Below, piece after piece: positions 1 through 64,000 of a stretch of 64,000 nt of DNA. A program made the position numbers and the translations under genes. The DNA is from Streptomyces sp. MJM8645 (lineage in GTDB: Bacteria > Actinomycetota > Actinomycetes > Streptomycetales > Streptomycetaceae), in contig NZ_LJJF01000001.1 of assembly GCF_001625365.1 (NCBI RefSeq), positions 1,860,001 to 1,924,000 on the forward strand, read 5' to 3'. Position 1 is the stretch's first letter; each line of letters begins with the position of its first letter. Below the pieces are notes generated by a model. It made no database searches, had not been told where the DNA came from, and saw nothing but the letters and a program-made list of their open reading frames with translations.

Positions 1-98
1 CGGCGGCACTGGACGGGACGGCGGTACTGGACGGGACGGCGGTACGGCTGGGGGCGGACGCGGTGGCCATCGTCGCGGTGGCGGTCGGCGCGGCCTGA
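1..98 (+). CDS. C-terminal end of an unidentified protein (partial)
   Basis: An open frame enters from the left edge (codons starting at position 3) and ends with TGA at 96-98. The visible 31 residues end in a hydrophobic Ala/Val-rich stretch (AVAIVAVAVGAA) that could be a membrane segment. It contains a perfect 18-bp tandem repeat (9-26 and 27-44) that encodes LDGTAV twice. It converges on the transketolase gene, with only 13 bases between the stops. Too little is visible to assign a function, and it may be only a chance open frame. Confidence 0.35.
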   Translation, partial: AALDGTAVLDGTAVRLGADAVAIVAVAVGAA

Positions 99-111
99 CC
101 CGCCACGCGCG

Positions 112-1005
112 TCACCAGAGGAAGGTGCCGATCCGCTCCCGCAGCGAGGCCGCGTCCAAGCCGTAGGCGCTCAGGTGCTCCGCGATCGAGCCGTAGTGCC
201 GGTGCTCCTCGCGCGGCACGCCCAGGCCCAGCACCCGGTGCGGGCGGTCGGCCAGGGCGGCGTGCGCCTCGTTCGCCGAGGTGCCCGCCAGGTACGGCTC
301 CACCAGCACCACGTCCGCCCGCTCCCCCACCGCCGCCCGCAGCCCGGCCGCGTCGAAGGGGCGCACCGTCGCCGCGTACAGCACGGTGGCGTCCAGGCCC
401 TCGGTGGCCGCGAGCACCGCGTCCAGCATCGGCCCGACCGCGAGGACCACGCCGCGCGAGCCCTGCCGCACAGTGGTGAACCGGCCCGCCTCGACCGGCA
501 GGGCCTGCGCGTTCTGGTGCGCCGAGAGGCGGACGTAGACGTTGCGGTCGCCGTCCGCGACGGCGTGGCGCAGCAGCTGCTCGGCCTCATCCGGGTGGCC
601 CGGCACATGGACCGTCCAGTCCGGCAGGGTGTCCAGCAAGGCGACGTCGCCCGGGGACATGTGGGTGCGGCCGCCGGCCGGCCAGTCGTAGGAGCCGGCC
701 GCGCTCACCAGGACAGCGCCGACGCCCTGGTGGACGAGGTCCAACTTGACCTGCTCAAAAGGCCGTTCGATCAGGAAGCTGGCGAAGGTGTGGGCGATCG
801 GACGCATCCCGGTCAGCGCCAGGCCGCCGGCCGCGCCGATCAACAGTTGCTCGCGGATGCCGACGTTGACCACCCGGTCCGGGTGGCGCTGCTGGGCCGG
901 GGCGAAGGCGGCCGCGGTGATGTCGGCGAGCACCACGGCCAGCCGGGGATCCTCGTCCAGCAGGCGGCTGGTGACGTCGATGAAGCGGTCGCGCATGGTG
1001 TCCAT
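112..1005 (-). CDS. Transketolase, C-terminal subunit (split type)
   Basis: This is the 297-aa pyrimidine-binding plus C-terminal half of a thiamine-diphosphate transketolase, of the type encoded as two separate subunits. The core motif NVGIREQ, with the catalytic Glu that contacts the thiazolium partner ring, lies near residues 47-53. The SFLIERPFEQVK helix and the THMSPGDVALL block typical of the DXS/transketolase Pyr domain follow, and the C-terminal domain is present. It should pair with the product of the upstream gene to move two-carbon ketol units between sugar phosphates or a related ketose substrate. It lies 106 bp downstream of the N-terminal subunit gene on the same strand and is probably co-transcribed. 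The ATG at 1005 is chosen; a second in-frame ATG lies 9 bases inside. The substrate cannot be read from sequence, because such split pairs also occur in specialised pathways. Confidence 0.9.
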   Translation of the reverse strand: MDTMRDRFIDVTSRLLDEDPRLAVVLADITAAAFAPAQQRHPDRVVNVGIREQLLIGAAGGLALTGMRPIAHTFASFLIERPFEQVKLDLVHQGVGAVLVSAAGSYDWPAGGRTHMSPGDVALLDTLPDWTVHVPGHPDEAEQLLRHAVADGDRNVYVRLSAHQNAQALPVEAGRFTTVRQGSRGVVLAVGPMLDAVLAATEGLDATVLYAATVRPFDAAGLRAAVGERADVVLVEPYLAGTSANEAHAALADRPHRVLGLGVPREEHRHYGSIAEHLSAYGLDAASLRERIGTFLW

Positions 1006-1111
1006 CGGTGAAGTGCCTTTCGGTTCGTGCTGGTTGGCGCGTGCGTGCTGGCTTGGCGCTTGCGTGAGGGCTCGCGGGCCCAGGAGGCCTCGGGCTCAGG
1101 AGGTCTCGGGC

Positions 1112-1825
1112 TCAGGAGTCCTTGGGCTCGACCCGGGCGACCACCACGTGCGGGCGGCCCGGGTGCTCGGCGGTGTAGGCGCGGTACAGCGCCTCGTGGT
1201 CGCGGCCGTCCACCGTCGCGGTGGACCAGTCCTCGGCCGCGAACCGGGCCGCGATGCCGCCGTGCCAGCCGTGCGTGGCCGAGGAGTTGTCGATCACCAC
1301 CACGTGCAGCCGCTCCAGCCCGTACGCACCGGCGAAGGCCACCGCCTCGTGGTTGGAGCCCTCGTCGAACTCGGCGTCGCCGACCAGCACCCACACCGCC
1401 GGGTCGGTCAGGCCCTGCGCCCGCAGCCCGAGCGCCGTGCCGACGCCCAGCGGCAGGCCGTGCCCGAGCGAGCCGGAGGCGATCTCCACCCCGGGGACGA
1501 GCATCCGGTCCGGGTGGTGGCCGAGCGGAGAGTCGTAACCGCCGAAGCTCGGCAGCACCCCGGGGTCGATGAAGCCCTTGGCCGCGAGCACCGCGTAGTA
1601 CGCCATCGGGCCGTGGCCCTTGGAGAGCAGGAAGCGGTCCCGGTCCTGCGCCCCGGCCCGCTCCGGGCTCACCCGCAGGACCCGGTCGTACAGCACCCAG
1701 AGCGCGTCCAGGGTGGAGGTGGCGGCCGGGCCGTGCTTCTCGTCGCCGGTCATCAGGCCCATCAGCGCCGACAGGTCCTCGAAACGGGTGGTTTCCGCGA
1801 GGTCCGCGGTTGCGTTCGTCGTCAT
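1112..1825 (-). CDS. Transketolase, N-terminal subunit (split type)
   Basis: A 237-aa N-terminal (PP-binding) half of transketolase. The motifs are SKGHGPMAYY near residue 67, the substrate/ThDP loop SGSLGHGLPLGVG, and the ThDP/Mg motif GDAEFDEGSNHEA ending about 30 residues later in VVVIDNSS (the GDG-X-N signature, here GDA). The ATG at 1825 is preferred over an upstream GTG at 1831 because the predicted transcript start lies about one base before this ATG, which would make the mRNA leaderless. It is first in a two-gene unit with the C-terminal subunit and divergent from a SoxR-type regulator 57 bp away. That arrangement is typical of a MerR regulator and its main target. Confidence 0.9.
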   Translation of the reverse strand: MTTNATADLAETTRFEDLSALMGLMTGDEKHGPAATSTLDALWVLYDRVLRVSPERAGAQDRDRFLLSKGHGPMAYYAVLAAKGFIDPGVLPSFGGYDSPLGHHPDRMLVPGVEIASGSLGHGLPLGVGTALGLRAQGLTDPAVWVLVGDAEFDEGSNHEAVAFAGAYGLERLHVVVIDNSSATHGWHGGIAARFAAEDWSTATVDGRDHEALYRAYTAEHPGRPHVVVARVEPKDS

Positions 1826-1832
1826 GACCACG

Positions 1833-1863
1833 ATGGTGCAACTTAAAGTCGACTTGAGGTCAA
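1833..1863 (-). promoter_or_regulatory. MerR/SoxR-type promoter with operator inside a 19-bp spacer
   Basis: Read on the minus strand there is a -35 TTGACC (1863-1858), a 19-base spacer, and a weak -10 CACCAT (1838-1833). The spacer overlaps the imperfect palindrome ACTTAAAGTCGACTTGAGGT (1841-1860). Over-long 19-bp spacers with a central dyad are the hallmark of MerR-family activator promoters, and the half-site CTTGAGG resembles the classical SoxR box (CCTCAAGTTAACTTGAGG). The start point would fall at about 1826, next to the transketolase ATG. The assignment is inferred from layout and not proven. Confidence 0.6.
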
Positions 1864-1882
1864 GCGGCTAGAGTGGGTGCCC

Positions 1883-2422
1883 ATGACCGCGACCCCGGAC
1901 CACGGCCGAGCACCCGGCCCGCACCGCGACGACCTGCTCACCATCGGCCAACTCGGCCGCCGCAGCGGCCTCGCCGCCTCCGCCCTGCGCTACTACGAGA
2001 GCCTCGGCCTCATCCACGCCACCCGCACCGCCGGCGGCCAGCGCCGCTACCCCCGCGGCACGCTGCGCCGGATCGCCTTCGTCCGCGCCGCCCAGCGCGT
2101 CGGACTCTCCCTCGACGAGGCCCGCGTCGCCCTCGACCGGCTCCCCGAGCGCCCCGCCCCCAGCGGCGCCGAGTGGGACCGGGTCGCCGAATCCTGGCAG
2201 AGCCGCATCGACGAGCAGATCGCCGAGCTCCAGCGCCTCAAGGCCAAGCTGACCGGCTGCATCGGCTGCGGCTGCCTCTCCCTCTCCCGCTGCTCCCTCT
2301 ACAACGCCGCCGACCGCGCCGCCGACACCGGCCCCGGCGCCCGCTACCTGCTCACCCGCGACCCGGCCGGCGGCCCGGAACCCCTCTCCCCCGCCGCCAC
2401 CGACGCCTGCGGGCCCCACTGA
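1883..2422 (+). CDS. soxR: SoxR-type [2Fe-2S] MerR-family redox regulator
   Basis: A 179-aa MerR-family activator. The N-terminal winged helix-turn-helix reads LTIGQLGRRSGLAASALRYYESLGLI (about residues 19-44), followed by the RRYPRGTLRRIAFVRAAQ recognition region and a dimerisation coiled coil. The cluster-binding motif CX2CXCX5C (Cys126, 129, 131 and 137, sequence CIGCGCLSLSRC) is complete, as in SoxR proteins that sense redox-cycling compounds through oxidation of a [2Fe-2S] centre. The ATG at 1883 is preferred over an in-frame GTG at 1877. It is divergent from the split transketolase operon and shares its operator. In streptomycetes SoxR usually controls oxidoreductases and exporters, so a transketolase target would be unusual. 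Confidence 0.88.
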   Translation: MTATPDHGRAPGPHRDDLLTIGQLGRRSGLAASALRYYESLGLIHATRTAGGQRRYPRGTLRRIAFVRAAQRVGLSLDEARVALDRLPERPAPSGAEWDRVAESWQSRIDEQIAELQRLKAKLTGCIGCGCLSLSRCSLYNAADRAADTGPGARYLLTRDPAGGPEPLSPAATDACGPH

Positions 2423-2460
2423 ACCGCTCCGGCGCGGGGCGCTTCCCTCATCCCGACCCA

Positions 2461-2532
2461 CCTCGGCGGGAGTTGAAGCCCTCCGCGCGGACGCTGGACG
2501 CCCTCGCGGAGGAGTGGTTCGGGATCGCCTAG
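2461..2532 (+). pseudogene. Possible 3' remnant of a lost gene
   Basis: After the soxR stop, a short frame ending in TAG at 2530-2532 has G or C at nearly every third codon position and encodes a plausible C-terminus (SARTLDALAEEWFGIA). There is no start codon or RBS, and it ends inside the 3' end of the convergent GNAT gene. It looks like the tail of a deleted gene, but the stretch is too short to be certain. Confidence 0.25.
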
Positions 2533-3065
2533 GTCCGGTCAGAAAGCGGCCGGGGGTCGGTGCGCAGCAGGCTGTAGCGGACCACGTCACGCCACTGGCC
2601 GTCCCGGAAGCCCATGCTGCGCTGGACGCCCTCACGGACGAAGCCGCACTTCTCCAGCGCGCGCTGCTCGGCGAGGTTGGTGTCCTCGGTATCCGCCTCC
2701 AGCCGCATCACCACGGTGTGGGCGAACAGGTAGTCCACCAGCAGTTGTTGGGCCCGCGTGCCGATGCCCCGGCCGCGCGCCTCCGGGCGGATCATGATGC
2801 CGAGGTTCCAGTACGGCGCCAGGTCCGGCCGGCCGACCTGCCGCCAGGCGACGAACCCGGCGAACTCGCCCCCCACGAGCACCGCGAGCATCGACTGCTC
2901 GGGCGCCAGCAGGCCGTTCTCCGCCCAGAGGCGCCGGGTCCGCCCGGGGTCGCGCCACCCGAACCACTGGAACGGGCCCGACGCCCTGGGGTCGTTCAGC
3001 AGTGCTTCGAGCGGGGCGAGGTCGGCTTCGCCGATCGGTCTGAGGGACACCGGTGCGTCGTTCAT
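2529..3065 (-). CDS. GNAT family N-acetyltransferase (RimJ/RimL-like)
   Basis: A 178-aa single-domain GNAT. The N-terminal beta strand VSLRPIGEADLAPL, the central strand with LGIMIRPEARGRGIGTRAQQLL (the acetyl-CoA pyrophosphate loop, R/Q-x-x-G-x-G/A type) near residues 88-108, and the C-terminal EKCGFVREGVQR block are those of RimJ/RimL-type enzymes, which acetylate protein N-termini or small amines. The substrate is unknown. It is followed on the same strand, upstream, by the FGE-domain gene, with 51 bases between them. Confidence 0.85.
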   Translation of the reverse strand: MNDAPVSLRPIGEADLAPLEALLNDPRASGPFQWFGWRDPGRTRRLWAENGLLAPEQSMLAVLVGGEFAGFVAWRQVGRPDLAPYWNLGIMIRPEARGRGIGTRAQQLLVDYLFAHTVVMRLEADTEDTNLAEQRALEKCGFVREGVQRSMGFRDGQWRDVVRYSLLRTDPRPLSDRT

Positions 3066-3116
3066 GCAGGGCCCAACGGTCCGTGACCGGGCCCGGGTTC
3101 CCCGCGGCGCGCGCCT

Positions 3117-3761
3117 TCAGGCGGTGATCGACCGGGCGAGCCGGAAGCCGACGTCGTCGATCCGCAGGGTGGGGTGGCTGCGGCGGCGGACGGAGGCGCG
3201 GCAGCTCCAGTGCTCGTCGAACCAGCCGCCGCCGCGCAGCACGCGGTAGCCGCCGTACACCTCGGCGTCGTACACGTCCCAGCACCACTCCCACACGTTG
3301 CCGAGCAGGTCGTACAGGCCGAAGCCGTTGGGGCGCAGGCCGCCCACCGGGTGCGGGCGCTCGTCCGAGTTGCCGCGGTGCCACGCGATCTCGTCGAGCG
3401 GCCCGTAGCGGGGGCCGTCCGTTCCGGCGCGGCAGGCGTACTCCCACTCGGCCTCGGTGGGCAGCCGGTAGCCGTCGGCGGCGCGGTCCCAGGTGGCGGA
3501 CTCGCCGTCGAGCCGGTAGGCCGGCGCCAGCCCGTCCCGCCGGGACAGTTCGTTGCAGTAGCGGACGGCGTCGTACCAGGAGACGCTGTCGGCGGGGAGC
3601 CGGTCGCCGGCCCCGGCGCCGTACTGCTCGCGGGTGACCGGACAGGCCGCCAGCTCGTAGGGGGCGAGCTCGACGGTCCAGCTCCGCTGCGTACGGCGGT
3701 CCGACAGCGTGACGCGGCCGGGCGGGACGGCGATCAGGTCGGTTCGGGTGCTCGCATCCAT
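3117..3761 (-). CDS. Formylglycine-generating-enzyme (SUMF1/EgtB-type) domain protein
   Basis: A 214-aa protein made almost entirely of an FGE-sulfatase fold. Visible family blocks are [95 protein letters not shown] and a C-terminal GFRLARS. Members modify sulfatase cysteines, take part in ergothioneine or hydroxylation chemistry, or act as binding domains. It is shorter than typical FGE (about 280-300 aa), and the two copper-binding Cys of genuine FGE are not obvious in this short form. No sulfatase is encoded nearby, so classical sulfatase maturation is not supported by context. Confidence 0.8.
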
Positions 3762-3837
3762 GGGCCGCGATCCTAGCCCGTGGGATGATCAATGTCCTTT
3801 CCGCTCTTCACACCTGACGATCAGGAGTGGCACCGCC

Positions 3838-4482
3838 ATGAGTTCCGTCCCGCCGGACCCTTCGACTCTCCACCCGGTGGCCGGGCAGCCGCGCGTGGTG
3901 CTCCTCAAGCCGTTGGTGACGTCCCCGCTGATCGACGTCGGCGACTACTCCTACTACGACGACCCGGACGACGCGACCGCGTTCGAGACGCGCAACGTGC
4001 TCTACCACTACGGCCCGGAGCGGCTGGTCATCGGGAAGTTCTGCGCGCTGGGTACGGGGGTCCGGTTCATCATGAACGGGGCGAACCACCGCATGGACGG
4101 CCCCTCGACCTTCCCGTTCCCCATCATGGGCGGAAGCTGGGCCGAGCACTTCGACCTGGTCACCGGCCTCGCCGGCCGCGGGGACACGGTGGTCGGCAAC
4201 GACGTCTGGATCGGCTACGGCGCCATGGTGATGCCCGGCGTGCGCATCGGCCACGGCGCGATCATCGCCTCCGGCGCCGTCGTCGTCGACGACGTCCCCG
4301 ACTACGGGATCGTCGGCGGCAACCCGGCCAAGCTCATCCGCACCCGCTACGCCGAGGCGGACATCGCCCGCCTGCTCGCCCTCGCCTGGTGGGACTGGCC
4401 GACCGACCACCTCACCCGCCACCTGCGCACCGTCATGTCCGGCACCGTCGACGACCTCGAAGCGGCCGCGCCGGGAAGGTGA
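3838..4482 (+). CDS. Left-handed beta-helix acetyltransferase, Vat/CatB (xenobiotic acetyltransferase) family
   Basis: A 214-aa hexapeptide-repeat transferase. The N-terminus [11 protein letters not shown], the block [34 protein letters not shown] with the catalytic His (NHRMDG), and the repeats [49 protein letters not shown] define the XAT class, which includes streptogramin A and chloramphenicol acetyltransferases. Many chromosomal members have no known drug substrate. The ATG at 3838 begins the recognisable homology; longer upstream in-frame starts would overlap the divergent FGE gene. It uses acetyl-CoA in the cytoplasm. A resistance role is possible but unproven. Confidence 0.85.
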
Positions 4483-4521
4483 ACATCCCGCGCGAATCGC
4501 CAGGCCCCCTGGCGTCGCCCG

Positions 4522-4579
4522 TACGGCGGCCCGAGGATGGTGTCCGTCCGCACGGCGGCCCGAAGATGGTGTCCGTCCG
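4522..4579. repeat. Two tandem 29-bp repeats upstream of the SRPBCC gene
   Basis: The units 4522-4550 and 4551-4579 differ at only two positions (T/C at the first base and G/A in the GATGG segment). They fill most of the 124-bp gap between the Vat-like gene and the SRPBCC gene, ending 27 bases before the ATG. They could be a duplicated regulatory site or simple replication slippage. Confidence 0.8.
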
Positions 4580-4606
4580 TACGAAGGCCGGCGAAAGGCG
4601 ACGACG

Positions 4607-5038
4607 ATGGCAGGCACGAAGGTCAGTACGGTCGTGGAGGCTCCGGCCGAGCAGGTGTGGGAGCTGCTGGGGGACTTCCACAACCTCGGCGGCTGGCACC
4701 CGGGCCTGCCGGCCAGCAGCCTCGGCAACGAGCTGACGGGCAACGCGATCGGGTCGGTCCGGGTGTTCGAGATCGACGGCGCGGCGCTGCACGAGACGCT
4801 GCTCGCCTACGACGAGGAGGCCCGCAGCTACACCTACAGCTTCCCCGAAGGGGCGTTCGAGCTGTACGGCTACCGGGCGACGCTGCGGGTCACCCCGGTC
4901 ACCGCGCTCGACGCCAGCTTCGTGGAGTGGGGCGCCACGTACGACGTCGAGGCCGAGCACCGCAAGGACTCCGCCGACCGCCTCCACGGGGTGTTCACGA
5001 CCGGCCTGGCGGCGCTGCGCGAGCGGTTCGCCAGCTGA
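4607..5038 (+). CDS. SRPBCC family (polyketide cyclase/dehydrase-like) protein
   Basis: A 143-aa START/Bet v1-fold protein. It begins KVSTVVEAPAEQVWELLGDFHNLGGWHP, the standard SRPBCC first strand and helix, and continues with alternating strands (SVRVFEIDGAALHETLLAYDEEARSYTYSF, ATLRVTPV) and a C-terminal long helix (HGVFTTGLAALRERFA). Members bind hydrophobic ligands in a deep cavity; most stand-alone bacterial copies have no assigned substrate. It stands downstream of the tandem 29-bp repeats and converges on the membrane-protein gene. Confidence 0.8.
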   Translation: MAGTKVSTVVEAPAEQVWELLGDFHNLGGWHPGLPASSLGNELTGNAIGSVRVFEIDGAALHETLLAYDEEARSYTYSFPEGAFELYGYRATLRVTPVTALDASFVEWGATYDVEAEHRKDSADRLHGVFTTGLAALRERFAS

Positions 5039-5060
5039 CGGCGGCGGGCCGTCCGGGAGT

Positions 5061-5522
5061 TCAGCGCCCCATCACCGCGTAGAGCGCGACCAGCGACCAG
5101 CCCAGCAGCGACAGCACCCCCACGGTCCACCCGAGGACGGCCGCCGTCTGGCCGTACTCGGGGCCGCGGGCGCGCTGGAACGCGGCCACCAGCGCGGGGA
5201 TCGCGGCGACCGGCAGGAACAGGAAGGCCGCCAGCATGAGCCACGCGCCGAACCCGATCACGAACCAGATGCCCACAAACAGCAGCGGCACCGAGGCGAT
5301 CGCCACCACCGCGCCCGCCGCCGCACAGGCGGTCCGGAACGGGCCCCGCTCCCGGTAGCACACCGGCACGGCGGCGGCCGCAGCGCTGACCAGCGCGATC
5401 ACGTGCAGGAACGAGAACGAGCCGCCCAGGCCGAACGCCACCAGCACGAGCGCCAGCGGGAGCAGGCACACCGCGGCCGCCAGCCCCGCCAGCACCCTCG
5501 CACTCCCCGGCACCACGGCCAC
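5061..5522 (-). CDS. Small four-helix integral membrane protein, function unknown
   Basis: A 153-aa protein with about four hydrophobic segments (roughly residues 8-30, 37-53, 65-110 as one or two passes, and 128-148). Short polar loops carry Arg residues (CYRERGPFRTA, FQRARGPEYG). It has no recognisable catalytic motif. A perfect 16-bp palindrome sits 22 bp upstream, so it is probably under control of a dimeric repressor encoded elsewhere. I do not recognise the family. Confidence 0.65.
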   Translation of the reverse strand: MAVVPGSARVLAGLAAAVCLLPLALVLVAFGLGGSFSFLHVIALVSAAAAAVPVCYRERGPFRTACAAAGAVVAIASVPLLFVGIWFVIGFGAWLMLAAFLFLPVAAIPALVAAFQRARGPEYGQTAAVLGWTVGVLSLLGWSLVALYAVMGR

Positions 5523-5544
5523 GGCTCCCCCTTGCGCCCACTTA

Positions 5545-5560
5545 TTTGAACGCGTTCAAA
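5545..5560. promoter_or_regulatory. Perfect 16-bp palindromic operator
   Basis: TTTGAACGCGTTCAAA is an exact inverted repeat placed 23-38 bp upstream of the ATG of the minus-strand membrane-protein gene. TGAAC/GTTCA half-sites of this size are typical of TetR-family operators. No TetR gene is adjacent, so the regulator would act from elsewhere. Confidence 0.6.
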
Positions 5561-5614
5561 GCTAGCACGCACCACGCCGGGAGAAGCGGCAGGGCCGGCC
5601 CGTCGCGCGACGGC

Positions 5615-5902
5615 TCACCATTCGCCTCCGGGGGGCGTCCAGCCGAGACGCAGGTGGTGGAGGGAGTCGGGGAGAACGACAGGGAGGTCGAGCGGGCCCG
5701 CACTGGCGAGGTAGCCGGCGACGAAGCGGTCGGCGGACGGGCCTGTGAGGTAGCGCTCGAACCACAGCCACTGGGGACGGCTCATGGGCTGGAACTGGAG
5801 GGAACGCCAGAGGGCGTCGAGCGCCTTGGGGAGGAGGGCGTAGATCGTCGGCGGCATCAGACCGCCGGTGATCTCGGCGGTGACCAGGCGGTCCTCGTTC
5901 AC
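5615..5902 (-). CDS. Small protein downstream of an HATPase, function unknown
   Basis: A 95-aa protein beginning at GTG 5902, which overlaps the stop of the HATPase gene by four bases (GTGA), so the two are translationally coupled. The sequence VNEDRLVTAEITGGLMPPTIYALLPKALDALWRSLQF and so on is soluble, with aromatic residues (RPQWLWFERYLTG) and no motif I can name. In streptomycetes, short genes of this kind accompany HATPase/HTH regulator sets. A longer reading upstream is in frame but lies inside the HATPase gene. Confidence 0.6.
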   Translation of the reverse strand: MNEDRLVTAEITGGLMPPTIYALLPKALDALWRSLQFQPMSRPQWLWFERYLTGPSADRFVAGYLASAGPLDLPVVLPDSLHHLRLGWTPPGGEW

Positions 5903-6348
5903 GCCACACGCTCCACGGGGGCGGAGGAGGCGGCGGCGGAACCGATCTCCGACCACACGATCTTCCCGATGGGCACGCGCGGGCAGCAACCCCAGCGCTC
6001 GGACAGGAGCTTGACGAGGAGAAGGCCCCGTCCGGACTCGTCATCGGCGGACGCAGGGCGAAGGAGCGGCGCGCGGTCACGGCGCGCGTCGTGCACCTCG
6101 ATGCGCAGTCGCGAGGGGATGAAGGAGAGGGAGAGCCACAGCCGGTTGCCGATCGGAGTGCCATGCACGACGGCATTGGTGACGAGCTCGGAGACCACCA
6201 ACAGACCGGAGTCCGCGAAGAGTTCACCGGCGGGGGTCGAGTCGAGGAGCCGCAAGAGCGCCTGCCGGGCCTTCGCCGGCGACCGCCGACTGCGCAGCAG
6301 CCAGCAGCTGGACACGAACTCGGGGGGATTGTCAGGCGATTCGAACAT
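5899..6348 (-). CDS. HATPase_c (anti-sigma-factor-like) ATP-binding protein
   Basis: A 149-aa single HATPase_c domain of the RsbW/SpoIIAB-like class very common in Streptomyces. The N-box SELVTNAVVHG (near residues 54-64), the strand IEVHDARRDRAPLL, the G1/G2 box DDESGRGLLLVKLLSERWGCCP and the terminal IGKIVWSEI are present. Such proteins may act as anti-sigma factors or partners of HTH-DUF5753 regulators. The ATG at 6348 (MFESPDN) is chosen; a much longer reading to 6480 gives a low-quality N-terminus. It overlaps the next gene by GTGA and is divergent from the HTH gene at 6668. Confidence 0.8.
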   Translation of the reverse strand: MFESPDNPPEFVSSCWLLRSRRSPAKARQALLRLLDSTPAGELFADSGLLVVSELVTNAVVHGTPIGNRLWLSLSFIPSRLRIEVHDARRDRAPLLRPASADDESGRGLLLVKLLSERWGCCPRVPIGKIVWSEIGSAAASSAPVERVA

Positions 6349-6566
6349 GGCGAAGCCACCTTCGGGAGCGAGTGGAGAAGATCCAAGGCAGAGCTGCCGA
6401 CTCGGCGGGCTTCCACGACCAGCGCAGCACCCAGCACGAGGCGCCGGAATGCGCGCCCACCGACCTACACAGGCGTTCACAGTCAGCTAGCACTCCGTTA
6501 CTCAAAGCATGATGCACGCCACATCGGAAGCGCAAGGCAAGTCGAGCAAATATGAAAACTTTCACC

Positions 6567-6594
6567 TTGAGTGGCAAGGCGTCGCCCTTAGACT
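6567..6594 (+). promoter_or_regulatory. Predicted promoter of the HTH-DUF5753 gene
   Basis: TTGAGT (6567-6572) and TAGACT (6589-6594) are separated by 16 bases inside a locally AT-richer stretch, giving a vegetative-type promoter about 75 bp before the ATG of the HTH gene. The 5' leader would be roughly 65 nt. Confidence 0.5.
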
Positions 6595-6667
6595 CCCCGA
6601 AGGTGGTGGCGAAGCATCACATACGCCATGCACACTGGTTCTTGGAAGCTTTGAAGGGGTCACATAG

Positions 6668-7513
6668 ATGGCGGTCGCAGTACCAGCCGTGCGATACCGG
6701 CGCATCGCAGCCGAGCTCAGGCGACTTCGCGAGCTCAAGAACCTGTCGGCCGAAGAGGTGGCGGCCCAGGTCGACGGCGTCAACCTGGTGAAGCTCAGCA
6801 GATACGAGAACGCCCGCGTCCAGCTCAAGCCGGACGTCGTCCGCGCGCTGCTCGACTTCTACGAGTGCGACGAGGAGCTCAAAGAGGTCCTCGTCGAGAT
6901 CCTTCGAGACAAGCGGCGTCCCGGCTGGATCGCGGGCTACGAGCAGTTGAGCCCGCTCTACACGGATCTGATCCGCCTCGAAGAGACTGCCGTGGGCAAC
7001 AAGTCGTACGAGTCTGCCTACATCCCTGGCCTGCTCCAGACGCGCCAGTACGCTCACGCCATCATCTCCAGCGGCGTCATAAAGAAGCCCAGCGTCGAAG
7101 AGCGAGTCGAAGTCCGGATCAACAGGCAGTCCGTCCTGACTCGATCCGAGAACCCGCTGAAGCTATGGGCCGTGATCCACGAGTCGGCCCTGACCATGAG
7201 TGCCGCCCCAGGCGTGATGGCTGACCAGCTGGACAAGCTGCTGCAGTTCAGCCGGCTCCCCAACATCAGGATCCAGGTCATGCCGGCCATGGCTCCGCCG
7301 CACCCCGGCATGACCGGGCCGTTCGCACTCCTGGAGTTTCGGCAACGCGATCTCGACCTGGTTCTGCTCAGCGGAATGCTCAGCAGCGACTGGGTTGAGG
7401 ACCCGGACCAAGTCGATGTCTATCGAGCGGCGTTCGACGAAATCATGGCAGCCGCCTTGTCTCTGGACCAATCTCTCAACCTCATCACACAGAAGAGAGA
7501 CACGCTCAAGTGA
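6668..7513 (+). CDS. XRE-family HTH regulator with DUF5753 (WhiJ/AbaA-cluster type)
   Basis: A 281-aa protein. The N-terminal Cro/CI-type HTH (YRRIAAELRRLRELKNLSAEEVAAQVDGVNLVKLSRYENARVQL) is at about residues 9-53. The C-terminal DUF5753 carries the signature ESAYIPGLLQTRQYAHAII, VEVRINRQSVLTR, the LLQFSRLPNIRIQVMPAMAPPHPGMTGPFALLEF strand block and a final VDVYRAAFDEI. WhiJ-type members control developmental onset in Streptomyces together with small DUF397 partners. The start is the ATG after a leader whose GC content is lower than in its neighbours. It overlaps the DUF397 gene by four bases (GTGA at 7510-7513). Confidence 0.9.
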   Translation: MAVAVPAVRYRRIAAELRRLRELKNLSAEEVAAQVDGVNLVKLSRYENARVQLKPDVVRALLDFYECDEELKEVLVEILRDKRRPGWIAGYEQLSPLYTDLIRLEETAVGNKSYESAYIPGLLQTRQYAHAIISSGVIKKPSVEERVEVRINRQSVLTRSENPLKLWAVIHESALTMSAAPGVMADQLDKLLQFSRLPNIRIQVMPAMAPPHPGMTGPFALLEFRQRDLDLVLLSGMLSSDWVEDPDQVDVYRAAFDEIMAAALSLDQSLNLITQKRDTLK

Positions 7514-7731
7514 CCCACTTCCCTGTCGCCTCCGCACTCCCTGTGCAGTGGAAGAAGGCAAGCGCCAGCAACCCGAACGACAACTGCGTCGAAGTAGCAG
7601 CCAGCATCACCGGCATCGTCCCGGTCCGCGACAGCAAGGACCCGCACGGCCCGGCCCTCAGCTTCAGCCCCGAGGCCTGGCAGTCCTTCATCGCCGCCGT
7701 CCAGACGGGCGAGCTCCCGGCAGCTCGCTAG
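7510..7731 (+). CDS. DUF397 domain protein (BldB-cluster type)
   Basis: A 73-aa DUF397 protein. The diagnostic pieces are VQWKKASASNPNDNCVEVA, the VPVRDSKDPHGPALSFSPEAW core and the terminal helix SFIAAVQTGEL. DUF397 proteins are small partners of HTH-DUF5753 regulators in actinomycete development and antibiotic control, and some behave as toxin-antitoxin-like pairs. It starts with GTG overlapping the regulator stop, which implies coupled translation, and is followed by a strong terminator. Confidence 0.9.
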   Translation: MTHFPVASALPVQWKKASASNPNDNCVEVAASITGIVPVRDSKDPHGPALSFSPEAWQSFIAAVQTGELPAAR

Positions 7732-7744
7732 CCTCAACTGTCCT

Positions 7745-7775
7745 GGGCGGCCCCATGCCGAGCACGGGGCCGCCC
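7745..7775 (+). terminator. Hairpin terminator after the DUF397 gene
   Basis: Perfect 10-bp stem GGGCGGCCCC (7745-7754) / GGGGCCGCCC (7766-7775) with an 11-nt loop, 14 bp after the DUF397 stop. There is no clear T tract, as is usual in streptomycetes. Confidence 0.6.
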
Positions 7776-7901
7776 CCGGATTGACGTCCACGCCCGGTCC
7801 ACGACACCGCGCCAAGTGCATCGACTCGCGCTCCCAGCCTTCTTCCAGCGACCTGCCAGCCTCTCATCGACTTCTCATCCGGCACCCCTAGCCTCCGCCA
7901 G

Positions 7902-9161
7902 ATGAACGTCTCCCTGCTCGGCGGCTGGTTCCCCTGGGCCGTCCAGGCCGTGGCCCTCACCCTGTTCCTGGCCGCACTCGGCTGGCGGGACCGGGTCTGG
8001 CGGCTGAAGTGGGGCCCGGTCGCCCTCGGGACGGCGCTGCTGCTCACCGCCCTCGCCGCCGTCGGCGTGCTCACGCTCGCCGGGATCACCGATCCGATCC
8101 CGTTCGGGGTGTGGCTGTGGGGCGGGGTCGCGGTCGCGGCGGTCAGCGCGCTCGGGTTCGGCTGGCGCGGCGCCCGCTGGTGGCGCCGGGCGCTCGCGCC
8201 GCCGGCCGCGCTGCTCGCCCTGTTCTGCGCCGCCAACAGCGTGAACATCGCCACCGGCTACTACCCGACCCTCGACGACGCGATCGGTGAACTGAGCGGG
8301 CAGCCGCTGCCGGAGCAGATCACGCTCGCCGAACTCGGCTCCCTGCACGGGAAGACGAAGACCGGCCGCATCGTCCAGGTGGACATCCCGAGCACGGCCA
8401 GCGGCTTCACCCACCGCCAGGAGCTCGTCTACCTGCCGCCCGCGTGGTTCCGCAGCCAGAACCGGCCGAAGCTGCCGGCGCTGGAGCTGATCGGCGGCGA
8501 GTTCGCCGCGCCCGACAACTGGATCCGCTCCGGCAACGCCGTGAGGACCGCGGACGACTTCGCCGCCAAGCACAACGGTTTCGCGCCGATCCTCGTCTTC
8601 GTCGACGCGACCGGCGGCTTCCGGGTCGACACCGAGTGCGTCGACGGCCCGCACGGCAACTCCGAGAGCCACCTGCTCAAGGACGTCCCGCCGTTCGTCC
8701 AGAAGACCTTCAACGCCGCCACCGACCCGCACAAGTGGGGTGTGGCCGGCTGGTCCATGGGCGGCACCTGCGCCGTCGACCTCACCGTCGAACACCCCAA
8801 CGTCTTCACCCACTTCGGCGACTTCTCCGGCGACAAGGGCCCCTCCACCGGCGACAAGGACCACACCGTCCAGGAGCTGTACGGCGGCGACGCGGCCGCC
8901 TGGGCCGCCCACGACCCGCTGACCGTCCTCGCCCACCACCCCAAGTACCAGGGCGTCTCCGGCTACTTCGGGCAGGGCGACGAGGAGCACGGCCAGATCG
9001 AGTCCGCCAGGGCCCTCAACGACGCCGCCCGGAAGGACGGCATCCGCACCACCACCGCCGTCGGCTCCGGCAAGCACACCTGGCAGACCGGCGCCGCCAC
9101 CTTCGCCCAGGCCCTCCCCTGGCTCGCCCAGCAGCTCGGCGTCCCCGGCACCCACGCCTGA
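7902..9161 (+). CDS. Membrane-anchored alpha/beta-hydrolase (esterase D / mycolyltransferase-like)
   Basis: A 419-aa protein with an N-terminal module of three or four membrane spans (about residues 10-25, 36-60, 66-85 and 92-110) and a C-terminal extracytoplasmic esterase domain. The catalytic serine lies in GWSMGG (Ser285), the His is probably His392 in GKHTWQ, and the acid may come from the GQGDEEHGQ segment near residue 360. The domain begins near residue 135 with GRIVQVDIPSTASGFTHRQELVYLPP, as in the Corynebacterineae mycolyltransferase/esterase family (Putative_esterase). In a streptomycete, which has no mycolates, it more likely hydrolyses or transfers an acyl group at the cell surface. 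It is monocistronic between a terminator and a long intergenic gap. Confidence 0.85.
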   Translation: MNVSLLGGWFPWAVQAVALTLFLAALGWRDRVWRLKWGPVALGTALLLTALAAVGVLTLAGITDPIPFGVWLWGGVAVAAVSALGFGWRGARWWRRALAPPAALLALFCAANSVNIATGYYPTLDDAIGELSGQPLPEQITLAELGSLHGKTKTGRIVQVDIPSTASGFTHRQELVYLPPAWFRSQNRPKLPALELIGGEFAAPDNWIRSGNAVRTADDFAAKHNGFAPILVFVDATGGFRVDTECVDGPHGNSESHLLKDVPPFVQKTFNAATDPHKWGVAGWSMGGTCAVDLTVEHPNVFTHFGDFSGDKGPSTGDKDHTVQELYGGDAAAWAAHDPLTVLAHHPKYQGVSGYFGQGDEEHGQIESARALNDAARKDGIRTTTAVGSGKHTWQTGAATFAQALPWLAQQLGVPGTHA

Positions 9162-9883
9162 TCCGCCACCGGTCCGGGGGCGCACCGTGCCGGGCCGGGC
9201 CAGGCGGGCCGCCCGGCGGGAGGGCGGCGGATCCGGTCGGGGGAAAGCCTTGGCATCAGTCGTCCGCCGCGACCGGCCGCGGGCCCGCACGGGCGGGTCG
9301 GCCGGGGCTGCGGCCGACCGGCAAACCCCCGCCCGACAGGGGGAATCCGCGACCGCGCGCCGTCTCGCCGACCGGTCGGGCGCCGAGGGCCCGCCATACC
9401 TTCCGACACGCCCGCACACACGTTCACCACCAACGCCCCCGCAGCGGCCGGGGAAGGCGGCCTACCCGCCGGTATCCCGCTTTGCTCCCGGCGGCCCGGT
9501 GGCATAAGTTTCGACCGCCGTCGACGCAGCCGACCCCGACCGCCCCTCGGAACAGAGGAGCGCAGCGGGCCGGCGGCCGGGCGGCAGAACGTACGGGGGA
9601 AGGGAACAGCCATGCCGAGTGCCGGCATCCGCGAGGCGACCGGGCAACGGGAACGGGCGGACGGCGCCGCGCACACACGGCCCGGGACCACCGCGGGCCC
9701 GGCCCCGGGCCACTCGGCCCGCTCGGGCCGCTGACCCGGCGCCACGCCCCGACCACCACCACAGAACCACCACAGACGGCCCCGCGCACCGCCGAGGCGG
9801 CGCACGGGGCGGACGGCAGGTCGGCCCGTCCGGCACAGGGGACCGGACGGACCGACCGCCGCACCAGCACAAAAACCAAAGGG
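9162..9883. other. 722-bp intergenic region with one possible small ORF
   Basis: A very GC-rich gap between the esterase and the convergent HNH-like gene. It holds no ORF with convincing family features on either strand. A weak exception is a 40-codon frame at 9612-9734 preceded by a good purine-rich RBS. A C-rich, G-poor stretch runs from about 9730 to 9880. No strong hairpin or tRNA was seen. Confidence 0.5.
9612..9734 (+). CDS. Possible 40-aa small protein
   Basis: ATG at 9612 follows GGGGAAGGGAA with spacing suitable for translation and reads MPSAGIREATGQRERADGAA and on to a stop at 9732-9734. The product is polar and rich in Arg, Ala, Gly and Pro, with no motif, signal or hydrophobic segment. 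Only the RBS supports it, so it could be a chance frame or the start of an attenuator leader. Confidence 0.25.
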   Translation: MPSAGIREATGQRERADGAAHTRPGTTAGPAPGHSARSGR

Positions 9884-10438
9884 TCAGAGGCCGAGGCTGC
9901 TGAGCGCGGTGGTCCAGTCGGTCACGATGGCGCTGCGGGCGTCGTCGAGGCCGACCGTGCCCTTGCAGACCGCGTTCTTCAGCTTGGTCTCGACGCCGTC
10001 CTTGCCGGTCGCGGTCTGGCTGCCGTAGCGGGGCTCGGGCCAGAGGTTGCGCGGGTCGCGCGGGGCGCCGCCGAGCTCCAGCGGGACGAAGTGGTCCTCC
10101 TCGTAGTCGGACAGGTTGGTGTCCACGTAGCCGTACTGCGCGATCTGCTGCGCCTTCAGCGCGTTGGTGTAGCTGGTCGGCGGGCGGACGGTGGAGGTCC
10201 AGCCGGAGACGCAAATGGTCTGGCCGATGGTGGCCTGGGTGACGTCCGGGTTGTAGGCGCCCGGCGTGCAGGACGGGTCGGGCAGCGGCAGGTAGGCCTG
10301 CGAACAACTCGCCGCGAGCGGACGGATCTTGACGGGTGAGCCCTTCGCGGGGGCGGCCTGCGCGGTGCCGGCCGCGAGCCCGGCGGCGGCGAGGGCGGCC
10401 GCCGCGGCGACGACGGTGAGACGCTGACGGAGCATCAT
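9884..10438 (-). CDS. Secreted HNH/DUF1524-like nuclease-fold protein
   Basis: A 184-aa protein with a Sec signal peptide (positive MMLRQR, hydrophobic Ala/Leu core, AQA-AP cleavage near residue 29). The mature region has four Cys (SCSQAYLPLPDPSC, TICVSG, AVCKG), consistent with two disulfides. It also has the block YEEDHFVPLELGGAPRDPRNLWPEPR, where DH and a downstream Asn resemble the His-Me (HNH) finger of extracellular nucleases. Related streptomycete proteins are mostly annotated as hypothetical or HNH endonuclease. Nuclease activity is an inference. The double ATG start follows AGGAG. Confidence 0.7.
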   Translation of the reverse strand: MMLRQRLTVVAAAAALAAAGLAAGTAQAAPAKGSPVKIRPLAASCSQAYLPLPDPSCTPGAYNPDVTQATIGQTICVSGWTSTVRPPTSYTNALKAQQIAQYGYVDTNLSDYEEDHFVPLELGGAPRDPRNLWPEPRYGSQTATGKDGVETKLKNAVCKGTVGLDDARSAIVTDWTTALSSLGL

Positions 10439-10594
10439 GTGGGGAGATCTCCTAGGCCTTGCCCGGCCTCTCGCCGGACGACTGTGCCCATGACAGCACC
10501 ACCGAAGCGGCCACCGTCAGTCCCAGGACGTGAACGACCGGTGATCGCGTCTCCACAAACACCGCGGGCGCCCGGCGCGATCCGGGGCGCGGGC

Positions 10595-11491
10595 TCAGGG
10601 CGTGCCCGACAGCAGCCGCGCCAGCAGCGCGGCCGGCCCCTCCGGCAGGCTGCCGTGCACCAGTTCGGTGCGGTGCACCAGCCGCGGGGCGGCGATCGGC
10701 GCGGACGCGACGCCGGGCGCCCCGGCGAGGACGGACGCCGGGAGGAGGCTGAGCCCGTGTCCGGTGGCGACCAGGGCGAGCAGCCCGTGCACGTCGGTGC
10801 CCCGGTAGCGGGTGGCGGGGCGGAAGCCGTCGACGCCGGCGGCGGCGCGCAGCCGGGCGGCGGTCGGGGTGAGGTCGGGGGCGTCGAGCCAGCGGGCGGC
10901 GGAGAGGTCGGCGAGCGCGACGCCGGTGCGGCCCGCGAGGGGGTGGCCGGCCGGGAGGGCGACGGCGACGGGCTGCTCGTCGACGGCGACGGTGGTGAGC
11001 GGGCCGACGTCGGGCAGCGCCAGCGGGTCGCTGGGGGCGGCGAGGCCGTCGATCAGGGCGAGGTCGACCTCGCCGGTGGCGACCTGGGCGGGCAGCGCGT
11101 CCTGGGCGAGGACCCGGACGACGAGGTCGGCCGCCGGGTGGGCCCGGCGCACCTCGCCGAGTGCGCGCCCCAGGGTCGCTCCGACTGCCAGCGGGGTGGC
11201 GCCGAGCACCAGCCGGGCGCTCGGGGCGCCGGCCAGGCGTGCGACGTCGGCGCGCGCCGCCTCCAGTCGGACCAGCAGGGGCGCCGCGTGCTCCAGCAGC
11301 CGCAGGCCGGCCTCGGTCGGGCCGACCGGGCGGCGGCTGAGCAGGCCGGTCCCGAGGTCGGCCTCCAGGGCGGCGATCTGCTGGGAGACCGCGGACTGGG
11401 TGTAGCCGAGTTCCCGCGCGGCCTCGGAGAAGGAGCCGAGGCGGGTGACGGTGACGAAGGTGCGCAGCTGCTGCGGATCCACGGCAGTCAT
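10595..11491 (-). CDS. LysR-family transcriptional regulator
   Basis: A 298-aa LTTR. The N-terminal winged HTH runs DPQQLRTFVTVTRLGSFSEAARELGYTQSAVSQQIAALEADLGTGLLSRRPVGPTEAG (residues 5-62). A linker helix and a two-lobed substrate-binding domain follow (LVLGATPLAVGATLGRALGEVRRAHPAADLVVRVL and on to the C-terminus). The ATG at 11491 is chosen over a TTG one codon upstream. It is divergent from the CTPS-like/HD operon with 70 bp between starts, which is the classical arrangement for an LTTR acting on its neighbour through an effector. Confidence 0.92.
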   Translation of the reverse strand: MTAVDPQQLRTFVTVTRLGSFSEAARELGYTQSAVSQQIAALEADLGTGLLSRRPVGPTEAGLRLLEHAAPLLVRLEAARADVARLAGAPSARLVLGATPLAVGATLGRALGEVRRAHPAADLVVRVLAQDALPAQVATGEVDLALIDGLAAPSDPLALPDVGPLTTVAVDEQPVAVALPAGHPLAGRTGVALADLSAARWLDAPDLTPTAARLRAAAGVDGFRPATRYRGTDVHGLLALVATGHGLSLLPASVLAGAPGVASAPIAAPRLVHRTELVHGSLPEGPAALLARLLSGTP

Positions 11492-11504
11492 CAACTCTTC
11501 TGAT

Positions 11505-11524
11505 CGATGGGTAAGAAATCATCG
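11505..11524. promoter_or_regulatory. Candidate LysR binding site in the divergent intergenic region
   Basis: CGATG (11505-11509) and CATCG (11520-11524) form an inverted repeat with a 10-nt AT-rich spacer (GGTAAGAAAT). It lies between the LysR start and the start of the CTPS-like gene, and the size and AT-rich centre suit an LTTR box. Confidence 0.45.
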
Positions 11525-11561
11525 TTGGCGCTGATCTCGGGTGCGGGGTCAGGATAGCCCC

Positions 11562-12347
11562 ATGACCTACCTCACCCCGCGGATCGCCCTGGTCGGCGAC
11601 CGCTCCCCCGCCGTCCGCTCGCACGCCCGCATCCCCGGGCTGCTCGACGCCCTCGCCGAGCGCGAGCAGCTCGTCCTGGACGCCTACTGGATCCCCACCG
11701 AGGACGCCGGGGCGCCCGGCGCCCTGGACGGCTTCGACGCCGTCTGGCTGCTCCCCGGCAGCCCCTACCGCAGCGAGGCGGGCGCGCTGGCCGCCGTCCG
11801 GACCGCCCGCGAGCGCGGCATCCCCTTCCTCGGCACCTGCGCCGGGTTCCAGCACGCGGTGCTGGAGTACGCCCGCAACGTCTGCGGCCTCGGCGGGGCC
11901 GTCCACGGCGAGGAGCACCCGGAGCGGGACGAGCAGGTGATCGTGCCGCTGGCCTGCTCCCTGGTCGGCCACGAGGGAGCGGTCGCGATCACCCCCGGCA
12001 CGCTCGCCGAGCGCGTCCTCGGCACCACCCGCACCCTGGAGCGCTACCACTGCGCGTACGGCCTCAACGCCGACTACCTGGACCGGCTGCGCGCGCACGG
12101 GCTGCGGTTCAGCGGCGCGGACGGCGCGGGCGAGGTGCGCGTCCTGGAACTGCCGGACCACCCGTTCTTCCTCGCCTCGCTGTTCCAGCCGGAGCTGTCC
12201 GGCGACGGCACCCGGGCGCACGCCATGATCCGCGCGCTGGCCGGCGCCGCCGTCGCCCACGCGGCGGGCTCGCCGACCCCTGCCGACCGAACCGCCACCA
12301 TCCCGGGCACCGACCCGGGCACCACCACTCTGGAGGCCACCGCATGA
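11562..12347 (+). CDS. CTP synthase C-terminal-region-related protein (class I GATase-like, lacks triad His)
   Basis: A 261-aa protein matching the glutaminase half of CTP synthase without the synthetase half. It begins RIALVGDRSPAVRSHARIPGLLDAL and has the nucleophile elbow GTCAGFQHAVLEYARNV (Cys93). Where real amidotransferases have HPE, it has FQPEL, so the triad His is Gln209. NCBI names this family CTP synthase C-terminal region-related (seleno)protein, because some members have selenocysteine at the nucleophile; here it is a normal TGC codon. The function is unknown and glutamine hydrolysis by the standard triad is unlikely. It overlaps the HD gene by ATGA and is divergent from the LysR gene. 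Confidence 0.8.
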   Translation: MTYLTPRIALVGDRSPAVRSHARIPGLLDALAEREQLVLDAYWIPTEDAGAPGALDGFDAVWLLPGSPYRSEAGALAAVRTARERGIPFLGTCAGFQHAVLEYARNVCGLGGAVHGEEHPERDEQVIVPLACSLVGHEGAVAITPGTLAERVLGTTRTLERYHCAYGLNADYLDRLRAHGLRFSGADGAGEVRVLELPDHPFFLASLFQPELSGDGTRAHAMIRALAGAAVAHAAGSPTPADRTATIPGTDPGTTTLEATA

Positions 12348-12985
12348 CCGCCACCGAGATCGCCGGAGTCCGGATCCCCGACAGCCGCCTCGCCACCGAG
12401 GCCACCGAGCTGGTCCGGGACGCCACCACCGAGCTGCTGTACCACCACTCCCGCCGGGTCTACCTGTTCGGCGCCCTCCAGGGCCGCCGCCGGGGGCTCG
12501 ACTTCGATCTCGAACTGCTGTACCTGGCCGCGATGTTCCACGATCTCGGCCTGGGCCCCGAGCACCACGCCTCCGGTCGGCGCTTCGAGGTGGACGGCGC
12601 CGAGGCCGCCGCCGCGTTCCTGCGCGGGCACGGGGTGGACGAGCGGCGGGTGCGCCTGGTGTGGGAGGCGATCGCCCTGCACACCACGCCCGGCATCCCG
12701 GAGTTCCTGGAGCCGGAGATCGCGCTGACCACCGCCGGGGTGGAGCTGGACGTGCTCGGCATCGGGTACGCAGACCTCGCCGCCGCCGACCGGGACGCGG
12801 TGGTCGCCGCCCATCCGCGCCCGGACTTCAAGCGCGGCATCCTGCGCGCCTTCCACGACGGCGTCGCGCCCAAGCCGGAGACCGCCTTCGGCAACGTCAA
12901 GGCGGACGTCCTCGCCCACTTCGACCCGGACTTCGAGCGGACCGACTTCGTCGCCGTGATCGAGAACTCCGCCTGGCCGGAGTGA
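12344..12985 (+). CDS. HD-domain phosphohydrolase/hydratase (cyanamide-hydratase-like)
   Basis: A 213-aa HD-superfamily protein with metal ligands visible as YHHSRRVYLFG (first His), MFHDLGLG (the HD pair, near residue 66) and a downstream ALHTTPG His and GIGYADL Asp. The overall layout resembles the cyanamide hydratase / DDI2 group of HD proteins, which use a divalent metal to hydrate or hydrolyse small molecules. It is translationally coupled to the CTPS-like gene (ATGA overlap at 12344-12347), so both probably serve one LysR-controlled step. The substrate is unknown. Confidence 0.82.
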   Translation: MTATEIAGVRIPDSRLATEATELVRDATTELLYHHSRRVYLFGALQGRRRGLDFDLELLYLAAMFHDLGLGPEHHASGRRFEVDGAEAAAAFLRGHGVDERRVRLVWEAIALHTTPGIPEFLEPEIALTTAGVELDVLGIGYADLAAADRDAVVAAHPRPDFKRGILRAFHDGVAPKPETAFGNVKADVLAHFDPDFERTDFVAVIENSAWPE

Positions 12986-13044
12986 CCCCGCCCGGCCCCG
13001 CGCCCGCCCAACCCCCGCCCCCACTCCCACCCCCACAGGGCACG

Positions 13045-13584
13045 TCACATCGGCAGCGAGCGCAACCGCACCGGCCCCTCCGGCCACCCGGCGCCCTCCG
13101 CCAGCGGCGCCCACATGGTGCGCAGCGGCATCACCGCCAGCCGCCCCTCGGGCTGCTCCACCGTCACCTCCTCCGCGACCTCGCGGAATCCGAGCCCCCG
13201 GTAGAACGTGGCCAGCGGCGGGCGGCAGAACAGCAGCGCGTGCCGGTGGCCGAGGGCGCGGGCGTGGCCGAGGGCGGCCCGGACCAAGGCCTGCGCGAGG
13301 CCGGCGCCGCGCCGGTCGGGGGCGACGGCGACGCCGCCGACGCCGACCGCCGTCAGGTCGGTGCCGCCGACGGTGAGCGGGAGCGGCAGCAGCCCGGTGT
13401 GCGCGACGAGCCGGCCGTCGGCGGCCCGGACGCCGAAGTGGATGTCCTTGGGCAGCCAGGCCAGTCCGGTGTAGGCGACGCCGTACGGGTCGTCGCCGGG
13501 GCCGAGGATCTCGTCCTGGTCGGCGCGGGTGTACTGCGGCAGCCGGACGACGGTCGGCGGCTCGGGAGAGAAACGATCATCCAT
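13045..13584 (-). CDS. GNAT family N-acetyltransferase
   Basis: A 179-aa GNAT. The central acetyl-CoA strand and loop is VGVGGVAVAPDRRGAGLAQALVRAALGHAR (about residues 83-112), followed by HALLFCRPPLATFYRGLGFREVAEEVTVEQPEG. The ATG at 13584 (MDDRFSPEPP) is preferred; longer in-frame readings have no plausible N-terminus. The acceptor substrate is not predictable. It is divergent from the histidine kinase gene with 101 bp between starts. Confidence 0.85.
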   Translation of the reverse strand: MDDRFSPEPPTVVRLPQYTRADQDEILGPGDDPYGVAYTGLAWLPKDIHFGVRAADGRLVAHTGLLPLPLTVGGTDLTAVGVGGVAVAPDRRGAGLAQALVRAALGHARALGHRHALLFCRPPLATFYRGLGFREVAEEVTVEQPEGRLAVMPLRTMWAPLAEGAGWPEGPVRLRSLPM

Positions 13585-13685
13585 CCGACCATGATCCCTT
13601 CCGGGGAAGGCGAATTCCAGGCTGTTCCCGGCCACTGCGGCCCGCTCGCCACCCCGGGCCGGACGGGGTGTGCGAGCATGCCCCC

Positions 13686-14972
13686 ATGCGCCAGCCCACC
13701 CAGCAGCGGCCCCGACTCCGGCGCCCCACCGGCCGGTTGGACCCCACCCGTCACCAGCACCACCCGTCCACCGACCAGCCCCACGCCGCCCACCACACCG
13801 ACGCCGCCGACCAGTTGGACTCCGCCCTCGCCGCGGTGCCGCTGCCGGGCCCGCCGCTGCGCCTGCCCGGCCCGGTCGTCGCACTCGGGCCGACCGCCCT
13901 GGTGCTGCTGGTGCTCGTCCCGCTCGCCGCGGGCGACCCCGACATCGGGCCGACCACCTCGGCGCCGGTCAACGCGGGCCTGGTGGCGGCCGGCGCGCTC
14001 GCCCTCGCCGTCCGCCGTCGGTACCCGGCGGCCGTCGCCGCCGTCACCCTGCTGGGCGGCCAACTCCCGCTCGCCGTCGCCCTCTACGGGCTGGCCACAC
14101 GGCGCGGCGCCACCCGGGTGCTGGCCGTCCTGGCCGCGCTGGCCGGGGTGCGCCTGCTCGTCCCCATGGACCTCGGGGACGTCAGCAGTCTCTCCGCCCT
14201 CGCCAACCTGGCCGAGGACCCGCTGGTCTTCGGCACCGTCCCGCTCGCCCTCGGCCTCACCGCCCACCAGCGCGCCCGCGCCGTCGCCACGCTCGCCGAA
14301 CGCAACCGGCTGCTGGAAGCAGCCCGCCGGCACGCCGAGGAACGCGCCGCCGCCGCCGAACGCGCCCGGCTCGCCCGGGAGATGCACGACGTCGTCTCCA
14401 ACCGCGTCTCCCTCATCACCCTGCACGCCGGCGCCTGCCAGGTCGCGGCCGCCGACGACCCGACCACCGTCCGGGAGACCCTCGGCCTGATCCGCACCCT
14501 CGGCCTCCAGGCCCTCACCGAACTGCGCGGCCTGCTCGGCGTCCTCACCCCGGCCTCCGACCAGGGCCCCTCACTGCACGGACTGCCCGCCCTCGTCGAG
14601 GAGTCCCGCCAGGCCGGACTCGCCGTCGACCTCACCCTCACCGGCCCCGCCGAAGGACTGCCCGCCCCCGGACCGGCCGTGCAGTACGCCACCTACCGGA
14701 TCGTCCAGGAAGCCCTGACCAACGCCCACAAGCACGCCCCGGCCGCCGAGGTCGCCGTCACCGTCGAAGTCCACCCGGACGGACTGCGCCTCGACATCGT
14801 CAACTCCCCCGCCACGACCGCCGACCCCGACGGACCCCGACTGCCCTCCGGCGGCCACGGCCTGGACGGCATGCGCACCCGCGCCGACGACCTCGGCGGC
14901 ACCCTGCACGCCGGCCCCACCACCGAGGGCGGCTTCGCCGTCCGGGCCCGCCTACCGCTGACCGCCGCCTGA
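13686..14972 (+). CDS. NarL-type sensor histidine kinase (HisKA_3), orphan
   Basis: A 428-aa two-component sensor kinase. It has a polar His/Pro-rich N-terminus, then four or five membrane spans (about residues 60-180). The dimerisation/phosphoacceptor helix ERARLAREMHDVVSNRVSLI has His234, and the HATPase domain has N-box VQEALTNAHKHA and G-box GHGLDGMRTRADDLGG. The extracellular part is small, so it likely senses something within the membrane. No response regulator gene is adjacent; the next gene is coaE, convergent with only 3 bp between stops. Confidence 0.9.
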   Translation: MRQPTQQRPRLRRPTGRLDPTRHQHHPSTDQPHAAHHTDAADQLDSALAAVPLPGPPLRLPGPVVALGPTALVLLVLVPLAAGDPDIGPTTSAPVNAGLVAAGALALAVRRRYPAAVAAVTLLGGQLPLAVALYGLATRRGATRVLAVLAALAGVRLLVPMDLGDVSSLSALANLAEDPLVFGTVPLALGLTAHQRARAVATLAERNRLLEAARRHAEERAAAAERARLAREMHDVVSNRVSLITLHAGACQVAAADDPTTVRETLGLIRTLGLQALTELRGLLGVLTPASDQGPSLHGLPALVEESRQAGLAVDLTLTGPAEGLPAPGPAVQYATYRIVQEALTNAHKHAPAAEVAVTVEVHPDGLRLDIVNSPATTADPDGPRLPSGGHGLDGMRTRADDLGGTLHAGPTTEGGFAVRARLPLTAA

Positions 14973-14975
14973 ACC

Positions 14976-15578
14976 TCAGGCAGCGGCGACGCGCTTCACC
15001 AGCTCCGCCCACACCTCGTCGACCCGGGGCGCGAGCGCCTCCAGCGGCCCGCCGTTGTCGATCACCACGTCGGCGATCGCCAGCCGGTCCGCCCGCGAGG
15101 CCTGGGCGGCCATCCGGGCCCGGGCCTCCTCCTCGGCCATCCCGCGCAGCCGCACCAGCCGCTCCACCCGCACGTCGTCGGCCGCGTCGACCACCACGAC
15201 CAGGTCGTACAGCGGGGCGAGGCCGTTCTCCGCGAGCAGCGGCACGTCGTGCACCACCACCGCGTCGGGCGCGGCCGCGGCCTCCAGTTCGGCGGACCGG
15301 GCGCGCACCAGCGGGTGGACGATCGCGTTCAGCGCCTGGAGCCGCGCCGGGTCGGCGAACACGATCGCGCCGAGGGCCGGGCGGTCGAGCGCACCGTCCT
15401 CGCGCAGCACCTGCGGCCCGAACTCGGCGGCCACGGCGGCCAGACCGTCCGTCCCGGGCGCGACCACCTCGCGGGCGATCACGTCGGAGTCCACGATCAC
15501 CGCGCCGTGGGCGGCGAGGAGCCGGGACACCTCGCTCTTGCCGGCGCCGATGCCACCCGTCAGTCCGATCTTCAGCAT
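14976..15578 (-). CDS. coaE: Dephospho-CoA kinase
   Basis: A 200-aa P-loop kinase that phosphorylates the ribose 3'-OH of dephospho-CoA, the last step of coenzyme A synthesis. The P-loop [13 protein letters not shown] is at residues 5-17, followed by the DSDVIAREV substrate-binding motif, the LID-like [34 protein letters not shown] region and the C-terminal helix. Length and order match actinobacterial CoaE, and it starts at the expected methionine. It is an essential housekeeping gene. Confidence 0.97.
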
Positions 15579-15632
15579 GGCGTCAGGCTACCGGCGCCCG
15601 GACCGCCGACGCCATGGACCGGCCACCCGTCG

Positions 15633-16274
15633 TCAGCCCAGCTCCAGGCTCTCGCCCTCCCCCAGCACGGTCAGCTCCGCGCCGGTGCCCGGCCCGTCCG
15701 GCCCGAGCAGCCGGGTGGCGATCATGTGCCCGATCGGGCTGAGCGTCGCCTCGTGCACCGGCACCGCCACGCGCGGGCCCGCCTCCCGAACGTAGTCGAC
15801 GACCTCACCGGCCTTGCTCCACGGCGCCGCGAGCGGCAGCAGCAGGGTGTCCACCGGGTGCGGCGGCACGGTGAAGGCGTCGCCGGGGTGGAACAGCCGG
15901 CCGTCGAAGAGGAAGCCGATGTTCTTCACCTGCGGGATGTCCCGGTGGATGACCGCGTGCCACTCGCCGTGCACACTCACCCCGACCCCGCCGACCTCGA
16001 AGGCGTCGCCCTCGCCGACCACGGTGACGCGCTGCGCCACGCCGTCCAGTTGGGCGGCCACCGCACTGTTGGTCCACACCCGCAGGGCCGGGTCGGCCTC
16101 CAGGGCGGCGCGCAGCCGGGCCTCCTCGAAGTGGTCCATGTGCTCGTGGGTGATCAGGACGGCGTCGGCCCCGGTCAGCGCGGCGGGGTCGGTGAACGCC
16201 CCGGGGTCGACGACGACGGTCGTCCCGTCGTGCTCCAGGCGTACGCAGGCGTGTCCGAACTTGGTGATCCTCAT
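15633..16274 (-). CDS. Metallo-beta-lactamase-fold hydrolase (UlaG-like)
   Basis: A 213-aa MBL-fold protein beginning MRITKFGHACVRLEHDGTTVVVDPG. The metal-binding motif THEHMDHFEEARL is near residues 50-60, later ligands lie in SVHGEWHAVIH and HPGDAF, and the C-terminal VPVHEATLSPIGH is present. It belongs to the UlaG/L-ascorbate-6-P-lactonase-like branch, whose streptomycete members have no defined substrate. The ATG at 16274 is preferred over a longer reading. It is divergent from the MarR gene. Confidence 0.88.
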   Translation of the reverse strand: MRITKFGHACVRLEHDGTTVVVDPGAFTDPAALTGADAVLITHEHMDHFEEARLRAALEADPALRVWTNSAVAAQLDGVAQRVTVVGEGDAFEVGGVGVSVHGEWHAVIHRDIPQVKNIGFLFDGRLFHPGDAFTVPPHPVDTLLLPLAAPWSKAGEVVDYVREAGPRVAVPVHEATLSPIGHMIATRLLGPDGPGTGAELTVLGEGESLELG

Positions 16275-16286
16275 GCGGCCGACCAT

Positions 16287-16312
16287 ACAGCAGGACTGCA
16301 CAGTTTTGCTGT
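16287..16312. promoter_or_regulatory. Inverted repeat between the MBL hydrolase and MarR genes
   Basis: ACAGCA (16287-16292) and TGCTGT (16307-16312) flank a 14-nt spacer that contains CTGCACAG. The repeat lies in the 62-bp divergent promoter region, so it is a candidate MarR operator acting on both genes. Confidence 0.4.
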
Positions 16313-16336
16313 GGAGATTCCCGGTACGCTTCTCCC

Positions 16337-16762
16337 ATGAACAGTCCGGCTCCCGAAACCCTCGAACTCGCCGCCGAGCTGCGCGCCGCCATCGGCGACC
16401 TGGTCCGCTCCCTGCGCCCGGGCGACGAGCTGCCGCAGAACCAGGCCGGCGTCCTCGGCCTCCTCGTCCGCGACGAACGCGCCTGCACCGTCGCCGAACT
16501 CGCCGAGCACCAGCGCGTCCGCCACCAGTCGATGGCCCGCACCGTCGCCCTGCTGACCGAGGCCGGGCTCGTCACCCAGCAGCCCCACCCCACCGACGGC
16601 CGGAAACTGCTGGTCACCGCGACCGGAGCGGGCCGCGCCGCCCTGCTGGAGCAGCGCGCCCGCCGGGAGGAGCGGATCGCCACCGCCATCGAGGCCCGCC
16701 TCACCCCCGAGGAGCGGCTGGCCCTGAGGGCGGGCGTCGACCTACTGCGCCGACTGCGCTGA
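16337..16762 (+). CDS. MarR-family transcriptional regulator
   Basis: A 141-aa winged-helix protein. The HTH region is VLGLLVRDERACTVAELAEHQRVRHQSMARTVALLTEAGLVTQQPHPTDGRKLLVTAT (about residues 38-95) with the wing DGRK, flanked by dimerisation helices. It ends convergent with the MMPL exporter, and their 3' ends overlap by 21 bp. MarR repressors next to RND/MMPL exporters often respond to the exported compound. It is also divergent from the MBL gene and so could regulate either neighbour. Confidence 0.92.
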   Translation: MNSPAPETLELAAELRAAIGDLVRSLRPGDELPQNQAGVLGLLVRDERACTVAELAEHQRVRHQSMARTVALLTEAGLVTQQPHPTDGRKLLVTATGAGRAALLEQRARREERIATAIEARLTPEERLALRAGVDLLRRLR

Positions 16763-19018
16763 ACCCACCAGGTCCCTGGCCTCCGGCCGCGGGGCCGGGA
16801 CGGCCGCCTCGCCGACGGACGCCTCGCCCACGGCCGCCTCGCCGACAGCCACCTCGCCGAGGGCCGCCTCGCCGACGGTCGGCAGTTCGACGTGCTCGCT
16901 CAGCCCGAAGCGCCGGTGCAGGCGCCGCAGCGGGGCGGGCGCCCACCAGTTGAACTCGCCGAACAGGCTCATCGCGGCGGGCACCAGCAGGCAGCGCACC
17001 AGGGTGGCGTCCACCGCGACGGCGACGGCCAGCGCGATGCCCATCTGCTTGACCATGAGCATGTCCCCGAGGGCGAACCCGGCGAACACGATCACCATCA
17101 GCAGCGCCGCCGAGGTGATGATCCGGCCACTTCGCTGGACCCCGAGCTCCACCGCCCGGGTGCAGCTGTGCCCCTTGTCCCGCAGTTCCTTGATCCGGGC
17201 GAGCAGGAACACCTCGTAGTCCATGGACAGCCCGAACGCGAAGGCGAAGACCAGCACCGGGATGAAGGTCTCCAGCCCGCCAGTGGGGCTGAAGCCGAGC
17301 AGCCCGCTGAAGTAGCCGTCCTGGAACACCAGGGTGAGCGCGCCGAGCGAAGCGCCCAGCGACAGCAGGTTCATCAGCAGCGCCTTGACCGGCATCACCA
17401 CCGAGCCGGTCATCAGGAAGAGCAGCACCAGCGTGCCGACCGCGACCAGTCCGAGCGCCCAGGGGCCCCGCGACATCAGCTCGTCCTTGAAGTCGACGAC
17501 CGAGGCCGCACCGCCGGTGACGTAGGTCTTCAGCCCGCCGCGGTCGTCCCGCAGTTCCTGGACGACCTGCTTGGCCTGGTGGCCCTGCGGGTCGCCGTGG
17601 ACGAGCACGTCGACGGTGGACACCGAGTCGCTCACCGGGTTCACCGCCCGCACCCCGGCGACCCCGGGCAGCTTGGCGACGATGTCGTCCGCGTACGCCT
17701 GGGCGACGGGCGCGCCGCCCTCGACGACGACGGTGATCGGCGCGGCCGCGGCCTGCGGGAAGCGCTGGTCGACGGCGTCGGCGACCTGCCGCCCGGCCGA
17801 GGAGGCGGGCAGCACGGCGGCGCCGGAGTTGCGCATGTCGGCGTGCAGGAAGGGTGCGCCGGCGGCCATCAGCAGGGCGACGCAGGCGAGCGCGACCGGC
17901 ACCGCCCGCTTGCCGACCCGGCGGACGGTCCGGCTGAAGAAGCCCTCGTCGGGGACGGGCGCGGCGGGCGCCTTGATCCGGGAGCCGGCGAAGCCGAGCA
18001 GCGCGGGGATCAGGGTCAGCGCGGCGGCGACCGCGATCACGACCACGCTCACCCCCGCGGCGGCGACCGCGCCGAGCACCGGGCTGGTGAAGACGAACAG
18101 GCCGGAGAGCGCGACGGCGACGGTGAGGCCGGAGAAGGCGACGGTGCGCCCGGCGGTCGCGGCGGTGCGTTCGACGGCGGCGGCGATGCCCGCGCCGTGC
18201 CCGCGTTCCTCCCGGAAGCGGTTCACCATGAGCAGCGCGTAGTCGATCGAGAGTCCGAGCCCGAGCACGGTGGCGATCGGCAGCACGCTGGTGTCGATGT
18301 CCATGATCCGGCTGAAACCGAACATGGCCAGCAGCGCGCCGCCCACCGAGGCGACCGCGCCGATCACCGGCAGGCTGGCCGCGGCGAGGCCGCCGAAGAC
18401 CAGCACCATGACGACCAGGGTGAGCGGCAGCGTCACCATCTCGCCGAAGCGGGTGTCCTGTTCGGTCTGCTTCTTGACCTCGTCCTGGAGCACCAGGTCC
18501 CCGCCGACGGTGACGTGGGCACCGGCCTCGCCGTTCAGGGCGGCGAGGCGCTGGGTGACGGCGTCGGTCTGGGCGGAGGTGCTGGTGTCGGCCATCCGTA
18601 CGGTGACCAGGCTCGCGGTGCCGTCGGCGGAGCGCAGTGCGGCGGGCGCCGGGCCGGCGCCGTAGGCGTCGAGCGCGGAGGAGACGCCGGGGAGGGCGGC
18701 GAGGTCGGCGGTGGCCTTGGTGACGGCGGCCCGTACGGCCGGGTCGTCGACCGGTTTCCCGTCCACGACGGCGGTGACGGTGCCGCGGGCCGGGTCGGTC
18801 GCGGCGACCACCGCGCTGCCCCGGTCGGCTTCGGCGGTGGCGGAGGAGGCGCCGGCCACCGTTCCTTCGAAGACCCGGCCGCCGATCAGCACGCCCACGA
18901 CCAGGACGACGGCCCAGAGGCCGAGCACCCAGCGGCGGTGGCGGAAGCAGAACCGGCCGAGGGCGGCGAGCCGCCCGGGGACCGCGGGGTCGCCGGCAGC
19001 GGTGGGAGCGTTGCGCAT
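16742..19018 (-). CDS. MMPL-family RND-type exporter
   Basis: A 758-aa MMPL protein with the duplicated layout of one membrane helix (about residues 22-44), a large extracytoplasmic loop, and a bundle of five to six helices, repeated twice. The first half carries GLSIDYALLMVNRFREE and the second FGLSMDYEVFLLARIKE, the paired motifs with the Asp-Tyr proton relay. It exports lipids or hydrophobic metabolites using proton motive force. The ATG at 19018 (MRNAPTA) is chosen over an upstream alternative. The C-terminus has a five-fold pentapeptide array (VGEAA type), unusual for the family. It overlaps the MarR gene tail to tail. Confidence 0.92.
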   Translation of the reverse strand: MRNAPTAAGDPAVPGRLAALGRFCFRHRRWVLGLWAVVLVVGVLIGGRVFEGTVAGASSATAEADRGSAVVAATDPARGTVTAVVDGKPVDDPAVRAAVTKATADLAALPGVSSALDAYGAGPAPAALRSADGTASLVTVRMADTSTSAQTDAVTQRLAALNGEAGAHVTVGGDLVLQDEVKKQTEQDTRFGEMVTLPLTLVVMVLVFGGLAAASLPVIGAVASVGGALLAMFGFSRIMDIDTSVLPIATVLGLGLSIDYALLMVNRFREERGHGAGIAAAVERTAATAGRTVAFSGLTVAVALSGLFVFTSPVLGAVAAAGVSVVVIAVAAALTLIPALLGFAGSRIKAPAAPVPDEGFFSRTVRRVGKRAVPVALACVALLMAAGAPFLHADMRNSGAAVLPASSAGRQVADAVDQRFPQAAAAPITVVVEGGAPVAQAYADDIVAKLPGVAGVRAVNPVSDSVSTVDVLVHGDPQGHQAKQVVQELRDDRGGLKTYVTGGAASVVDFKDELMSRGPWALGLVAVGTLVLLFLMTGSVVMPVKALLMNLLSLGASLGALTLVFQDGYFSGLLGFSPTGGLETFIPVLVFAFAFGLSMDYEVFLLARIKELRDKGHSCTRAVELGVQRSGRIITSAALLMVIVFAGFALGDMLMVKQMGIALAVAVAVDATLVRCLLVPAAMSLFGEFNWWAPAPLRRLHRRFGLSEHVELPTVGEAALGEVAVGEAAVGEASVGEAAVPAPRPEARDLVGSAQSAQ
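16803..16877. repeat. Five tandem 15-bp repeats encoding the MMPL tail
   Basis: Five degenerate 15-bp units (consensus GCCGCCTCGCCGACG) encode a (GEAAV)n-like acidic pentapeptide array near the C-terminus of the MMPL protein. Copy number probably varies between strains. Confidence 0.8.
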
Positions 19019-19190
19019 GAAGGAGGCCTTTCGGGCAGCTCCCCTCAATGTAGGTGCAACCCGGTGTTCGACCTATAGACGGACAATGAGCCACATCTCA
19101 CATAATTCCTTCACATAAACCACAAATAAGTGAAGGCGAAAAACGAAAGAACGTGAAACAAAAGGCCCCGGCCAAAGGCGGAAAACGAAA
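19019..19190. other. AT-richer intergenic region upstream of the MMPL gene
   Basis: A roughly 170-bp stretch between the MMPL start and the rpsA terminator, with unusually many A residues (around 19075-19175) for this genome. It should contain the MMPL promoter on the minus strand. I see no convincing gene here. Confidence 0.5.
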
Positions 19191-19224
19191 TGGGCCCCAC
19201 CCGGATTTCTCCGGGTGGGGCCCA
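19191..19224 (-). terminator. rpsA terminator
   Basis: Perfect 14-bp stem TGGGCCCCACCCGG (19191-19204) / CCGGGTGGGGCCCA (19211-19224) with a 6-nt loop, 41 bp beyond the rpsA stop. Read on the minus strand it is followed by a T-rich run (ATTTCGTTTTCC), so it is an intrinsic terminator. Confidence 0.9.
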
Positions 19225-19265
19225 CCGTTCAGCTATGCGCCAGGTACTGGCAGCAGGTCAGAGCT

Positions 19266-20756
19266 TCAGCTCTGGCCGCCCGCCAGCTTCTCGCGCAGGG
19301 CCGCCAGGGCCTCGTCCGAGGCGAGAGCGCCGGAGCCCTCGTCGCTGCTGGACGAGTAGGAGCCACCGGCAGCGGCGGCGACAGCGTCGCCACCCTCGGC
19401 AGCGGCCTCGGCGTCGGCCTCACGGCTCTTGATGACCTGGGCCTGGTGCTGCTCGAAGCGGGACTGCGCCTCGGCGTACTGGCGCTCCCACTCCTCACGC
19501 TGCTTCTCGAAGCCGGCCAGCCAGTCGTTCGCCTCGGGGTCGAAGCCCTCCGGGTAGATGTAGTTGCCCTGGTCGTCGTACGAGGCAGCCATGCCGTACA
19601 GGGTCGGGTCGAACTCGACCTCGGCCGGGTTGGCACCCAGCGCCTCGTTGGCCTGCTTGAGCGACAGGCTGATGCGACGACGCTCGAGGTCGATGTCGAT
19701 GACCTTGACGAAGATCTCGTCGCCGACCTGGACGACCTGCTCCGGGATCTCCACGTGGCGCTCGGCCAGCTCGGAGATGTGGACCAGACCCTCGATGCCC
19801 TCGTCCACGCGGACGAACGCACCGAACGGAACCAGCTTGGTGACCTTACCCGGAACGACCTGGCCGATCTGGTGGGTACGGGCGAACTGCTGCCACGGGT
19901 CCTCCTGGGTCGCCTTCAGCGACAGGGAGACGCGCTCGCGGTCCATGTCAACGTCGAGAACCTCGACGGTGACCTCCTGGCCGACCTCGACAACCTCGGA
20001 CGGGTGGTCGATGTGCTTCCAGGAGAGCTCGGAGACGTGCACCAGGCCGTCGACGCCACCCAGGTCCACGAAGGCACCGAAGTTGACGATCGAGGAGACG
20101 ACGCCGGAGCGCACCTGGCCCTTCTGCAGGGTGGTGAGGAAGGTCTGGCGGACCTCGCTCTGGGTCTGCTCCAGCCAGGCACGGCGGGACAGGACCACGT
20201 TGTTGCGGTTCTTGTCCAGCTCGATGATCTTGGCCTCGAGCTCCTTGCCCACGTAGGGCTGGAGGTCGCGGACGCGGCGCATCTCGACGAGCGAGGCCGG
20301 CAGGAAGCCACGGAGGCCGATGTCGAGGATGAGACCACCCTTGACAACCTCGATGACGGTACCGGTGACGATGCCGTCCTCTTCCTTGATCTTCTCGATC
20401 GTGCCCCAGGCACGCTCGTACTGAGCGCGCTTCTTGGACAGGATGAGACGACCCTCCTTGTCCTCCTTCTGGAGAACCAGGGCCTCGATGTTGTCACCGA
20501 CGGCGACGACCTCGTGCGGGTCGACGTCGTGCTTGATCGAGAGCTCGCGGGACGGGATGACGCCCTCGGTCTTGTAACCGATGTCGAGGAGGACCTCGTC
20601 ACGGTCGACCTTCACGATGACGCCCTCGACGATGTCGCCATCGTTGAAGTACTTGATGGTCTCGTCGATGGCGGCGAGGAACGCCTCGGCGTCGCCGATG
20701 TCGTTGACCGCGACCTGCGGGGTGGTGCTGAGGGAGGAGTCGGTGGGGCTCGTCAT
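19266..20756 (-). CDS. rpsA: 30S ribosomal protein S1
   Basis: A 496-aa S1 protein that binds mRNA on the small ribosomal subunit. Four S1 RNA-binding domains are visible: from GDIVEGVIVKVDRDEVLLDIGYKTEGVIPSREL, then GIVTGTVIEVVKGGLILDIGLRGFLPASL, GQVRSGVVSSIVNFGAFVDLGGVDGLVHVSELSW and GQVVPGKVTKLVPFGAFVRVDEGIEGLVHISEL. A charged, Ser/Ala/Glu-rich tail typical of actinobacteria ends it. The start is ATG 20756 (MTSPTDSSLS). No strong Shine-Dalgarno precedes it, as in rpsA of other bacteria. It is transcribed alone, from a distant consensus promoter through a leader of about 210 nt to a strong terminator. Confidence 0.98.
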   Translation of the reverse strand: MTSPTDSSLSTTPQVAVNDIGDAEAFLAAIDETIKYFNDGDIVEGVIVKVDRDEVLLDIGYKTEGVIPSRELSIKHDVDPHEVVAVGDNIEALVLQKEDKEGRLILSKKRAQYERAWGTIEKIKEEDGIVTGTVIEVVKGGLILDIGLRGFLPASLVEMRRVRDLQPYVGKELEAKIIELDKNRNNVVLSRRAWLEQTQSEVRQTFLTTLQKGQVRSGVVSSIVNFGAFVDLGGVDGLVHVSELSWKHIDHPSEVVEVGQEVTVEVLDVDMDRERVSLSLKATQEDPWQQFARTHQIGQVVPGKVTKLVPFGAFVRVDEGIEGLVHISELAERHVEIPEQVVQVGDEIFVKVIDIDLERRRISLSLKQANEALGANPAEVEFDPTLYGMAASYDDQGNYIYPEGFDPEANDWLAGFEKQREEWERQYAEAQSRFEQHQAQVIKSREADAEAAAEGGDAVAAAAGGSYSSSSDEGSGALASDEALAALREKLAGGQS

Positions 20757-20965
20757 TAGGAAAAGGGCTCCGGTACGGACATGAAAGTCGTAGGTAATGC
20801 CACGCGGAGGGCCCGTATCGCTCCCACCGAAAGCCGGACAGCCAAGAACACGGCGCACCGGCATTCCCGCACAGCGAGAAATCCGGCGTCCGTCTTGCGA
20901 CCGTGGGGTCTTCGACAGATGCGAGCGCGACCTGCTCCGTCTGAGGCGCGCAGGCCCGCAGCGCA
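20757..20965 (-). promoter_or_regulatory. Long 5' leader of rpsA
   Basis: From the predicted start point (about 20965) to the ATG is about 210 nt, long for a streptomycete gene and lacking an obvious SD before the ATG. S1 synthesis is autoregulated at the mRNA leader in proteobacteria, so a structured leader would not be surprising. I have not identified a specific conserved fold. Confidence 0.45.
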
Positions 20966-20971
20966 ACTTGT

Positions 20972-21000
20972 AGCATACGGGGACGGCCAGGCACGGTCAA
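20972..21000 (-). promoter_or_regulatory. Consensus-like vegetative promoter of rpsA
   Basis: On the minus strand TTGACC (21000-20995) and TATGCT (20977-20972) are separated by exactly 17 bases, a near-consensus HrdB-type promoter for the rpsA gene. Confidence 0.75.
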
Positions 21001-21170
21001 CGCCAAGAGCGGCAAGACGGTGGAGCCCGGTATGGATCAGGCCATATCCTCCGATTGCGCACCTTGCGGTGGCGCCCGAAGGGGGCCCTTCCCCGGATGC
21101 CACCGCCAGGATCGGGTCCTTGACGGGCCCGGTCTCGGCAGCGGCGCTTCCGCACTCCACACCCTACGCG

Positions 21171-22025
21171 ATGGGCATTATCACCGTGGCCACCACCCCC
21201 CAGTCCGACCTGCATGATCTTGACGGCGACGGCGACGACGCGGTACGGCGCGCGGCCGGCACCGGGGAGAGCAGCCGGGCCAGCCGGCACTGGTGGGACC
21301 GCAACGCCGACGAGTACCAGGACGAGCACGGGGAGTTCCTCGGCGACGACCGCTTCACCTGGTGCCCCGAAGGCCTCGACGAGGCCGACGCCCACCTGCT
21401 CGGCGAGATCGCGGACAAGGACGTGCTGGAGATCGGCGCCGGCGCCGCCCAGTGCTCGCGCTGGCTGGCCGGCCGCGGCGCCCGCCCCGTCGCCCTGGAC
21501 ATCTCCCACCGCCAACTCCAGCACTCCCGCCGGATCGACCTCGGCCGCGGCGCCACCCCCGTCGCCGTCGTCCAGGCCGACGCCGCCGTCCTGCCCTTCG
21601 CCGACGCCTCCTTCGACCTCGCCTGCTCCGCCTACGGAGCCGTCCCGTTCAGCGCCGACACCACCGCCCTGATGCGCGAGGTGCACCGGGTGCTGCGCCC
21701 CGGCGGCCGCTGGGTGTTCTCCGTCACCCACCCGATCCGCTGGGCCTTCCCCGACGAGCCCGGCATCGAGGGCCTCACCGCCGCCTCCTCCTACTTCGAC
21801 CGCACCCCCTACGTCGAAGAGGACGAGCAGGGGCGCGCCAGCTACGTCGAACACCACCGCACCATCGGCGACCGGGTCCGCGAACTCGTCGGCGCCGGCT
21901 TCCGGTTGACCGACCTGGTCGAGCCCGAGTGGCCGGCCGGCCTGGAGCAGGAGTGGGGCGGCTGGTCCCCGCTGCGCGGGCGGCTGATCCCCGGCACCGC
22001 GATCTTCGTCGCCGAACGGGGCTGA
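21171..22025 (+). CDS. SAM-dependent class I methyltransferase
   Basis: A 284-aa methyltransferase of the Methyltransf_11 type. Motif I is VLEIGAGAAQCSRWLAGRGARPVALDIS (about residues 82-109), followed by the acidic loop AVVQADAAVLPFADASFDLACSAYGAVPF, post-motif VLRPGGRWVFSVTHPIRWAFPDEPG and a C-terminal cap. It transfers a methyl group to an unidentified small molecule. The ATG at 21171 is the first good start; a GTG lies five codons later. The gene is divergent from rpsA, and its end is embedded in a direct repeat shared with the start of hrpB. Confidence 0.88.
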   Translation: MGIITVATTPQSDLHDLDGDGDDAVRRAAGTGESSRASRHWWDRNADEYQDEHGEFLGDDRFTWCPEGLDEADAHLLGEIADKDVLEIGAGAAQCSRWLAGRGARPVALDISHRQLQHSRRIDLGRGATPVAVVQADAAVLPFADASFDLACSAYGAVPFSADTTALMREVHRVLRPGGRWVFSVTHPIRWAFPDEPGIEGLTAASSYFDRTPYVEEDEQGRASYVEHHRTIGDRVRELVGAGFRLTDLVEPEWPAGLEQEWGGWSPLRGRLIPGTAIFVAERG

Positions 22026-22093
22026 CGCCTTGCCGAACCCCGCCTTGCCGAACCCCGCCTCGCCGAATGGGGCTGACGCCTTGCCGAACCCCG
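22011..22093. repeat. Direct repeat duplicating the methyltransferase-hrpB junction
   Basis: The segment GCCGAACGGGGCTGACGCCT and following bases at 22011-22042 recurs at 22062-22093 with a single early mismatch, 51 bp apart. Shorter TTGCCGAACCCCGCC units lie between. The repeat duplicates the stop codon of the methyltransferase together with the TTG start region of hrpB. Confidence 0.8.
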
Positions 22094-24612
22094 GCTCGCT
22101 GAACCCCGCCTGGCGCGAACTGCCCGTCCGCAGCGCCCTACCCGCACTGCACGACGCGCTGGACGGGCCCGGCACCGCCGTCCTCGCCGCCCCGCCCGGC
22201 ACCGGCAAGACGACCCTGGTGCCGCTCGCGCTCGCCGGGCTGCTCGATCCCGAGCGTCCGACGCTCCGCGTGCTGGTCGCCGAACCGCGCCGGCTCGCCG
22301 TCCGGGCCGCCGCCCGGCGGATGGCCTGGCTGCTCGGCGAGGCCGTCGGCGGGCGGGTCGGCTACACCGTGCGCGGAGACCGTCGCGTCGGCCCGGAGAC
22401 GGTGGTCGAGGTGGTCACCACCGGGGTGCTGCTGCAACGGCTCCAGCGCGACCAGGAGTTGCCCGGGGTGGACGTGGTCGTCCTCGACGAGTGCCACGAA
22501 CGGCACCTGGACGCCGACACCGCGCTCGCGTTCCTCCTCGACGTCCGGGCGGCACTGCGGCCCGAACTGCGGCTGGTCTGCGCCTCGGCCACCTCTGACA
22601 CCGCGGCCTGGGCCGAACTCCTCGGCGGCGCGCCGGTGGTGGAGGCGCACGGGGTCTCCCACCCGGTCGAGACGGTGTGGGCGCCGCCGCCGCGCGCCGT
22701 CCGGCCCGCCCACGGCACCCGGGTCGACCCGGCGCTGCTCGACCACGTCGCCGCCACCGTCCGGCGGGCCCTCGCCGAACAGGAGGGCGACGTGCTCTGC
22801 TTCCTGCCCGGCGTCGGCGAGATCAGCCGTGTCGCCGGACAGCTGTCCACGGTGGCGGCGGACGTCCTGCAACTCCACGGCCGTGCCCCGCAGGCCGTCC
22901 AGGACGCCGCCCTCGCCCCCTCGGACGGCCGCCGCGTCGTGCTCGCCACCGCCGTCGCCGAATCCTCGCTCACCGTGCCCGGCGTGCGCGTCGTCGTCGA
23001 CGCCGGACTCGCCCGCGAACCGCGCACCGACCACGCCCGGGGCCTGGCCGGCCTGGTCACCGTCCGCGCCTCGCTCGCCGCCGCCCGCCAGCGCGCCGGC
23101 CGTGCGGGCCGCGAGGCCCCCGGCACCGTCTACCGCTGCTGGAACGAGGCCGAGGACGCGCTCGCCGCCCGCTTCCCCACCCCCGAGATCGCCCTCGCCG
23201 ACCTCACCACGTTCGCTCTCCAGGCCGCCTGCTGGGGCGACCCGGACGCCACCGGCCTCGCCCTGCCCGACGCCCCGCCCGCCGGGGCGATGGCCGCCGC
23301 CCGGCAGACCCTCCAGGCCCTCGGCGCCGTCGACACCGACGGCCGGTCCACCCAGCGCGGCGTCCGCCTCGCCCGCACCGGGCTGCACCCCCGACTGGGG
23401 CGCGCGCTCGTCGACGGGGCCCCTGCCGTCGGCGCCCGTCGAGCGGCCGAGGTCGTCGCCCTGCTCTCCGAAGAACCGCCGCGCGCCCTCGGCGACGACC
23501 TCGGCGCGGTCTGGCGGGCGGTCCGCTCCTCCAGCGACCCGTACGCCGGCCGCTGGCGCGAGGAAGTCCGCCGCCTCCTGCGCGCCGCCGGCTCCGAACC
23601 CGCCACCCAACTACCCGACACCACCGCCGCCGGCCTCGTCGTCGCCCTCGCCTTCCCCGAACGCATCGCCCGCGCCCGGGTAGAGCGCCCCGCCCCCGGC
23701 GAGCGCAGCCCGTACCTGATGGCCTCCGGGACGGCCGCCGAACTCGCCCCCGGTACTGCGCTCGGCGCACTGCCGTGGCTCGCCATCGCAGCCGCCGACC
23801 GCCCGGCCGGCTCGCACTCCGCCCGCATCCTGCACGCTGCGGCACTGGACGAGGACACCGCTCGGCTCGCCGGCGCCTCGCTGCTCGAATCCCGCGAGGA
23901 AGTCCACTGGGACACCCGTCGCGACGAGGTCGTCTCCCGCCGGGTCGAGTCGCTGGGCGCGATCGAACTCGCCGAGAAGCCGCTCAACCGCCCCGACCGG
24001 GCCCTCGTCCGGACGGCCATCCTCGAAGGCCTGGCCCGCGAGGGCGTTTCCGCCCTCCTCACCTGGCCCTCCCCAGGCCTGCGCGAACGCCTCGCCTTCC
24101 TCTACTCCGCCATCGGCGAACCCTGGCCGGACGTCTCCGACGCCGCGCTGCTGGAACGCGCCGAGGAGTGGCTGGAGCCCGAGCTGTCCCGCGCCCGTCG
24201 CCGCGCCGACCTCGCCCGCATTGATACGACCGCCGCCCTGCAACGCCTGCTCCCCTGGGCCACCGGCGAGGCAGGCCGCCTGGACGAGCTGGCCCCCGAG
24301 CGCATCACCGTGCCGTCCGGCTCGAAGATACGAGTCGACTACAGCACCGAACGCCCTTTTCTCGCCGTCAAGTTGCAAGAACTCTTCGGCTGGACGGCGA
24401 CCCCCGCCCTGGCCGCCGGCCGCGTCCCCCTCACCATCCACCTGCTGTCGCCCGCCGGGCGCCCCGCCGCCGTCACCGGCGATCTGGAGAGCTTCTGGCA
24501 CAACGGCTACCGCGCCGTCCGCGCAGAGCTGAGAGGCCGCTACCCCCGCCACCCCTGGCCCGAGGACCCGTCGACGGCAGAACCCACCCGCCGCCTCAAC
24601 CCGCGGAACTGA
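22030..24612 (+). CDS. hrpB: ATP-dependent helicase HrpB
   Basis: An 860-aa DEAH-box (DExH) RNA helicase. Motif I APPGTGKTTLVPLAL, motif Ia AEPRRLAVRAAARRMA, motif II DECHER, motif III SATSD, then AVAESSLTVPGVRVVVDAG and the motif VI region RQRAGRAGREAPGTVYRCW. The helicase-associated and HrpB C-terminal domains follow, ending with the signature RYPRHPWPEDP. The start is uncertain because TTG codons at 22030, 22045 and 22081 are in frame within the repeated junction; homology begins near 22110 (LPVRSALPALHDAL), so TTG 22081 may be the real start. Its physiological role in actinobacteria is poorly defined. Confidence 0.92.
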   Translation: MPNPALPNPASPNGADALPNPGSLNPAWRELPVRSALPALHDALDGPGTAVLAAPPGTGKTTLVPLALAGLLDPERPTLRVLVAEPRRLAVRAAARRMAWLLGEAVGGRVGYTVRGDRRVGPETVVEVVTTGVLLQRLQRDQELPGVDVVVLDECHERHLDADTALAFLLDVRAALRPELRLVCASATSDTAAWAELLGGAPVVEAHGVSHPVETVWAPPPRAVRPAHGTRVDPALLDHVAATVRRALAEQEGDVLCFLPGVGEISRVAGQLSTVAADVLQLHGRAPQAVQDAALAPSDGRRVVLATAVAESSLTVPGVRVVVDAGLAREPRTDHARGLAGLVTVRASLAAARQRAGRAGREAPGTVYRCWNEAEDALAARFPTPEIALADLTTFALQAACWGDPDATGLALPDAPPAGAMAAARQTLQALGAVDTDGRSTQRGVRLARTGLHPRLGRALVDGAPAVGARRAAEVVALLSEEPPRALGDDLGAVWRAVRSSSDPYAGRWREEVRRLLRAAGSEPATQLPDTTAAGLVVALAFPERIARARVERPAPGERSPYLMASGTAAELAPGTALGALPWLAIAAADRPAGSHSARILHAAALDEDTARLAGASLLESREEVHWDTRRDEVVSRRVESLGAIELAEKPLNRPDRALVRTAILEGLAREGVSALLTWPSPGLRERLAFLYSAIGEPWPDVSDAALLERAEEWLEPELSRARRRADLARIDTTAALQRLLPWATGEAGRLDELAPERITVPSGSKIRVDYSTERPFLAVKLQELFGWTATPALAAGRVPLTIHLLSPAGRPAAVTGDLESFWHNGYRAVRAELRGRYPRHPWPEDPSTAEPTRRLNPRN

Positions 24613-24654
24613 CACCCCTCCTCGGCGAGGGTGGGCTCCCCGCTCGTGCTGCCG

Positions 24655-25343
24655 TCAGGAGATCGAGAAGCCCATCTGGCTCACCACCGGCGTCATCGGC
24701 ACGTAGAGCACCTGCGCGTAGCAGGTCGTCGAGCGTGCCGTCGATCCAGCAGGGCAGCCGAGATCGCCGGGATGCCCTCGGCGGTGGCCGTCACCGGCAT
24801 CCCGGCGATCTCGGCGGCCATCCGGGAGTACGCCTGCTCGGTCGTGGCGCCGCCGGTCGGCCGGGTCGCCTTCGTCGGCACGTACGTGATCGCGATGGCG
24901 GTGCCGTCCTCCTGCGGGCCGATCGACGTCCATGTCTCGGGCGCCACAGCGGCGGTGAACCGGTCGATCGCGGCACGCATCTCGGCACGGGAGTAGGGGC
25001 TTTGGTGAACGTCGACGGTGTAGCCGGGGCCGGCGTTCGCGTCGAGCAGCGCCCGGACCTCGGCCGGGGCCTCGCCCTTCCAGTAGATGTCGGCGTGCTG
25101 GTTCGACGCATCGATCACGGTCCCGGCGTAGCCGTCCGCCGCCCGGTCGCCGGACTCCACCCAGTCCTGCACCGGGTCCGTCATGCGGTGGAGCTTCTGC
25201 TGGGCCTGCGGGTCGCGGAGCACCGGCAGGCTGACCGACGGGACCGGCCCGTCCTGCCCGTCCGGCGCGGCATCGGCGGCGACGAGGGCGGAGGCAGTCA
25301 CGGCGGACAGGGCCAGGGACAGCAGGAGACGGGAGCGGCGCAT
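24655..25343 (-). pseudogene. Secreted protein gene with a frame-disrupted 3' end
   Basis: The frame 25343-24693 gives 216 aa with a Sec signal peptide (MRRSRLLLSLALSAVTASALVAADA) and a mature region containing VSLPVLRDPQAQQKLHRMTDPVQDWVES and APETWTSIGPQEDGTAIAITYVPTK. Up to about 24760 its third codon positions are nearly all G or C. After that this frame reads an implausible Arg-rich tail (RRHARRPATRRCSTCR), while first one and then another frame carry the high GC3 signal (LPCWIDGTLDD, then CYAQVLYVPMTPVVSQMGFS with stop at 24655). Two close indels, real or from sequencing, would restore a normal C-terminus. I do not recognise the family. It is adjacent to a perfect inverted repeat. Confidence 0.65.
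24757..24815. repeat. Perfect 20-bp inverted repeat inside the secreted-protein gene
   Basis: GCCGAGATCGCCGGGATGCC (24757-24776) is the exact reverse complement of 24796-24815, with a 19-nt loop. It lies in coding sequence just before the point where the reading frame breaks. Confidence 0.9.
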
Positions 25344-25472
25344 ACGCGGTCCTTCGACGGGGCTGGCGGGCCGACACCCAGCGTAGGGACCGATCCACGT
25401 TTCGCCTGGTCAGAAGGCGCGTTTCAGGAGGCGGCAGGCGCACACGGAAGGCGACGCGCCCCCGTCAGCGGA

Positions 25473-25727
25473 TCACTGCTCCGGGAAGTCACCGGCCTGG
25501 ACGGAGGAGAGAAAGGACGTCCAGGCCGAGGCGGGGAAAACGAGGACCGGCCCGCCCGGGTCCTTGGAGTCGCGCACCGGGATGCCGGCTGGAAGAGATC
25601 CGAGGGCCACCTCGATGCACTCGCCCCCATCGTCGCCGCTGTAGCTGCTCTTGTGCCACGCGAGGGCCACCTCGATGCACTCGCCCGCGTCGCCCGCGCT
25701 GTAGCTGCTCTTCCGCCAGGTCACCAT
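25473..25727 (-). CDS. DUF397 protein with an internally duplicated N-terminal motif
   Basis: An 84-aa DUF397 protein, about 20 residues longer than usual because its first motif occurs twice: WRKSSYSAGDAGECIEVAL, then WHKSSYSGDDGGECIEVAL. The core IPVRDSKDPGGPVLVFPASAW and the helix SFLSSVQAGDF follow. The duplication corresponds to an exact 60-bp tandem repeat in the DNA, so it is recent and in frame. It is the last of three DUF397 genes in tandem downstream of a broken HTH-DUF5753 gene. Confidence 0.88.
   Translation of the reverse strand: MVTWRKSSYSAGDAGECIEVALAWHKSSYSGDDGGECIEVALGSLPAGIPVRDSKDPGGPVLVFPASAWTSFLSSVQAGDFPEQ
25601..25720. repeat. 60-bp tandem duplication inside a DUF397 gene
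   Basis: Units 25601-25660 and 25661-25720 share most bases, including an identical 26-base beginning, and each encodes one W(R/H)KSSYS-type motif. Confidence 0.88.
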
Positions 25728-25745
25728 CGCCAGCTCCTTGGAGAC

Positions 25746-25937
25746 TTACGTCGGGAAGTCGCCCTCACGGACGGCCATCACGAAGGCTTCCCAGGCCGCG
25801 GCCGGAAAAACGAGAGCCGGACCCTGCGGGTCCTTGGAGTCACGCACGGGGACGCCGCCCGGAAGAGATCCGAGGGCCACCTCGACGCACTCACCCCCGT
25901 GATCCGCGCTGTAGCTGCTCTTGCGCCAGGTCACCAT
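25746..25937 (-). CDS. DUF397 domain protein
   Basis: A 63-aa DUF397 protein of normal size: MVTWRKSSYSADHGGECVEVAL, VPVRDSKDPQGPALVFPAAAW, EAFVMAVREGDF. Its 3' two-thirds is almost identical at DNA level to the next upstream copy (25957-26166), which shows a recent gene duplication. It stands 18 bp from both neighbours and shares the same strand, so the three genes form one transcription unit with the broken regulator. Confidence 0.9.
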   Translation of the reverse strand: MVTWRKSSYSADHGGECVEVALGSLPGGVPVRDSKDPQGPALVFPAAAWEAFVMAVREGDFPT

Positions 25938-25956
25938 CGCCAGCTCCTCGGAGGTC

Positions 25957-26166
25957 TTACGCTAGGAAGTCGCCCTCACGGACGGCCATCACGAAGGCTT
26001 CCCAGGCGGCGGCCGGAAAAACGAGAGCCGGGCCCTGCGGGTCCTTGGAGTCACGCACGGGGACGAGGCCGGGGAATCCGGGGGCCACCTCGATGCAGTC
26101 TCCGCCGTTGGGAGCGCTGTAGCTGCTCTTCCGCCAGACGGCTCTGGCGAGCTCGTTTCGCGTCAT
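25957..26166 (-). CDS. DUF397 domain protein
   Basis: A 69-aa DUF397 protein (MTRNELARAVWRKSSYSAPNGGDCIEVAP, VPVRDSKDPQGPALVFPAAAW, EAFVMAVREGDF). ATG 26166 is chosen; it overlaps the extended reading frame of the HTH-DUF5753 gene in the +1 frame, where the usual ATGA coupling would be expected. It is the first of the three DUF397 copies and the one paired directly with the regulator. Confidence 0.88.
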   Translation of the reverse strand: MTRNELARAVWRKSSYSAPNGGDCIEVAPGFPGLVPVRDSKDPQGPALVFPAAAWEAFVMAVREGDFLA

Positions 26167-26989
26167 CCTTGTACCCTTCCAGCGCATCACGGATCAGCGC
26201 AAGCGAGTTACTCCCTGGGAGTACCTCACTGCGAAGCCGATCATAGACGCGCCGGTGTGCAGCGACGACTTCCGGATCATTGCTCGGATGCCCTCGATCC
26301 AAGCTCTCCGAGTAGACGTAGTTCTGCCCGTCGGGCATCTCCAGTAGGACCATCGACGTGGGGATGACGGTCCTACGGTCCGCGAACGGCGCGATCTCAA
26401 TGATCACGTTCGATAGCTCTGAGATGGCCAGCAGGTGTTCCATCTGCCGATACATCACCTCGGGCCCGCCGATGACCGTCCGAATCGTACTTTCGTCAAG
26501 AACAGCCAGAAGTAAGGGGCCGTCCTGCACGAGGAACCGCTGCTGCCGAGCCAATCGTGCAGTCGTTCGCTCCTCAATCAGCGCTGTCGAACCACCAGCC
26601 GCAAACAGCGCCTACGCATACTCCCGACACTGCAGCAAGCCATGCATGTATCCGCACTGGTAGACACGGGCACCGAGCGCCTCGGACTCCATGTCTGCAT
26701 GGGTCTGAAACCAATCCGGGTGTTCAACCTGAGCGTTCCAGTCCACCTTCCCCCAGAGCCGCCTCAACGCACCGCCCGTGTTGAGCAGTTCATCGGCCTT
26801 CTCCACCAGTTCCGGCGGCATGCGGCGCTGACCGGTCTCGTACCGGGTGATGTTCGTCCGGCTGCAGTGCAGCAGCTTGCCCAGCTCTTCCTGGGTGTAG
26901 CTGGCCAGCTCCCGGTAGAACCGCAGCTCCTCGCCGAACAGCTCGGCCGAACTGACCGTCAACTCCCGCTTGAACCGCCGATGTGCCAC
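26051..26989 (-). pseudogene. HTH-DUF5753 regulator interrupted by an in-frame amber codon
   Basis: From GTG 26989 the frame encodes VAHRRFKRELTVSSAELFGEELRFYRELASYTQEELGKLLHCSRTNITRYETGQRRMPPELVEKADELL (Cro/CI HTH). It continues to MHGLLQCREYA and stops at TAG (26614-26612). The same frame, with no indel, then continues ALFAAGGSTALIEERTTARLARQQRFL through a normal DUF5753 (LLAISELSNVIIEIAPFAD, YVYSESLDRGH). The family usually has Arg at the stop position (REYARALF), so one codon change inactivated it or requires readthrough. A TTA leucine codon (26515-26513) and loss of the usual stop before the DUF397 gene are further oddities. Base composition is less GC-rich than its neighbours. Confidence 0.85.
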
Positions 26990-27074
26990 AGCCGGCCCCC
27001 TCACGCACCACGTGCCCCTGGCACCCGATTTCGACCATCACCGTACCTCTGGACACTCGATGATTGACACCAGA

Positions 27075-27107
27075 GCGCAATCATTCGCATGCACAGCGTG
27101 ATTGCGC
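27075..27107. promoter_or_regulatory. Inverted repeat in the divergent regulator/HATPase intergenic region
   Basis: GCGCAATCA (27075-27083) and TGATTGCGC (27099-27107) are perfect 9-bp arms with a 15-nt spacer. A further TGATTG occurs at 27061. The repeat lies between the broken HTH gene (minus) and the HATPase gene (plus), a natural operator for an HTH-DUF5753 dimer. Confidence 0.55.
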
Positions 27108-27150
27108 ACTACCCTCGCGCTCCCCCATCCGCCCCCCGAGGTGCCCCGCC

Positions 27151-27600
27151 ATGCTCAAAATCCGTACCGCCCACCGCCCCCGCCCGTTCGCGGCCCGCCT
27201 GGACTCCCGCACCGAATCCACCCCCATCGCACGGCAGTTGCTCCGCGCCTACCTCGCCGCACTCCCCACCGGCGACCGCTACCGCGACACCGCCGAACTC
27301 CTCCTCGGCGAACTCTTCGCCAACGCCGTCCAACACACCGCCGACGCCCCCACCGACCGCCTCATCGAAGTCCACTTCGCCCTCGCCAACGACCGCCTCC
27401 GGCTCGAAGTCCACGACGCCGGCACCGGCCGACCCTCCCTCCACACCCCCACACCCGACGACGAACACGGACGCGGCGTCCTCCTCGTCAACGAGCTGGC
27501 CGAGAAGTGGGGTTGCTGCCCCCGCGCCGGCGGCGTCGGCAAGTTCGTCTGGGCCCTCATCGCCCCCGCACCCGCACCCGCCACCCTCCTCACCGTCTGA
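27151..27600 (+). CDS. HATPase_c (anti-sigma-factor-like) ATP-binding protein
   Basis: A 149-aa single-domain ATPase of the same family as the one at 5899-6348. The N-box is LLGELFANAVQHT (near residues 51-63), followed by RLRLEVHDAGTGRPSL, the G-box DDEHGRGVLLVNELAEKWGCCP and GVGKFVWALI. The ATG at 27151 gives the normal length. It is divergent from the broken HTH gene and 13 bp upstream of the next gene. The coding strand is strongly C-rich and G-poor. Confidence 0.85.
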   Translation: MLKIRTAHRPRPFAARLDSRTESTPIARQLLRAYLAALPTGDRYRDTAELLLGELFANAVQHTADAPTDRLIEVHFALANDRLRLEVHDAGTGRPSLHTPTPDDEHGRGVLLVNELAEKWGCCPRAGGVGKFVWALIAPAPAPATLLTV

Positions 27601-27613
27601 ACAGGCACCCACC

Positions 27614-28177
27614 ATGCGACTCCCCCTCACCGCCCGCCACCTGTTCGACACCGGCTCCACCCCCGCCGACACCTACGCCACCCTCGCCCGCCACACCCGC
27701 CACCCCCTCCGATCCGCCCGCGCCGTCTGCACCGCCCTCGGCATCCCCGCCGCCGAAACCCAACGCCGCCTCAACGACTGCTACGACGCCCTCCTCGCCA
27801 ACCCCCGCCCCGGCACCGAGAACGACACCGGCGAACTCCTCGAAGCCCTCGGCGTCTTCGACATCCCCAAGACCCCCGACGACCGCGACCTCGCCATCAT
27901 CGAACTCCTCACCACCGCCATCGACGCCCACGGCAGCATCCGCGCCGGCCACCAACACGGCCTCACCCGCTGGTTCACCACCGGCAACCTCACCACCGCC
28001 TACCTCTCCCTCACCACCACCCAACCCCACCCCACCACCGGCAACCCCACCCACTACTGGACCACCCTCACCACCGCCAGCGAACTCCTCACCACCACCA
28101 CCCCCGACCCCCGCCTCAAACCCGCCCTCACCCACTGCCGAAACCAAGCCCAAGCCACCCACACAACCCACCCATGA
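27614..28177 (+). CDS. Hypothetical protein, extreme C-skewed composition
   Basis: A 187-aa soluble protein, MRLPLTARHLFDTGSTPADTY and on, rich in Thr, Leu, Ala and Pro, probably all helical. Two blocks look structured: YATLARHTRHPLRSARAVCTALGIPAAETQRRLNDCYDALLA and DRDLAIIELLTTAIDAHGSIRAGHQHGLTRWF. The coding strand is very C-rich and G-poor (for example 36 C and 6 G in 28021-28080), more extreme than its neighbours, although third positions still favour C. It follows the HATPase gene by 13 bp and is likely co-transcribed. I recognise no family; it may be a partner of the HATPase. Confidence 0.6.
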   Translation: MRLPLTARHLFDTGSTPADTYATLARHTRHPLRSARAVCTALGIPAAETQRRLNDCYDALLANPRPGTENDTGELLEALGVFDIPKTPDDRDLAIIELLTTAIDAHGSIRAGHQHGLTRWFTTGNLTTAYLSLTTTQPHPTTGNPTHYWTTLTTASELLTTTTPDPRLKPALTHCRNQAQATHTTHP

Positions 28178-28180
28178 ACA

Positions 28181-28207
28181 CAGGAAGTCGACCCACCCGA
28201 CTTCCTG
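28181..28207. repeat. Dispersed palindrome, copy 1
   Basis: CAGGAAGTCG / CGACTTCCTG, a 10-bp perfect stem with a 7-nt loop, directly after the stop of the C-skewed gene. It continues GCGC, as do the copies near 29164 and 31466. Confidence 0.75.
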
Positions 28208-28343
28208 CGCGCCCCGCAGAACCCATCTGCCGCACACCGCCCTGGCTTCGTTCACTTCTAGCAGTAGCGTTTGTCTGCCGGTTTGAGCAGCAGTTGACGA
28301 TCTTGAGGACCGTGGATGTTCACGAAGCAGCAGCAGTCCACGG

Positions 28344-28377
28344 GACGGCCCGCCGCCCCTTCGGGCGGCGGGCCGTC
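28344..28377 (+). terminator. Strong intrinsic terminator
   Basis: Perfect 15-bp stem GACGGCCCGCCGCCC (28344-28358) / GGGCGGCGGGCCGTC (28363-28377) with a CTTC loop, followed by GAGTCTGTTTTCG. It would end plus-strand transcription about 170 bp after the hypothetical gene. The 28208-28343 interval holds no gene that I can recognise. Confidence 0.8.
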
Positions 28378-28463
28378 GAGTCTGTTTTCGCCCCACCCAC
28401 GAGCCCGTGGTGTGGGTTCTCCCGCAGCTGGCCTTCGAGGCAGTTGCTGCCAACGCGGGTAGC

Positions 28464-28988
28464 TCAGCTGTTGATGCCGGGTGCGACCTCGCGGGTCATA
28501 CGGAGGTTGGGCAGCCTTCCTTGCCAGAGCTCTCGCTCACCCGTGGCCTTGAATCCGTGGCGCTGGTAGAAGCGGACCGCGCTGTCGTTGTAGTCGGTGG
28601 CCCATAGGCATATGGGTGCGGATCCGGCCCAGGTGAGGAACTCGGTCATCATGCGGCCACCGAGCCCCTGGCCCTGGACGTGTTCCAGCAGATACATCGG
28701 TCCGAGAGTGACCACCTCGCCGCGGCGCCCGCAGAGAACGCCCACGATCTCGGTTTCAGAACGGAGAACACGGCAGAACAGCAGATCCGGCTCCTGGTTC
28801 GCTGTCTCGATGAACTCCCGCCACTGGTTGATGCCTTCCGTGGTAGCTGACGAGCCGCGATGCTCACGGATCCAGTCCTCGTCGATCCCCACCTCCGGGT
28901 TGGGGTATGTCTGCAGCCAAGCCCTCAGCAGCAACGGCCCCAGCTGCGCGGAGTCGCCCGGACGAGCAGCTTCGATCACGTAGGTCAT
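28464..28988 (-). CDS. GNAT family N-acetyltransferase
   Basis: A 174-aa GNAT. It begins YVIEAARPGDSAQLGPLLLRAWLQTYPNPEVGIDEDWI, a layout seen in RimI-like enzymes. The acetyl-CoA loop is LGPMYLLEHVQGQGLGGRMMTEFLTWA (about residues 95-121), then WATDYNDSAVRFYQRHGFKATGERELWQGRLP. The acceptor is unknown. Its GC content is noticeably lower than that of the core genes, which suggests acquisition. Confidence 0.85.
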   Translation of the reverse strand: MTYVIEAARPGDSAQLGPLLLRAWLQTYPNPEVGIDEDWIREHRGSSATTEGINQWREFIETANQEPDLLFCRVLRSETEIVGVLCGRRGEVVTLGPMYLLEHVQGQGLGGRMMTEFLTWAGSAPICLWATDYNDSAVRFYQRHGFKATGERELWQGRLPNLRMTREVAPGINS

Positions 28989-29325
28989 GGCAACGATCCT
29001 CGTCGATCATCCGCCGCTTCAGGCCGCCCAGTCATCCCTACGACGAACTTCTGATGGGTGCCACCGCCGACGACTTCCTGTTCACCGGGGAACCTGCCTG
29101 ACCGGGACCTCGAAGGCGGTGGCCCAGCGCGCGTGATCGTCGGCAGCGCCGGGCCGAGCTGGACGCAGGAAGTCGGCCCCGCCGACTTCCTGCGCCTGGG
29201 CCCTCGCGCCAAGGGCGAGCACCGGCGTCGGCCACCGCACCGCGCGCCGCGGCCGGCCGCCGCGTTCGCCCTCCCAACCCTGTGATGTGATCGTTCTGTT
29301 GACGTACTACCAACAGGAGCTGACC
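28989..29325. other. 337-bp intergenic region with gene debris and a palindrome
   Basis: Between the GNAT and alpha/beta-hydrolase starts. The frame ending in TGA at about 29101 (MGATADDFLFTGEPA) looks like the tail of a lost gene. Copy 2 of the dispersed palindrome is at 29164-29194. The alpha/beta-hydrolase promoter is probably within 29250-29320; there is a TTGACG at 29299. Confidence 0.4.
29164..29194. repeat. Dispersed palindrome, copy 2
   Basis: CGCAGGAAGTCGGC / GCCGACTTCCTGCG, a 14-bp perfect stem with a CCC loop. It shares 25 consecutive bases (29171-29195) with copy 3. Confidence 0.85.
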
Positions 29326-30177
29326 ATGTCCTCACCCCTGCCCAGCGCCGTCCGTCTGACCGTCGGCCGGCACACCTTCGACGGGCTGGCCGCCGGGCCC
29401 GCCGACGGGGAGCTCGTGCTGCTGCTGCACGGGTTCCCCGAGTTCGCCGACTGCTGGAGCGCCGAGCTGACCGCGCTGGCCGCGGCCGGCTACCGCGCGG
29501 TGGCGGTGGACCAGCGCGGCTACTCCCCCGACGCCCGCCCCGCGGACATCGCGGACTACTCCGTCGAGCTGCTGGTCGCGGACGCGCTGGGCTTCGCCGA
29601 CGCCCTGGACGCGCCCCGCTTCCACCTGGTCGCCCACGACTGGGGCGGCCTCGTCGCCTGGGCGCTGGCCTCCACCCACCCGGAGCGGCTGCACAGCCTG
29701 ACCGTGCTCTCCACCCCGCACCCCGAGGCGCTCTACGAGGCCCTCAACAACGACAGCGACCAGCGCGAACGCTCCCAGTACATCAGGGAGTTCCGCCTGC
29801 CGGAGCACGTGGCCGAGCAGGCCATGCTGACCGACGACGCGGCCAGGCTGCGCGCGATCTACCGGGGCGCGCTGCCGACGGACCAGGCCGAGTCCAACGT
29901 CCGACGGCTGACCGAGCCGGGCGTGCTGACGGCCGGGCTCAACTGGTACCGGGCGATCAACGAGGAACTCCGGGTGCCGGCCGGCGAGATCACCGTCCGC
30001 ACGCTCTTCGTCTGGGGCACCGAAGACCGCGCCCTGGGCCGCGACGCCGCCGACCTGACGGCCAAGCACGTCAGCGCCCCGTACCGGTTCGTTGCGCTGG
30101 AGGGCGCCACCCACTGGCTGCCGGAGGCCGACGCCGAGCGGATCGTGCCGCTGCTCCTGGAGCACCTCGCGGGCTGA
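29326..30177 (+). CDS. Alpha/beta-hydrolase, epoxide-hydrolase-like
   Basis: A 283-aa alpha/beta-hydrolase. The oxyanion motif HGFPEFADCW, the nucleophile elbow VAHDWGGLVAW with Asp105 in place of Ser, a cap region with YRGALPTDQAESNVRRL and LNWYRAINEEL (a candidate cap Tyr), the acid region LFVWGTEDRALG, and the base His263 in ATHWLPEADAERI. An Asp nucleophile plus HGFPE points to the epoxide hydrolase / haloalkane dehalogenase branch. Epoxide hydrolysis is the most likely activity. It is monocistronic with an AGGAG RBS. Confidence 0.88.
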   Translation: MSSPLPSAVRLTVGRHTFDGLAAGPADGELVLLLHGFPEFADCWSAELTALAAAGYRAVAVDQRGYSPDARPADIADYSVELLVADALGFADALDAPRFHLVAHDWGGLVAWALASTHPERLHSLTVLSTPHPEALYEALNNDSDQRERSQYIREFRLPEHVAEQAMLTDDAARLRAIYRGALPTDQAESNVRRLTEPGVLTAGLNWYRAINEELRVPAGEITVRTLFVWGTEDRALGRDAADLTAKHVSAPYRFVALEGATHWLPEADAERIVPLLLEHLAG

Positions 30178-30251
30178 CCCGGAGGTGTTCCCGGCGCGCC
30201 GCCCCACCGGCACGCCGGCTTCGCCGCCCTCAGGCCGCCCTCGGCCCGGTC

Positions 30252-30662
30252 TCAGCCCGTCCTCGGCGTGTTCCGGGATCGCGCCCAGCTCTCCGCCTGC
30301 TCCGGGTCCCACAGGAAGCGGGCGCCGAAATCCTTCTCCTCGCCGGGCCCCGCCTCCGTCAACGCACGCACCAGCGCCGGGCTGTAGACGGCATGGACCC
30401 GGAAGTTCACCAGGAACCGACTCTTGATCACGATCCGCACGTAACGACGGCTGTTGCCCCGATGACGTCCGGCCACGATGACGCAGTCACCGCCGTCGCC
30501 CCAGGCCGGCGGCGCGATCCACACCTTCGCCCCCGGCGCGAAGTGCCGCAGCCCCTCGCGGATCTCCGACCCGCCTTCGCCGTGACCGGTCTCCTGAGCG
30601 ACATTGGCCACGAGGCACACGCCCAACGGCTCCGCTCCGGTTGCATCCGTCATGGCAGCCAT
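30252..30662 (-). CDS. Hypothetical protein
   Basis: A 136-aa soluble protein from ATG 30662 (or 30653): MTDATGAEPLGVCLVANVAQETGHGEGGSEIREGLRHFAPGAKVWIAPPAWGDGGDCVIVAGRHRGNSRRYVRIVIKSRFLVNFRVHAVYSPALVRALTEA and a charged tail. Alternating beta strands around VWIAPP, CVIVAGRHRGN and YVRIVIKSRFL suggest a small beta-rich fold. Similar short proteins occur in streptomycetes without a function. Longer upstream starts overlap the divergent DUF6228 gene and are unlikely. Confidence 0.65.
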   Translation of the reverse strand: MAAMTDATGAEPLGVCLVANVAQETGHGEGGSEIREGLRHFAPGAKVWIAPPAWGDGGDCVIVAGRHRGNSRRYVRIVIKSRFLVNFRVHAVYSPALVRALTEAGPGEEKDFGARFLWDPEQAESWARSRNTPRTG

Positions 30663-30810
30663 GATCGCCTGGCCGGGCGCAGCGGCGCGCGTCCTTTTCC
30701 GAGGCCGCCCCTCCGGGCCGCCGGCTCCGCCCGCACGATCGCACCGGGCCAGGCCAGGCCAGGCCGAAATCACGATGACTTCCGGCACCGCGCCGCCTAT
30801 CGTCCGGCGG

Positions 30811-31293
30811 ATGAGCGACCAGCGCACCGACCCCACCGACGCGCCGGCCGTCGACGTCCGCTGCCGCAACGACCCGGCCACCCGGGTCAGGCTCACCGAC
30901 CGCCACTTCCCGGACGAGCACGGCACCGGCTTCGCCGTGGAACTGCACGCCGAAGGCCTTCGGGCCCGGCTCGACTCGGTCATCGCCTGGGCCTGGGGCC
31001 CGGACCATCCGGCCGACTTCCTCGACGAGTTGGCCGCCGATTACCGGGGCTGGGAGGCGGAGCGCACCTGGTACACCCACCGCCTCGCCCTCCGGGCCGT
31101 CTTCCGCCCGGGGGGCCACGTCGGCCTCACCTGGACCGTCCGCCCGCGGATCGGTCGGGACGCCTCCTGGGAGGCCTCGGTCACCACGTGGCTGGAGGCC
31201 GGGGAACAGCTGGCCGGTCTCGCCTCGGACGTCCGCCGGTTCCTCGCCCCCGGCGACCTGACGGAGTCCCGTCCGCCCGGGGGTACCGCTTGA
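30811..31293 (+). CDS. DUF6228 family protein
   Basis: A 160-aa protein whose sequence VRLTDRHFPDEHGTGFAVELHAEGLRARLDSVI, DFLDELAADYRGWEAERTW and GGHVGLTWTVRP matches the pattern I associate with DUF6228, a small actinobacterial family with an immunity-protein-like layout (alternating strands and a conserved FRGW-like motif). The function is unknown. ATG 30811 is preferred; an upstream ATG at 30775 is also in frame. It is divergent from the hypothetical gene at 30252-30662. Confidence 0.65.
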   Translation: MSDQRTDPTDAPAVDVRCRNDPATRVRLTDRHFPDEHGTGFAVELHAEGLRARLDSVIAWAWGPDHPADFLDELAADYRGWEAERTWYTHRLALRAVFRPGGHVGLTWTVRPRIGRDASWEASVTTWLEAGEQLAGLASDVRRFLAPGDLTESRPPGGTA

Positions 31294-31465
31294 TCGACCG
31301 GGCCGGCTACGACCGGGACTCCTCCCCCCTCCTGTTCGCCACGGCCGCCGGACTGCTGCTCCACGTCCTGCTCGCCGAAGCCTTCGGCTCCTCCGCCCGA
31401 CCGGCCGTCCGGCCCTGGGCCGCCACCGGCCGCATCACCGCGCCGCCGCCCAGCCTCCTGCACCA

Positions 31466-31486
31466 GAAGTCGGCCCCGCCGACTTC
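31466..31486. repeat. Dispersed palindrome, copy 3
   Basis: GAAGTCGGC / GCCGACTTC, a 9-bp stem with a CCC loop. The right side continues CTGCGC, identical to copy 2 over 25 bases (31469-31493). It lies 38 bp from the transposase fragment. Confidence 0.8.
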
Positions 31487-31523
31487 CTGCGCTCCCCCCG
31501 CCACCGGCCCGGCCGGAGCTGCT

Positions 31524-31622
31524 CTGCTCCCGCGAGCACTCGGGGTACGGGCCGTACCTGCCGATCGGCAGGGGCAGCCCGATGAACTTGCGCTGGGCAT
31601 TCGTGAGTTGCCCACGCGTCAC
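31524..31622 (-). pseudogene. Remnant of an IS transposase N-terminus
   Basis: Thirty-three residues, VTRGQLTNAQRKFIGLPLPIGRYGPYPECSREQ in two visible parts (VTRGQLTNAQRKFIG, LPLPIGRYGPYPECSREQ), resemble the N-terminus of IS5/IS4-like transposases (LTDAQWE..EPLLPIGR.GPYPE). The rest of the transposase is gone and the reading frame continues into unrelated sequence. Confidence 0.55.
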
Positions 31623-31694
31623 GACCAGTGTCCTGCCGGGTCCCGCCCCCACGAAGAAGGCGATACCCACGCCTGATCGCGACGCCACACGGGT

Positions 31695-32357
31695 CTAGAG
31701 GCGGCAGCTGATCTCCATTCCGTCCTCCACGGGGAACGTGACGCTCTGGTAGCCGTTGCGGGGGTCGCGGACGTAGTCGAGGTAGGGCGCGAGGGCCTCC
31801 AGGTCGACGTCGTCGGCGACGACGAGGGTGCCGGGCGCGAGGCGGGGTTCGAGGAGTCGCAGGACGGGCAGGCACAGGTCCTTCCAGCCGTCGAGGAGGA
31901 CGAAGTCCGCGGAGCCGGCGACTGCGGCGAGGGTGTCGCGGGCGTCTCCTTCGAGGACGGTGATCAGGTCGTCCAGTCCCGTCTCGGCGAACGTCCGGCG
32001 GGCGGCCGCGGCCTTGGCGGCGCTCAGTTCCGTACTGATCACCCGGCCCGTCCGGTTGTCGCGCACCGCGGCGGCGAGATGGAGCGTGGAGATGCCGAAG
32101 GACGTGCCGAACTCGACGACGGTGGCGGGGCGGGTGGCCCGGATCAGGTTGTAGAGGAGGCGGCCGCCCTGGGCCGAAATCGGCATGTACACCTCGGCGT
32201 TGGCGTCGGCCTGCTCCTGCGGGCCGAGGGGCGCGGAGCCCTGGGGCCACGCCGCCCGGATCCGCTTGCTGGCCTCCTCGTCCTGCTCGGCATGCCGGAA
32301 CATCCGGTCGAGGGCGGTGGCGACGCGGGGGTCTTCGAGGGTGTTGGTGGGTGCCAT
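31695..32357 (-). CDS. O-methyltransferase (class I, family 3-like)
   Basis: A 220-aa SAM-dependent methyltransferase. Motif I is TVVEFGTSFGISTLHLAAAVRDNRTGRVISTELSAAKAAAARRTF (about residues 79-124), followed by DLITVLEGDARDTLAAVAGSADFVLLDGWKDLCLPVLRLLEPRLAPGTLVVADDVD. This is the layout of catechol/caffeoyl-CoA O-methyltransferases, where the LLDGWK block carries a metal-binding Asp. The substrate is unknown. It is divergent from the TetR gene with a perfect palindrome between them, so it is the likely repression target. Confidence 0.88.
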   Translation of the reverse strand: MAPTNTLEDPRVATALDRMFRHAEQDEEASKRIRAAWPQGSAPLGPQEQADANAEVYMPISAQGGRLLYNLIRATRPATVVEFGTSFGISTLHLAAAVRDNRTGRVISTELSAAKAAAARRTFAETGLDDLITVLEGDARDTLAAVAGSADFVLLDGWKDLCLPVLRLLEPRLAPGTLVVADDVDLEALAPYLDYVRDPRNGYQSVTFPVEDGMEISCRL

Positions 32358-32366
32358 GGGCCTAGA

Positions 32367-32393
32367 CTAGACGCACCGTTGCGTTGCGTCTAG
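32367..32393. promoter_or_regulatory. TetR operator between the O-methyltransferase and tetR genes
   Basis: CTAGACGCA (32367-32375) and TGCGTCTAG (32385-32393) are perfect 9-bp arms with a 9-nt spacer. The palindrome occupies the 70-bp divergent intergenic region. Confidence 0.7.
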
Positions 32394-32427
32394 CGGTTCT
32401 GGCCTACCCTGGCCCCAGGAGGCAGAC

Positions 32428-33072
32428 ATGGAACGAGGAAGTACGGCCGCCGCGGCGGCCGGGCCGCAACCGGCGGCACGCCATCACGGCAACCGGCACG
32501 GCCGCAGCGAACAGGCCCGGCAGGCAGTACTGGAGGCGGCCGACGACCTTCTGGTCGAGAAGGGCTTCACCGGCGTCACCATCGAGGGCATCGCCGCCCG
32601 GGCGGGCGTCGCCAAGCAGACCGTCTACCGCTGGTGGAAGACCAAGACCGACATCCTCCTGGACGCCTTCCTCCAGGACGCGGCCGAAGCCCTGACCCCG
32701 CCGGACCACGGCGACCTGGCCCCGGACCTACGCGCCCACCTGCGCCAACTGGCCCTGTTCCTCACCCGGTCCGACGCGGGCGCCGTCTTCAAGGCCCTCA
32801 TCGGGCACGCCCAGCACGATCCCGCGTTCGCCGCCGCCCTGCGGTCCGGGTACCTCGACGAACAGCGCCGACGCGACCGGCTCCCGCTGGAACGCGCGGT
32901 GGAACGCGGCCAGCTCGCCACCGGACTCGACATGGCGGCGGAGATCGACCAACTCGTGGGACCGCTCTACCACCGCGTCCTGGTGACGGCGGAACCCGTG
33001 GACGAGGCTTTCACCGACCGCCTCGTCGAGGCGTTCCTGCACCGCGCGGGCGTAGCGGACGCAGGTGAGTAG
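32428..33072 (+). CDS. TetR-family transcriptional regulator
   Basis: A 214-aa repressor. After a low-complexity start, the HTH is RQAVLEAADDLLVEKGFTGVTIEGIAARAGVAKQTVYRWWKTKTDILLDAFLQ (about residues 30-82). The C-terminal ligand-binding helices contain LRQLALFLTRSDAGAVFKALIGHAQHDPAFAAALRSGYLDEQRRRDRLPLERAVERGQL (TetR_C_16-like). It likely represses itself and the O-methyltransferase through the palindrome at 32367-32393. Its 3' end runs into a set of 17-bp tandem repeats. Confidence 0.9.
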   Translation: MERGSTAAAAAGPQPAARHHGNRHGRSEQARQAVLEAADDLLVEKGFTGVTIEGIAARAGVAKQTVYRWWKTKTDILLDAFLQDAAEALTPPDHGDLAPDLRAHLRQLALFLTRSDAGAVFKALIGHAQHDPAFAAALRSGYLDEQRRRDRLPLERAVERGQLATGLDMAAEIDQLVGPLYHRVLVTAEPVDEAFTDRLVEAFLHRAGVADAGE

Positions 33073-33141
33073 CGGACACAGGGGAGTAGCGGAGTAGCCG
33101 ACGCAGTGGAGTAGCCGACGCAGTGGAGTAGCCGACGCAGG
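33049..33141. repeat. Tandem 17-bp repeats at the tetR 3' end
   Basis: Three near-perfect 17-bp units (GGAGTAGCCGACGCAGT) occupy 33091-33141, preceded by two or three degenerate units from 33049 that form the last codons of tetR (GVADAGE). This is a minisatellite-like array probably variable between strains. Confidence 0.8.
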
Positions 33142-33200
33142 GGAGACGGTGAGCAGCCGACTCCCGGGCACCGGCGGGACCGCCGGGCAGGTGGCCGCGC

Positions 33201-33746
33201 TCAGTGCCGAGTGGTTGCGGCGTACTGGTCCGACGACAACGCGAACACCCGCACTCGCCGACCGCCGGCGGGACTGACGGTCTCACGGGCCAGCCGCATC
33301 CCCAGTTTGGTCATGATCCGTTCGGAGGCATCGTTGCCCACCTGGGTGATGCTGACGATCCGCTCCAGCCCTCGCTCCTCGAACCCGAACCGCACAGCGG
33401 CCGCAGCGGCCTCGGTGGCCAAGCCCCGCCCCCAGTGGGAACGTCCCAGCCGCCAACCGACCTCGACCGCCGGCAGTACCTCCGGCAGGAAGCCGGGGAC
33501 CGAGAGGCCGGTGAACCCGGCCAGCTCGCCCGTGGACCGGATCTCCACGGCGAACAGGCCGAAGCCCTGCGCCTCCCACTCGCTCTCCCAGGCCTGGATC
33601 CCGCCGCGGGTCTGCTGTTCGTCACGGACGCTGCCGTCACGGATCCACCGCATGACCTCGGGGTCGGCATTGACGGCGGCCATGGGCGCGACGTCCTCCT
33701 CGCGCCAGCGACGCAGGATCAGACGCGGAGTCTCAAGCGTGACCAT
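33201..33746 (-). CDS. GNAT family N-acetyltransferase (RimJ/RimL-like)
   Basis: A 181-aa GNAT: LETPRLILRRWREEDVAPMAAVNADPEVMRWI is the RimJ/RimL start. The CoA loop is VEVGWRLGRSHWGRGLATEAAAAAVRFGFEERGLERIVSITQVGNDASERIMTKLGMRLARE (about residues 94-155). ATG 33746 is chosen; an upstream ATG adds 12 residues without homology. It shares its strand with polA and is separated from it by polA's strong terminator. Confidence 0.88.
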   Translation of the reverse strand: MVTLETPRLILRRWREEDVAPMAAVNADPEVMRWIRDGSVRDEQQTRGGIQAWESEWEAQGFGLFAVEIRSTGELAGFTGLSVPGFLPEVLPAVEVGWRLGRSHWGRGLATEAAAAAVRFGFEERGLERIVSITQVGNDASERIMTKLGMRLARETVSPAGGRRVRVFALSSDQYAATTRH

Positions 33747-33827
33747 CGAACCATTCTGGATCACCAAGGGGCTCTCCGCCATCCGCCGATCGTCGTGCCC
33801 ACTGCGCAACGGACCGGCAGATCGTAG

Positions 33828-33864
33828 CGGCGGGCCCGGACACCAGCCGTGTCCGGGCCCGCCG
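33828..33864 (-). terminator. polA terminator
   Basis: Perfect 16-bp stem CGGCGGGCCCGGACAC (33828-33843) / GTGTCCGGGCCCGCCG (33849-33864) with a 5-nt loop, 22 bp beyond the polA stop. Confidence 0.85.
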
Positions 33865-33886
33865 AGAACCGCACCGCGCCGCCGTA

Positions 33887-36640
33887 TCAGTGCGCGGCGG
33901 CCTCCCAGTTGGCGCCGACGCCCACCGAGACGTCCAGCGGGGCGCGCAGCGGGTAGGCGCCGGCCATCTGCTCGCGGACGATCGCCTCGACCTGCTCGCG
34001 CTCGCCCGGGGTCAGCTCCAGCACGATTTCGTCGTGCACCTGGAGCAGCATCCGGGAGGTGAGGCCGGCGGCGCGCAGCGCCTCGTCCACCCGCAGCATG
34101 GCGATCTTGACGATGTCGGCGGCCGAGCCCTGGATCGGGGCGTTGAGGGCCATCCGCTCCGCCATCTCGCGGCGCTGGCGGTTGTCGCTGTTGAGGTCCG
34201 GCAGGTAGCGGCGGCGCCCGAGCAGCGTCTCGGTGTAGCCGGTGGCGCGGGCCTCGTCGACGACCCGGCGCAGGTAGTCGCGGACGCCGCCGAAGCGCTC
34301 GAAGTAGGTGTCCATCAGGCCCTGGGCCTCGCCGGGCTTGATGCCGAGCTGCTGCGAGAGCCCGTACGCGGACAGCCCGTAGGCGAGGCCGTAGGACATC
34401 GCCTTGATCTTGCGGCGCATCTCGGCGTCCACCGCGGTGCCCGGGACCTCGAAGACCTGGGAGGCGACGGTGGTGTGCAGGTCCTCGCCGGTGGCGAAGG
34501 CCTCCAACAGGGCCTCGTCCTCGGAGAGGTGGGCCATGATGCGCAGTTCGATCTGCGAGTAGTCGGCGGTGAGCAGCGACTCGTAGTCCTCGCCGACGAC
34601 GAAGGCGCGGCGGATGGCGCGGCCCTCCTCGGTGCGGACGGGGATGTTCTGCAGGTTCGGGTCCTGCGAGGAGAGCCGGCCGGTGGCGGCGACCATCTGG
34701 TTGAAGGTGGTGTGGATGCGGCCCTTGGGCGAGACCGTCTTGAGCAGGCCCTCGACGGTGGTGCGCAGCTTGGCCTGGTCGCGGTGGCGCAGCAGGATGA
34801 CCGGCAGTTCGTTGTCGGTCTGGGTGGCGAGCCAGGTGAGCGCGTCGGCGTCGGTGGTGTAGCCGGTCTTGATCTTCTTGGTCTTGGGGAGGGCGAGCTC
34901 GCCGAAGAGGATCTCCTGGAGCTGCTTGGGCGAGCCGAGGTTGAACTCGCGCCCGGCGGCGGCGTGCGCCTCCTCGACCACGCGCTGGATCTCGGTGGCG
35001 AACTGCGCCTCCAGGCTGGTGAGCCAGGGGCGGTCGGCGGCGATGCCGGTGCGCTCCATCCGGGCCAGCAGGGCGGCGATCGGCAGCTCCATGTCGCGCA
35101 GCAGCCCGGTGGCGCCGACCTCGGCGAGGCGGGTGTCGAAGAGCGCGGCGAGGTCGAGGACGGCGCGGGCCTGGAGCATGAGCGCCTGGGCGCCGGCCGC
35201 AGGGTCCTCCTCCGGGGCGTCGAAGGCGAGTTGGCCGTCCTCGGTGGCGGGGGCGGGGGTGAGCGAGCGGGCCAGGTACTCCTCGGCGAGCACCTCCAGG
35301 GTGAAGGTGCGGCGGCCGGGCTTCTCCAGGTAGGCGGCGAGGGCGGTGTCGGCGACGACGCCCTCGATGGCCCAGCCGCGCTCGGCGAAGGCCCGCATGA
35401 CCTGCTTGGCGATGTGCAGGGCCTTGGGGGCGGCCGGGTCGGCGAGCCAGGCGGCGAAGGCCCGCTCGTCCTCCTCGGCGAGCTGCGCCGGGTCGAACCA
35501 GGCGGCGGATTCCCCTGCGGCCAGGGCGACTTCGGCGACCTCGCCGGTGCCGAGCGCCCACTGGTAGACGGCGGCGAGGGCGACGGGGGCCTTGGTGTCG
35601 GCAGCGTGCTCGCGCAGCCAGCCGGCCAGCGTGCCCGGGTCGGTGAGCAGTTCGCCGTCGACCTCGACGCCGGGGGCAAGTTCGGCCGCGGCCTCCTCCT
35701 CGCCGGCGGCCGGGTCGATGCCGTGGACGCGGTCGCGGAAGTTGGCGTTGCGGAACTCCAGCGACTCCATCAGCGTGCCGACGGCGGCCTTGTCGAACGG
35801 CGCGCGGGCCAGGTCGCCGACGCCGAGCGGGAGTTCGACGTCGCGGACGAGCTCGGTGAGGACGCGGTTGCGCTTGACCGAGTCGAGGTGTTCGCGCAGC
35901 TTCTCGCCGATCTTGCCCTTCACCTCGTCGGCGCGGGAGACGAGTTCGTCGAAGGAGCCGAACTGGTTGACCCACTTGGCGGCGGTCTTCTCGCCGACGC
36001 CGGGGATGCCGGGCAGGTTGTCGGACGGGTCGCCGCGCAGGGCGGCGAGGTCCGGGTACTGGCGCGGGGTGACGCCGTACTTCTCGGCGACCTTCTCCGG
36101 GGTGTAGCGGGTGAGCTCGGAGACGCCCTTGGTCGGGTAGAGGACGGTGATGTGGTCGGTGACCAGCTGGAGGGAGTCGCGGTCGCCGGTGACGATGTCG
36201 ACGTCGTAGCCGGCCGCCTCGGCGGCGGTGGCCAGGGTGGCGATGATGTCGTCGGCCTCGAAGCCCTCGGCCGTCAGCCGGGGGACGTTCATCGCGTCGA
36301 GCAGTTCGCCGATCAGGGGGACCTGGCTGCGGAACTCGTCCGGCGTCTTGGCGCGGTTGGCCTTGTAGTCGGGGAACTCGACGGAGCGGAAGGTCTGCCG
36401 GGAGAGGTCGAAGGCGACGGCGAGGTGGGTGGGCTGCTCGTCCCGGACGGTGTTGGCGAGCATCGAGGCGAAGCCGTAGACCGCGTTGGTGGGCTGGCCG
36501 GTGGAGGTATTGAAGTTCTCCACGGGCAGGGCGTAGAAGGCCCGGTAGGCCATCGAGTGCCCGTCGAGCAGCATCAGCCGGGGCCGCGGGCCGGCCCCGC
36601 CGCCACCCGTCGCGCCCTTGTCCGTACTCTGCGTAGCCAC
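33887..36640 (-). CDS. polA: DNA polymerase I
   Basis: A 917-aa family A polymerase that removes RNA primers and fills gaps in replication and repair. It has a 5'-nuclease domain (LMLLDGHSMAYRAFYAL, EADDIIATLA, TGDRDSLQLV, LRGDPSDNLPGIPGVGEKTAAKW; residues about 20-300). A degenerate 3'-5' exonuclease domain lacks the DxE metal-binding motif (VALAAVYQWALG), so no proofreading is expected. The polymerase domain has motif A LLTADYSQIELRIMAHLS, motif B RRKIKAMSYGLAYG and motif C LLQVHDEIVLEL. Tyr replaces the usual Phe of motif B, a substitution known to ease dideoxynucleotide use. GTG 36640 is the start. Confidence 0.98.
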   Translation of the reverse strand: MATQSTDKGATGGGGAGPRPRLMLLDGHSMAYRAFYALPVENFNTSTGQPTNAVYGFASMLANTVRDEQPTHLAVAFDLSRQTFRSVEFPDYKANRAKTPDEFRSQVPLIGELLDAMNVPRLTAEGFEADDIIATLATAAEAAGYDVDIVTGDRDSLQLVTDHITVLYPTKGVSELTRYTPEKVAEKYGVTPRQYPDLAALRGDPSDNLPGIPGVGEKTAAKWVNQFGSFDELVSRADEVKGKIGEKLREHLDSVKRNRVLTELVRDVELPLGVGDLARAPFDKAAVGTLMESLEFRNANFRDRVHGIDPAAGEEEAAAELAPGVEVDGELLTDPGTLAGWLREHAADTKAPVALAAVYQWALGTGEVAEVALAAGESAAWFDPAQLAEEDERAFAAWLADPAAPKALHIAKQVMRAFAERGWAIEGVVADTALAAYLEKPGRRTFTLEVLAEEYLARSLTPAPATEDGQLAFDAPEEDPAAGAQALMLQARAVLDLAALFDTRLAEVGATGLLRDMELPIAALLARMERTGIAADRPWLTSLEAQFATEIQRVVEEAHAAAGREFNLGSPKQLQEILFGELALPKTKKIKTGYTTDADALTWLATQTDNELPVILLRHRDQAKLRTTVEGLLKTVSPKGRIHTTFNQMVAATGRLSSQDPNLQNIPVRTEEGRAIRRAFVVGEDYESLLTADYSQIELRIMAHLSEDEALLEAFATGEDLHTTVASQVFEVPGTAVDAEMRRKIKAMSYGLAYGLSAYGLSQQLGIKPGEAQGLMDTYFERFGGVRDYLRRVVDEARATGYTETLLGRRRYLPDLNSDNRQRREMAERMALNAPIQGSAADIVKIAMLRVDEALRAAGLTSRMLLQVHDEIVLELTPGEREQVEAIVREQMAGAYPLRAPLDVSVGVGANWEAAAH

Positions 36641-36900
36641 GTCAACGTCCCGTTCCTGCCGATTCCACTACCGGCCACCGATCCTATGGCCCGGCACCGA
36701 CAAAAGGGGCGCCGTGCCGATCGGACGCCGTGCCGGGCGCGGGCGGCGGGGCACGCCGGGGGCCGCCGCGCCCGGGGCGTCCGTTGACGCGCCCCGACCC
36801 CGGACGCGCCCCGGCCCCGGACACGGCCGCTACCGCCGAGTAGGACGGTCGTACGATCACAGGCAGCACGATGACGATCCCCGAGCGGCAGGAGTTCCCC

Positions 36901-37377
36901 ATGACCGACGCGGCCCCCGACGCGGCCCCCGACGCGGCCCCCGTCCTGAAGGTCCCGCAGGACGTGCTGGACCACTTCGCCAAGCTCGGCGTCGATCCGC
37001 AGACCTTCTCCGGCGGCGCCCTCGGCGAGAAGCTCGGCATCCGGATCGTCGAGGCCTCCGGCGACCGGGTGGTCGGCACCATGCCGGTGGAGGGCAACCA
37101 GCAGCCGTACGGGCTGCTGCACGGCGGCGCGTCGGCGGCGCTGGCCGAGACGCTGGGCTCGATCGGCGCGATGCTGCACGCGGGCCCCGGCCGGTACGCG
37201 GTCGGGGTGGACCTCAACGCCACCCACCACCGCTCGGCCACCTCCGGGCTGGTCACCGGGGTGGCGACGGCGGTGTTCAAGGGCCGCACCGCCGCCACGT
37301 ACGAGATCGCGATCACCGACGACACCGGCAAGCGGGTCACCAGTTGCCGGCTGACCTGCATGCTGCGCGACCTCTGA
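36901..37377 (+). CDS. PaaI-type hotdog-fold thioesterase
   Basis: A 158-aa hotdog thioesterase. An Ala/Asp/Pro repeat (DAAP three times, encoded by a 12-bp repeat) forms the N-terminus. The catalytic block QPYGLLHGGASAALAETLGSIGA (about residues 68-90) and DLNATHHRSATSGLVTGVA follow. Members hydrolyse acyl-CoA esters, typically aryl-CoA intermediates or 1,4-dihydroxy-2-naphthoyl-CoA. ATG 36901 with AGGAG is chosen over an upstream ATG at 36871. It is divergent from polA. Confidence 0.88.
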   Translation: MTDAAPDAAPDAAPVLKVPQDVLDHFAKLGVDPQTFSGGALGEKLGIRIVEASGDRVVGTMPVEGNQQPYGLLHGGASAALAETLGSIGAMLHAGPGRYAVGVDLNATHHRSATSGLVTGVATAVFKGRTAATYEIAITDDTGKRVTSCRLTCMLRDL

Positions 37378-37968
37378 CCCCGCGCCGGGACTCTTCCCGG
37401 TGCCGACGGATCATCAAATCCCTTGGCCGCCCCCTTGTTTGACCTTCCGCCACCCTGGGCAGGCGTTGGTCTGGACAAGGGGGCGGCGGCATGTCCGGGC
37501 GCGGCCGACGCGGCAGCATGCCCGGAATCCGCGCAGGTGACTCTGCGTAGCAGGCAGAAAATCCGAGCAATGGCCCGCTCCGAGGCCCGCAGGCAGCCCG
37601 GGGCTCCTTCGCCATGCCCTCGCTGTCCGAAATACGAACGATCATGACCGGAACAAGTGAATCGGACATGAGCGTCCGACTATCGACCAGGCCAGCTGCA
37701 ACCCCCATTTCTGGCCCTTACATTGCCCCAACAGCCCCTAAACGCCCTACATCGGCGGATCGGTCGCGCCAAAACGACCACATGCTGAGACAACTGCTCT
37801 GTGTGCTCATAACAAGAGAATCACAGCCTCGCCACACCACTGCCCGAGTCGCCCAGAGGCATCTAGAGTCACGGCCAGTCACCGCGCCAACGGATTGGGC
37901 CCGGCCCTCCGCGCATCCCGGCTCCCGCCAACTCAGGCGCGGCGCCTCCCGAACCGAAGGGGACCCTC
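37378..37968. other. 591-bp intergenic region upstream of livK
   Basis: No convincing gene. An inverted repeat CCGCCCCCTTGT (37427-37438) / ACAAGGGGGCGG (37475-37486) with a 36-nt loop lies 50 bp after the thioesterase stop and may be its terminator. The stretch 37550-37870 is AT-richer and probably holds the livK promoter(s), but no consensus element is clear. A 19-codon frame starting at ATG 37490 is the only small ORF I noticed. Confidence 0.5.
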
Positions 37969-39207
37969 GTGCGTCACCGTTCCGCAATTGTCGTGAGCAT
38001 TGCCGTGATCGGCGCCCTGAGCCTCAGCGCGTGCGGCTCCCGCGACGACAAGAAGTCCGCCGACGGAGGCAGCGGCAACAGCGGCTCCACCACCACCGTC
38101 ACCATCGGCATCGACGCCCCGCTCACCGGCGACCTCTCCGCCATCGGCATCGGCATCCGCAACTCCGTCGACCTCGCGGTCAAGAAGGCCAACGAACAGA
38201 ACGAGGTCCCCGGCGTCAAGTTCCAGGTCAAGGCCCTGGACGACACCGCCAAGCCCGGCCCCGGCCAGCAGAACGCCACCCAGCTCGTCGCCGACAACAG
38301 CGTCCTCGGCGTCGTCGGCCCGCTCAACTCCAGCGTCGCCCAGTCGATGCAGCAGATCTTCAACGACGCCAACCTCGTCGAGATCTCCCCCGCCAACACC
38401 GGCGTCGCCCTCAGCCAGGGCGAGAAGTGGGTCACCGGCGAGAAGAAGCGCCCCTTCAAGACCTACTTCCGCACCGCCACCACCGACGCCGTCCAGGGCC
38501 CCTTCGCCGCCCAGTTCCTCGCCAAGGACGCCAAGAAGTCCAAGGTCTTCCTCATCGACGACCAGAAGACCTACGGCGCCGGCCTCGCCGCCACCTTCAA
38601 GGCCGAATTCACCAAGCAGGGCGGCAACATCGTCGGCGAGGAGCACGTCAACCCCGACGACCGCGACTTCTCCGCCATCGTCACCAAGGTCAAGACCTCC
38701 GGCGCCGAAGCCGTCTACTACGGCGGCGAGTACCCCGCCGCCGGCCCGCTCTCCCTCCAGCTCAAGGACGCCGGCGTCAACATCCCGCTGATGGGCGGCG
38801 ACGGCATGCAGAGCGCCGACTTCATCAAGCTCAACCCCAAGAGCGCCGGCGACTACGCCACCGCCGTCGGCGGCGCCGTCGAACAACTCCCCACCGCCGC
38901 CAAGTTCATCGCCGACTACAAGGCCGCCGGCTACAAGGACCCCTACGAGACCTACGGCGGCTACTCCTACGACAGCGGCTGGGCCATCATCCAGGCCGTC
39001 AAGGCCGTCGCCGCCGCCAACAACGGCAAGCTGCCCGCCAACCCGCGCGCCGCCGTCGTCGACGCCGTCCAGAAGGTCTCCTTCGACGGCGTCACCGGCA
39101 AGGTCTCCTTCGACGAGTTCGGCGACACCACCAACAAGCAACTCACCGTCTACACCGTCAAGGACGGCAAGTGGACCGTGGAGAAGACCGGCACCTTCAG
39201 CGGCTGA
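37969..39207 (+). CDS. livK: Branched-chain amino acid ABC transporter, substrate-binding lipoprotein
   Basis: A 412-aa type I periplasmic-binding-fold protein. The lipoprotein signal ends LSLSACGS with Cys22 as lipidation site, followed by a Ser/Gly linker. The mature domain begins TVTIGIDAPLTGDLSAIGIGIRNSVDLAV and includes VLGVVGPLNSSVAQSMQQIFNDANLVEISPANTG and TYGGYSYDSGWAIIQAV. It captures leucine, isoleucine and valine (or related amides) and delivers them to LivHM. GTG 37969 follows GAAGGGGA. It is the first gene of the livKHMGF operon. Confidence 0.95.
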   Translation: MRHRSAIVVSIAVIGALSLSACGSRDDKKSADGGSGNSGSTTTVTIGIDAPLTGDLSAIGIGIRNSVDLAVKKANEQNEVPGVKFQVKALDDTAKPGPGQQNATQLVADNSVLGVVGPLNSSVAQSMQQIFNDANLVEISPANTGVALSQGEKWVTGEKKRPFKTYFRTATTDAVQGPFAAQFLAKDAKKSKVFLIDDQKTYGAGLAATFKAEFTKQGGNIVGEEHVNPDDRDFSAIVTKVKTSGAEAVYYGGEYPAAGPLSLQLKDAGVNIPLMGGDGMQSADFIKLNPKSAGDYATAVGGAVEQLPTAAKFIADYKAAGYKDPYETYGGYSYDSGWAIIQAVKAVAAANNGKLPANPRAAVVDAVQKVSFDGVTGKVSFDEFGDTTNKQLTVYTVKDGKWTVEKTGTFSG

Positions 39208-39283
39208 ACCTCCAACGGCTGAACCTCAGCGGCCGAGCCCTCGACGACTGAACCTTCAGCGTCTGAACCTCAACGGCTGAGCC
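39198..39283. repeat. Degenerate 14-15-bp repeats at the livK 3' end
   Basis: About six copies of a unit close to CAACGGCTGAACCTC (variants GGCTGAACCTCC, GACTGAACCTT, GTCTGAACCTC) start at the livK stop and run to 39283. Each repeat carries TGA, so the stop codon itself has been multiplied. Confidence 0.75.
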
Positions 39284-39309
39284 GGCCCGCACCACCATCC
39301 AGCAGCACA

Positions 39310-39342
39310 GCGCGCGGGGGCGCCACGAGTGCCCCCGCGCGC
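39310..39342 (+). terminator. livK-livH intercistronic hairpin (probable attenuator)
   Basis: Perfect 12-bp stem GCGCGCGGGGGC (39310-39321) / GCCCCCGCGCGC (39331-39342) with a 9-nt loop between livK and livH. There is no T run, so it probably causes partial termination or protects the upstream mRNA. This would give more binding protein than permease. Confidence 0.7.
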
Positions 39343-39395
39343 CCCCACATCCACCACCCACACGGACACCCCGAACGCACTACGGAGGCCCAGCG

Positions 39396-40325
39396 GTGCA
39401 CGACCTACCGCAGCAGCTGGCCAACGGCCTGATCCTCGGCGCCCTCTACGGACTCGTCGCGATCGGCTACACGATGGTCTACGGCATCGTCCAGCTCATC
39501 AACTTCGCCCACGGCGAGATCGTCATGGTCGGCGGCTTCGGCGCCCTGACCGCCTACCTCGCCCTCCCCGGCGGCACCACCCTGTGGCTGGCCCTGCCGC
39601 TCATGCTGATCGCCGGCATCCTGGTCTCCACCCTCACCGCCGTCGCCGCCGAGCGCTTCGCCTACCGGCCCCTGCGCAACGCCCCCCGACTCGCCCCCCT
39701 CATCACCGCGATCGGGCTGTCCATCTTCCTCCAGCAACTCGTCTTCTCCTTCTACCCCGACGCCAAGAAGGCCCGGGTCTTCCCCAAGATCCCCGGCGAC
39801 CCCTTCAGCCTCGGCTCCGTCACCATCCAGCGCAGCGACCTCTTCCTGCTCATCGCCGCCCCGCTGTGCATGCTCGCCCTCGGCTGGTTCGTCACCCGCA
39901 CCCGCTCCGGCCGCGCCATGCAGGCCACCAGCCAGGACCCCGACACCGCCAAGCTCATGGGCATCGACACCGACCGCATCATCGTCATGGCCTTCGCCAT
40001 CGGCGCCGCGTTCGCCGCCGTCGCCGCCGTCGCCTACGGACTGCGCAGCGGCCAGGTCGACTTCCGCATGGGCTTCATCCTCGGCCTCAAGGCCTTCACC
40101 GCCGCCGTCCTCGGCGGCATCGGCAACATCTACGGAGCCATGCTCGGCGGCATCGCCCTCGGCCTCGCCGAAAGCCTCGCCACCGGCTACATCCAGCACC
40201 TGCCCGGCATGCACCTCTTCGGAGGCGGCGCCTGGAAGGACGTCTGGGCCTTCGTACTCCTCATCCTCGTGCTCCTCGTCCGGCCCCAGGGCCTGCTCGG
40301 CGAGCGCGTCGCGGACAGGGCGTGA
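39396..40325 (+). CDS. livH: Branched-chain amino acid ABC transporter permease LivH
   Basis: A 309-aa inner-membrane permease with about eight membrane helices. The family blocks GLILGALYGLVAIGYTMVYGIVQLINFAHGEIVMVGGF, RFAYRPLRNAPRLAPLITAIGLSIFLQQ, MGIDTDRIIVMAFAIGAAFAAVAAVAYG and GGIGNIYGAMLGGIALGLAES are present. The EAA-like loop that contacts the ATPases lies in the ATSQDPDTAKLMGID segment. GTG 39396 follows GGAGG. Its stop overlaps the start of livM (GTGA). Confidence 0.96.
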   Translation: MHDLPQQLANGLILGALYGLVAIGYTMVYGIVQLINFAHGEIVMVGGFGALTAYLALPGGTTLWLALPLMLIAGILVSTLTAVAAERFAYRPLRNAPRLAPLITAIGLSIFLQQLVFSFYPDAKKARVFPKIPGDPFSLGSVTIQRSDLFLLIAAPLCMLALGWFVTRTRSGRAMQATSQDPDTAKLMGIDTDRIIVMAFAIGAAFAAVAAVAYGLRSGQVDFRMGFILGLKAFTAAVLGGIGNIYGAMLGGIALGLAESLATGYIQHLPGMHLFGGGAWKDVWAFVLLILVLLVRPQGLLGERVADRA

Positions 40326-42255
40326 CCACCATGACCACCACCACCGAAACCACCCCGGTCATCCCCCTGCCGGCCCGCGCCGCCACCGCCCTCACCGGCC
40401 TCGGCGCCCTCACCACCGCCGCCTCCGCCGCCCTCCCCTGGACCTGGACCTCCGACTTCCCCGGCGACCTCACCTACACCGGCTCCCCCGCCGGCCTCCA
40501 ATGGCTCGCCCTCGCCGCCGGACTCCTCACCCTCCTCCTGCTCCTCGCCACCCACGGCACCCCCGGCCTGCGCTGGGCCGCCCCCAGCCGCAGCCACAAC
40601 GCCGTCCTCTACGCCGCCACCGGTGCCCTCGCCGTCAGCGTCTTCTCCGTCGCCGCCATCGCCACCGAACTCGGCGGCCTCGCCAACCTCGAAGCCGGCG
40701 GCTGGATCCTCGCCGCCGGCGGCCTCCTCACCGTCATCGGCGCCCTCGGCCTGCCCCTCGACCGCCGCACCCGCGTCCCGCTGCGCATCCTCGACAGGCG
40801 CCTCTTCCTGCTCGTCCCCGTCGCCCCCGCCGGCTGGTTCGCCGCCCACGCCATCCCCGGCGACCAGCCCGTCGCCCCCGTGATGACCGCCCTCGCGGGC
40901 GCCCTCGCCATCGCCGCCGGCGTCGTCCTGCTCCTCCAGCTCGGCCACCTCGCCCACACCTGGCTGCGCCTGGGCACCGTCGACCGGCCGCTGCCCGCGC
41001 CGCGCCAACTCCCCTCCTGGGCCGAAGTCCTGACCATCGTCCTGGCCTTCGGCCTCGGACTGTTCACGATCACCTTCGGCATCGACACCGAGTACGGCGA
41101 ACTCTTCATCGGCTACCTGCTGCTCGCCGCCCTCGTCGTCCCCGCCCTCACCCGGTCCGGCCTGCTCGCCCGGCTGCGCGCCCTGACCGTCAAGCACCGC
41201 CCCGTCACCACCGGCGCCGCCTTCGCCGCCGCCGCCAGCTTCCCCTTCACCCAGACCAGCGACCAGTACACCTCCGTCGCCACCAACATCCTGATCTTCG
41301 CCACCGTCGCCCTCGGCCTCAACATCGTCGTCGGCCTCGCCGGCCTGCTCGACCTCGGCTACGTCGCCTTCCTCGGCGTCGGCGCCTACGCCGCCGCCCT
41401 GGTCTCCGGCTCCCCCGCCTCCCCCATCCACGTCCAGTTCCCGTTCTGGGCCGCGATGCTCACCGGCGCCGCCGTCTCCATGGTCTTCGGCGTCCTCATC
41501 GGCGCCCCCACGCTGCGCCTGCGCGGCGACTACCTCGCCATCGTCACCCTCGGCTTCGGCGAGATCTTCCGCATCACCATGCTCAACCTCAACGGCACCA
41601 CCGGCCCCAAGGTCACCAACGGCTCCAACGGCATCCCCCGGATCCCCGACCTGGAGATCCTCGGCTTCGACCTCGGCAAGCCGCACACCGTCGCCGGCAT
41701 CGAACTCGGCCGCTTCTCCAACTACTACCTGCTGATGCTCCTCGTCACCGCCCTGGTCGTGCTCGTCTTCGCCCGGGTCGGCAACTCCCGCATCGGCCGC
41801 GCCTGGGTCGCCATCCGCGAGGACGAGACCGCCGCCGAAGCCATGGGCATCAACGGCTTCCGCCTCAAACTCCTCGCCTTCGCCCTCGGCGCCTGCCTCG
41901 CCGGCCTCGCCGGCACCGTCCAGGCCCACGTCAGCTACACCGTCACCCCCGACCAGTACACCTTCGCCGAGGCCCTCCCGCCCAACTCCGCGTTCCTGCT
42001 CGCCGCCGTCATCCTCGGCGGCATGGGCACCATCAGCGGGCCCCTCGCCGGCGCCACCCTCCTCTTCCTCATCCCCAAGAAGCTCGAATTCCTCTCCGAC
42101 TACCAGCTGCTCGCCTTCGGCGCCGCCCTGATCATCCTGATGCGCGTCCGCCCCGAAGGCCTCATCCCCAACCGGCGCCGCCAACTGGAGTTCCACGAGG
42201 CCGCCATCCCGGCCCAGCCCGCCGGCGACGGCGCCGCACTCACCAAGGCAGGGGC

Positions 42256-42259
<4 letters not shown>
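40322..42259 (+). CDS. livM: Branched-chain amino acid ABC transporter permease LivM with extended N-terminus
   Basis: A 645-aa membrane protein. The C-terminal ~350 residues are a standard LivM (NIVVGLAGLLDLGYVAFLGVGAYAAAL, LGFGEIFRITMLNLNGTTGPKVTNGSNGI, RIGRAWVAIREDETAAEAMGINGFRLKLLAFALGA, ILGGMGTISGPLAGATLLFLIPKKLEFL). The N-terminal ~290 residues add several extra hydrophobic segments (ALTGLGALTTAASAALPW, LQWLALAAGLLTLLLLLA, LEAGGWILAAGGLLTVIGALGL and more) not found in the E. coli protein. GTG 40322 overlaps the livH stop; an ATG nine bases later is an alternative. It couples to livG by GTGA. Confidence 0.95.
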
Positions 42260-43802
<1,543 letters not shown>

Positions 43803-43842
43803 CGCCTCCACGCATCCACGCATCCACGCCTCCACGCACGAA

Positions 43843-43871
43843 GGGCCCGGCAGATGAGATCTGCCGGGCCC
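43843..43871. terminator. Bidirectional terminator between livF and the response regulator
   Basis: Perfect 13-bp stem GGGCCCGGCAGAT (43843-43855) / ATCTGCCGGGCCC (43859-43871) with a 3-nt loop between two converging genes. Just upstream, 43803-43838 holds a short CGCATCCA-type 9-bp tandem repeat. Confidence 0.85.
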
Positions 43872-43884
43872 TCCTCGCATCCGT

Positions 43885-44541
43885 CTACTCGGACGCGTCC
43901 TCGTCCGCCTTCTTGCGGTCCTGGGCCGCGCCCTCCTCGATGACCGCCTCGGCCACCGCGGCCATCGTCATCCGACGGTCCATCGACGTCTTCTGGATCC
44001 ACCGGAACGCCGCCGGCTCGTTCAGCCCGAACTTCGTCTGCAGCACGCCCTTCGCCCGGTCCACCAGCTTCCGGGTCTCCAGCCGCTGGGTGAGATCCGC
44101 GATCTCCTCCTCCAGCGTGCGCATCTCGGTGTACCGCGACACCGCCATCTCGATCGCCGGCACCAGATCCGCCTTGCTGAACGGCTTCACGATGTACGCC
44201 ATCGCCCCGGCGTCCCGCGCCCGGTCCACCAGCTCCCGCTGCGAGAACGCCGTCAGCATCAGAACCGGCGCCAGGTGCTTCTCGTGGATCTGCTCGGCGG
44301 CGGAGAGCCCGTCCAGCACCGGCATCTTCACATCGAAGATCGCGAGGTCCGGCCGAAGCTCCTCCACCAGCTTCACCGCCGTAGCCCCGTCCCCGGCCTC
44401 ACCGACGACGGTGTACCCCTCCTCTTCGAGCATCTCCTTGAGGTCAAGGCGGATCAGCGCCTCATCCTCGGCGATCACAATCCGAGTGATCTGGGGCGAA
44501 TCGGTCTCAAGCGGCTGTGCCTGCTCGTCGGCGGTGCTCAC
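43885..44541 (-). CDS. ANTAR-domain response regulator (PdtaR-like)
   Basis: A 218-aa two-domain regulator. The receiver domain ITRIVIAEDEALIRLDLKEMLEEEGYTVVGEAGDGATAVKLVEELRPDLAIFDVKMP has phosphoacceptor Asp70 and the switch residues TAFS and KPF. The C-terminal ANTAR RNA-binding domain is LEEEIADLTQRLETRKLVDRAKGVLQTKFGLNEPAAFRWIQKTSMDRRMTMAAVAEAVI. Such proteins act as transcription antiterminators that bind tandem hairpins in leaders, and PdtaR is the best-known actinobacterial one. GTG 44541, with AGGAG four bases upstream, is the best start; an ATG at 44571 is also in frame. The cognate kinase is not nearby. Confidence 0.95.
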   Translation of the reverse strand: MSTADEQAQPLETDSPQITRIVIAEDEALIRLDLKEMLEEEGYTVVGEAGDGATAVKLVEELRPDLAIFDVKMPVLDGLSAAEQIHEKHLAPVLMLTAFSQRELVDRARDAGAMAYIVKPFSKADLVPAIEMAVSRYTEMRTLEEEIADLTQRLETRKLVDRAKGVLQTKFGLNEPAAFRWIQKTSMDRRMTMAAVAEAVIEEGAAQDRKKADEDASE

Positions 44542-44633
44542 GGGGCTCCTAGTTCCGGCGGGGTACTGCATGCACGAGGGTACCTAGCTGCGCCCAACAG
44601 CGCTCACAGGGTATCCTTCACGGGCGCGAACTT

Positions 44634-44719
44634 GCCGGGTTGGTGGAAGGGCAGACACGATCGCCTCAAAAGCGATTGCTCGAAAGGGCGTGTGGGTTCG
44701 AATCCCACACTCGGCACCA
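44634..44719 (+). tRNA. tRNA-Leu (CAA)
   Basis: An 86-base class II tRNA gene with encoded CCA. The acceptor GCCGGGT (44634-44640) pairs with ACTCGGC. The anticodon loop CTCAAAA gives anticodon CAA for UUG, a long variable arm follows, and the T arm is GTGTGGGTTCGAATCCCACAC. A T-rich stretch (AATTTTTCTC) right after it may end transcription. Confidence 0.97.
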
Positions 44720-44820
44720 TAATTTTTCTCGCATTCCCAGGCTTAGGGAAATTCACCTCATCTAGTGGATCACATCCAAAGGGTCCACGGTCCGGCCTGT
44801 CGAGTTCCAATCTGACGCAC

Positions 44821-45606
44821 ATGACGTCTCCCTCTGTGCGCGAACAAGCCGTACACCTCCTCCGTCGAGGTGTACGCAATGCCGATGTCGCCCGACGACT
44901 CCGGGTCTCTCCTGGCACGGTCTCCTGGTGGAAGCATCAAGACCTCGCCAAACGCCATCAGCTCCCCGGCCGCAAGCGTTCCACATGCATGCACTGCTAC
45001 GGCGACGACCTGGACCGCGGCGCCTACTCCTACCTACTCGGCCTCTACCTCGGCGACGGCCACATCCTGCTCCCCAACGAGTACCGCAGGACGCAGAGCC
45101 TTCAGATCACCTGTGACGATCACTGGCCGGGAATCACCGACTCCGTCGAAAACGCCATGCGCCTGGTCTTTCCCAGGAACAAGCCCTGCAGAGTCCGACG
45201 GACCGGCTGTCACGACGTCAAGCTCTACTCGAATCACCTGACCTGCCACTTCCCCCAACACGGTCCCGGCAAGAAGCACGAACGCACCATAGCCCTGGAA
45301 CCCTGGCAGCAGGAGATCGTCGACGCCCATCCGTGGGAGTTCCTGCGCGGCCTGATCCACTCCGACGGCTGCCGCATCACCAACTGGACGACGCGAATGG
45401 TCGGCGGCGTCAAGAAGCGCTACGAGTACCCGCGTTACTTCTTCACCAACACCTCGACCGACATCATCGGCCTGTTCACCGCCACCCTCGACGCCGTCGG
45501 CGTCCAGTGGAAGGCCGCGGCCCGGCCGACCGGTGCCACCAATATCTCCGTCGCCCGCAAGGACTCCGTCGCCCTCATGGACGCCCACATCGGCCCCAAG
45601 TACTGA
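44821..45606 (+). CDS. HTH-containing LAGLIDADG homing-endonuclease-like protein
   Basis: A 261-aa protein. The N-terminal helix-turn-helix SVREQAVHLLRRGVRNADVARRLRVSPGTVSWWKHQD is at about residues 5-41 and a possible zinc knuckle CMHC at 57-60. Two LAGLIDADG motifs follow, YLLGLYLGDG (71-80) and FLRGLIHSDG (174-183), each with the acidic residue (Asp79, Asp182) that binds catalytic Mg. No intein splice motifs or intron are seen, so it is free-standing. It lies 102 bp downstream of tRNA-Leu, with a leader of lower GC. It may cleave DNA as a mobile homing enzyme or act as a domesticated regulator. Confidence 0.82.
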   Translation: MTSPSVREQAVHLLRRGVRNADVARRLRVSPGTVSWWKHQDLAKRHQLPGRKRSTCMHCYGDDLDRGAYSYLLGLYLGDGHILLPNEYRRTQSLQITCDDHWPGITDSVENAMRLVFPRNKPCRVRRTGCHDVKLYSNHLTCHFPQHGPGKKHERTIALEPWQQEIVDAHPWEFLRGLIHSDGCRITNWTTRMVGGVKKRYEYPRYFFTNTSTDIIGLFTATLDAVGVQWKAAARPTGATNISVARKDSVALMDAHIGPKY

Positions 45607-45611
45607 CAGTG

Positions 45612-45643
45612 GCGGCGCGGCCCCTCCGGAAGGGCCGCGCCGC
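45612..45643. terminator. Bidirectional terminator between the LAGLIDADG gene and pyk
   Basis: Perfect 12-bp stem GCGGCGCGGCCC (45612-45623) / GGGCCGCGCCGC (45632-45643) with an 8-nt loop between two converging genes, 5 bp from either stop. Confidence 0.85.
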
Positions 45644-45648
45644 GCCGG

Positions 45649-47079
45649 TCAGTTGTCCAGGGTCCCGACGTGGTGGACGCGGACGAGGTTGGTGGAGCCG
45701 GCGAGGCCGGGCGGGGAGCCGGCGGTGATGACGACGATGTCGCCCTTCTGGCAGCGGCCGAGCGACAGGAGGGCCGCGTCGACCTGTTCGACCATCTGGT
45801 CGGTGGTGGGGGCGAAGGGGCCGAGGAAGGTCTCGACGCCCCAGGTGAGGGCGAGTTGGCTGCGGACGGCGGGTTCGTAGGTGAAGGCGAGGACGGGGAT
45901 GGGTGAGCGGTAGCGGGTCAGCCGGCGCGCGGTGTCGCCGGACTGGGTGAAGGCGATGAGGTATTTGGCGTCCAGGAAGTCGCCGATCTCGGCGGCCGCG
46001 CGGGCGACGGCGCCGCCCTGGGTGCGCGGCTTGTTGCCGGTGGTCAGGGGCGGCAGTCCGGCGGCGAGGATGTCGGTTTCGGCGGCCTCGATGATGCGGC
46101 TCATGGTCTTGACGGTCTCGACGGGGTACTTGCCGACGGAGGTCTCGCCGGAGAGCATCACGGCGTCGGTCCCGTCGAGGACGGCGTTGGCGACGTCGGA
46201 GGCCTCGGCCCGGGTGGGCCGGGAGGCGTTGATCATCGAGTCGAGCATCTGGGTGGCGACGATGACCGGCTTGGCGTTGCGCTTGGCGAGCTTGACGGCG
46301 CGCTTCTGGACGAGCGGGACCTGTTCGAGGGGCATCTCCACGCCCAGGTCGCCGCGGGCCACCATGATGCCGTCGAAGGCGTCGACGATGGATTCCAGGT
46401 TGTCGACCGCCTGCGGCTTCTCGATCTTGGCGATGACGGGGACGAGGCGCCCCTCCTCGGCCATGATCCGGTGGACGTCCTCGATGTCGCGGCCGCTGCG
46501 GACGAAGGAGAGCGCGATCAGGTCGGCGCCGGTGCGCAGGCCCCACCGCAGGTCGGCGACGTCCTTGTCGCTGAGTGCGGGGACGGAGACGGCGACGCCG
46601 GGGAGGTTGAGGCCCTTGTGGTCGGAGACGAGGCCGCCTTCGATGACGAGGCAGCGCACGCGCGGCCCGTCGACCTCGACGACCTCCAGGGTGACCCGGC
46701 CGTCGTCGACGAGGATGCGTTCGCCGCGGGTGACGTCCGCGGCGAGGCCGGGGTAGGTGGTGCCGCAGATGTCCTTGTCTCCGACGACGCCGTTGTCGGT
46801 GGAGATGGTGAACTCGTCGCCGCGTTCGAGAAGTACGGGGCCGTGGGCGAAGGTGTCGAGCCGGATCTTCGGGCCTTGAAGGTCGACGAGGATGCCGACG
46901 CTGCGGCCGCTCTCGTCGGCGGCCTTGCGGACGCGGCGGTAGCGTTCCTCGTGCTCGTCGTGGGATCCGTGGCTGAGGTTGAAGCGGGCGATGTCCATTC
47001 CGGCGTCGACCAGGGATTTGATCTGGTCGTACGAGTCGGTGGCCGGCCCGAGGGTGCAGACGATTTTTGCTCGGCGCAT
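45649..47079 (-). CDS. pyk: Pyruvate kinase
   Basis: A 476-aa glycolytic enzyme converting phosphoenolpyruvate and ADP to pyruvate and ATP. MRRAKIVCTLGPATDS, FNLSHGSHDEHEERY, LVDLQGPKIRLDTF, the catalytic IAKIEKPQAVDNL (active-site Lys), MVARGDLGVEMPLEQVPLVQKRAV, ATQMLDSMI, RAEASDVANAVLDGTDAVMLSGETSVGKYPVE and the C-terminal allosteric domain are all present. Start ATG 47079 matches the family; upstream ATGs give non-homologous extensions. A ThrArgAla motif (RPTRAEASD) and the residue pattern suggest K-dependence similar to other bacteria, but this was not tested. Confidence 0.98.
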   Translation of the reverse strand: MRRAKIVCTLGPATDSYDQIKSLVDAGMDIARFNLSHGSHDEHEERYRRVRKAADESGRSVGILVDLQGPKIRLDTFAHGPVLLERGDEFTISTDNGVVGDKDICGTTYPGLAADVTRGERILVDDGRVTLEVVEVDGPRVRCLVIEGGLVSDHKGLNLPGVAVSVPALSDKDVADLRWGLRTGADLIALSFVRSGRDIEDVHRIMAEEGRLVPVIAKIEKPQAVDNLESIVDAFDGIMVARGDLGVEMPLEQVPLVQKRAVKLAKRNAKPVIVATQMLDSMINASRPTRAEASDVANAVLDGTDAVMLSGETSVGKYPVETVKTMSRIIEAAETDILAAGLPPLTTGNKPRTQGGAVARAAAEIGDFLDAKYLIAFTQSGDTARRLTRYRSPIPVLAFTYEPAVRSQLALTWGVETFLGPFAPTTDQMVEQVDAALLSLGRCQKGDIVVITAGSPPGLAGSTNLVRVHHVGTLDN

Positions 47080-47360
47080 ACTGCTGAGGGTAGGCATTAC
47101 CGGCGCGTAACCACGACGCGGGTCCGGACGGCGGGATGACCTTTGCCGTAAGGCGAGTTGAACAATCTGACACATCCTCGGACCGGTGTGCGAGCACCTG
47201 CCCGGGTGCCGTCGCCGTCCGGCCTTCCGATGCGAACCCGTGAAGGGGTGTTCACCCTTGGTTCACCGCCGGTTCGGCCGCCGCTCCCCGCCCGGCGGGA
47301 CGCTCGTCACCCCCGGGTGACCACCCGGACGACGTAGCGGACGAGGGGGAGGCGTTCGGC
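47080..47360. other. Divergent intergenic region between pyk and the SBP/VWA operon
   Basis: 281 bp containing both promoters. A 16-bp palindrome is at 47306-47321 and a shorter one (GGGTG-TT-CACCC) is near 47245. No gene was recognised in it. Confidence 0.5.
47306..47321. promoter_or_regulatory. Palindrome upstream of the SBP/VWA operon
   Basis: GTCACCCCCGGGTGAC: 7-bp perfect arms with a two-base centre, 40-55 bp before the ATG of the first gene. It could be an operator or a leader hairpin. Confidence 0.45.
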
Positions 47361-48437
47361 ATGAGACGCACTCTGGGGGTGTTGGCGGCGTTGGCCCTGC
47401 TGGGCGGGGTGACGTACGCACTGATCCCGCAGGACGACCCGGGCGGCGACATCGTCACCGTCTCCGGCCTGATCGGTTCGGAGAAGCGCGACTTCTTCCA
47501 GGATCCGCAGGTCGTCGCCGAGTTGGCCAAGCAGGGCATGAAGGTGAACGCGGAGAGCATCGGCTCCTGGCTGATGGACGGCGACGCGAAGGACTTCGCG
47601 TTCCCGGCCAGTCAGCCGCCGGCCGACAAGCTGCGCGTGGACTGGAACATCAAGGAGGTCCCGGTCCAGCCGTTCTACTCGCCGCTGGTGATCCTCGCGC
47701 ACCGCCCGGTGGCGGATGTCCTGATGGGCAACGGCCTGGCCACCCTGGACCATTCCACCGGGCTGTGGACGTTCCGGATGGACGCCTACCTGGCCGCGCT
47801 GAAGGCCGGCCGCACCTGGCCGGACCTCGCGGGCGCGACCGAGCACGCGGAGTTGAAGGGCCCGGTGTTCCTCACCACCACCGACCCGGAGACGTCCTCC
47901 TCGGGGGCGCTGCACATCGCCCTGCTGTCGTACCTGTTGAACAACCGCCAGGTGGTCTACGACCAGGCCGGGATCGACGCCACCAAGGACGTGCTGCGCA
48001 CGGCGACGGCGATCCAGGGCGGCCAGAAGAGCAGCAGCGACGAGCCGTTCAAGGCCTTCCTGGCCGGGGTCGGCAATCCGCTGGTGCTCGCGTACGAGTC
48101 GCAGGCCGCCGCGATGGTGCTGAAGGGCGAGTCGACCGGCGACATGGTGGTGCTGTACCCGGACACCACCATCTACACCGACCACACCATCGTCGGCCGC
48201 ACGCCGAACGGCCGGCGGCTGGCCGCCCAGCTGCACGACAACGCCGAACTGCGCCGGCTGGAGGCGAAGTTCGGCTTCCGTCCGCAGGACGACCCGGATG
48301 CCTTCGCCGCGCTGGTGAAGGGCAAGACCCCGGTCCTGGCGCCCAATCTCGCGGCGGCGAAGGTCAACCAGCCGCAGATTCCCGTGCCCGACATCCTGAC
48401 CAGGCTGATCAAGGCCGCCAAGGGGAAGGCTCAGTGA
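47361..48437 (+). CDS. Membrane-anchored extracellular solute-binding-like protein
   Basis: A 358-aa protein with one N-terminal signal/anchor helix (MRRTLGVLAALALLGGVTYALI) and no lipobox. It has a type II solute-binding fold: DIVTVSGLIGSEKRDFF, QPFYSPLVILAHRPVADVL, TWPDLAGATEHAELKGPVFLTTTDPETSSSGALHIALLSYLL (the SxSG ligand segment), GDMVVLYPDTTIYTDHTIV. It resembles molybdate/sulfate-type binding proteins, but no permease or ATPase lies nearby. It starts after GGGGGAGG and overlaps the SBP-VWA gene by GTGA, so the two probably function together outside the membrane. Confidence 0.75.
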   Translation: MRRTLGVLAALALLGGVTYALIPQDDPGGDIVTVSGLIGSEKRDFFQDPQVVAELAKQGMKVNAESIGSWLMDGDAKDFAFPASQPPADKLRVDWNIKEVPVQPFYSPLVILAHRPVADVLMGNGLATLDHSTGLWTFRMDAYLAALKAGRTWPDLAGATEHAELKGPVFLTTTDPETSSSGALHIALLSYLLNNRQVVYDQAGIDATKDVLRTATAIQGGQKSSSDEPFKAFLAGVGNPLVLAYESQAAAMVLKGESTGDMVVLYPDTTIYTDHTIVGRTPNGRRLAAQLHDNAELRRLEAKFGFRPQDDPDAFAALVKGKTPVLAPNLAAAKVNQPQIPVPDILTRLIKAAKGKAQ

Positions 48438-50077
48438 ACTCCCGGATGAAGAAGCACAGTTGGACGGTCGCCGCGCTGGCGACCCTGCTGGCGGCCGCCG
48501 CCTGCACCTCCACCCCGCCGGGCCCGAAGCCGTCCGACCCGCCGGCCACGACGGCGCAGCCGGGGGTGCTGCGGGTGCTGGCCGGCAGCGAGCTGCAGGA
48601 CCTGGCGCCGATCCTGGAAGACGCCAGGAAGGCGACCGGGGTGACGGTGCAGTTCTCCTGGACGGGCTCGCTGGACGGCGCGGACGCGGTGTCCTCGGGC
48701 CGGGCGGACGGCAAGTACGACGCGGTGTGGTTCCCGTCCAACCAGTACCTGCGGCTGGATGACGCGGGGAAGTCGAAGGTGCTGTCGGAGACGCCGGTGA
48801 TGGTGTCGCCGGTCGCGGTGGGGGTTCGCTCCTCGGTCCTCAACGAGCTCGGCTGGGGGGACGGTTCGAAGGTCTCCTGGGCGCAGATCGGGGATGCGGC
48901 GTCGGCCGGGAAGCTGGCGTACGGGATGGCGGACCCGTCCCGGTCGAACTCGGGCTTCTCGACGCTGGTGGCGGTGGCGTCGGCGTTCTCGGGTGCGGGG
49001 GCGGCGCTGACCGAGGGGGACGTGCAGAAGGCGGCGCCGCAGTTGAAGCAGTTCTTCACCGGCCAGAAGCTGACGTCGGGTTCCTCGGGCTGGCTGGCGC
49101 AGGCGTACACCCGGGCGGAGCCGGGCAAGGTCGGGGCGCTGGTGAACTACGAGTCGGTGCTGCTGTCGATGAACAAGTCGCTGGCGGCGGACCAGCAGTT
49201 GACGGTGATCCGCCCGGTGGACGGGGTGGTGTCGGCGGACTATCCGCTGTCGTTGCTGTCCTCGTCCGCGCAGCGGGAGCGGGACTCCTTCCAGCGGTTG
49301 ACGGCGTACCTGTTGAAGGAGGACGTGCAGAAACGGATCTCCGAGGTGACGCTGCGCCGCCCGGTGGCGCCGGGGGTGTCGCCGGCGGCCGGGCTGCCGG
49401 CGGACCGGCGGCGGGAGCTGCCGTTCCCGGGGAGCCGGGCGGTGGCGGACGGGCTGCTGGCCTCGTACCAGAACGAGCTGCGGCGGCCGTCGCGGACGGT
49501 GTACGTGCTGGACACCTCGGGGTCGATGGAGGGTTCGCGGATCTCGGCGCTGAAGTCGGCGCTGGGCCGGTTGACGGGGGCGGACGACACCCGGGCGGTG
49601 CGCCGGTTCCGGGACCGCGAGGAGGTGACGCTGATCTCCTTCGCGTCGAAGGTGAAGTGGGCGAGGACGCACGCGGTGCCGGCCTCGGGGAGCAAGCCGG
49701 GTCCGGAGGCGGAGCTGGCGTCGATCAACGCGGACGTGCAGTCGCTGGCGGCGTCGGGGGGTACGGCGCTGTACGACTCGCTGGAGGAGGCGTACCGGGT
49801 GATCGACCGGCAGCAGTCGGCAGCGGGGGACGACCGGTTCACGTCGATCGTGCTGATGACCGACGGGGAGAGCAACGAGGGGGCTTCGGACGGGGACTTC
49901 AAGCGGTTCCACGACGGGCTGCCGTCCGGGCAGAAGTCGATCCCGGTGTTCCCGATCAAGTTCGGGGAGGCGGCGGTGGGCCAGTTGCAGGGGATCGCGG
50001 ACGTGAGCGGCGGCAAGCTGTTCGACGGGTCGGGTTCGCTGGACGGGGTGTTCGAGGAGATTCGTGGCTACCAGTGA
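48434..50077 (+). CDS. Lipoprotein with solute-binding and von Willebrand A domains
   Basis: A 547-aa lipoprotein (GTG 48434, lipobox LLAAAAC with Cys24). Residues ~45-310 form an extracellular solute-binding domain (VLRVLAGSELQDLAPILEDARKATGVTVQFSWTGSLDGAD, ADPSRSNSGFSTLVAVASAF). A linker with RRELPFPGSRAV follows, then a VWA domain with an intact MIDAS: DTSGS at 360-364, Thr444 in ASGGTALYD, Asp477 in LMTDGES. The VWA domain should bind a protein partner through a divalent metal, so this may be a ligand-gated adhesion or assembly protein at the cell surface. It is coupled to both neighbours. Confidence 0.85.
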   Translation: MNSRMKKHSWTVAALATLLAAAACTSTPPGPKPSDPPATTAQPGVLRVLAGSELQDLAPILEDARKATGVTVQFSWTGSLDGADAVSSGRADGKYDAVWFPSNQYLRLDDAGKSKVLSETPVMVSPVAVGVRSSVLNELGWGDGSKVSWAQIGDAASAGKLAYGMADPSRSNSGFSTLVAVASAFSGAGAALTEGDVQKAAPQLKQFFTGQKLTSGSSGWLAQAYTRAEPGKVGALVNYESVLLSMNKSLAADQQLTVIRPVDGVVSADYPLSLLSSSAQRERDSFQRLTAYLLKEDVQKRISEVTLRRPVAPGVSPAAGLPADRRRELPFPGSRAVADGLLASYQNELRRPSRTVYVLDTSGSMEGSRISALKSALGRLTGADDTRAVRRFRDREEVTLISFASKVKWARTHAVPASGSKPGPEAELASINADVQSLAASGGTALYDSLEEAYRVIDRQQSAAGDDRFTSIVLMTDGESNEGASDGDFKRFHDGLPSGQKSIPVFPIKFGEAAVGQLQGIADVSGGKLFDGSGSLDGVFEEIRGYQ

Positions 50078-50642
50078 CGGGGCCGGCCGGCGGGTGCTGC
50101 GGTACCTGGAGTCGGCCCGGAACCTGGTCGGCTGCGGGGGCGGCGCGGTGGGGCTGGGGCTGCACTTCGCCGGGCTGGGCGGGGCGTGGTGGCCGGCGGT
50201 GGTGGCGGGGCTGTACGGGGCGGGCGCGCTGCTGACGCCGGGCCCGCGGACGGAGCCGCCCGTCGTCCTGCCCGTGGAGCCGCCCGTCGATCCGCTGGCG
50301 CCTCCGCTGCCGTCGACGCCCAGGCCGGAACCGACGCCCAGGTCGGAACCGGAGCCCGCACCGGAACCCGCACCGCGGCCCGATCCCGAGCTCGCGGCGC
50401 TGTCCGACTACCTGGCCACGGTGCCGCTGCCGGATTCGGCGGGGGTGGCGGGCCTGCTGGCGGCGCTGCGCTCGGCGGGGCCGGGGCCGGTGCCGGCGGA
50501 GATCGTGCGGCACCGGCTGCCGGTGGCGGTGGCCGGCTACCTGCGGGCGCTGACCTGGCGGCCGTGGGCGGGGCCGGACGCGCCGGACCCGGAGGCGGAG
50601 CTCGGCCGCGAGGTGCGCCGGCTGGTCGCGGAGCTGAACTGA
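50064..50642 (+). CDS. Membrane protein with proline-rich linker, third gene of the SBP/VWA operon
   Basis: A 192-aa protein from GTG 50064 (AGGAG at good spacing), overlapping the VWA gene by 14 bases. A hydrophobic region of about two helices (LVGCGGGAVGLGLHFAGLGGAWWPAVVAGLYGAGALL, residues ~20-58) precedes a Pro/Glu-rich linker (residues ~60-110). The C-terminal helical domain is ELAALSDYLATVPLPDSAGVAGLLAALRSAGPGPVPAEIVRHRLPVAVAGYLRALTW. I recognise no family. Its position suggests it anchors or assists the two extracellular proteins. Confidence 0.7.
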   Translation: MATSDGAGRRVLRYLESARNLVGCGGGAVGLGLHFAGLGGAWWPAVVAGLYGAGALLTPGPRTEPPVVLPVEPPVDPLAPPLPSTPRPEPTPRSEPEPAPEPAPRPDPELAALSDYLATVPLPDSAGVAGLLAALRSAGPGPVPAEIVRHRLPVAVAGYLRALTWRPWAGPDAPDPEAELGREVRRLVAELN

Positions 50643-50643
50643 G

Positions 50644-50673
50644 GGTCCTGCCTGAAAAAGCCCAGGCAGGACC
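50644..50673 (+). terminator. Terminator of the SBP/VWA operon
   Basis: Perfect 11-bp stem GGTCCTGCCTG (50644-50654) / CAGGCAGGACC (50663-50673) with an A-rich 8-nt loop immediately after the third gene. Confidence 0.8.
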
Positions 50674-50893
50674 AGGCCGGAACCCCTTACCACCCCACCC
50701 TCCGCGCACCCCCGTCACGAACGAGTCGCCAAGATCTCACCTGCTGGAAACGTCGGAGGGCTATTCACCGGCCGGGCCCGCACGGCACACTTCTACGCGC
50801 GTCCTTCTACGCGCGTCGATGCGCGTCGGCACGCCACCCGAACACCAGTTGACGGTCCATCGGCCCGTCAGTCCCCACCCGGGAGAGTCGTCC

Positions 50894-52726
50894 ATGCCCC
50901 TGAACCGCCGTGACTTCGTCACCCGGTCCGCCGCCACCGCCGCCGGCGCCGCCCTGACCGGCGGAGCAGTCGCCGCCGCCGCCCCCGCCGCCGTGGCCGC
51001 CGAGCCGGCTCCGGCGGCCGCCAAGGGCAAGCGCAAGGGCCGCAAGCAGGCCTTCACCGTCATGGGCACCACCGACCTGCACGGCCGGGTGCTCAACTGG
51101 GACTACTTCACCGACGCCGTGTACGCCGACAAGGCGCACAACGACGTCGGCCTCGCCAAGATCTCCACCCTGGCCAACCAGGTCCGCGAGGAGAAGGGCT
51201 GGGACCGCTGCCTACTGATCGACTCCGGCGACATCATCCAGGGCACCCAGCTGACCTACTACTACGCCCGGATCGAGCCGATCGCCACCGACGGCGACAA
51301 CGTGCCCGACCACCCGATGGCCGTCGCCATGAACCTCATGGGCTACGACGCCGCCGCGCTCGGCAACCACGAGTTCAACTACGGCATCCCCACCCTGAAG
51401 GCCTTCGAGGACCAGCTGGAGTTCCCGCTGCTGGGCGCCAACGCGCTGCACGCGAAGAACGAGAAGCCGGCCTTCAAGCCGTACGTGATCAAGGAGGTGT
51501 GGCTGGACGAGGACACCCCGCTGAAGGTCGGCATCCTCGGCCTCACCAACCCGGGCATCGCGATCTGGGACAAGGCCAACGTCACCGGCAAGATGGTCTT
51601 CCCGGGCATCGTCGAGACGGCCGCCAAGTACGTGCCCCGGATGAAGGCCGCGGGCGCGGACGTCATCGTCGTCTCCGCCCACTCCGGCATCGACGAGCCG
51701 ACCACCTACGGCGACCAGCTGCCCTGGCCCGAGGACGCCTCCGGTGAGATGGCCGAGACCGTTCCGGGCATCGACGCGGTGCTGGTGGGCCACACCCACA
51801 AGGAGGTGGCGCAGCGGCTGATCGTCAACAAGAAGACCGGTAAGACCGTGGTGCTCTCCGAGCCGCTGTGCTGGGGCCAGCGCCTGAGCTGCTTCGACTT
51901 CGACGTCGAGTTCGCCGACGGCGCGTGGAAGGTCCTCTCGGTGTCCTCGCGGGTGCTGAACTCCAACACCGTGCCGGAGAACCCGGAGATCGTGGACGCG
52001 CTGACCGAGCAGCACAAGAAGGTCGTGGCGTACGTCAACCAGCAGATCGGCACCTGCAAGACGGACCTGTCGATCGCCGAGGCGCGGTTCCGGGCGACCC
52101 CGATCATCGACCTGATCGGCCGGGTGCAGGCGGACGCGGTGAAGGCGGCGCTGGCGGGCGGGCAGTACGCCAACCTGCCGGTGCTGGCGCAGGCGGCGCC
52201 GTTCAACCGGACGGCGCTGATCCCGGCGGGCCAGGTGAAGCTGCGTGACGCGGCGGGTCTGTACATCTACGAGAACACCCTGGAGGCGCGCGTCCTGACG
52301 GGTGCGCAGCTGAAGGACTACCTGGAGTTCTCGGCCAAGTACTACAACCAGCTGGCCCCGGGCGCGCCGGTCGACAAGGACGCGCTGACCGGTGCGGAGA
52401 CCACGCCGGACTACAACTACGACTCGCTGTACGGGCTGAGCTACGACATCGACATCGCGCAGCCGAAGGGCCGGCGGATCGTCAACCTGTCGTTCCAGGG
52501 CAAGCCGATCGACCCGGCCGCGCAGTTCGTCCTGGCGGTCAACAACTACCGTGCCAACGGCGGCGGCAACTTCCCGCACGTGGCGCAGGCCAAGCTGGTC
52601 TGGTCGAACTCGGACGAGATCCGCAACACGATGATCGCCTGGGTGAAGGCCAAGGGCGTCATCGACCCGGCCGACTTCTTCACCGACTCCTGGCGCCTGG
52701 TGCGCGCCGGCCAGCCGGTGTTCTAG
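50894..52726 (+). CDS. Tat-exported bifunctional metallophosphatase/5'-nucleotidase
   Basis: A 610-aa secreted protein. The N-terminus LNRRDFVTRSAAT is a twin-arginine signal followed by an Ala-rich segment (cleavage near residue 37). The metallophosphoesterase domain has GTTDLHGRV, LIDSGDIIQGT, LGNHEFNYG, VVSAHSG and VLVGHTHKE (dimetal ligands). The C-terminal 5'-nucleotidase domain begins around residue 375 and ends with VNNYRANGGGNFP. It should release phosphate from extracellular nucleotides or 2',3'-cyclic nucleotides. ATG 50894 follows GGGAGAG. It stands alone, with a terminator and tandem repeats downstream. Confidence 0.92.
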   Translation: MPLNRRDFVTRSAATAAGAALTGGAVAAAAPAAVAAEPAPAAAKGKRKGRKQAFTVMGTTDLHGRVLNWDYFTDAVYADKAHNDVGLAKISTLANQVREEKGWDRCLLIDSGDIIQGTQLTYYYARIEPIATDGDNVPDHPMAVAMNLMGYDAAALGNHEFNYGIPTLKAFEDQLEFPLLGANALHAKNEKPAFKPYVIKEVWLDEDTPLKVGILGLTNPGIAIWDKANVTGKMVFPGIVETAAKYVPRMKAAGADVIVVSAHSGIDEPTTYGDQLPWPEDASGEMAETVPGIDAVLVGHTHKEVAQRLIVNKKTGKTVVLSEPLCWGQRLSCFDFDVEFADGAWKVLSVSSRVLNSNTVPENPEIVDALTEQHKKVVAYVNQQIGTCKTDLSIAEARFRATPIIDLIGRVQADAVKAALAGGQYANLPVLAQAAPFNRTALIPAGQVKLRDAAGLYIYENTLEARVLTGAQLKDYLEFSAKYYNQLAPGAPVDKDALTGAETTPDYNYDSLYGLSYDIDIAQPKGRRIVNLSFQGKPIDPAAQFVLAVNNYRANGGGNFPHVAQAKLVWSNSDEIRNTMIAWVKAKGVIDPADFFTDSWRLVRAGQPVF

Positions 52727-52761
52727 CCCGCCCGGCCCCTCAGCCACACCCGACCGAACCG

Positions 52762-52796
52762 AGGAGCCCCGTGCCGCAGCCGCGGCCGGGGCTCCT
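52762..52796 (+). terminator. Terminator of the nucleotidase gene
   Basis: AGGAGCCCC (52762-52770) / GGGGCTCCT (52788-52796), a 9-bp stem with an inner CCGC/GCGG pairing. The right arm is repeated three more times downstream. Confidence 0.7.
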
Positions 52797-52870
52797 TCGT
52801 CATGTCCGGGGCTCCTTCGTCATGTCCGGGGCTCCTTCGTCATGTCCGGGGCTCCTTCGTCGTGTCCGGG
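52791..52870. repeat. Four tandem 20-bp repeats
   Basis: GCTCCTTCGTCATGTCCGGG occurs four times without gaps; the fourth copy has CGTG in place of CATG. Two copies of a related ~23-bp unit (CGTCCGGGCCCGTCACTCC type) follow at about 52862-52908. The array lies between the nucleotidase terminator and the DUF4091 gene. Confidence 0.9.
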
Positions 52871-53001
52871 CCCGCCACTCCGTCGCGTCCGGGCCCGTCA
52901 CTCCGTCGTCACACCGGGTCTACTCAGTCGCTCCGTAACCTGACTATCCTTCAACGAAGTTTCACGGCATGTCGATTGCATAACATCCGGAAAGGGACAC
53001 G

Positions 53002-56000
53002 GTGGGCAAAAAAACTGCGAGGGTCCTCATACCCTCCCTGCTCGGCGCCCTGTTGGCTCCCCTGTCACCAGGGTCGGCATCCGCGGCCACGGCACCGTCC
53101 GTGTGGGTGGAGAGCGGCTACGACCACGTCTTCTCGTCCTCGGTCGTCCCCGGCCGCGCCACCCAGCGGGTCGACCTGTTCGCCGCCCGCAACGAGACCC
53201 AGGCGGCCCAGATCGCGGTGCGCTCCGGCGCCCAACTGACCGGCCTCCAGCTGGTCCCCGGCGACCTGGCCGGTCCGGGCGGGGCCACCATCCCGGCCTC
53301 GCGGATCACCGTGAACCGGGAGTACAACCACCCGAACGTCGACAAGAAGACCGGCTGGGCGGGCAACGACCACCAGGAGCCCCCGGACGGCGGGACGAGC
53401 TACTACGACGCGCTGGTCGAGAACACCCCGTACAGCCTCGGCGCCAACACCACCCAGCCGTACTACTACAGCGTCGCGGTGCCGACCGGGCAGGCCCCCG
53501 GCGTCTACACCGGGCGGGCCACCGTGCAGAGTTCGGCCGGCGCGGTGGACGTCCCGGTCTCGGTGACGGTGTACGACGCGGCGGTGCCGCCGGCCAACCG
53601 GTCGACGTTCCGGATGAACAACTGGTTCACCTCGGTCGGCTGGGACTACAACTGGACCGAGGCCTCGATCCCCGCGCAGTACACCAAGAGCGACGGCTCG
53701 GGCGCGCCGGTCAAGGCCTTCGACGAGGACTGGTGGAAGGTCATCACCAACTTCGCCGCCGACCACGCCAAGCACCGCAACAACGTGGTCTACGCCGACT
53801 TCCAGGCCCTGTCCATCCCGGACACCACGTCGGACGCCAACGGCAAGCTGACCTTCAGCTGGAAGAACTTCGACCGCTTCCTGCAGACCTTCCAGGACGC
53901 CGGCGCCCTGCAGTACATCTACACCCCCACCCTGCTGGAGGGCAGCAGCAACCTGGAGACCCTCGTCCCGGACGGCCGGGGCGGCGTCCAGAAGGTGTTC
54001 CAGCAGGCCGGTTCGGACGCGGCCGGCACGTACCTGGACACGGTGTTCAAGGCGTTGAAGGACCACCTCGACACCAAGTGCCTGGACGCGGGGCCGACCT
54101 GTGCCCCGGGGCGGCGCTGGAGCGACGTCTTCTACATGAGCGCCGTCGACGAGCCCAACCCCGCCGACGACGTGCAGACCCGGAGCGCGGTGTGGCTCTA
54201 CGACCACTACAAGCGCGCGTTCCCGGCCGGGCTGAGCAACGAGTCCCGCCAGAGCCCGGTCCCCGGCATCGACGGCTCGCTCAGCACGGTGACCTCCATC
54301 GGCGGGCCGCAGTACGACGAGAACATGGCGTACTACCAGAACCTCCGCCTCTCCGGGAAGGACTTCTGGCTCTACTACTGCAACAACCCCACCGACAAGC
54401 ACCTCAACCGCTACATCAGCTACCCGCTGTCCGACTCCCGGCTGACGCCGTGGATGGTGGCGTCCGCCGGCGGCAACGGCTTCCTGCACTGGGGCTGGAA
54501 CATCTGGACCGACCCGAACAACAACTACGCCCCCCTCGACACCTTCAACGGCGGGATGGACGGCGACTTCTACCTCGTCCGTCCGAACAAGGCCACCTAC
54601 GGCGTCTACGACAGCGTCCGCAGCGAGGCCCTGCTCGCCGGCATCCAGGACTACGAGCTGCTGCACCAGCTCTCCGCCACCAAGCCGGTGCTGGCCCGCG
54701 CGCTCATCGGCTCGCTGATCAGCGGCACCACCAACTTCTCCACCTCCGGCGCGGCGACCGACCAGCGGCACCGGCAGATCCTCGACGCGCTCGCCTCCCC
54801 CGCCCCGGACGCGGCCTTCCCGTTCACCGACGACTTCGGCGCGGACAAGGACGCCTCCTGGCGCACCGTCCGCGGCTCCTGGTCGGCGGCCGGGGACGGC
54901 GGGTACGTGCAGGGTGACGCCAACTCCGGCTGGGACGTGGTCGCCGGGCTGACCGGGCGCGCGTACCAGGACGTCTCGGCCTCCGTCGACGTCCGGATCA
55001 CCGGTGTCAGGCCCGACGGCGGCGACACCAACTGGGCGGGCATGGTGGTCCGCAACCAGAACCCGACCGAGTCGCAGACCGGGTACCTGGTCGCGCTGCG
55101 CAACACCGGCGAGGTGTTCGTCAACCGCAGCGGCGTCCCGCTGGCATCGGCCAAGGTGCCGGGCTACACCCCGGGCCAGACGGTCAGCCTGCGGGTGTCC
55201 GCCCAGGGTGGCACGATCAAGGTGTACGCCGGGGCCGTCCAGCTGCTCACCGTGACCGACCAGGGCTACCCGGTCGGAGGCTTCGGCCTCGCCACCGGCG
55301 GGGCGTCCGCCCGCTTCGAGCACGTGCGGCTCAACCCGGGCACCGACCCGGCGGAGAACGCCGCCGTCGTCACCTCCAGCACGTACGAGGGCGACGGCTG
55401 GAGCACGGCCGCGCTGACCGACGGGCGCCGGGGCCTGGCCACCGGCACCAACGGCTGGAGCAGCAACGCCGGCGTGAACGCGGACCACAGCGAGTGGGCG
55501 CAGCTGGACCTCGGCTCGACCAGGCGGATCAGCCGGGTGGACCTCCACCCGCGCGCCGACGGTGCGGCCGCCGGCAAGGGCTTCCCGGTGGACTTCACCA
55601 TCCAGGTCTCCGCGGACGGCGCCACCTGGTCGACCGTCGCCGACCGCAAGAACTACCCGAAGCCGTCGGACGCCTCCGTCCAGACCTTCCCGTTCCAGCC
55701 CGCCGACGTGCGCTACGTCCGGGTGATGGGGACCAGGCTCGGCACCGACCCGAACGGCCAGTACCGGATGCAGTTCGCCGAGGTCGAGGCGGCGGGCGGC
55801 GAGCTGGCGGTCAACCGGCCGGTCCTGGCGTCGAGTTCGGCGGGCCCCTACAGCTGGCGGCCGGCCGCGGTCAACGACGGCGTCGCGAACTCCACCCTCG
55901 ACTACTCGATGGGCTGGAGCAGCGCCCGTTCCGCCGGGCCCGGTGCGAACGAGTGGGTCACCGTGGACCTCCAGGGCCCCAGCCTGATCAGCCGGGTGAG

Positions 56001-56253
56001 CCTGACCCCGCGCAATGACGGCGCCAACACCGGCCTGGGCTTCCCGGTGGACTACACCGTCCAGGTCTCGGCGGACGGCTCCACCTGGTCGACCGTCGCC
56101 ACCCGGACGGGCACGCCGCGCCCCGGCGCGGCGCCGCAGGTCCTCACCTTCGCTCCGACCACGGCCCGGTACGTGAAGGTCACCGGCACCCGGCTGAGCG
56201 CCGACCAGTTCGGCGACTACTACCTTCAGCTCGGTGAACTCGGCGTGAGCTGA
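53002..56253 (+). CDS. Secreted DUF4091 (GH123-like) protein with CBM and two F5/8 type C domains
   Basis: A 1083-aa secreted protein (signal peptide to about residue 29, SASA-AT). Residues ~30-600 are a DUF4091 glycoside-hydrolase-like region: VNREYNHPNVDKKTG, FRMNNWFTSVGWDYNW, VFYMSAVDEPNPADDVQ (a candidate acid/base pair Asp-Glu), NGFLHWGWNIWTDP, YDSVRSEALLAGIQDYELLHQL. Residues ~608-780 resemble a CBM66/LamG jelly roll. Two F5/8 type C (CBM32) domains follow at ~785-930 and ~932-1083 (AQLDLGSTRRISRVDLHPR, VTVDLQGPSLISRVSLTPR). It probably attacks an amino-sugar polysaccharide outside the cell. GTG 53002 follows GAAAGGGA. Confidence 0.88.
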   Translation: MGKKTARVLIPSLLGALLAPLSPGSASAATAPSVWVESGYDHVFSSSVVPGRATQRVDLFAARNETQAAQIAVRSGAQLTGLQLVPGDLAGPGGATIPASRITVNREYNHPNVDKKTGWAGNDHQEPPDGGTSYYDALVENTPYSLGANTTQPYYYSVAVPTGQAPGVYTGRATVQSSAGAVDVPVSVTVYDAAVPPANRSTFRMNNWFTSVGWDYNWTEASIPAQYTKSDGSGAPVKAFDEDWWKVITNFAADHAKHRNNVVYADFQALSIPDTTSDANGKLTFSWKNFDRFLQTFQDAGALQYIYTPTLLEGSSNLETLVPDGRGGVQKVFQQAGSDAAGTYLDTVFKALKDHLDTKCLDAGPTCAPGRRWSDVFYMSAVDEPNPADDVQTRSAVWLYDHYKRAFPAGLSNESRQSPVPGIDGSLSTVTSIGGPQYDENMAYYQNLRLSGKDFWLYYCNNPTDKHLNRYISYPLSDSRLTPWMVASAGGNGFLHWGWNIWTDPNNNYAPLDTFNGGMDGDFYLVRPNKATYGVYDSVRSEALLAGIQDYELLHQLSATKPVLARALIGSLISGTTNFSTSGAATDQRHRQILDALASPAPDAAFPFTDDFGADKDASWRTVRGSWSAAGDGGYVQGDANSGWDVVAGLTGRAYQDVSASVDVRITGVRPDGGDTNWAGMVVRNQNPTESQTGYLVALRNTGEVFVNRSGVPLASAKVPGYTPGQTVSLRVSAQGGTIKVYAGAVQLLTVTDQGYPVGGFGLATGGASARFEHVRLNPGTDPAENAAVVTSSTYEGDGWSTAALTDGRRGLATGTNGWSSNAGVNADHSEWAQLDLGSTRRISRVDLHPRADGAAAGKGFPVDFTIQVSADGATWSTVADRKNYPKPSDASVQTFPFQPADVRYVRVMGTRLGTDPNGQYRMQFAEVEAAGGELAVNRPVLASSSAGPYSWRPAAVNDGVANSTLDYSMGWSSARSAGPGANEWVTVDLQGPSLISRVSLTPRNDGANTGLGFPVDYTVQVSADGSTWSTVATRTGTPRPGAAPQVLTFAPTTARYVKVTGTRLSADQFGDYYLQLGELGVS

Positions 56254-56269
56254 CCCCGGACCGCTCTCG

Positions 56270-56296
56270 GGCCCCCGGCGGCATCCGCCGGGGGCC
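56270..56296. terminator. Bidirectional terminator between the DUF4091 gene and the aldehyde dehydrogenase gene
   Basis: Perfect 12-bp stem GGCCCCCGGCGG (56270-56281) / CCGCCGGGGGCC (56285-56296) with a 3-nt loop between convergent genes. Small CCGCC-AAA-GGCGG and CCGT-CAAAA-ACGG repeats follow at 56313-56345. Confidence 0.85.
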
Positions 56297-56368
56297 TCGC
56301 GCTGTCAAAGCAGCACCGCCAAAGGCGGCACCGTCAAAAACGGCAGCGCCAAAACAGAACAAGAACGC

Positions 56369-57826
56369 TCAGAACGGGAAGGCCGTGCGCCCGTGCTGGA
56401 CGGAGATCCACTTCACGGTGGTGAACGCGTCCACCGTGGACTCCCCGTTGAGCCGCCCGATGCCGGAGTTCTTCTCCCCGCCGAACGGCACCGCCGGTTC
56501 GTCGGCGATGGTCCCGCCGTTGACGTGGATCATGCCGGTCTCGATCCGGTGCGCGACCCGGACGCCGCGCTCGACGTCGCCGGTGTGCACCGCGCCGCTG
56601 AGCCCGAAGGGGCTGTCGTTGGCGAGCCGGACGGCCTCGTCCTCGCCGTCGAAGGGCACCACGAGCACGACCGGGCCGAAGAGTTCGCGCTGGAGGATCG
56701 GCGCGTCCTCGGCCAGGCCGGTGAGGACGACGGGCTCCATCAGGCTGCCGACGGTGGTGCCGCGCAGCAGTGCGGTGGCGCCGGCGGCGATGGCCTGGTC
56801 GACCTGGGCGGTGATGGTGTCGGCCTGGACGGGGTTGATCAGCGGGCCGATCTGGGTGGCCGGGTCCTTGGGGTCGCCGACGGTGAGCGAGGAGATCTTC
56901 GCGACGAACTTGGCGGTGAACTCGGCTTCGACGGAGCGGTCGACGAGGACGCGGTTGGCGGCCATGCAGACCTGGCCCTGGTGGGCGAAGCGGCTGAACA
57001 CGGCGGCGTCCACGGCGTAGTCGAGGTCGGCGTCGTCGAGCACGATCAGCGCGCTGTTGCCGCCGAGTTCGAGCACGGTGCGCTTGAAGTTGGCGGCGGC
57101 GACGGTGGCGACGTGCCGGCCGATCCGGTCGGAGCCGGTGAAGGCGATGACCTTGGGCACGGGGTGCTCGATGAAGGCGTCGCCGATCTCGGCGATGTCG
57201 GTGACCACGACGTTGAACAGCCCGGCCGGCAGGCCGGCCTCCTCGAAGAGCCGGGCGATCAGGGTGCCGCCGACGATCGGGGTCTCCTGGTGCGGCTTGA
57301 GCACCACGCCGTTGCCGAGTGCGAGGGCGGGGGCGACGGCCTTGATCGAGAGGTACAGCGGGAAGTTGAACGGGCTGATCACGCCGACGACGCCGACCGG
57401 CAGCCGGTAGAGGCGGTTCTCCTGGCCCTCCGTGATCGAGGGCAGCAGTCGGCCCTCCAGGCCCAGGGCCACCCGCAGGCAGTCCCGCAGCATGTCCTTG
57501 ACCAGGGAGAGTTCGAAGGCGGCCTTGAGCGCGGTGCCGCCGAGCTCGGCCATGATGGCGCGGGTGATCTCCTCCTCGCGCTCCTCGATCAGGCGCAGCA
57601 CGCGTTCGAAGACGAGCCGGCGGGCGTAGGGGGTGGTGGCGGCCCACTGCTTCTGGGTCCGTTCGGCGGCCCGGTAGGCCCGGTCGACCTCGGCGATGGT
57701 GGCGACGGTGATGGTGGCGAGCTTGTCGCCGGTGTAGGGGTCGACGTCGACGATGTCCCAGGAGCCGCTGCCGCTGCACCATTCGCCGTCGATGTACTGC
57801 AGCGCCAACTCGGAGAAGTACGACAT
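56369..57826 (-). CDS. NAD(P)-dependent aldehyde dehydrogenase (benzaldehyde-dehydrogenase-like)
   Basis: A 485-aa ALDH. The coenzyme region is VGVISPFNFPLYLSIKAVAPALALGNGVVLKPHQETP. AFTGSDRIGRHVA, the general base LELGGNSALIVLDDADLDYAVDAA (Glu), the nucleophile HQGQVCMAANR (Cys) and FGPVVLVVPFDGEDEAVRLANDSPFGLSGAVHTGD follow. The C-terminal VPFGGEKNSGIGRLNGE is the conserved tail. It oxidises an aromatic or aliphatic aldehyde to the acid. It lies downstream of, and on the same strand as, an HTH-DUF5753 regulator with an 84-bp gap. Confidence 0.93.
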   Translation of the reverse strand: MSYFSELALQYIDGEWCSGSGSWDIVDVDPYTGDKLATITVATIAEVDRAYRAAERTQKQWAATTPYARRLVFERVLRLIEEREEEITRAIMAELGGTALKAAFELSLVKDMLRDCLRVALGLEGRLLPSITEGQENRLYRLPVGVVGVISPFNFPLYLSIKAVAPALALGNGVVLKPHQETPIVGGTLIARLFEEAGLPAGLFNVVVTDIAEIGDAFIEHPVPKVIAFTGSDRIGRHVATVAAANFKRTVLELGGNSALIVLDDADLDYAVDAAVFSRFAHQGQVCMAANRVLVDRSVEAEFTAKFVAKISSLTVGDPKDPATQIGPLINPVQADTITAQVDQAIAAGATALLRGTTVGSLMEPVVLTGLAEDAPILQRELFGPVVLVVPFDGEDEAVRLANDSPFGLSGAVHTGDVERGVRVAHRIETGMIHVNGGTIADEPAVPFGGEKNSGIGRLNGESTVDAFTTVKWISVQHGRTAFPF

Positions 57827-57910
57827 CTGATCCCTCTCGTGCCGGTTCGGGGAACGTCGGCGGGCGAGCCGCTACGGCCCGGTCTGATTGGGCATCATCG
57901 TACTGACGTC

Positions 57911-58777
57911 TTACAGCTCTTGGCGTACGGAGTACAGGAGCTGCCGGGTCTGTTCGGGGTCGAGGCTGTCGGCGAGCAGTCCTTCCATGGCGTGGCAGTA
58001 CTCGGCGACCTCGGCCGGTTTGTCGAGGTAGAGCGCGGTGGTGAACTGTTCGACGTAGACGACGTCGGCGAGTTCGGGTTCGGCGAAGCCGAGCACGGTG
58101 AAGGCGCCGCTCTCGGCGCTCAGTCCGGCGCAGCCCAGCGGCAGCACCCGGAGCCGGACGTTGGGCAGTTCGCCGAGTTCGAGCAGCCGGTCGATCTGGT
58201 TGCGCATCAGCTCGGGGCCGCCCCAGGGGCGGCGCAGCGCGGCCTCGTCGAGGATCGCGAGCAGGCGGGGGCCGCTCTCGGCGGTGAGCAGGGCCTGGCG
58301 TTTGAGCCGGACCTCGACGCGGCGTTCGATCTCGCCGGGGTCGGTGACGTGGCCGCCGGCGGCGATGACGGCGCGGGCGTAGTCGGCGGTCTGGAGCAGC
58401 CCGTGGACGAACTGGACCTCGTAGCTGCGGATCTCGGCGACGGCCTCTTCCAGGCCGACGTAGTTCTGGAACCAGGCGGGCAGCACGTCGCCGTACTCGT
58501 GCCACCAGGAGGTGGCGTTGGCGTCCCGGACGAGTCCGAGGACGGTGGCGCGCTCCTGCTCGGCCTCGACGCCGTAGAGGGTGAGCAGGTCGGCGACGTC
58601 GCGTTCCTTGAAGCCGACCCGGCCGAGTTCCATCCGGCTGATCTTGGATTCGGAGGCGCGGATCGAGTAGCCGGCCTCCTCGCGGCTGACGCCCCTGGCC
58701 TCGCGGAGCTTGCGCAGCTGGGTGCCGAGCAGCAGGCGCCGTACCGTGGCGCCTCCGCTTGTCTGAGTCGTGCTCAT
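57911..58777 (-). CDS. XRE-family HTH regulator with DUF5753
   Basis: A 288-aa regulator. The HTH is LGTQLRKLREARGVSREEAGYSIRASESKISRMELGRVGFKERDVADLLTLYGV (about residues 17-70). DUF5753 has LPAWFQNYVGLEEAVAEIRSYEVQFVHGLLQTADYARAVI, RVEVRLKRQALL, LGELPNVRLRVLPL and VYVEQFTTALYLDKPAEVAEY. It starts at ATG 58777. Unlike the clusters at 6.7 and 26 kb it has no DUF397 partner beside it. It precedes the aldehyde dehydrogenase gene on the same strand and may regulate it. Confidence 0.9.
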   Translation of the reverse strand: MSTTQTSGGATVRRLLLGTQLRKLREARGVSREEAGYSIRASESKISRMELGRVGFKERDVADLLTLYGVEAEQERATVLGLVRDANATSWWHEYGDVLPAWFQNYVGLEEAVAEIRSYEVQFVHGLLQTADYARAVIAAGGHVTDPGEIERRVEVRLKRQALLTAESGPRLLAILDEAALRRPWGGPELMRNQIDRLLELGELPNVRLRVLPLGCAGLSAESGAFTVLGFAEPELADVVYVEQFTTALYLDKPAEVAEYCHAMEGLLADSLDPEQTRQLLYSVRQEL

Positions 58778-59118
58778 CGCGTCAACCTCCGCACTCGCGC
58801 AGCAGCCCCCGGCCGTCGGCGGCAGTCTGCCACCTGGCACCGGCGAACAACAGTCCGTCCGGTCAGGCCCTCCCGCGCGGCGTCCGGAACGGGCCTACGG
58901 TAGACCCAAGTCCTGGGAAATGTCTGAGAGTTGACACGACCCTTGACGGGCCCGCCAGCTTCAGGGTAGGGCGGGGGAACGCGACGGCGCCCGCCCTCCA
59001 ACTGGTCGGGGAAGAGGGCAGGCGCCAGGAGACCGCGTTGGCCCGGCGACTCTGGCGGGGGCAGCGGGTTGAGCTCCCGGCGATGCGGCACCGGGGGTTC
59101 GGGGGGCCGGTCGGCCCG
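58778..59118. other. 341-bp intergenic region between the HTH regulator and gltD
   Basis: It contains the regulator's promoter on the minus side. On the plus strand, two TTGAC elements (TTGACA at 58933, TTGACG at 58942) and a GGTAGGG stretch downstream of them form a promoter-like arrangement that faces no annotated gene. An imperfect GC-rich hairpin lies near 58986-59025. I recognise no gene here. Confidence 0.4.
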
Positions 59119-60571
59119 TCAGACGACCAGCGGGCGGTCGGTGGGACGGATCGGGGCCGGCAGTGGGGTCTTGCCGCCGAGGTACTTGTCCACCGCGGCT
59201 GCGGCCGAGCGGCCTTCCGCGATGGCCCAGACGATCAGCGACTGACCGCGGCCGGCGTCTCCGCAGACGTAGACGCCATCGACATTGGTGGCGAACCGGC
59301 CGTCGCGGCCAATGTTACCGCGCGCGTCCAGGTCCACGCCGAGCTGCTCGACCAGGCCGTTGCGGACGTCGGTGCCGGTGAAGCCCATGGCCAGGGTGAC
59401 GAGCTGCGCCGGGACGGCCCGCTCGGTGCCGGGGACGGGCTCGAAGCGGCCGTCCTTGAACTCGACCTCGACGAGGTGCAGCTCCTGGACGTTGCCGTCC
59501 TCGTCGCCGCTGAAGCGGGTGGTGTTCACGGAGTAGATCCGCTCGCCGCCCTCCTCGTGCGCGGAGGTGACCTTGTAGGTCATCGGCATGGTCGGCCAGG
59601 GCTGGTGGCCGGGGCGCTCCTCGGAGGGCCGCGGCATGATCTCCAGCTGGGTGACGGAGGCCGCGCCCTGGCGGTGGGCGGTGCCGACGCAGTCGGCGCC
59701 GGTGTCGCCGCCGCCGATGACGACGACGTGCTTGCCCTTGGCGCTGATCGGCGACTCGACGAAGTCGCCCTCCTGCACCTTGTTGGCCAGCGGCAGGTAC
59801 TCCATGGCCTGGTGGACGCCCTTGAGCTCGCGCCCGGGCACCGCCAGGTCGCGCGCGGTGGTGGCGCCGGCGGCGACGACGACGGCGTCGAAGCGCTCGC
59901 GCAGCTGCTGGCCGGTGATGTCCTCGCCGACGTGCACGCCGGTGCGGAAGCGGGTGCCCTCCGCGCGCATCTGCTCGACGCGGCGGTTGATGTGGCGCTT
60001 CTCCATCTTGAACTCGGGGATGCCGTAGCGCAGCAGGCCGCCGACGCGGTCGGCGCGCTCGTACACGACGACGGTGTGCCCGGCCCGGGTGAGCTGCTGG
60101 GCGACGGCCAGGCCGGCCGGGCCGGAGCCGACGACGGCGACGGTCTTGCCGGACAGCCGCTCCGGGACCTGCGGCGTGACGCCGCCGCGGTCCCAGGCCT
60201 TGTCGATGATGGTGACCTCGACGTTCTTGATGGTCACCGCGTCCTGGTTGATGCCGAGCACGCAGGCCGACTCGCAGGGCGCCGGGCAGAGGCGGCCGGT
60301 GAACTCCGGGAAGTTGTTGGTCGCGTGCAGCCGCTCGATCGCGCCGACGAAGTCGTCCCGGTAGGCGAGGTCGTTCCACTCGGGGATGAGGTTCCCGAGC
60401 GGGCAGCCGTTGTGGCAGAACGGGATGCCGCAGTCCATGCAGCGGCCGGCCTGCTCGGTGATGATCGGCAGGAGGCTGCGCTCGACGTAGACCTCGTTCC
60501 AGTCCCGCAGGCGCACGTCGACGGGGCGCCGCTCGGCCAGCTGCTTGGGCGTGGTCAGGAAGCCCTTGGGG

Positions 60572-60579
<8 letters not shown>
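59119..60579 (-). CDS. gltD: Glutamate synthase, small subunit
   Basis: A 486-aa NADPH-dependent subunit that feeds electrons to the large subunit for glutamate formation from glutamine and 2-oxoglutarate. The N-terminal ferredoxin-like region has [17 protein letters not shown] and CPAPCESAC, which bind the two [4Fe-4S] clusters. The FAD-binding motif [17 protein letters not shown], the NADPH motif [25 protein letters not shown] and the C-terminal [26 protein letters not shown] follow. It overlaps gltB by 8 bases and is translated after it. Confidence 0.97.

Positions 60580-64000
<3,421 letters not shown>

Follow-up and report, generated by a model that had tools for sequence, protein, structure and literature searches.

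What would a bacterium do with two extracellular solute-binding-type proteins that are encoded together, when no transporter is encoded beside them? Three adjoining genes, here called A, B, and C, raise this question in Streptomyces sp. MJM8645. They lie in the window, by which we mean the whole 64,000-nucleotide stretch analyzed (contig NZ_LJJF01000001.1, positions 1,860,001 to 1,924,000); its genus is taken here as Kitasatospora, from matching named contigs. Our preferred answer, to which we assign a probability of about 0.45, is that A and B form a transporter-free receptor pair, normally coupled via C to TelA in envelope stress, and that the cytosolic arm of this arrangement has been lost here.

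Gene organization

An earlier note on this DNA, made from the letters alone, had described a three-gene operon with its own terminator at 47361-50642. The coordinates hold, the genes overlap, and all three are coding-like, with third-position GC of 0.94-0.97 (Table 1). B begins with a GTG that gives a 4-bp overlap with the stop of A (the next ATG is at 48446), and the GTG start of C is placed within the 3' end of B. Because the genes overlap, A, B, and C are probably carried on a single transcript. Of the proposed terminator, the stable hairpin stands (a 61-nt fold of -29 kcal/mol, z -3.57, with 0/200 shuffles equally stable), but it has no T run and is missing from the terminator scan's list. 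A search of the same genome for a second copy returned only short DNA stretches besides the locus itself, and no second B.

Table 1. Coordinates of the features discussed, counted from the first letter of the window
Feature	Position	Strand	Remarks
Gene A, 358 aa	47361..48437	+	Predicted N-terminal hydrophobic anchor and extracellular solute-binding fold
Gene B, 547 aa	48434..50077	+	Predicted lipoprotein: solute-binding domain, then VWA domain
Solute-binding domain of B, ~residues 45-320	48566..49393	+	SBP_bac_8 and fold matches
VWA domain of B, ~residues 353-530	49490..50023	+	Pfam VWA_2 38.5 bits, VWA 37.3 bits
MIDAS DxSxS of B (D360, S362, S364)	49511..49525	+	T444 at 49763-49765, D477 at 49862-49864
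Gene C, 192 aa	50064..50642	+	Putative membrane hairpin, Pro-rich linker, shortened TelA-partner-like domain (alignments, lengths, hydropathy)
Pro/Glu-rich linker of C	50238..50387	+	22 Pro in residues 59-112
Shortened C-terminal domain of C	50388..50639	+	Stops ~25-30 residues early
Hairpin after C, 11-bp stem and 8-nt loop	50644..50673	+	Possible terminator, no T run

The binding proteins A and B

Gene A has no match in Pfam or NCBIfam, and a sequence search for a solved relative returned 0 matches. Its AlphaFold (AF2) model, with a mean pLDDT of 91.6, nevertheless takes a solute-binding fold, for which the best matches are the sulfate-binding proteins 5um2, 6ddn, and 1sbp (Z 23.0-23.2, rmsd 3.2-3.3); thiamin-binding 2qry is nearly tied at Z 22.2. 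The fold of the model suggests a small anion as the ligand class of the A-B pair. Hydropathy at the N-terminus of A reaches 2.05 in 19-residue windows starting at residues 3-7. Its dN/dS of 0.53-0.67 indicates fast evolution.

For B, the Pfam match to SBP_bac_8 is slight (27.3 bits, barely above the cut-off of 27), and the solute-binding half finds 4r6y, 3pu5, and 6lkg by fold with E-values of 7.4e-14 to 3.4e-13, from an AF2 model with pLDDT 85.2. Solved relatives of B found by sequence match only within or around its VWA domain. Judged by hhalign, A and B are homologues of each other (probability 95.2%, E 2.6e-8), while kinship to E. coli Sbp by sequence is not significant for A (hhalign probability 1.3%) or for B.

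B carries the MIDAS motif DxSxS...T...D and, at Cys24, a predicted lipobox. The five MIDAS residues and Cys24 are invariant in 45/45 aligned B proteins, that is, the window's own and 44 chosen from the best 80 of 371 confirmed relatives. Both the coupling of two solute-binding-type proteins (A by AlphaFold fold, B by Pfam) and the fusion of one of them to a VWA domain with an intact MIDAS, as the earlier note had it, are borne out.

The third protein

C had been described as a membrane protein with a Pro-rich linker. The linker is there, with 22 prolines in a 54-residue stretch, and a comparable stretch is absent from the aligned C proteins of TelA-bearing loci. The membrane part fares less well. 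Ahead of the linker lie two hydrophobic stretches, whose 17-residue mean rises no higher than 1.35 in the window's protein, against up to 1.91 in some relatives, and the only 19-residue window above 1.4 starts at residue 117, outside the hairpin. C is accordingly no more than a putative membrane hairpin protein, and this is the weakest point of our reading. No Pfam family matches C above cut-off; XpaC (PF10112) is matched neither by C nor by the relatives scanned, and this Pfam model finds nothing in the genome itself; a distant kinship is possible. None of five proteins matches the PADLOC anti-phage defence models.

The C-terminal domain matches an ORF beside TelA at 16/20 distinct TelA loci, with E-values of 9.5e-18 to 6.4e-12 in a table of 19 rows, three of which are re-fetches; by these alignments, the remaining part of the domain is kin to a small protein whose gene adjoins that of TelA at other loci. 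In the window this TelA-partner domain is incomplete. Only 41 residues run from its LP motif to the C-terminus, and the same tail measures 39-48 residues in 28/28 Kitasatospora-type rows (at least three being loci fetched twice) as against 65-78 in 62/63 TelA-bearing relatives, the remaining one having no LP motif. The two ranges do not overlap; L055 and L056 were left out of the count.

TelA in relatives and its absence here

Among the best 80 of the 371 confirmed relatives, a set hence biased to near relatives, 63 carry a full-length TelA gene (PF05816) between A and B, in the order A-TelA-B-C. TelA scores 290.7 and 298.7 bits in L057 and L058, and it also sits between A and B in three genomes from two other actinobacterial families. 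Across a 297-genome Streptomycetaceae sample, 43/43 above-cut-off TelA genes immediately precede B in the same orientation, counting one TelA place per genome and omitting a second short piece in G203 and a below-cut-off match in G158. The gene composition A-TelA-B-C is therefore well supported.

The window's genus departs from it. PF05816 has 0 matches in the genome studied and in 0/70 genomes of the genus, with control matches in 3/14 genomes. An A homologue is present at 18/18 fetched same-genus loci (L039-L056), as are B and an ORF resembling C, which at two of the loci was recognized only by its reading frame. Conservation of the trio thus holds at the genus loci fetched, but TelA stands between A and B in most of the Streptomyces relatives fetched, and C carries a shortened TelA-partner-like domain; the idea that the trio is the natural unit is not supported. 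Since TelA sits mid-operon in most Streptomyces relatives and is absent in this genus, the data suggest a receptor that does without its customary intracellular partner. We infer that TelA was lost here, not gained elsewhere. One genome without a TelA match (G320) has a full-length C all the same.

How far does the tie between TelA and the A-B pair extend? In a 296-genome sample of the class, 11/30 B places outside the family belong to genomes with TelA located elsewhere and 8/30 to genomes without TelA, and 21/52 genomes with an above-cut-off TelA have no B at E 1e-40. Because this sample shows each without the other, only inside Streptomycetaceae is the tie a strict one. The TelA genes that adjoin B are not one clade (two changes on a tree in which rows L154-L173 are matched stretches, not complete genes), so TelA may have been captured repeatedly, and a single origin of TelA next to B is unsupported. 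A Fisher test of TelA against genus was set aside because the genomes are related.

On the B tree, the Kitasatospora-type proteins form one clade (support 100/100), and 8 changes of the TelA label are needed; this tree holds 58 of 98 rows, thinned by hand, with L098 and L121 (partial TelA) scored as TelA-less, and for proteins longer than 590 aa the alignment kept just the last 545 residues. Kitasatospora loci adjoin pyk, whereas most Streptomyces loci adjoin an aminotransferase (58/66) and PEPCK (57/66). From these different neighbours we conclude that the loci occupy different chromosomal sites.

A proposed receptor without a transporter

In the reading we favour, A and B would be a duplicated solute-binding pair on the membrane's outer face, A held by its N-terminal helix and B by lipid, with the VWA domain of B serving as a metal-dependent (MIDAS) protein-binding domain. 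The pair would serve as an extracellular receptor instead of feeding an ABC transporter. Where the operon reads A-TelA-B-C, C would form a membrane hairpin, with a cytosolic domain to which TelA docks; if so, binding of a ligand outside would be relayed to TelA at the inner face, under envelope or toxic-anion stress. The window's genus would have lost TelA, and the docking helix of C with it, with the outer pair still under selection and working without TelA. The receptor role, the topology of C, its docking to TelA, and the direction of the signal are all our suggestions. Of the earlier picture, a ligand-sensing surface complex remains the best reading; the trio as its natural unit does not.

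A wider version is possible, and we put it forward only tentatively. A-B occurs with TelA and C, with C only, with an unrelated protein D, or alone, and could be a transporter-free receptor module of Actinomycetes with one MIDAS and exchangeable membrane partners, acting as an outside sensor for TelA.

Other explanations

B might instead be a MIDAS-dependent adhesin or cell-wall assembly factor, with solute-binding domains that bind wall or polymer fragments. The invariant MIDAS, the predicted lipid anchor and extracellular location of B, and the complex development of this lineage would all suit such a role. We nevertheless think it unlikely, as the family, apart from the window's genus, usually has TelA, a presumed cytosolic protein, as companion, and as related proteins keep an A-like partner with no VWA found, either in Pfam (L059, L060) or in the matched part (L061).

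Alternatively, the trio could be a decaying remnant with no present function since the loss of TelA. In one genome (G047) the corresponding site holds just fragments of A and B, a match to B is lacking in 20/60 other genomes of the genus, and C evolves fast (dN/dS 0.58-0.77). Against this stand the presence of all three genes at every genus locus fetched, the dN/dS of 0.25-0.33 for B, and MIDAS and motif residues that are fixed or nearly so, which make present decay improbable.

Could A and B be spare binding proteins that work in trans with an ABC transporter from another locus? They share the fold of transport binding proteins, and 83 PF00528 permease matches lie in other parts of the genome. 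The window has none, however, and the nearest lies ~72 kb upstream, leaving no such permease within 70 kb. An ABC-ATPase-like ORF is centred within 6 kb of B at only 6/130 loci, all Kitasatospora-type and all 4.9-5.9 kb upstream, in a motif scan that had no positive control, some short flanks, and some loci fetched twice. The earlier note had seen no permease or ATPase partner, and the conserved neighbouring ABC transporter that it named as its refutation, sought with the PF00528 profile and the motif scan, did not appear. What is conserved beside A-B is TelA, C, or D, and a VWA fusion beside TelA fits transport poorly; we rate service in trans as decidedly improbable.

Poorest in prospect is a generic receptor whose inner partner is swapped by lineage, here for an unlinked cytosolic protein other than TelA: the varied company of A-B and the 11 TerD-domain matches retained in the genome are in keeping with it, but no candidate was found and C is without the tail expected of a docking site.

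In the conserved operon, the gene for TelA, a protein of tellurite and cell-wall-antibiotic resistance, stands among those for a pair of extracellular binding proteins and for a putative membrane linker, which raises the idea that TelA responds to an outside ligand. If true, the A-B module gives this known resistance protein an outside sensor, and the genus, in which both TelA and the corresponding end of C are missing, offers a natural experiment on where C and TelA would meet.

Comparison with known systems

The sulfate, molybdate, and ferric solute-binding proteins of ABC transporters resemble A (Z 23) and the first half of B in fold; for E. coli Sbp, hhalign pairs TDPETSSSGA of A with the NPKSS-GGA stretch, in an alignment that is not significant as a whole. 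Unlike them, A and B stand in tandem, VWA-fused and TelA-linked, with no permease or ATPase partner found. The sensor-type binding protein 6lkg, which we take to be HptA, is among the top fold matches of both A (Z 20.6) and B (E 3.4e-13). Its entry title names a two-component-system signal transduction protein, whereas the window's operon has no histidine kinase and the companion is TelA or C. With the MIDAS VWA proteins (co-chaperones, adhesins, TerF), B shares the intact MIDAS; it differs in being fused to a solute-binding domain and predicted to be lipid-anchored, and a scan of nine flanking genes showed no MoxR-type ATPase.

We found no publication describing an A-B-C or A-TelA-B-C operon, and a mention in the earlier Ter-systems literature is possible. 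In the passages cited here, TelA has been tied to nisin, wall-antibiotic, and tellurite resistance (PMC8865564, PMC13109727, PMC11765107; for tellurite background, PMC4531530), nisin and wall antibiotics in Listeria (PMC11765107, PMC8865564), and a transcriptome table from a study of the CesSR envelope-stress regulators lists an XpaC-like gene next to telA1 (PMC3139573); the portions of text drawn from PMC7159879 and PMC3710099 do not contain TelA. The cited part of PMC7824862 describes TelA and the vWA protein TerF as components forming sub-membrane structures, and an extracellular A-B pair is not among the components it names. TelA is missing from the window's genome and genus, which separates the locus from the TelA/Ter systems; what joins it to them is the full TelA in the operon of its relatives and the domain that C shares with the small TelA-adjacent protein.

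Conservation and neighbourhood of the operon

The informative fact about the overlapping genes A, B, and C is that the stress-protein gene usual in this operon, TelA (PF05816), is absent, and that C differs to match. This key fact sits outside the window; the three-gene operon of the earlier note is real, with each frame overlapping the next, and is judged unusual as well. The host is an actinobacterial genome of 9.23 Mb in five contigs, and third-position GC in the three genes is 0.94-0.97. At all 18 loci fetched from the same genus, which we read as Kitasatospora, A and B were both present and a pyk homologue adjoined A; tblastn found C at 16, and at the other two (L055, L056) it was seen as a diverged overlapping frame. 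In relatives of the family Streptomycetaceae outside the genus, TelA usually stands between A and B.

Coordinates of the operon genes and of related operons
Feature	Location	Strand	Remark
Gene A	window 47361-48437	+	real reading frame, overlaps B
Gene B	window 48434-50077	+	real reading frame, overlaps A and C
Gene C	window 50064-50642	+	real reading frame, overlaps B
A'-B'-D paralogous operons	L147:8392-12003, L148:8224-11769, L149:7692-11345, L150:7585-11130, L152:7813-10515		D replaces C and TelA
Second A'-B'-D operon, three same-genus genomes	L059:8157-11317, L060:7415-10872, L061:8035-11342

The suggested absence of a transporter is borne out: the nearest permease of family PF00528, the only family considered, lies about 72 kb away, and the centre of an ABC-ATPase-like ORF fell less than 6 kb from B at only 6 of 130 loci, in each case 4.9-5.9 kb upstream at a Kitasatospora-type locus. 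The flanks scanned in the window encode a response regulator, an unmatched ORF, a pyruvate kinase, and a GH123-type protein; those of a Streptomyces operon (L079) encode an aminotransferase, an unmatched ORF, PEPCK, an APH-type kinase, and HlyIII. Elsewhere in the window, a tRNA-Leu (CAA) at 44634-44719 is closely followed by an ORF (44872-45606) that by eye, from its motif, resembles a LAGLIDADG homing endonuclease; a Pfam search at E 1e-5 returned no match for it.

Proteins A and B

Both proteins are of the solute-binding type, and B is fused to a VWA domain, as had been proposed; for B this is seen in Pfam, for A in the model fold, and their kinship in a profile comparison (A against the first half of B: probability 95.2%, E 2.6e-8). 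A matched nothing in Pfam or NCBIfam. Its confident model (pLDDT 91.6) is closest in fold to the sulfate-binding proteins 5um2, 6ddn, and 1sbp (Z 23.0-23.2, rmsd 3.2-3.3), but because the thiamin-binding protein 2qry is a near tie (Z 22.2) and many further matches follow, the ligand class is not readable from the fold. The B model (pLDDT 85.2) resembles many binding proteins across about 300-350 alignment columns, which we read as its first half. The MIDAS of the VWA domain is intact in 45 of 45 aligned rows, in which the fixed residues of DPxxSxSG are also kept; the A motifs GSEK, GS, PF, and YE are fixed in 48 rows, with one exception at each of two positions.

TelA, the missing gene

Among the best 80 of 371 relatives, taken from named genomes, 63 have the complete set of A, B, and C together with full-length TelA, 11 have A, B, and C without TelA, and four have A and B; in one (L098) TelA is partial and A was not detected. 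In Streptomyces calvus (L121:7630-7929) a 99-aa TelA remnant, possibly a snapshot of loss, sits in place between A and B, and C was not detected. Full-length TelA occurs at 63 of the 66 non-Kitasatospora-type loci; the 14 Kitasatospora-type loci (L065-L076, L110, L120), each with pyk next to A, have no TelA. Searches of 70 genomes of the genus, and of the window's own genome, found no TelA; B was matched in 48 genus genomes, the window's own included, and in G047 by fragments only.

In the family sample (n=297), TelA passed the cut-off in 43 genomes, always immediately upstream of B on the same strand, with 30-240 bases between the matched stretches. Two further families of the class likewise have TelA between the two genes (L057, L058; 290.7 and 298.7 bits). 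Within the Streptomycetaceae sample the tie is strict, but it is not general: among 296 class genomes, 30 places of B outside the family comprise 11 beside TelA, 11 with TelA elsewhere in the genome, and eight without it, and B was found at E 1e-40 in 31 of the 52 class genomes whose TelA passed the cut-off, leaving 21 without B at that threshold.

Kitasatospora-type B (17 rows) forms one clade (support 100/100) in a 58-row B tree on which the TelA label changes eight times. Since the long tail of C is present in outgroup families, loss of TelA in the genus would be favoured over gain. In the TelA tree, the genes adjoining B do not all group together (two changes), so capture next to B may have happened more than once.

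As separate observations, the window's genome has 11 TerD-domain matches (at C1:2286014-2292352 and in eight further places), of which two are neighbours that may belong to a single gene, and no TelA; at L211:3238-7135, a TerD-domain protein adjoins TelA and a small protein with the C domain, with the A-B-C of that genome (L200) elsewhere and without TelA.

Protein C and other arrangements

Past a shared LP motif, the C tail has 65-78 residues at TelA-bearing loci (motif in 62 of 63 proteins) and 39-48 at Kitasatospora-type loci (28 rows, at least three being loci fetched twice). In alignment, a Pro-rich linker appears to replace a middle read from sequence as helical, and the C-terminal helix appears absent. 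A long-C profile (66 proteins, including L200 and L204 without adjacent TelA) matched a TelA-adjoining ORF in 16 of the 20 distinct TelA loci (three of the 19 table rows are re-fetches); of the misses, L167 and L168 have TelA adjoining B, and L156 and L157 gave no match. The cytosolic part of C thus looks, from context and homology, like a TelA-partner domain placed on a putative membrane hairpin. The rule is not strict: G320 combines a long C with the absence of any TelA match, and some loci of family f20 also have a long C with TelA elsewhere in the genome. C is the least certain of the three proteins: the proposed Pro-rich linker stands, but the membrane part is weak, as its two hydrophobic stretches, which pass the usual cut-off in some relatives, fall below it in the window's protein.

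A second family branch has an operon of A', B', and D without TelA. D is about 250-260 aa long; the one measured, in L148, shows a single strong hydrophobic stretch, and none of the seven scanned (L150 left out) reached the cut-off of any Pfam family. In L059-L061, B' has only 375-389 aa, with a D-like protein of 260-276 aa behind; the two scanned have only solute-binding families (SBP_bac_11) and no VWA, and in L059 the A' match is split over two called ORFs. In G192 (L145) and S. smaragdinus (L138), no C or D was detected with A-B. The A-B pair, found with TelA and C, with C only, with D, or without C and D, is the constant element.

Possible decay or variant

That the operon is decaying in the window's genus is a live alternative. 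The G047 copy is broken (L063:8487-9533): what remains of A and B, with internal deletions, sits between pyk and a gene we read as UshA-like, and a B match is absent in 20 of 60 other genus genomes. By a simple counting method on high-GC genomes, with three comparisons per gene, dN/dS is 0.25-0.33 for B, 0.53-0.67 for A, and 0.58-0.77 for C; B is still conserved in the genus, A less so, and the conservation of C is similar to that of A or lower.

Taken with gene order, the TelA literature suggests that A and B would form a receptor outside the cell, with C as the link to TelA; this inner arm would be gone in the window's genus. We rate the window's operon as a variant of TelA-linked systems, with a proposed and testable mechanism. 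Listeria TelA is reported to matter for nisin and other wall-acting antibiotics (PMC11765107, PMC8865564), an XpaC-like gene and telA1 are consecutive in a Lactococcus transcriptome table of a paper on the envelope-stress regulators CesSR (PMC3139573), a tel locus of L. cremoris has been linked via a small RNA to tellurite susceptibility (PMC13109727), and in Ter systems TelA and the vWA protein TerF are called components forming sub-membrane structures (PMC7824862).
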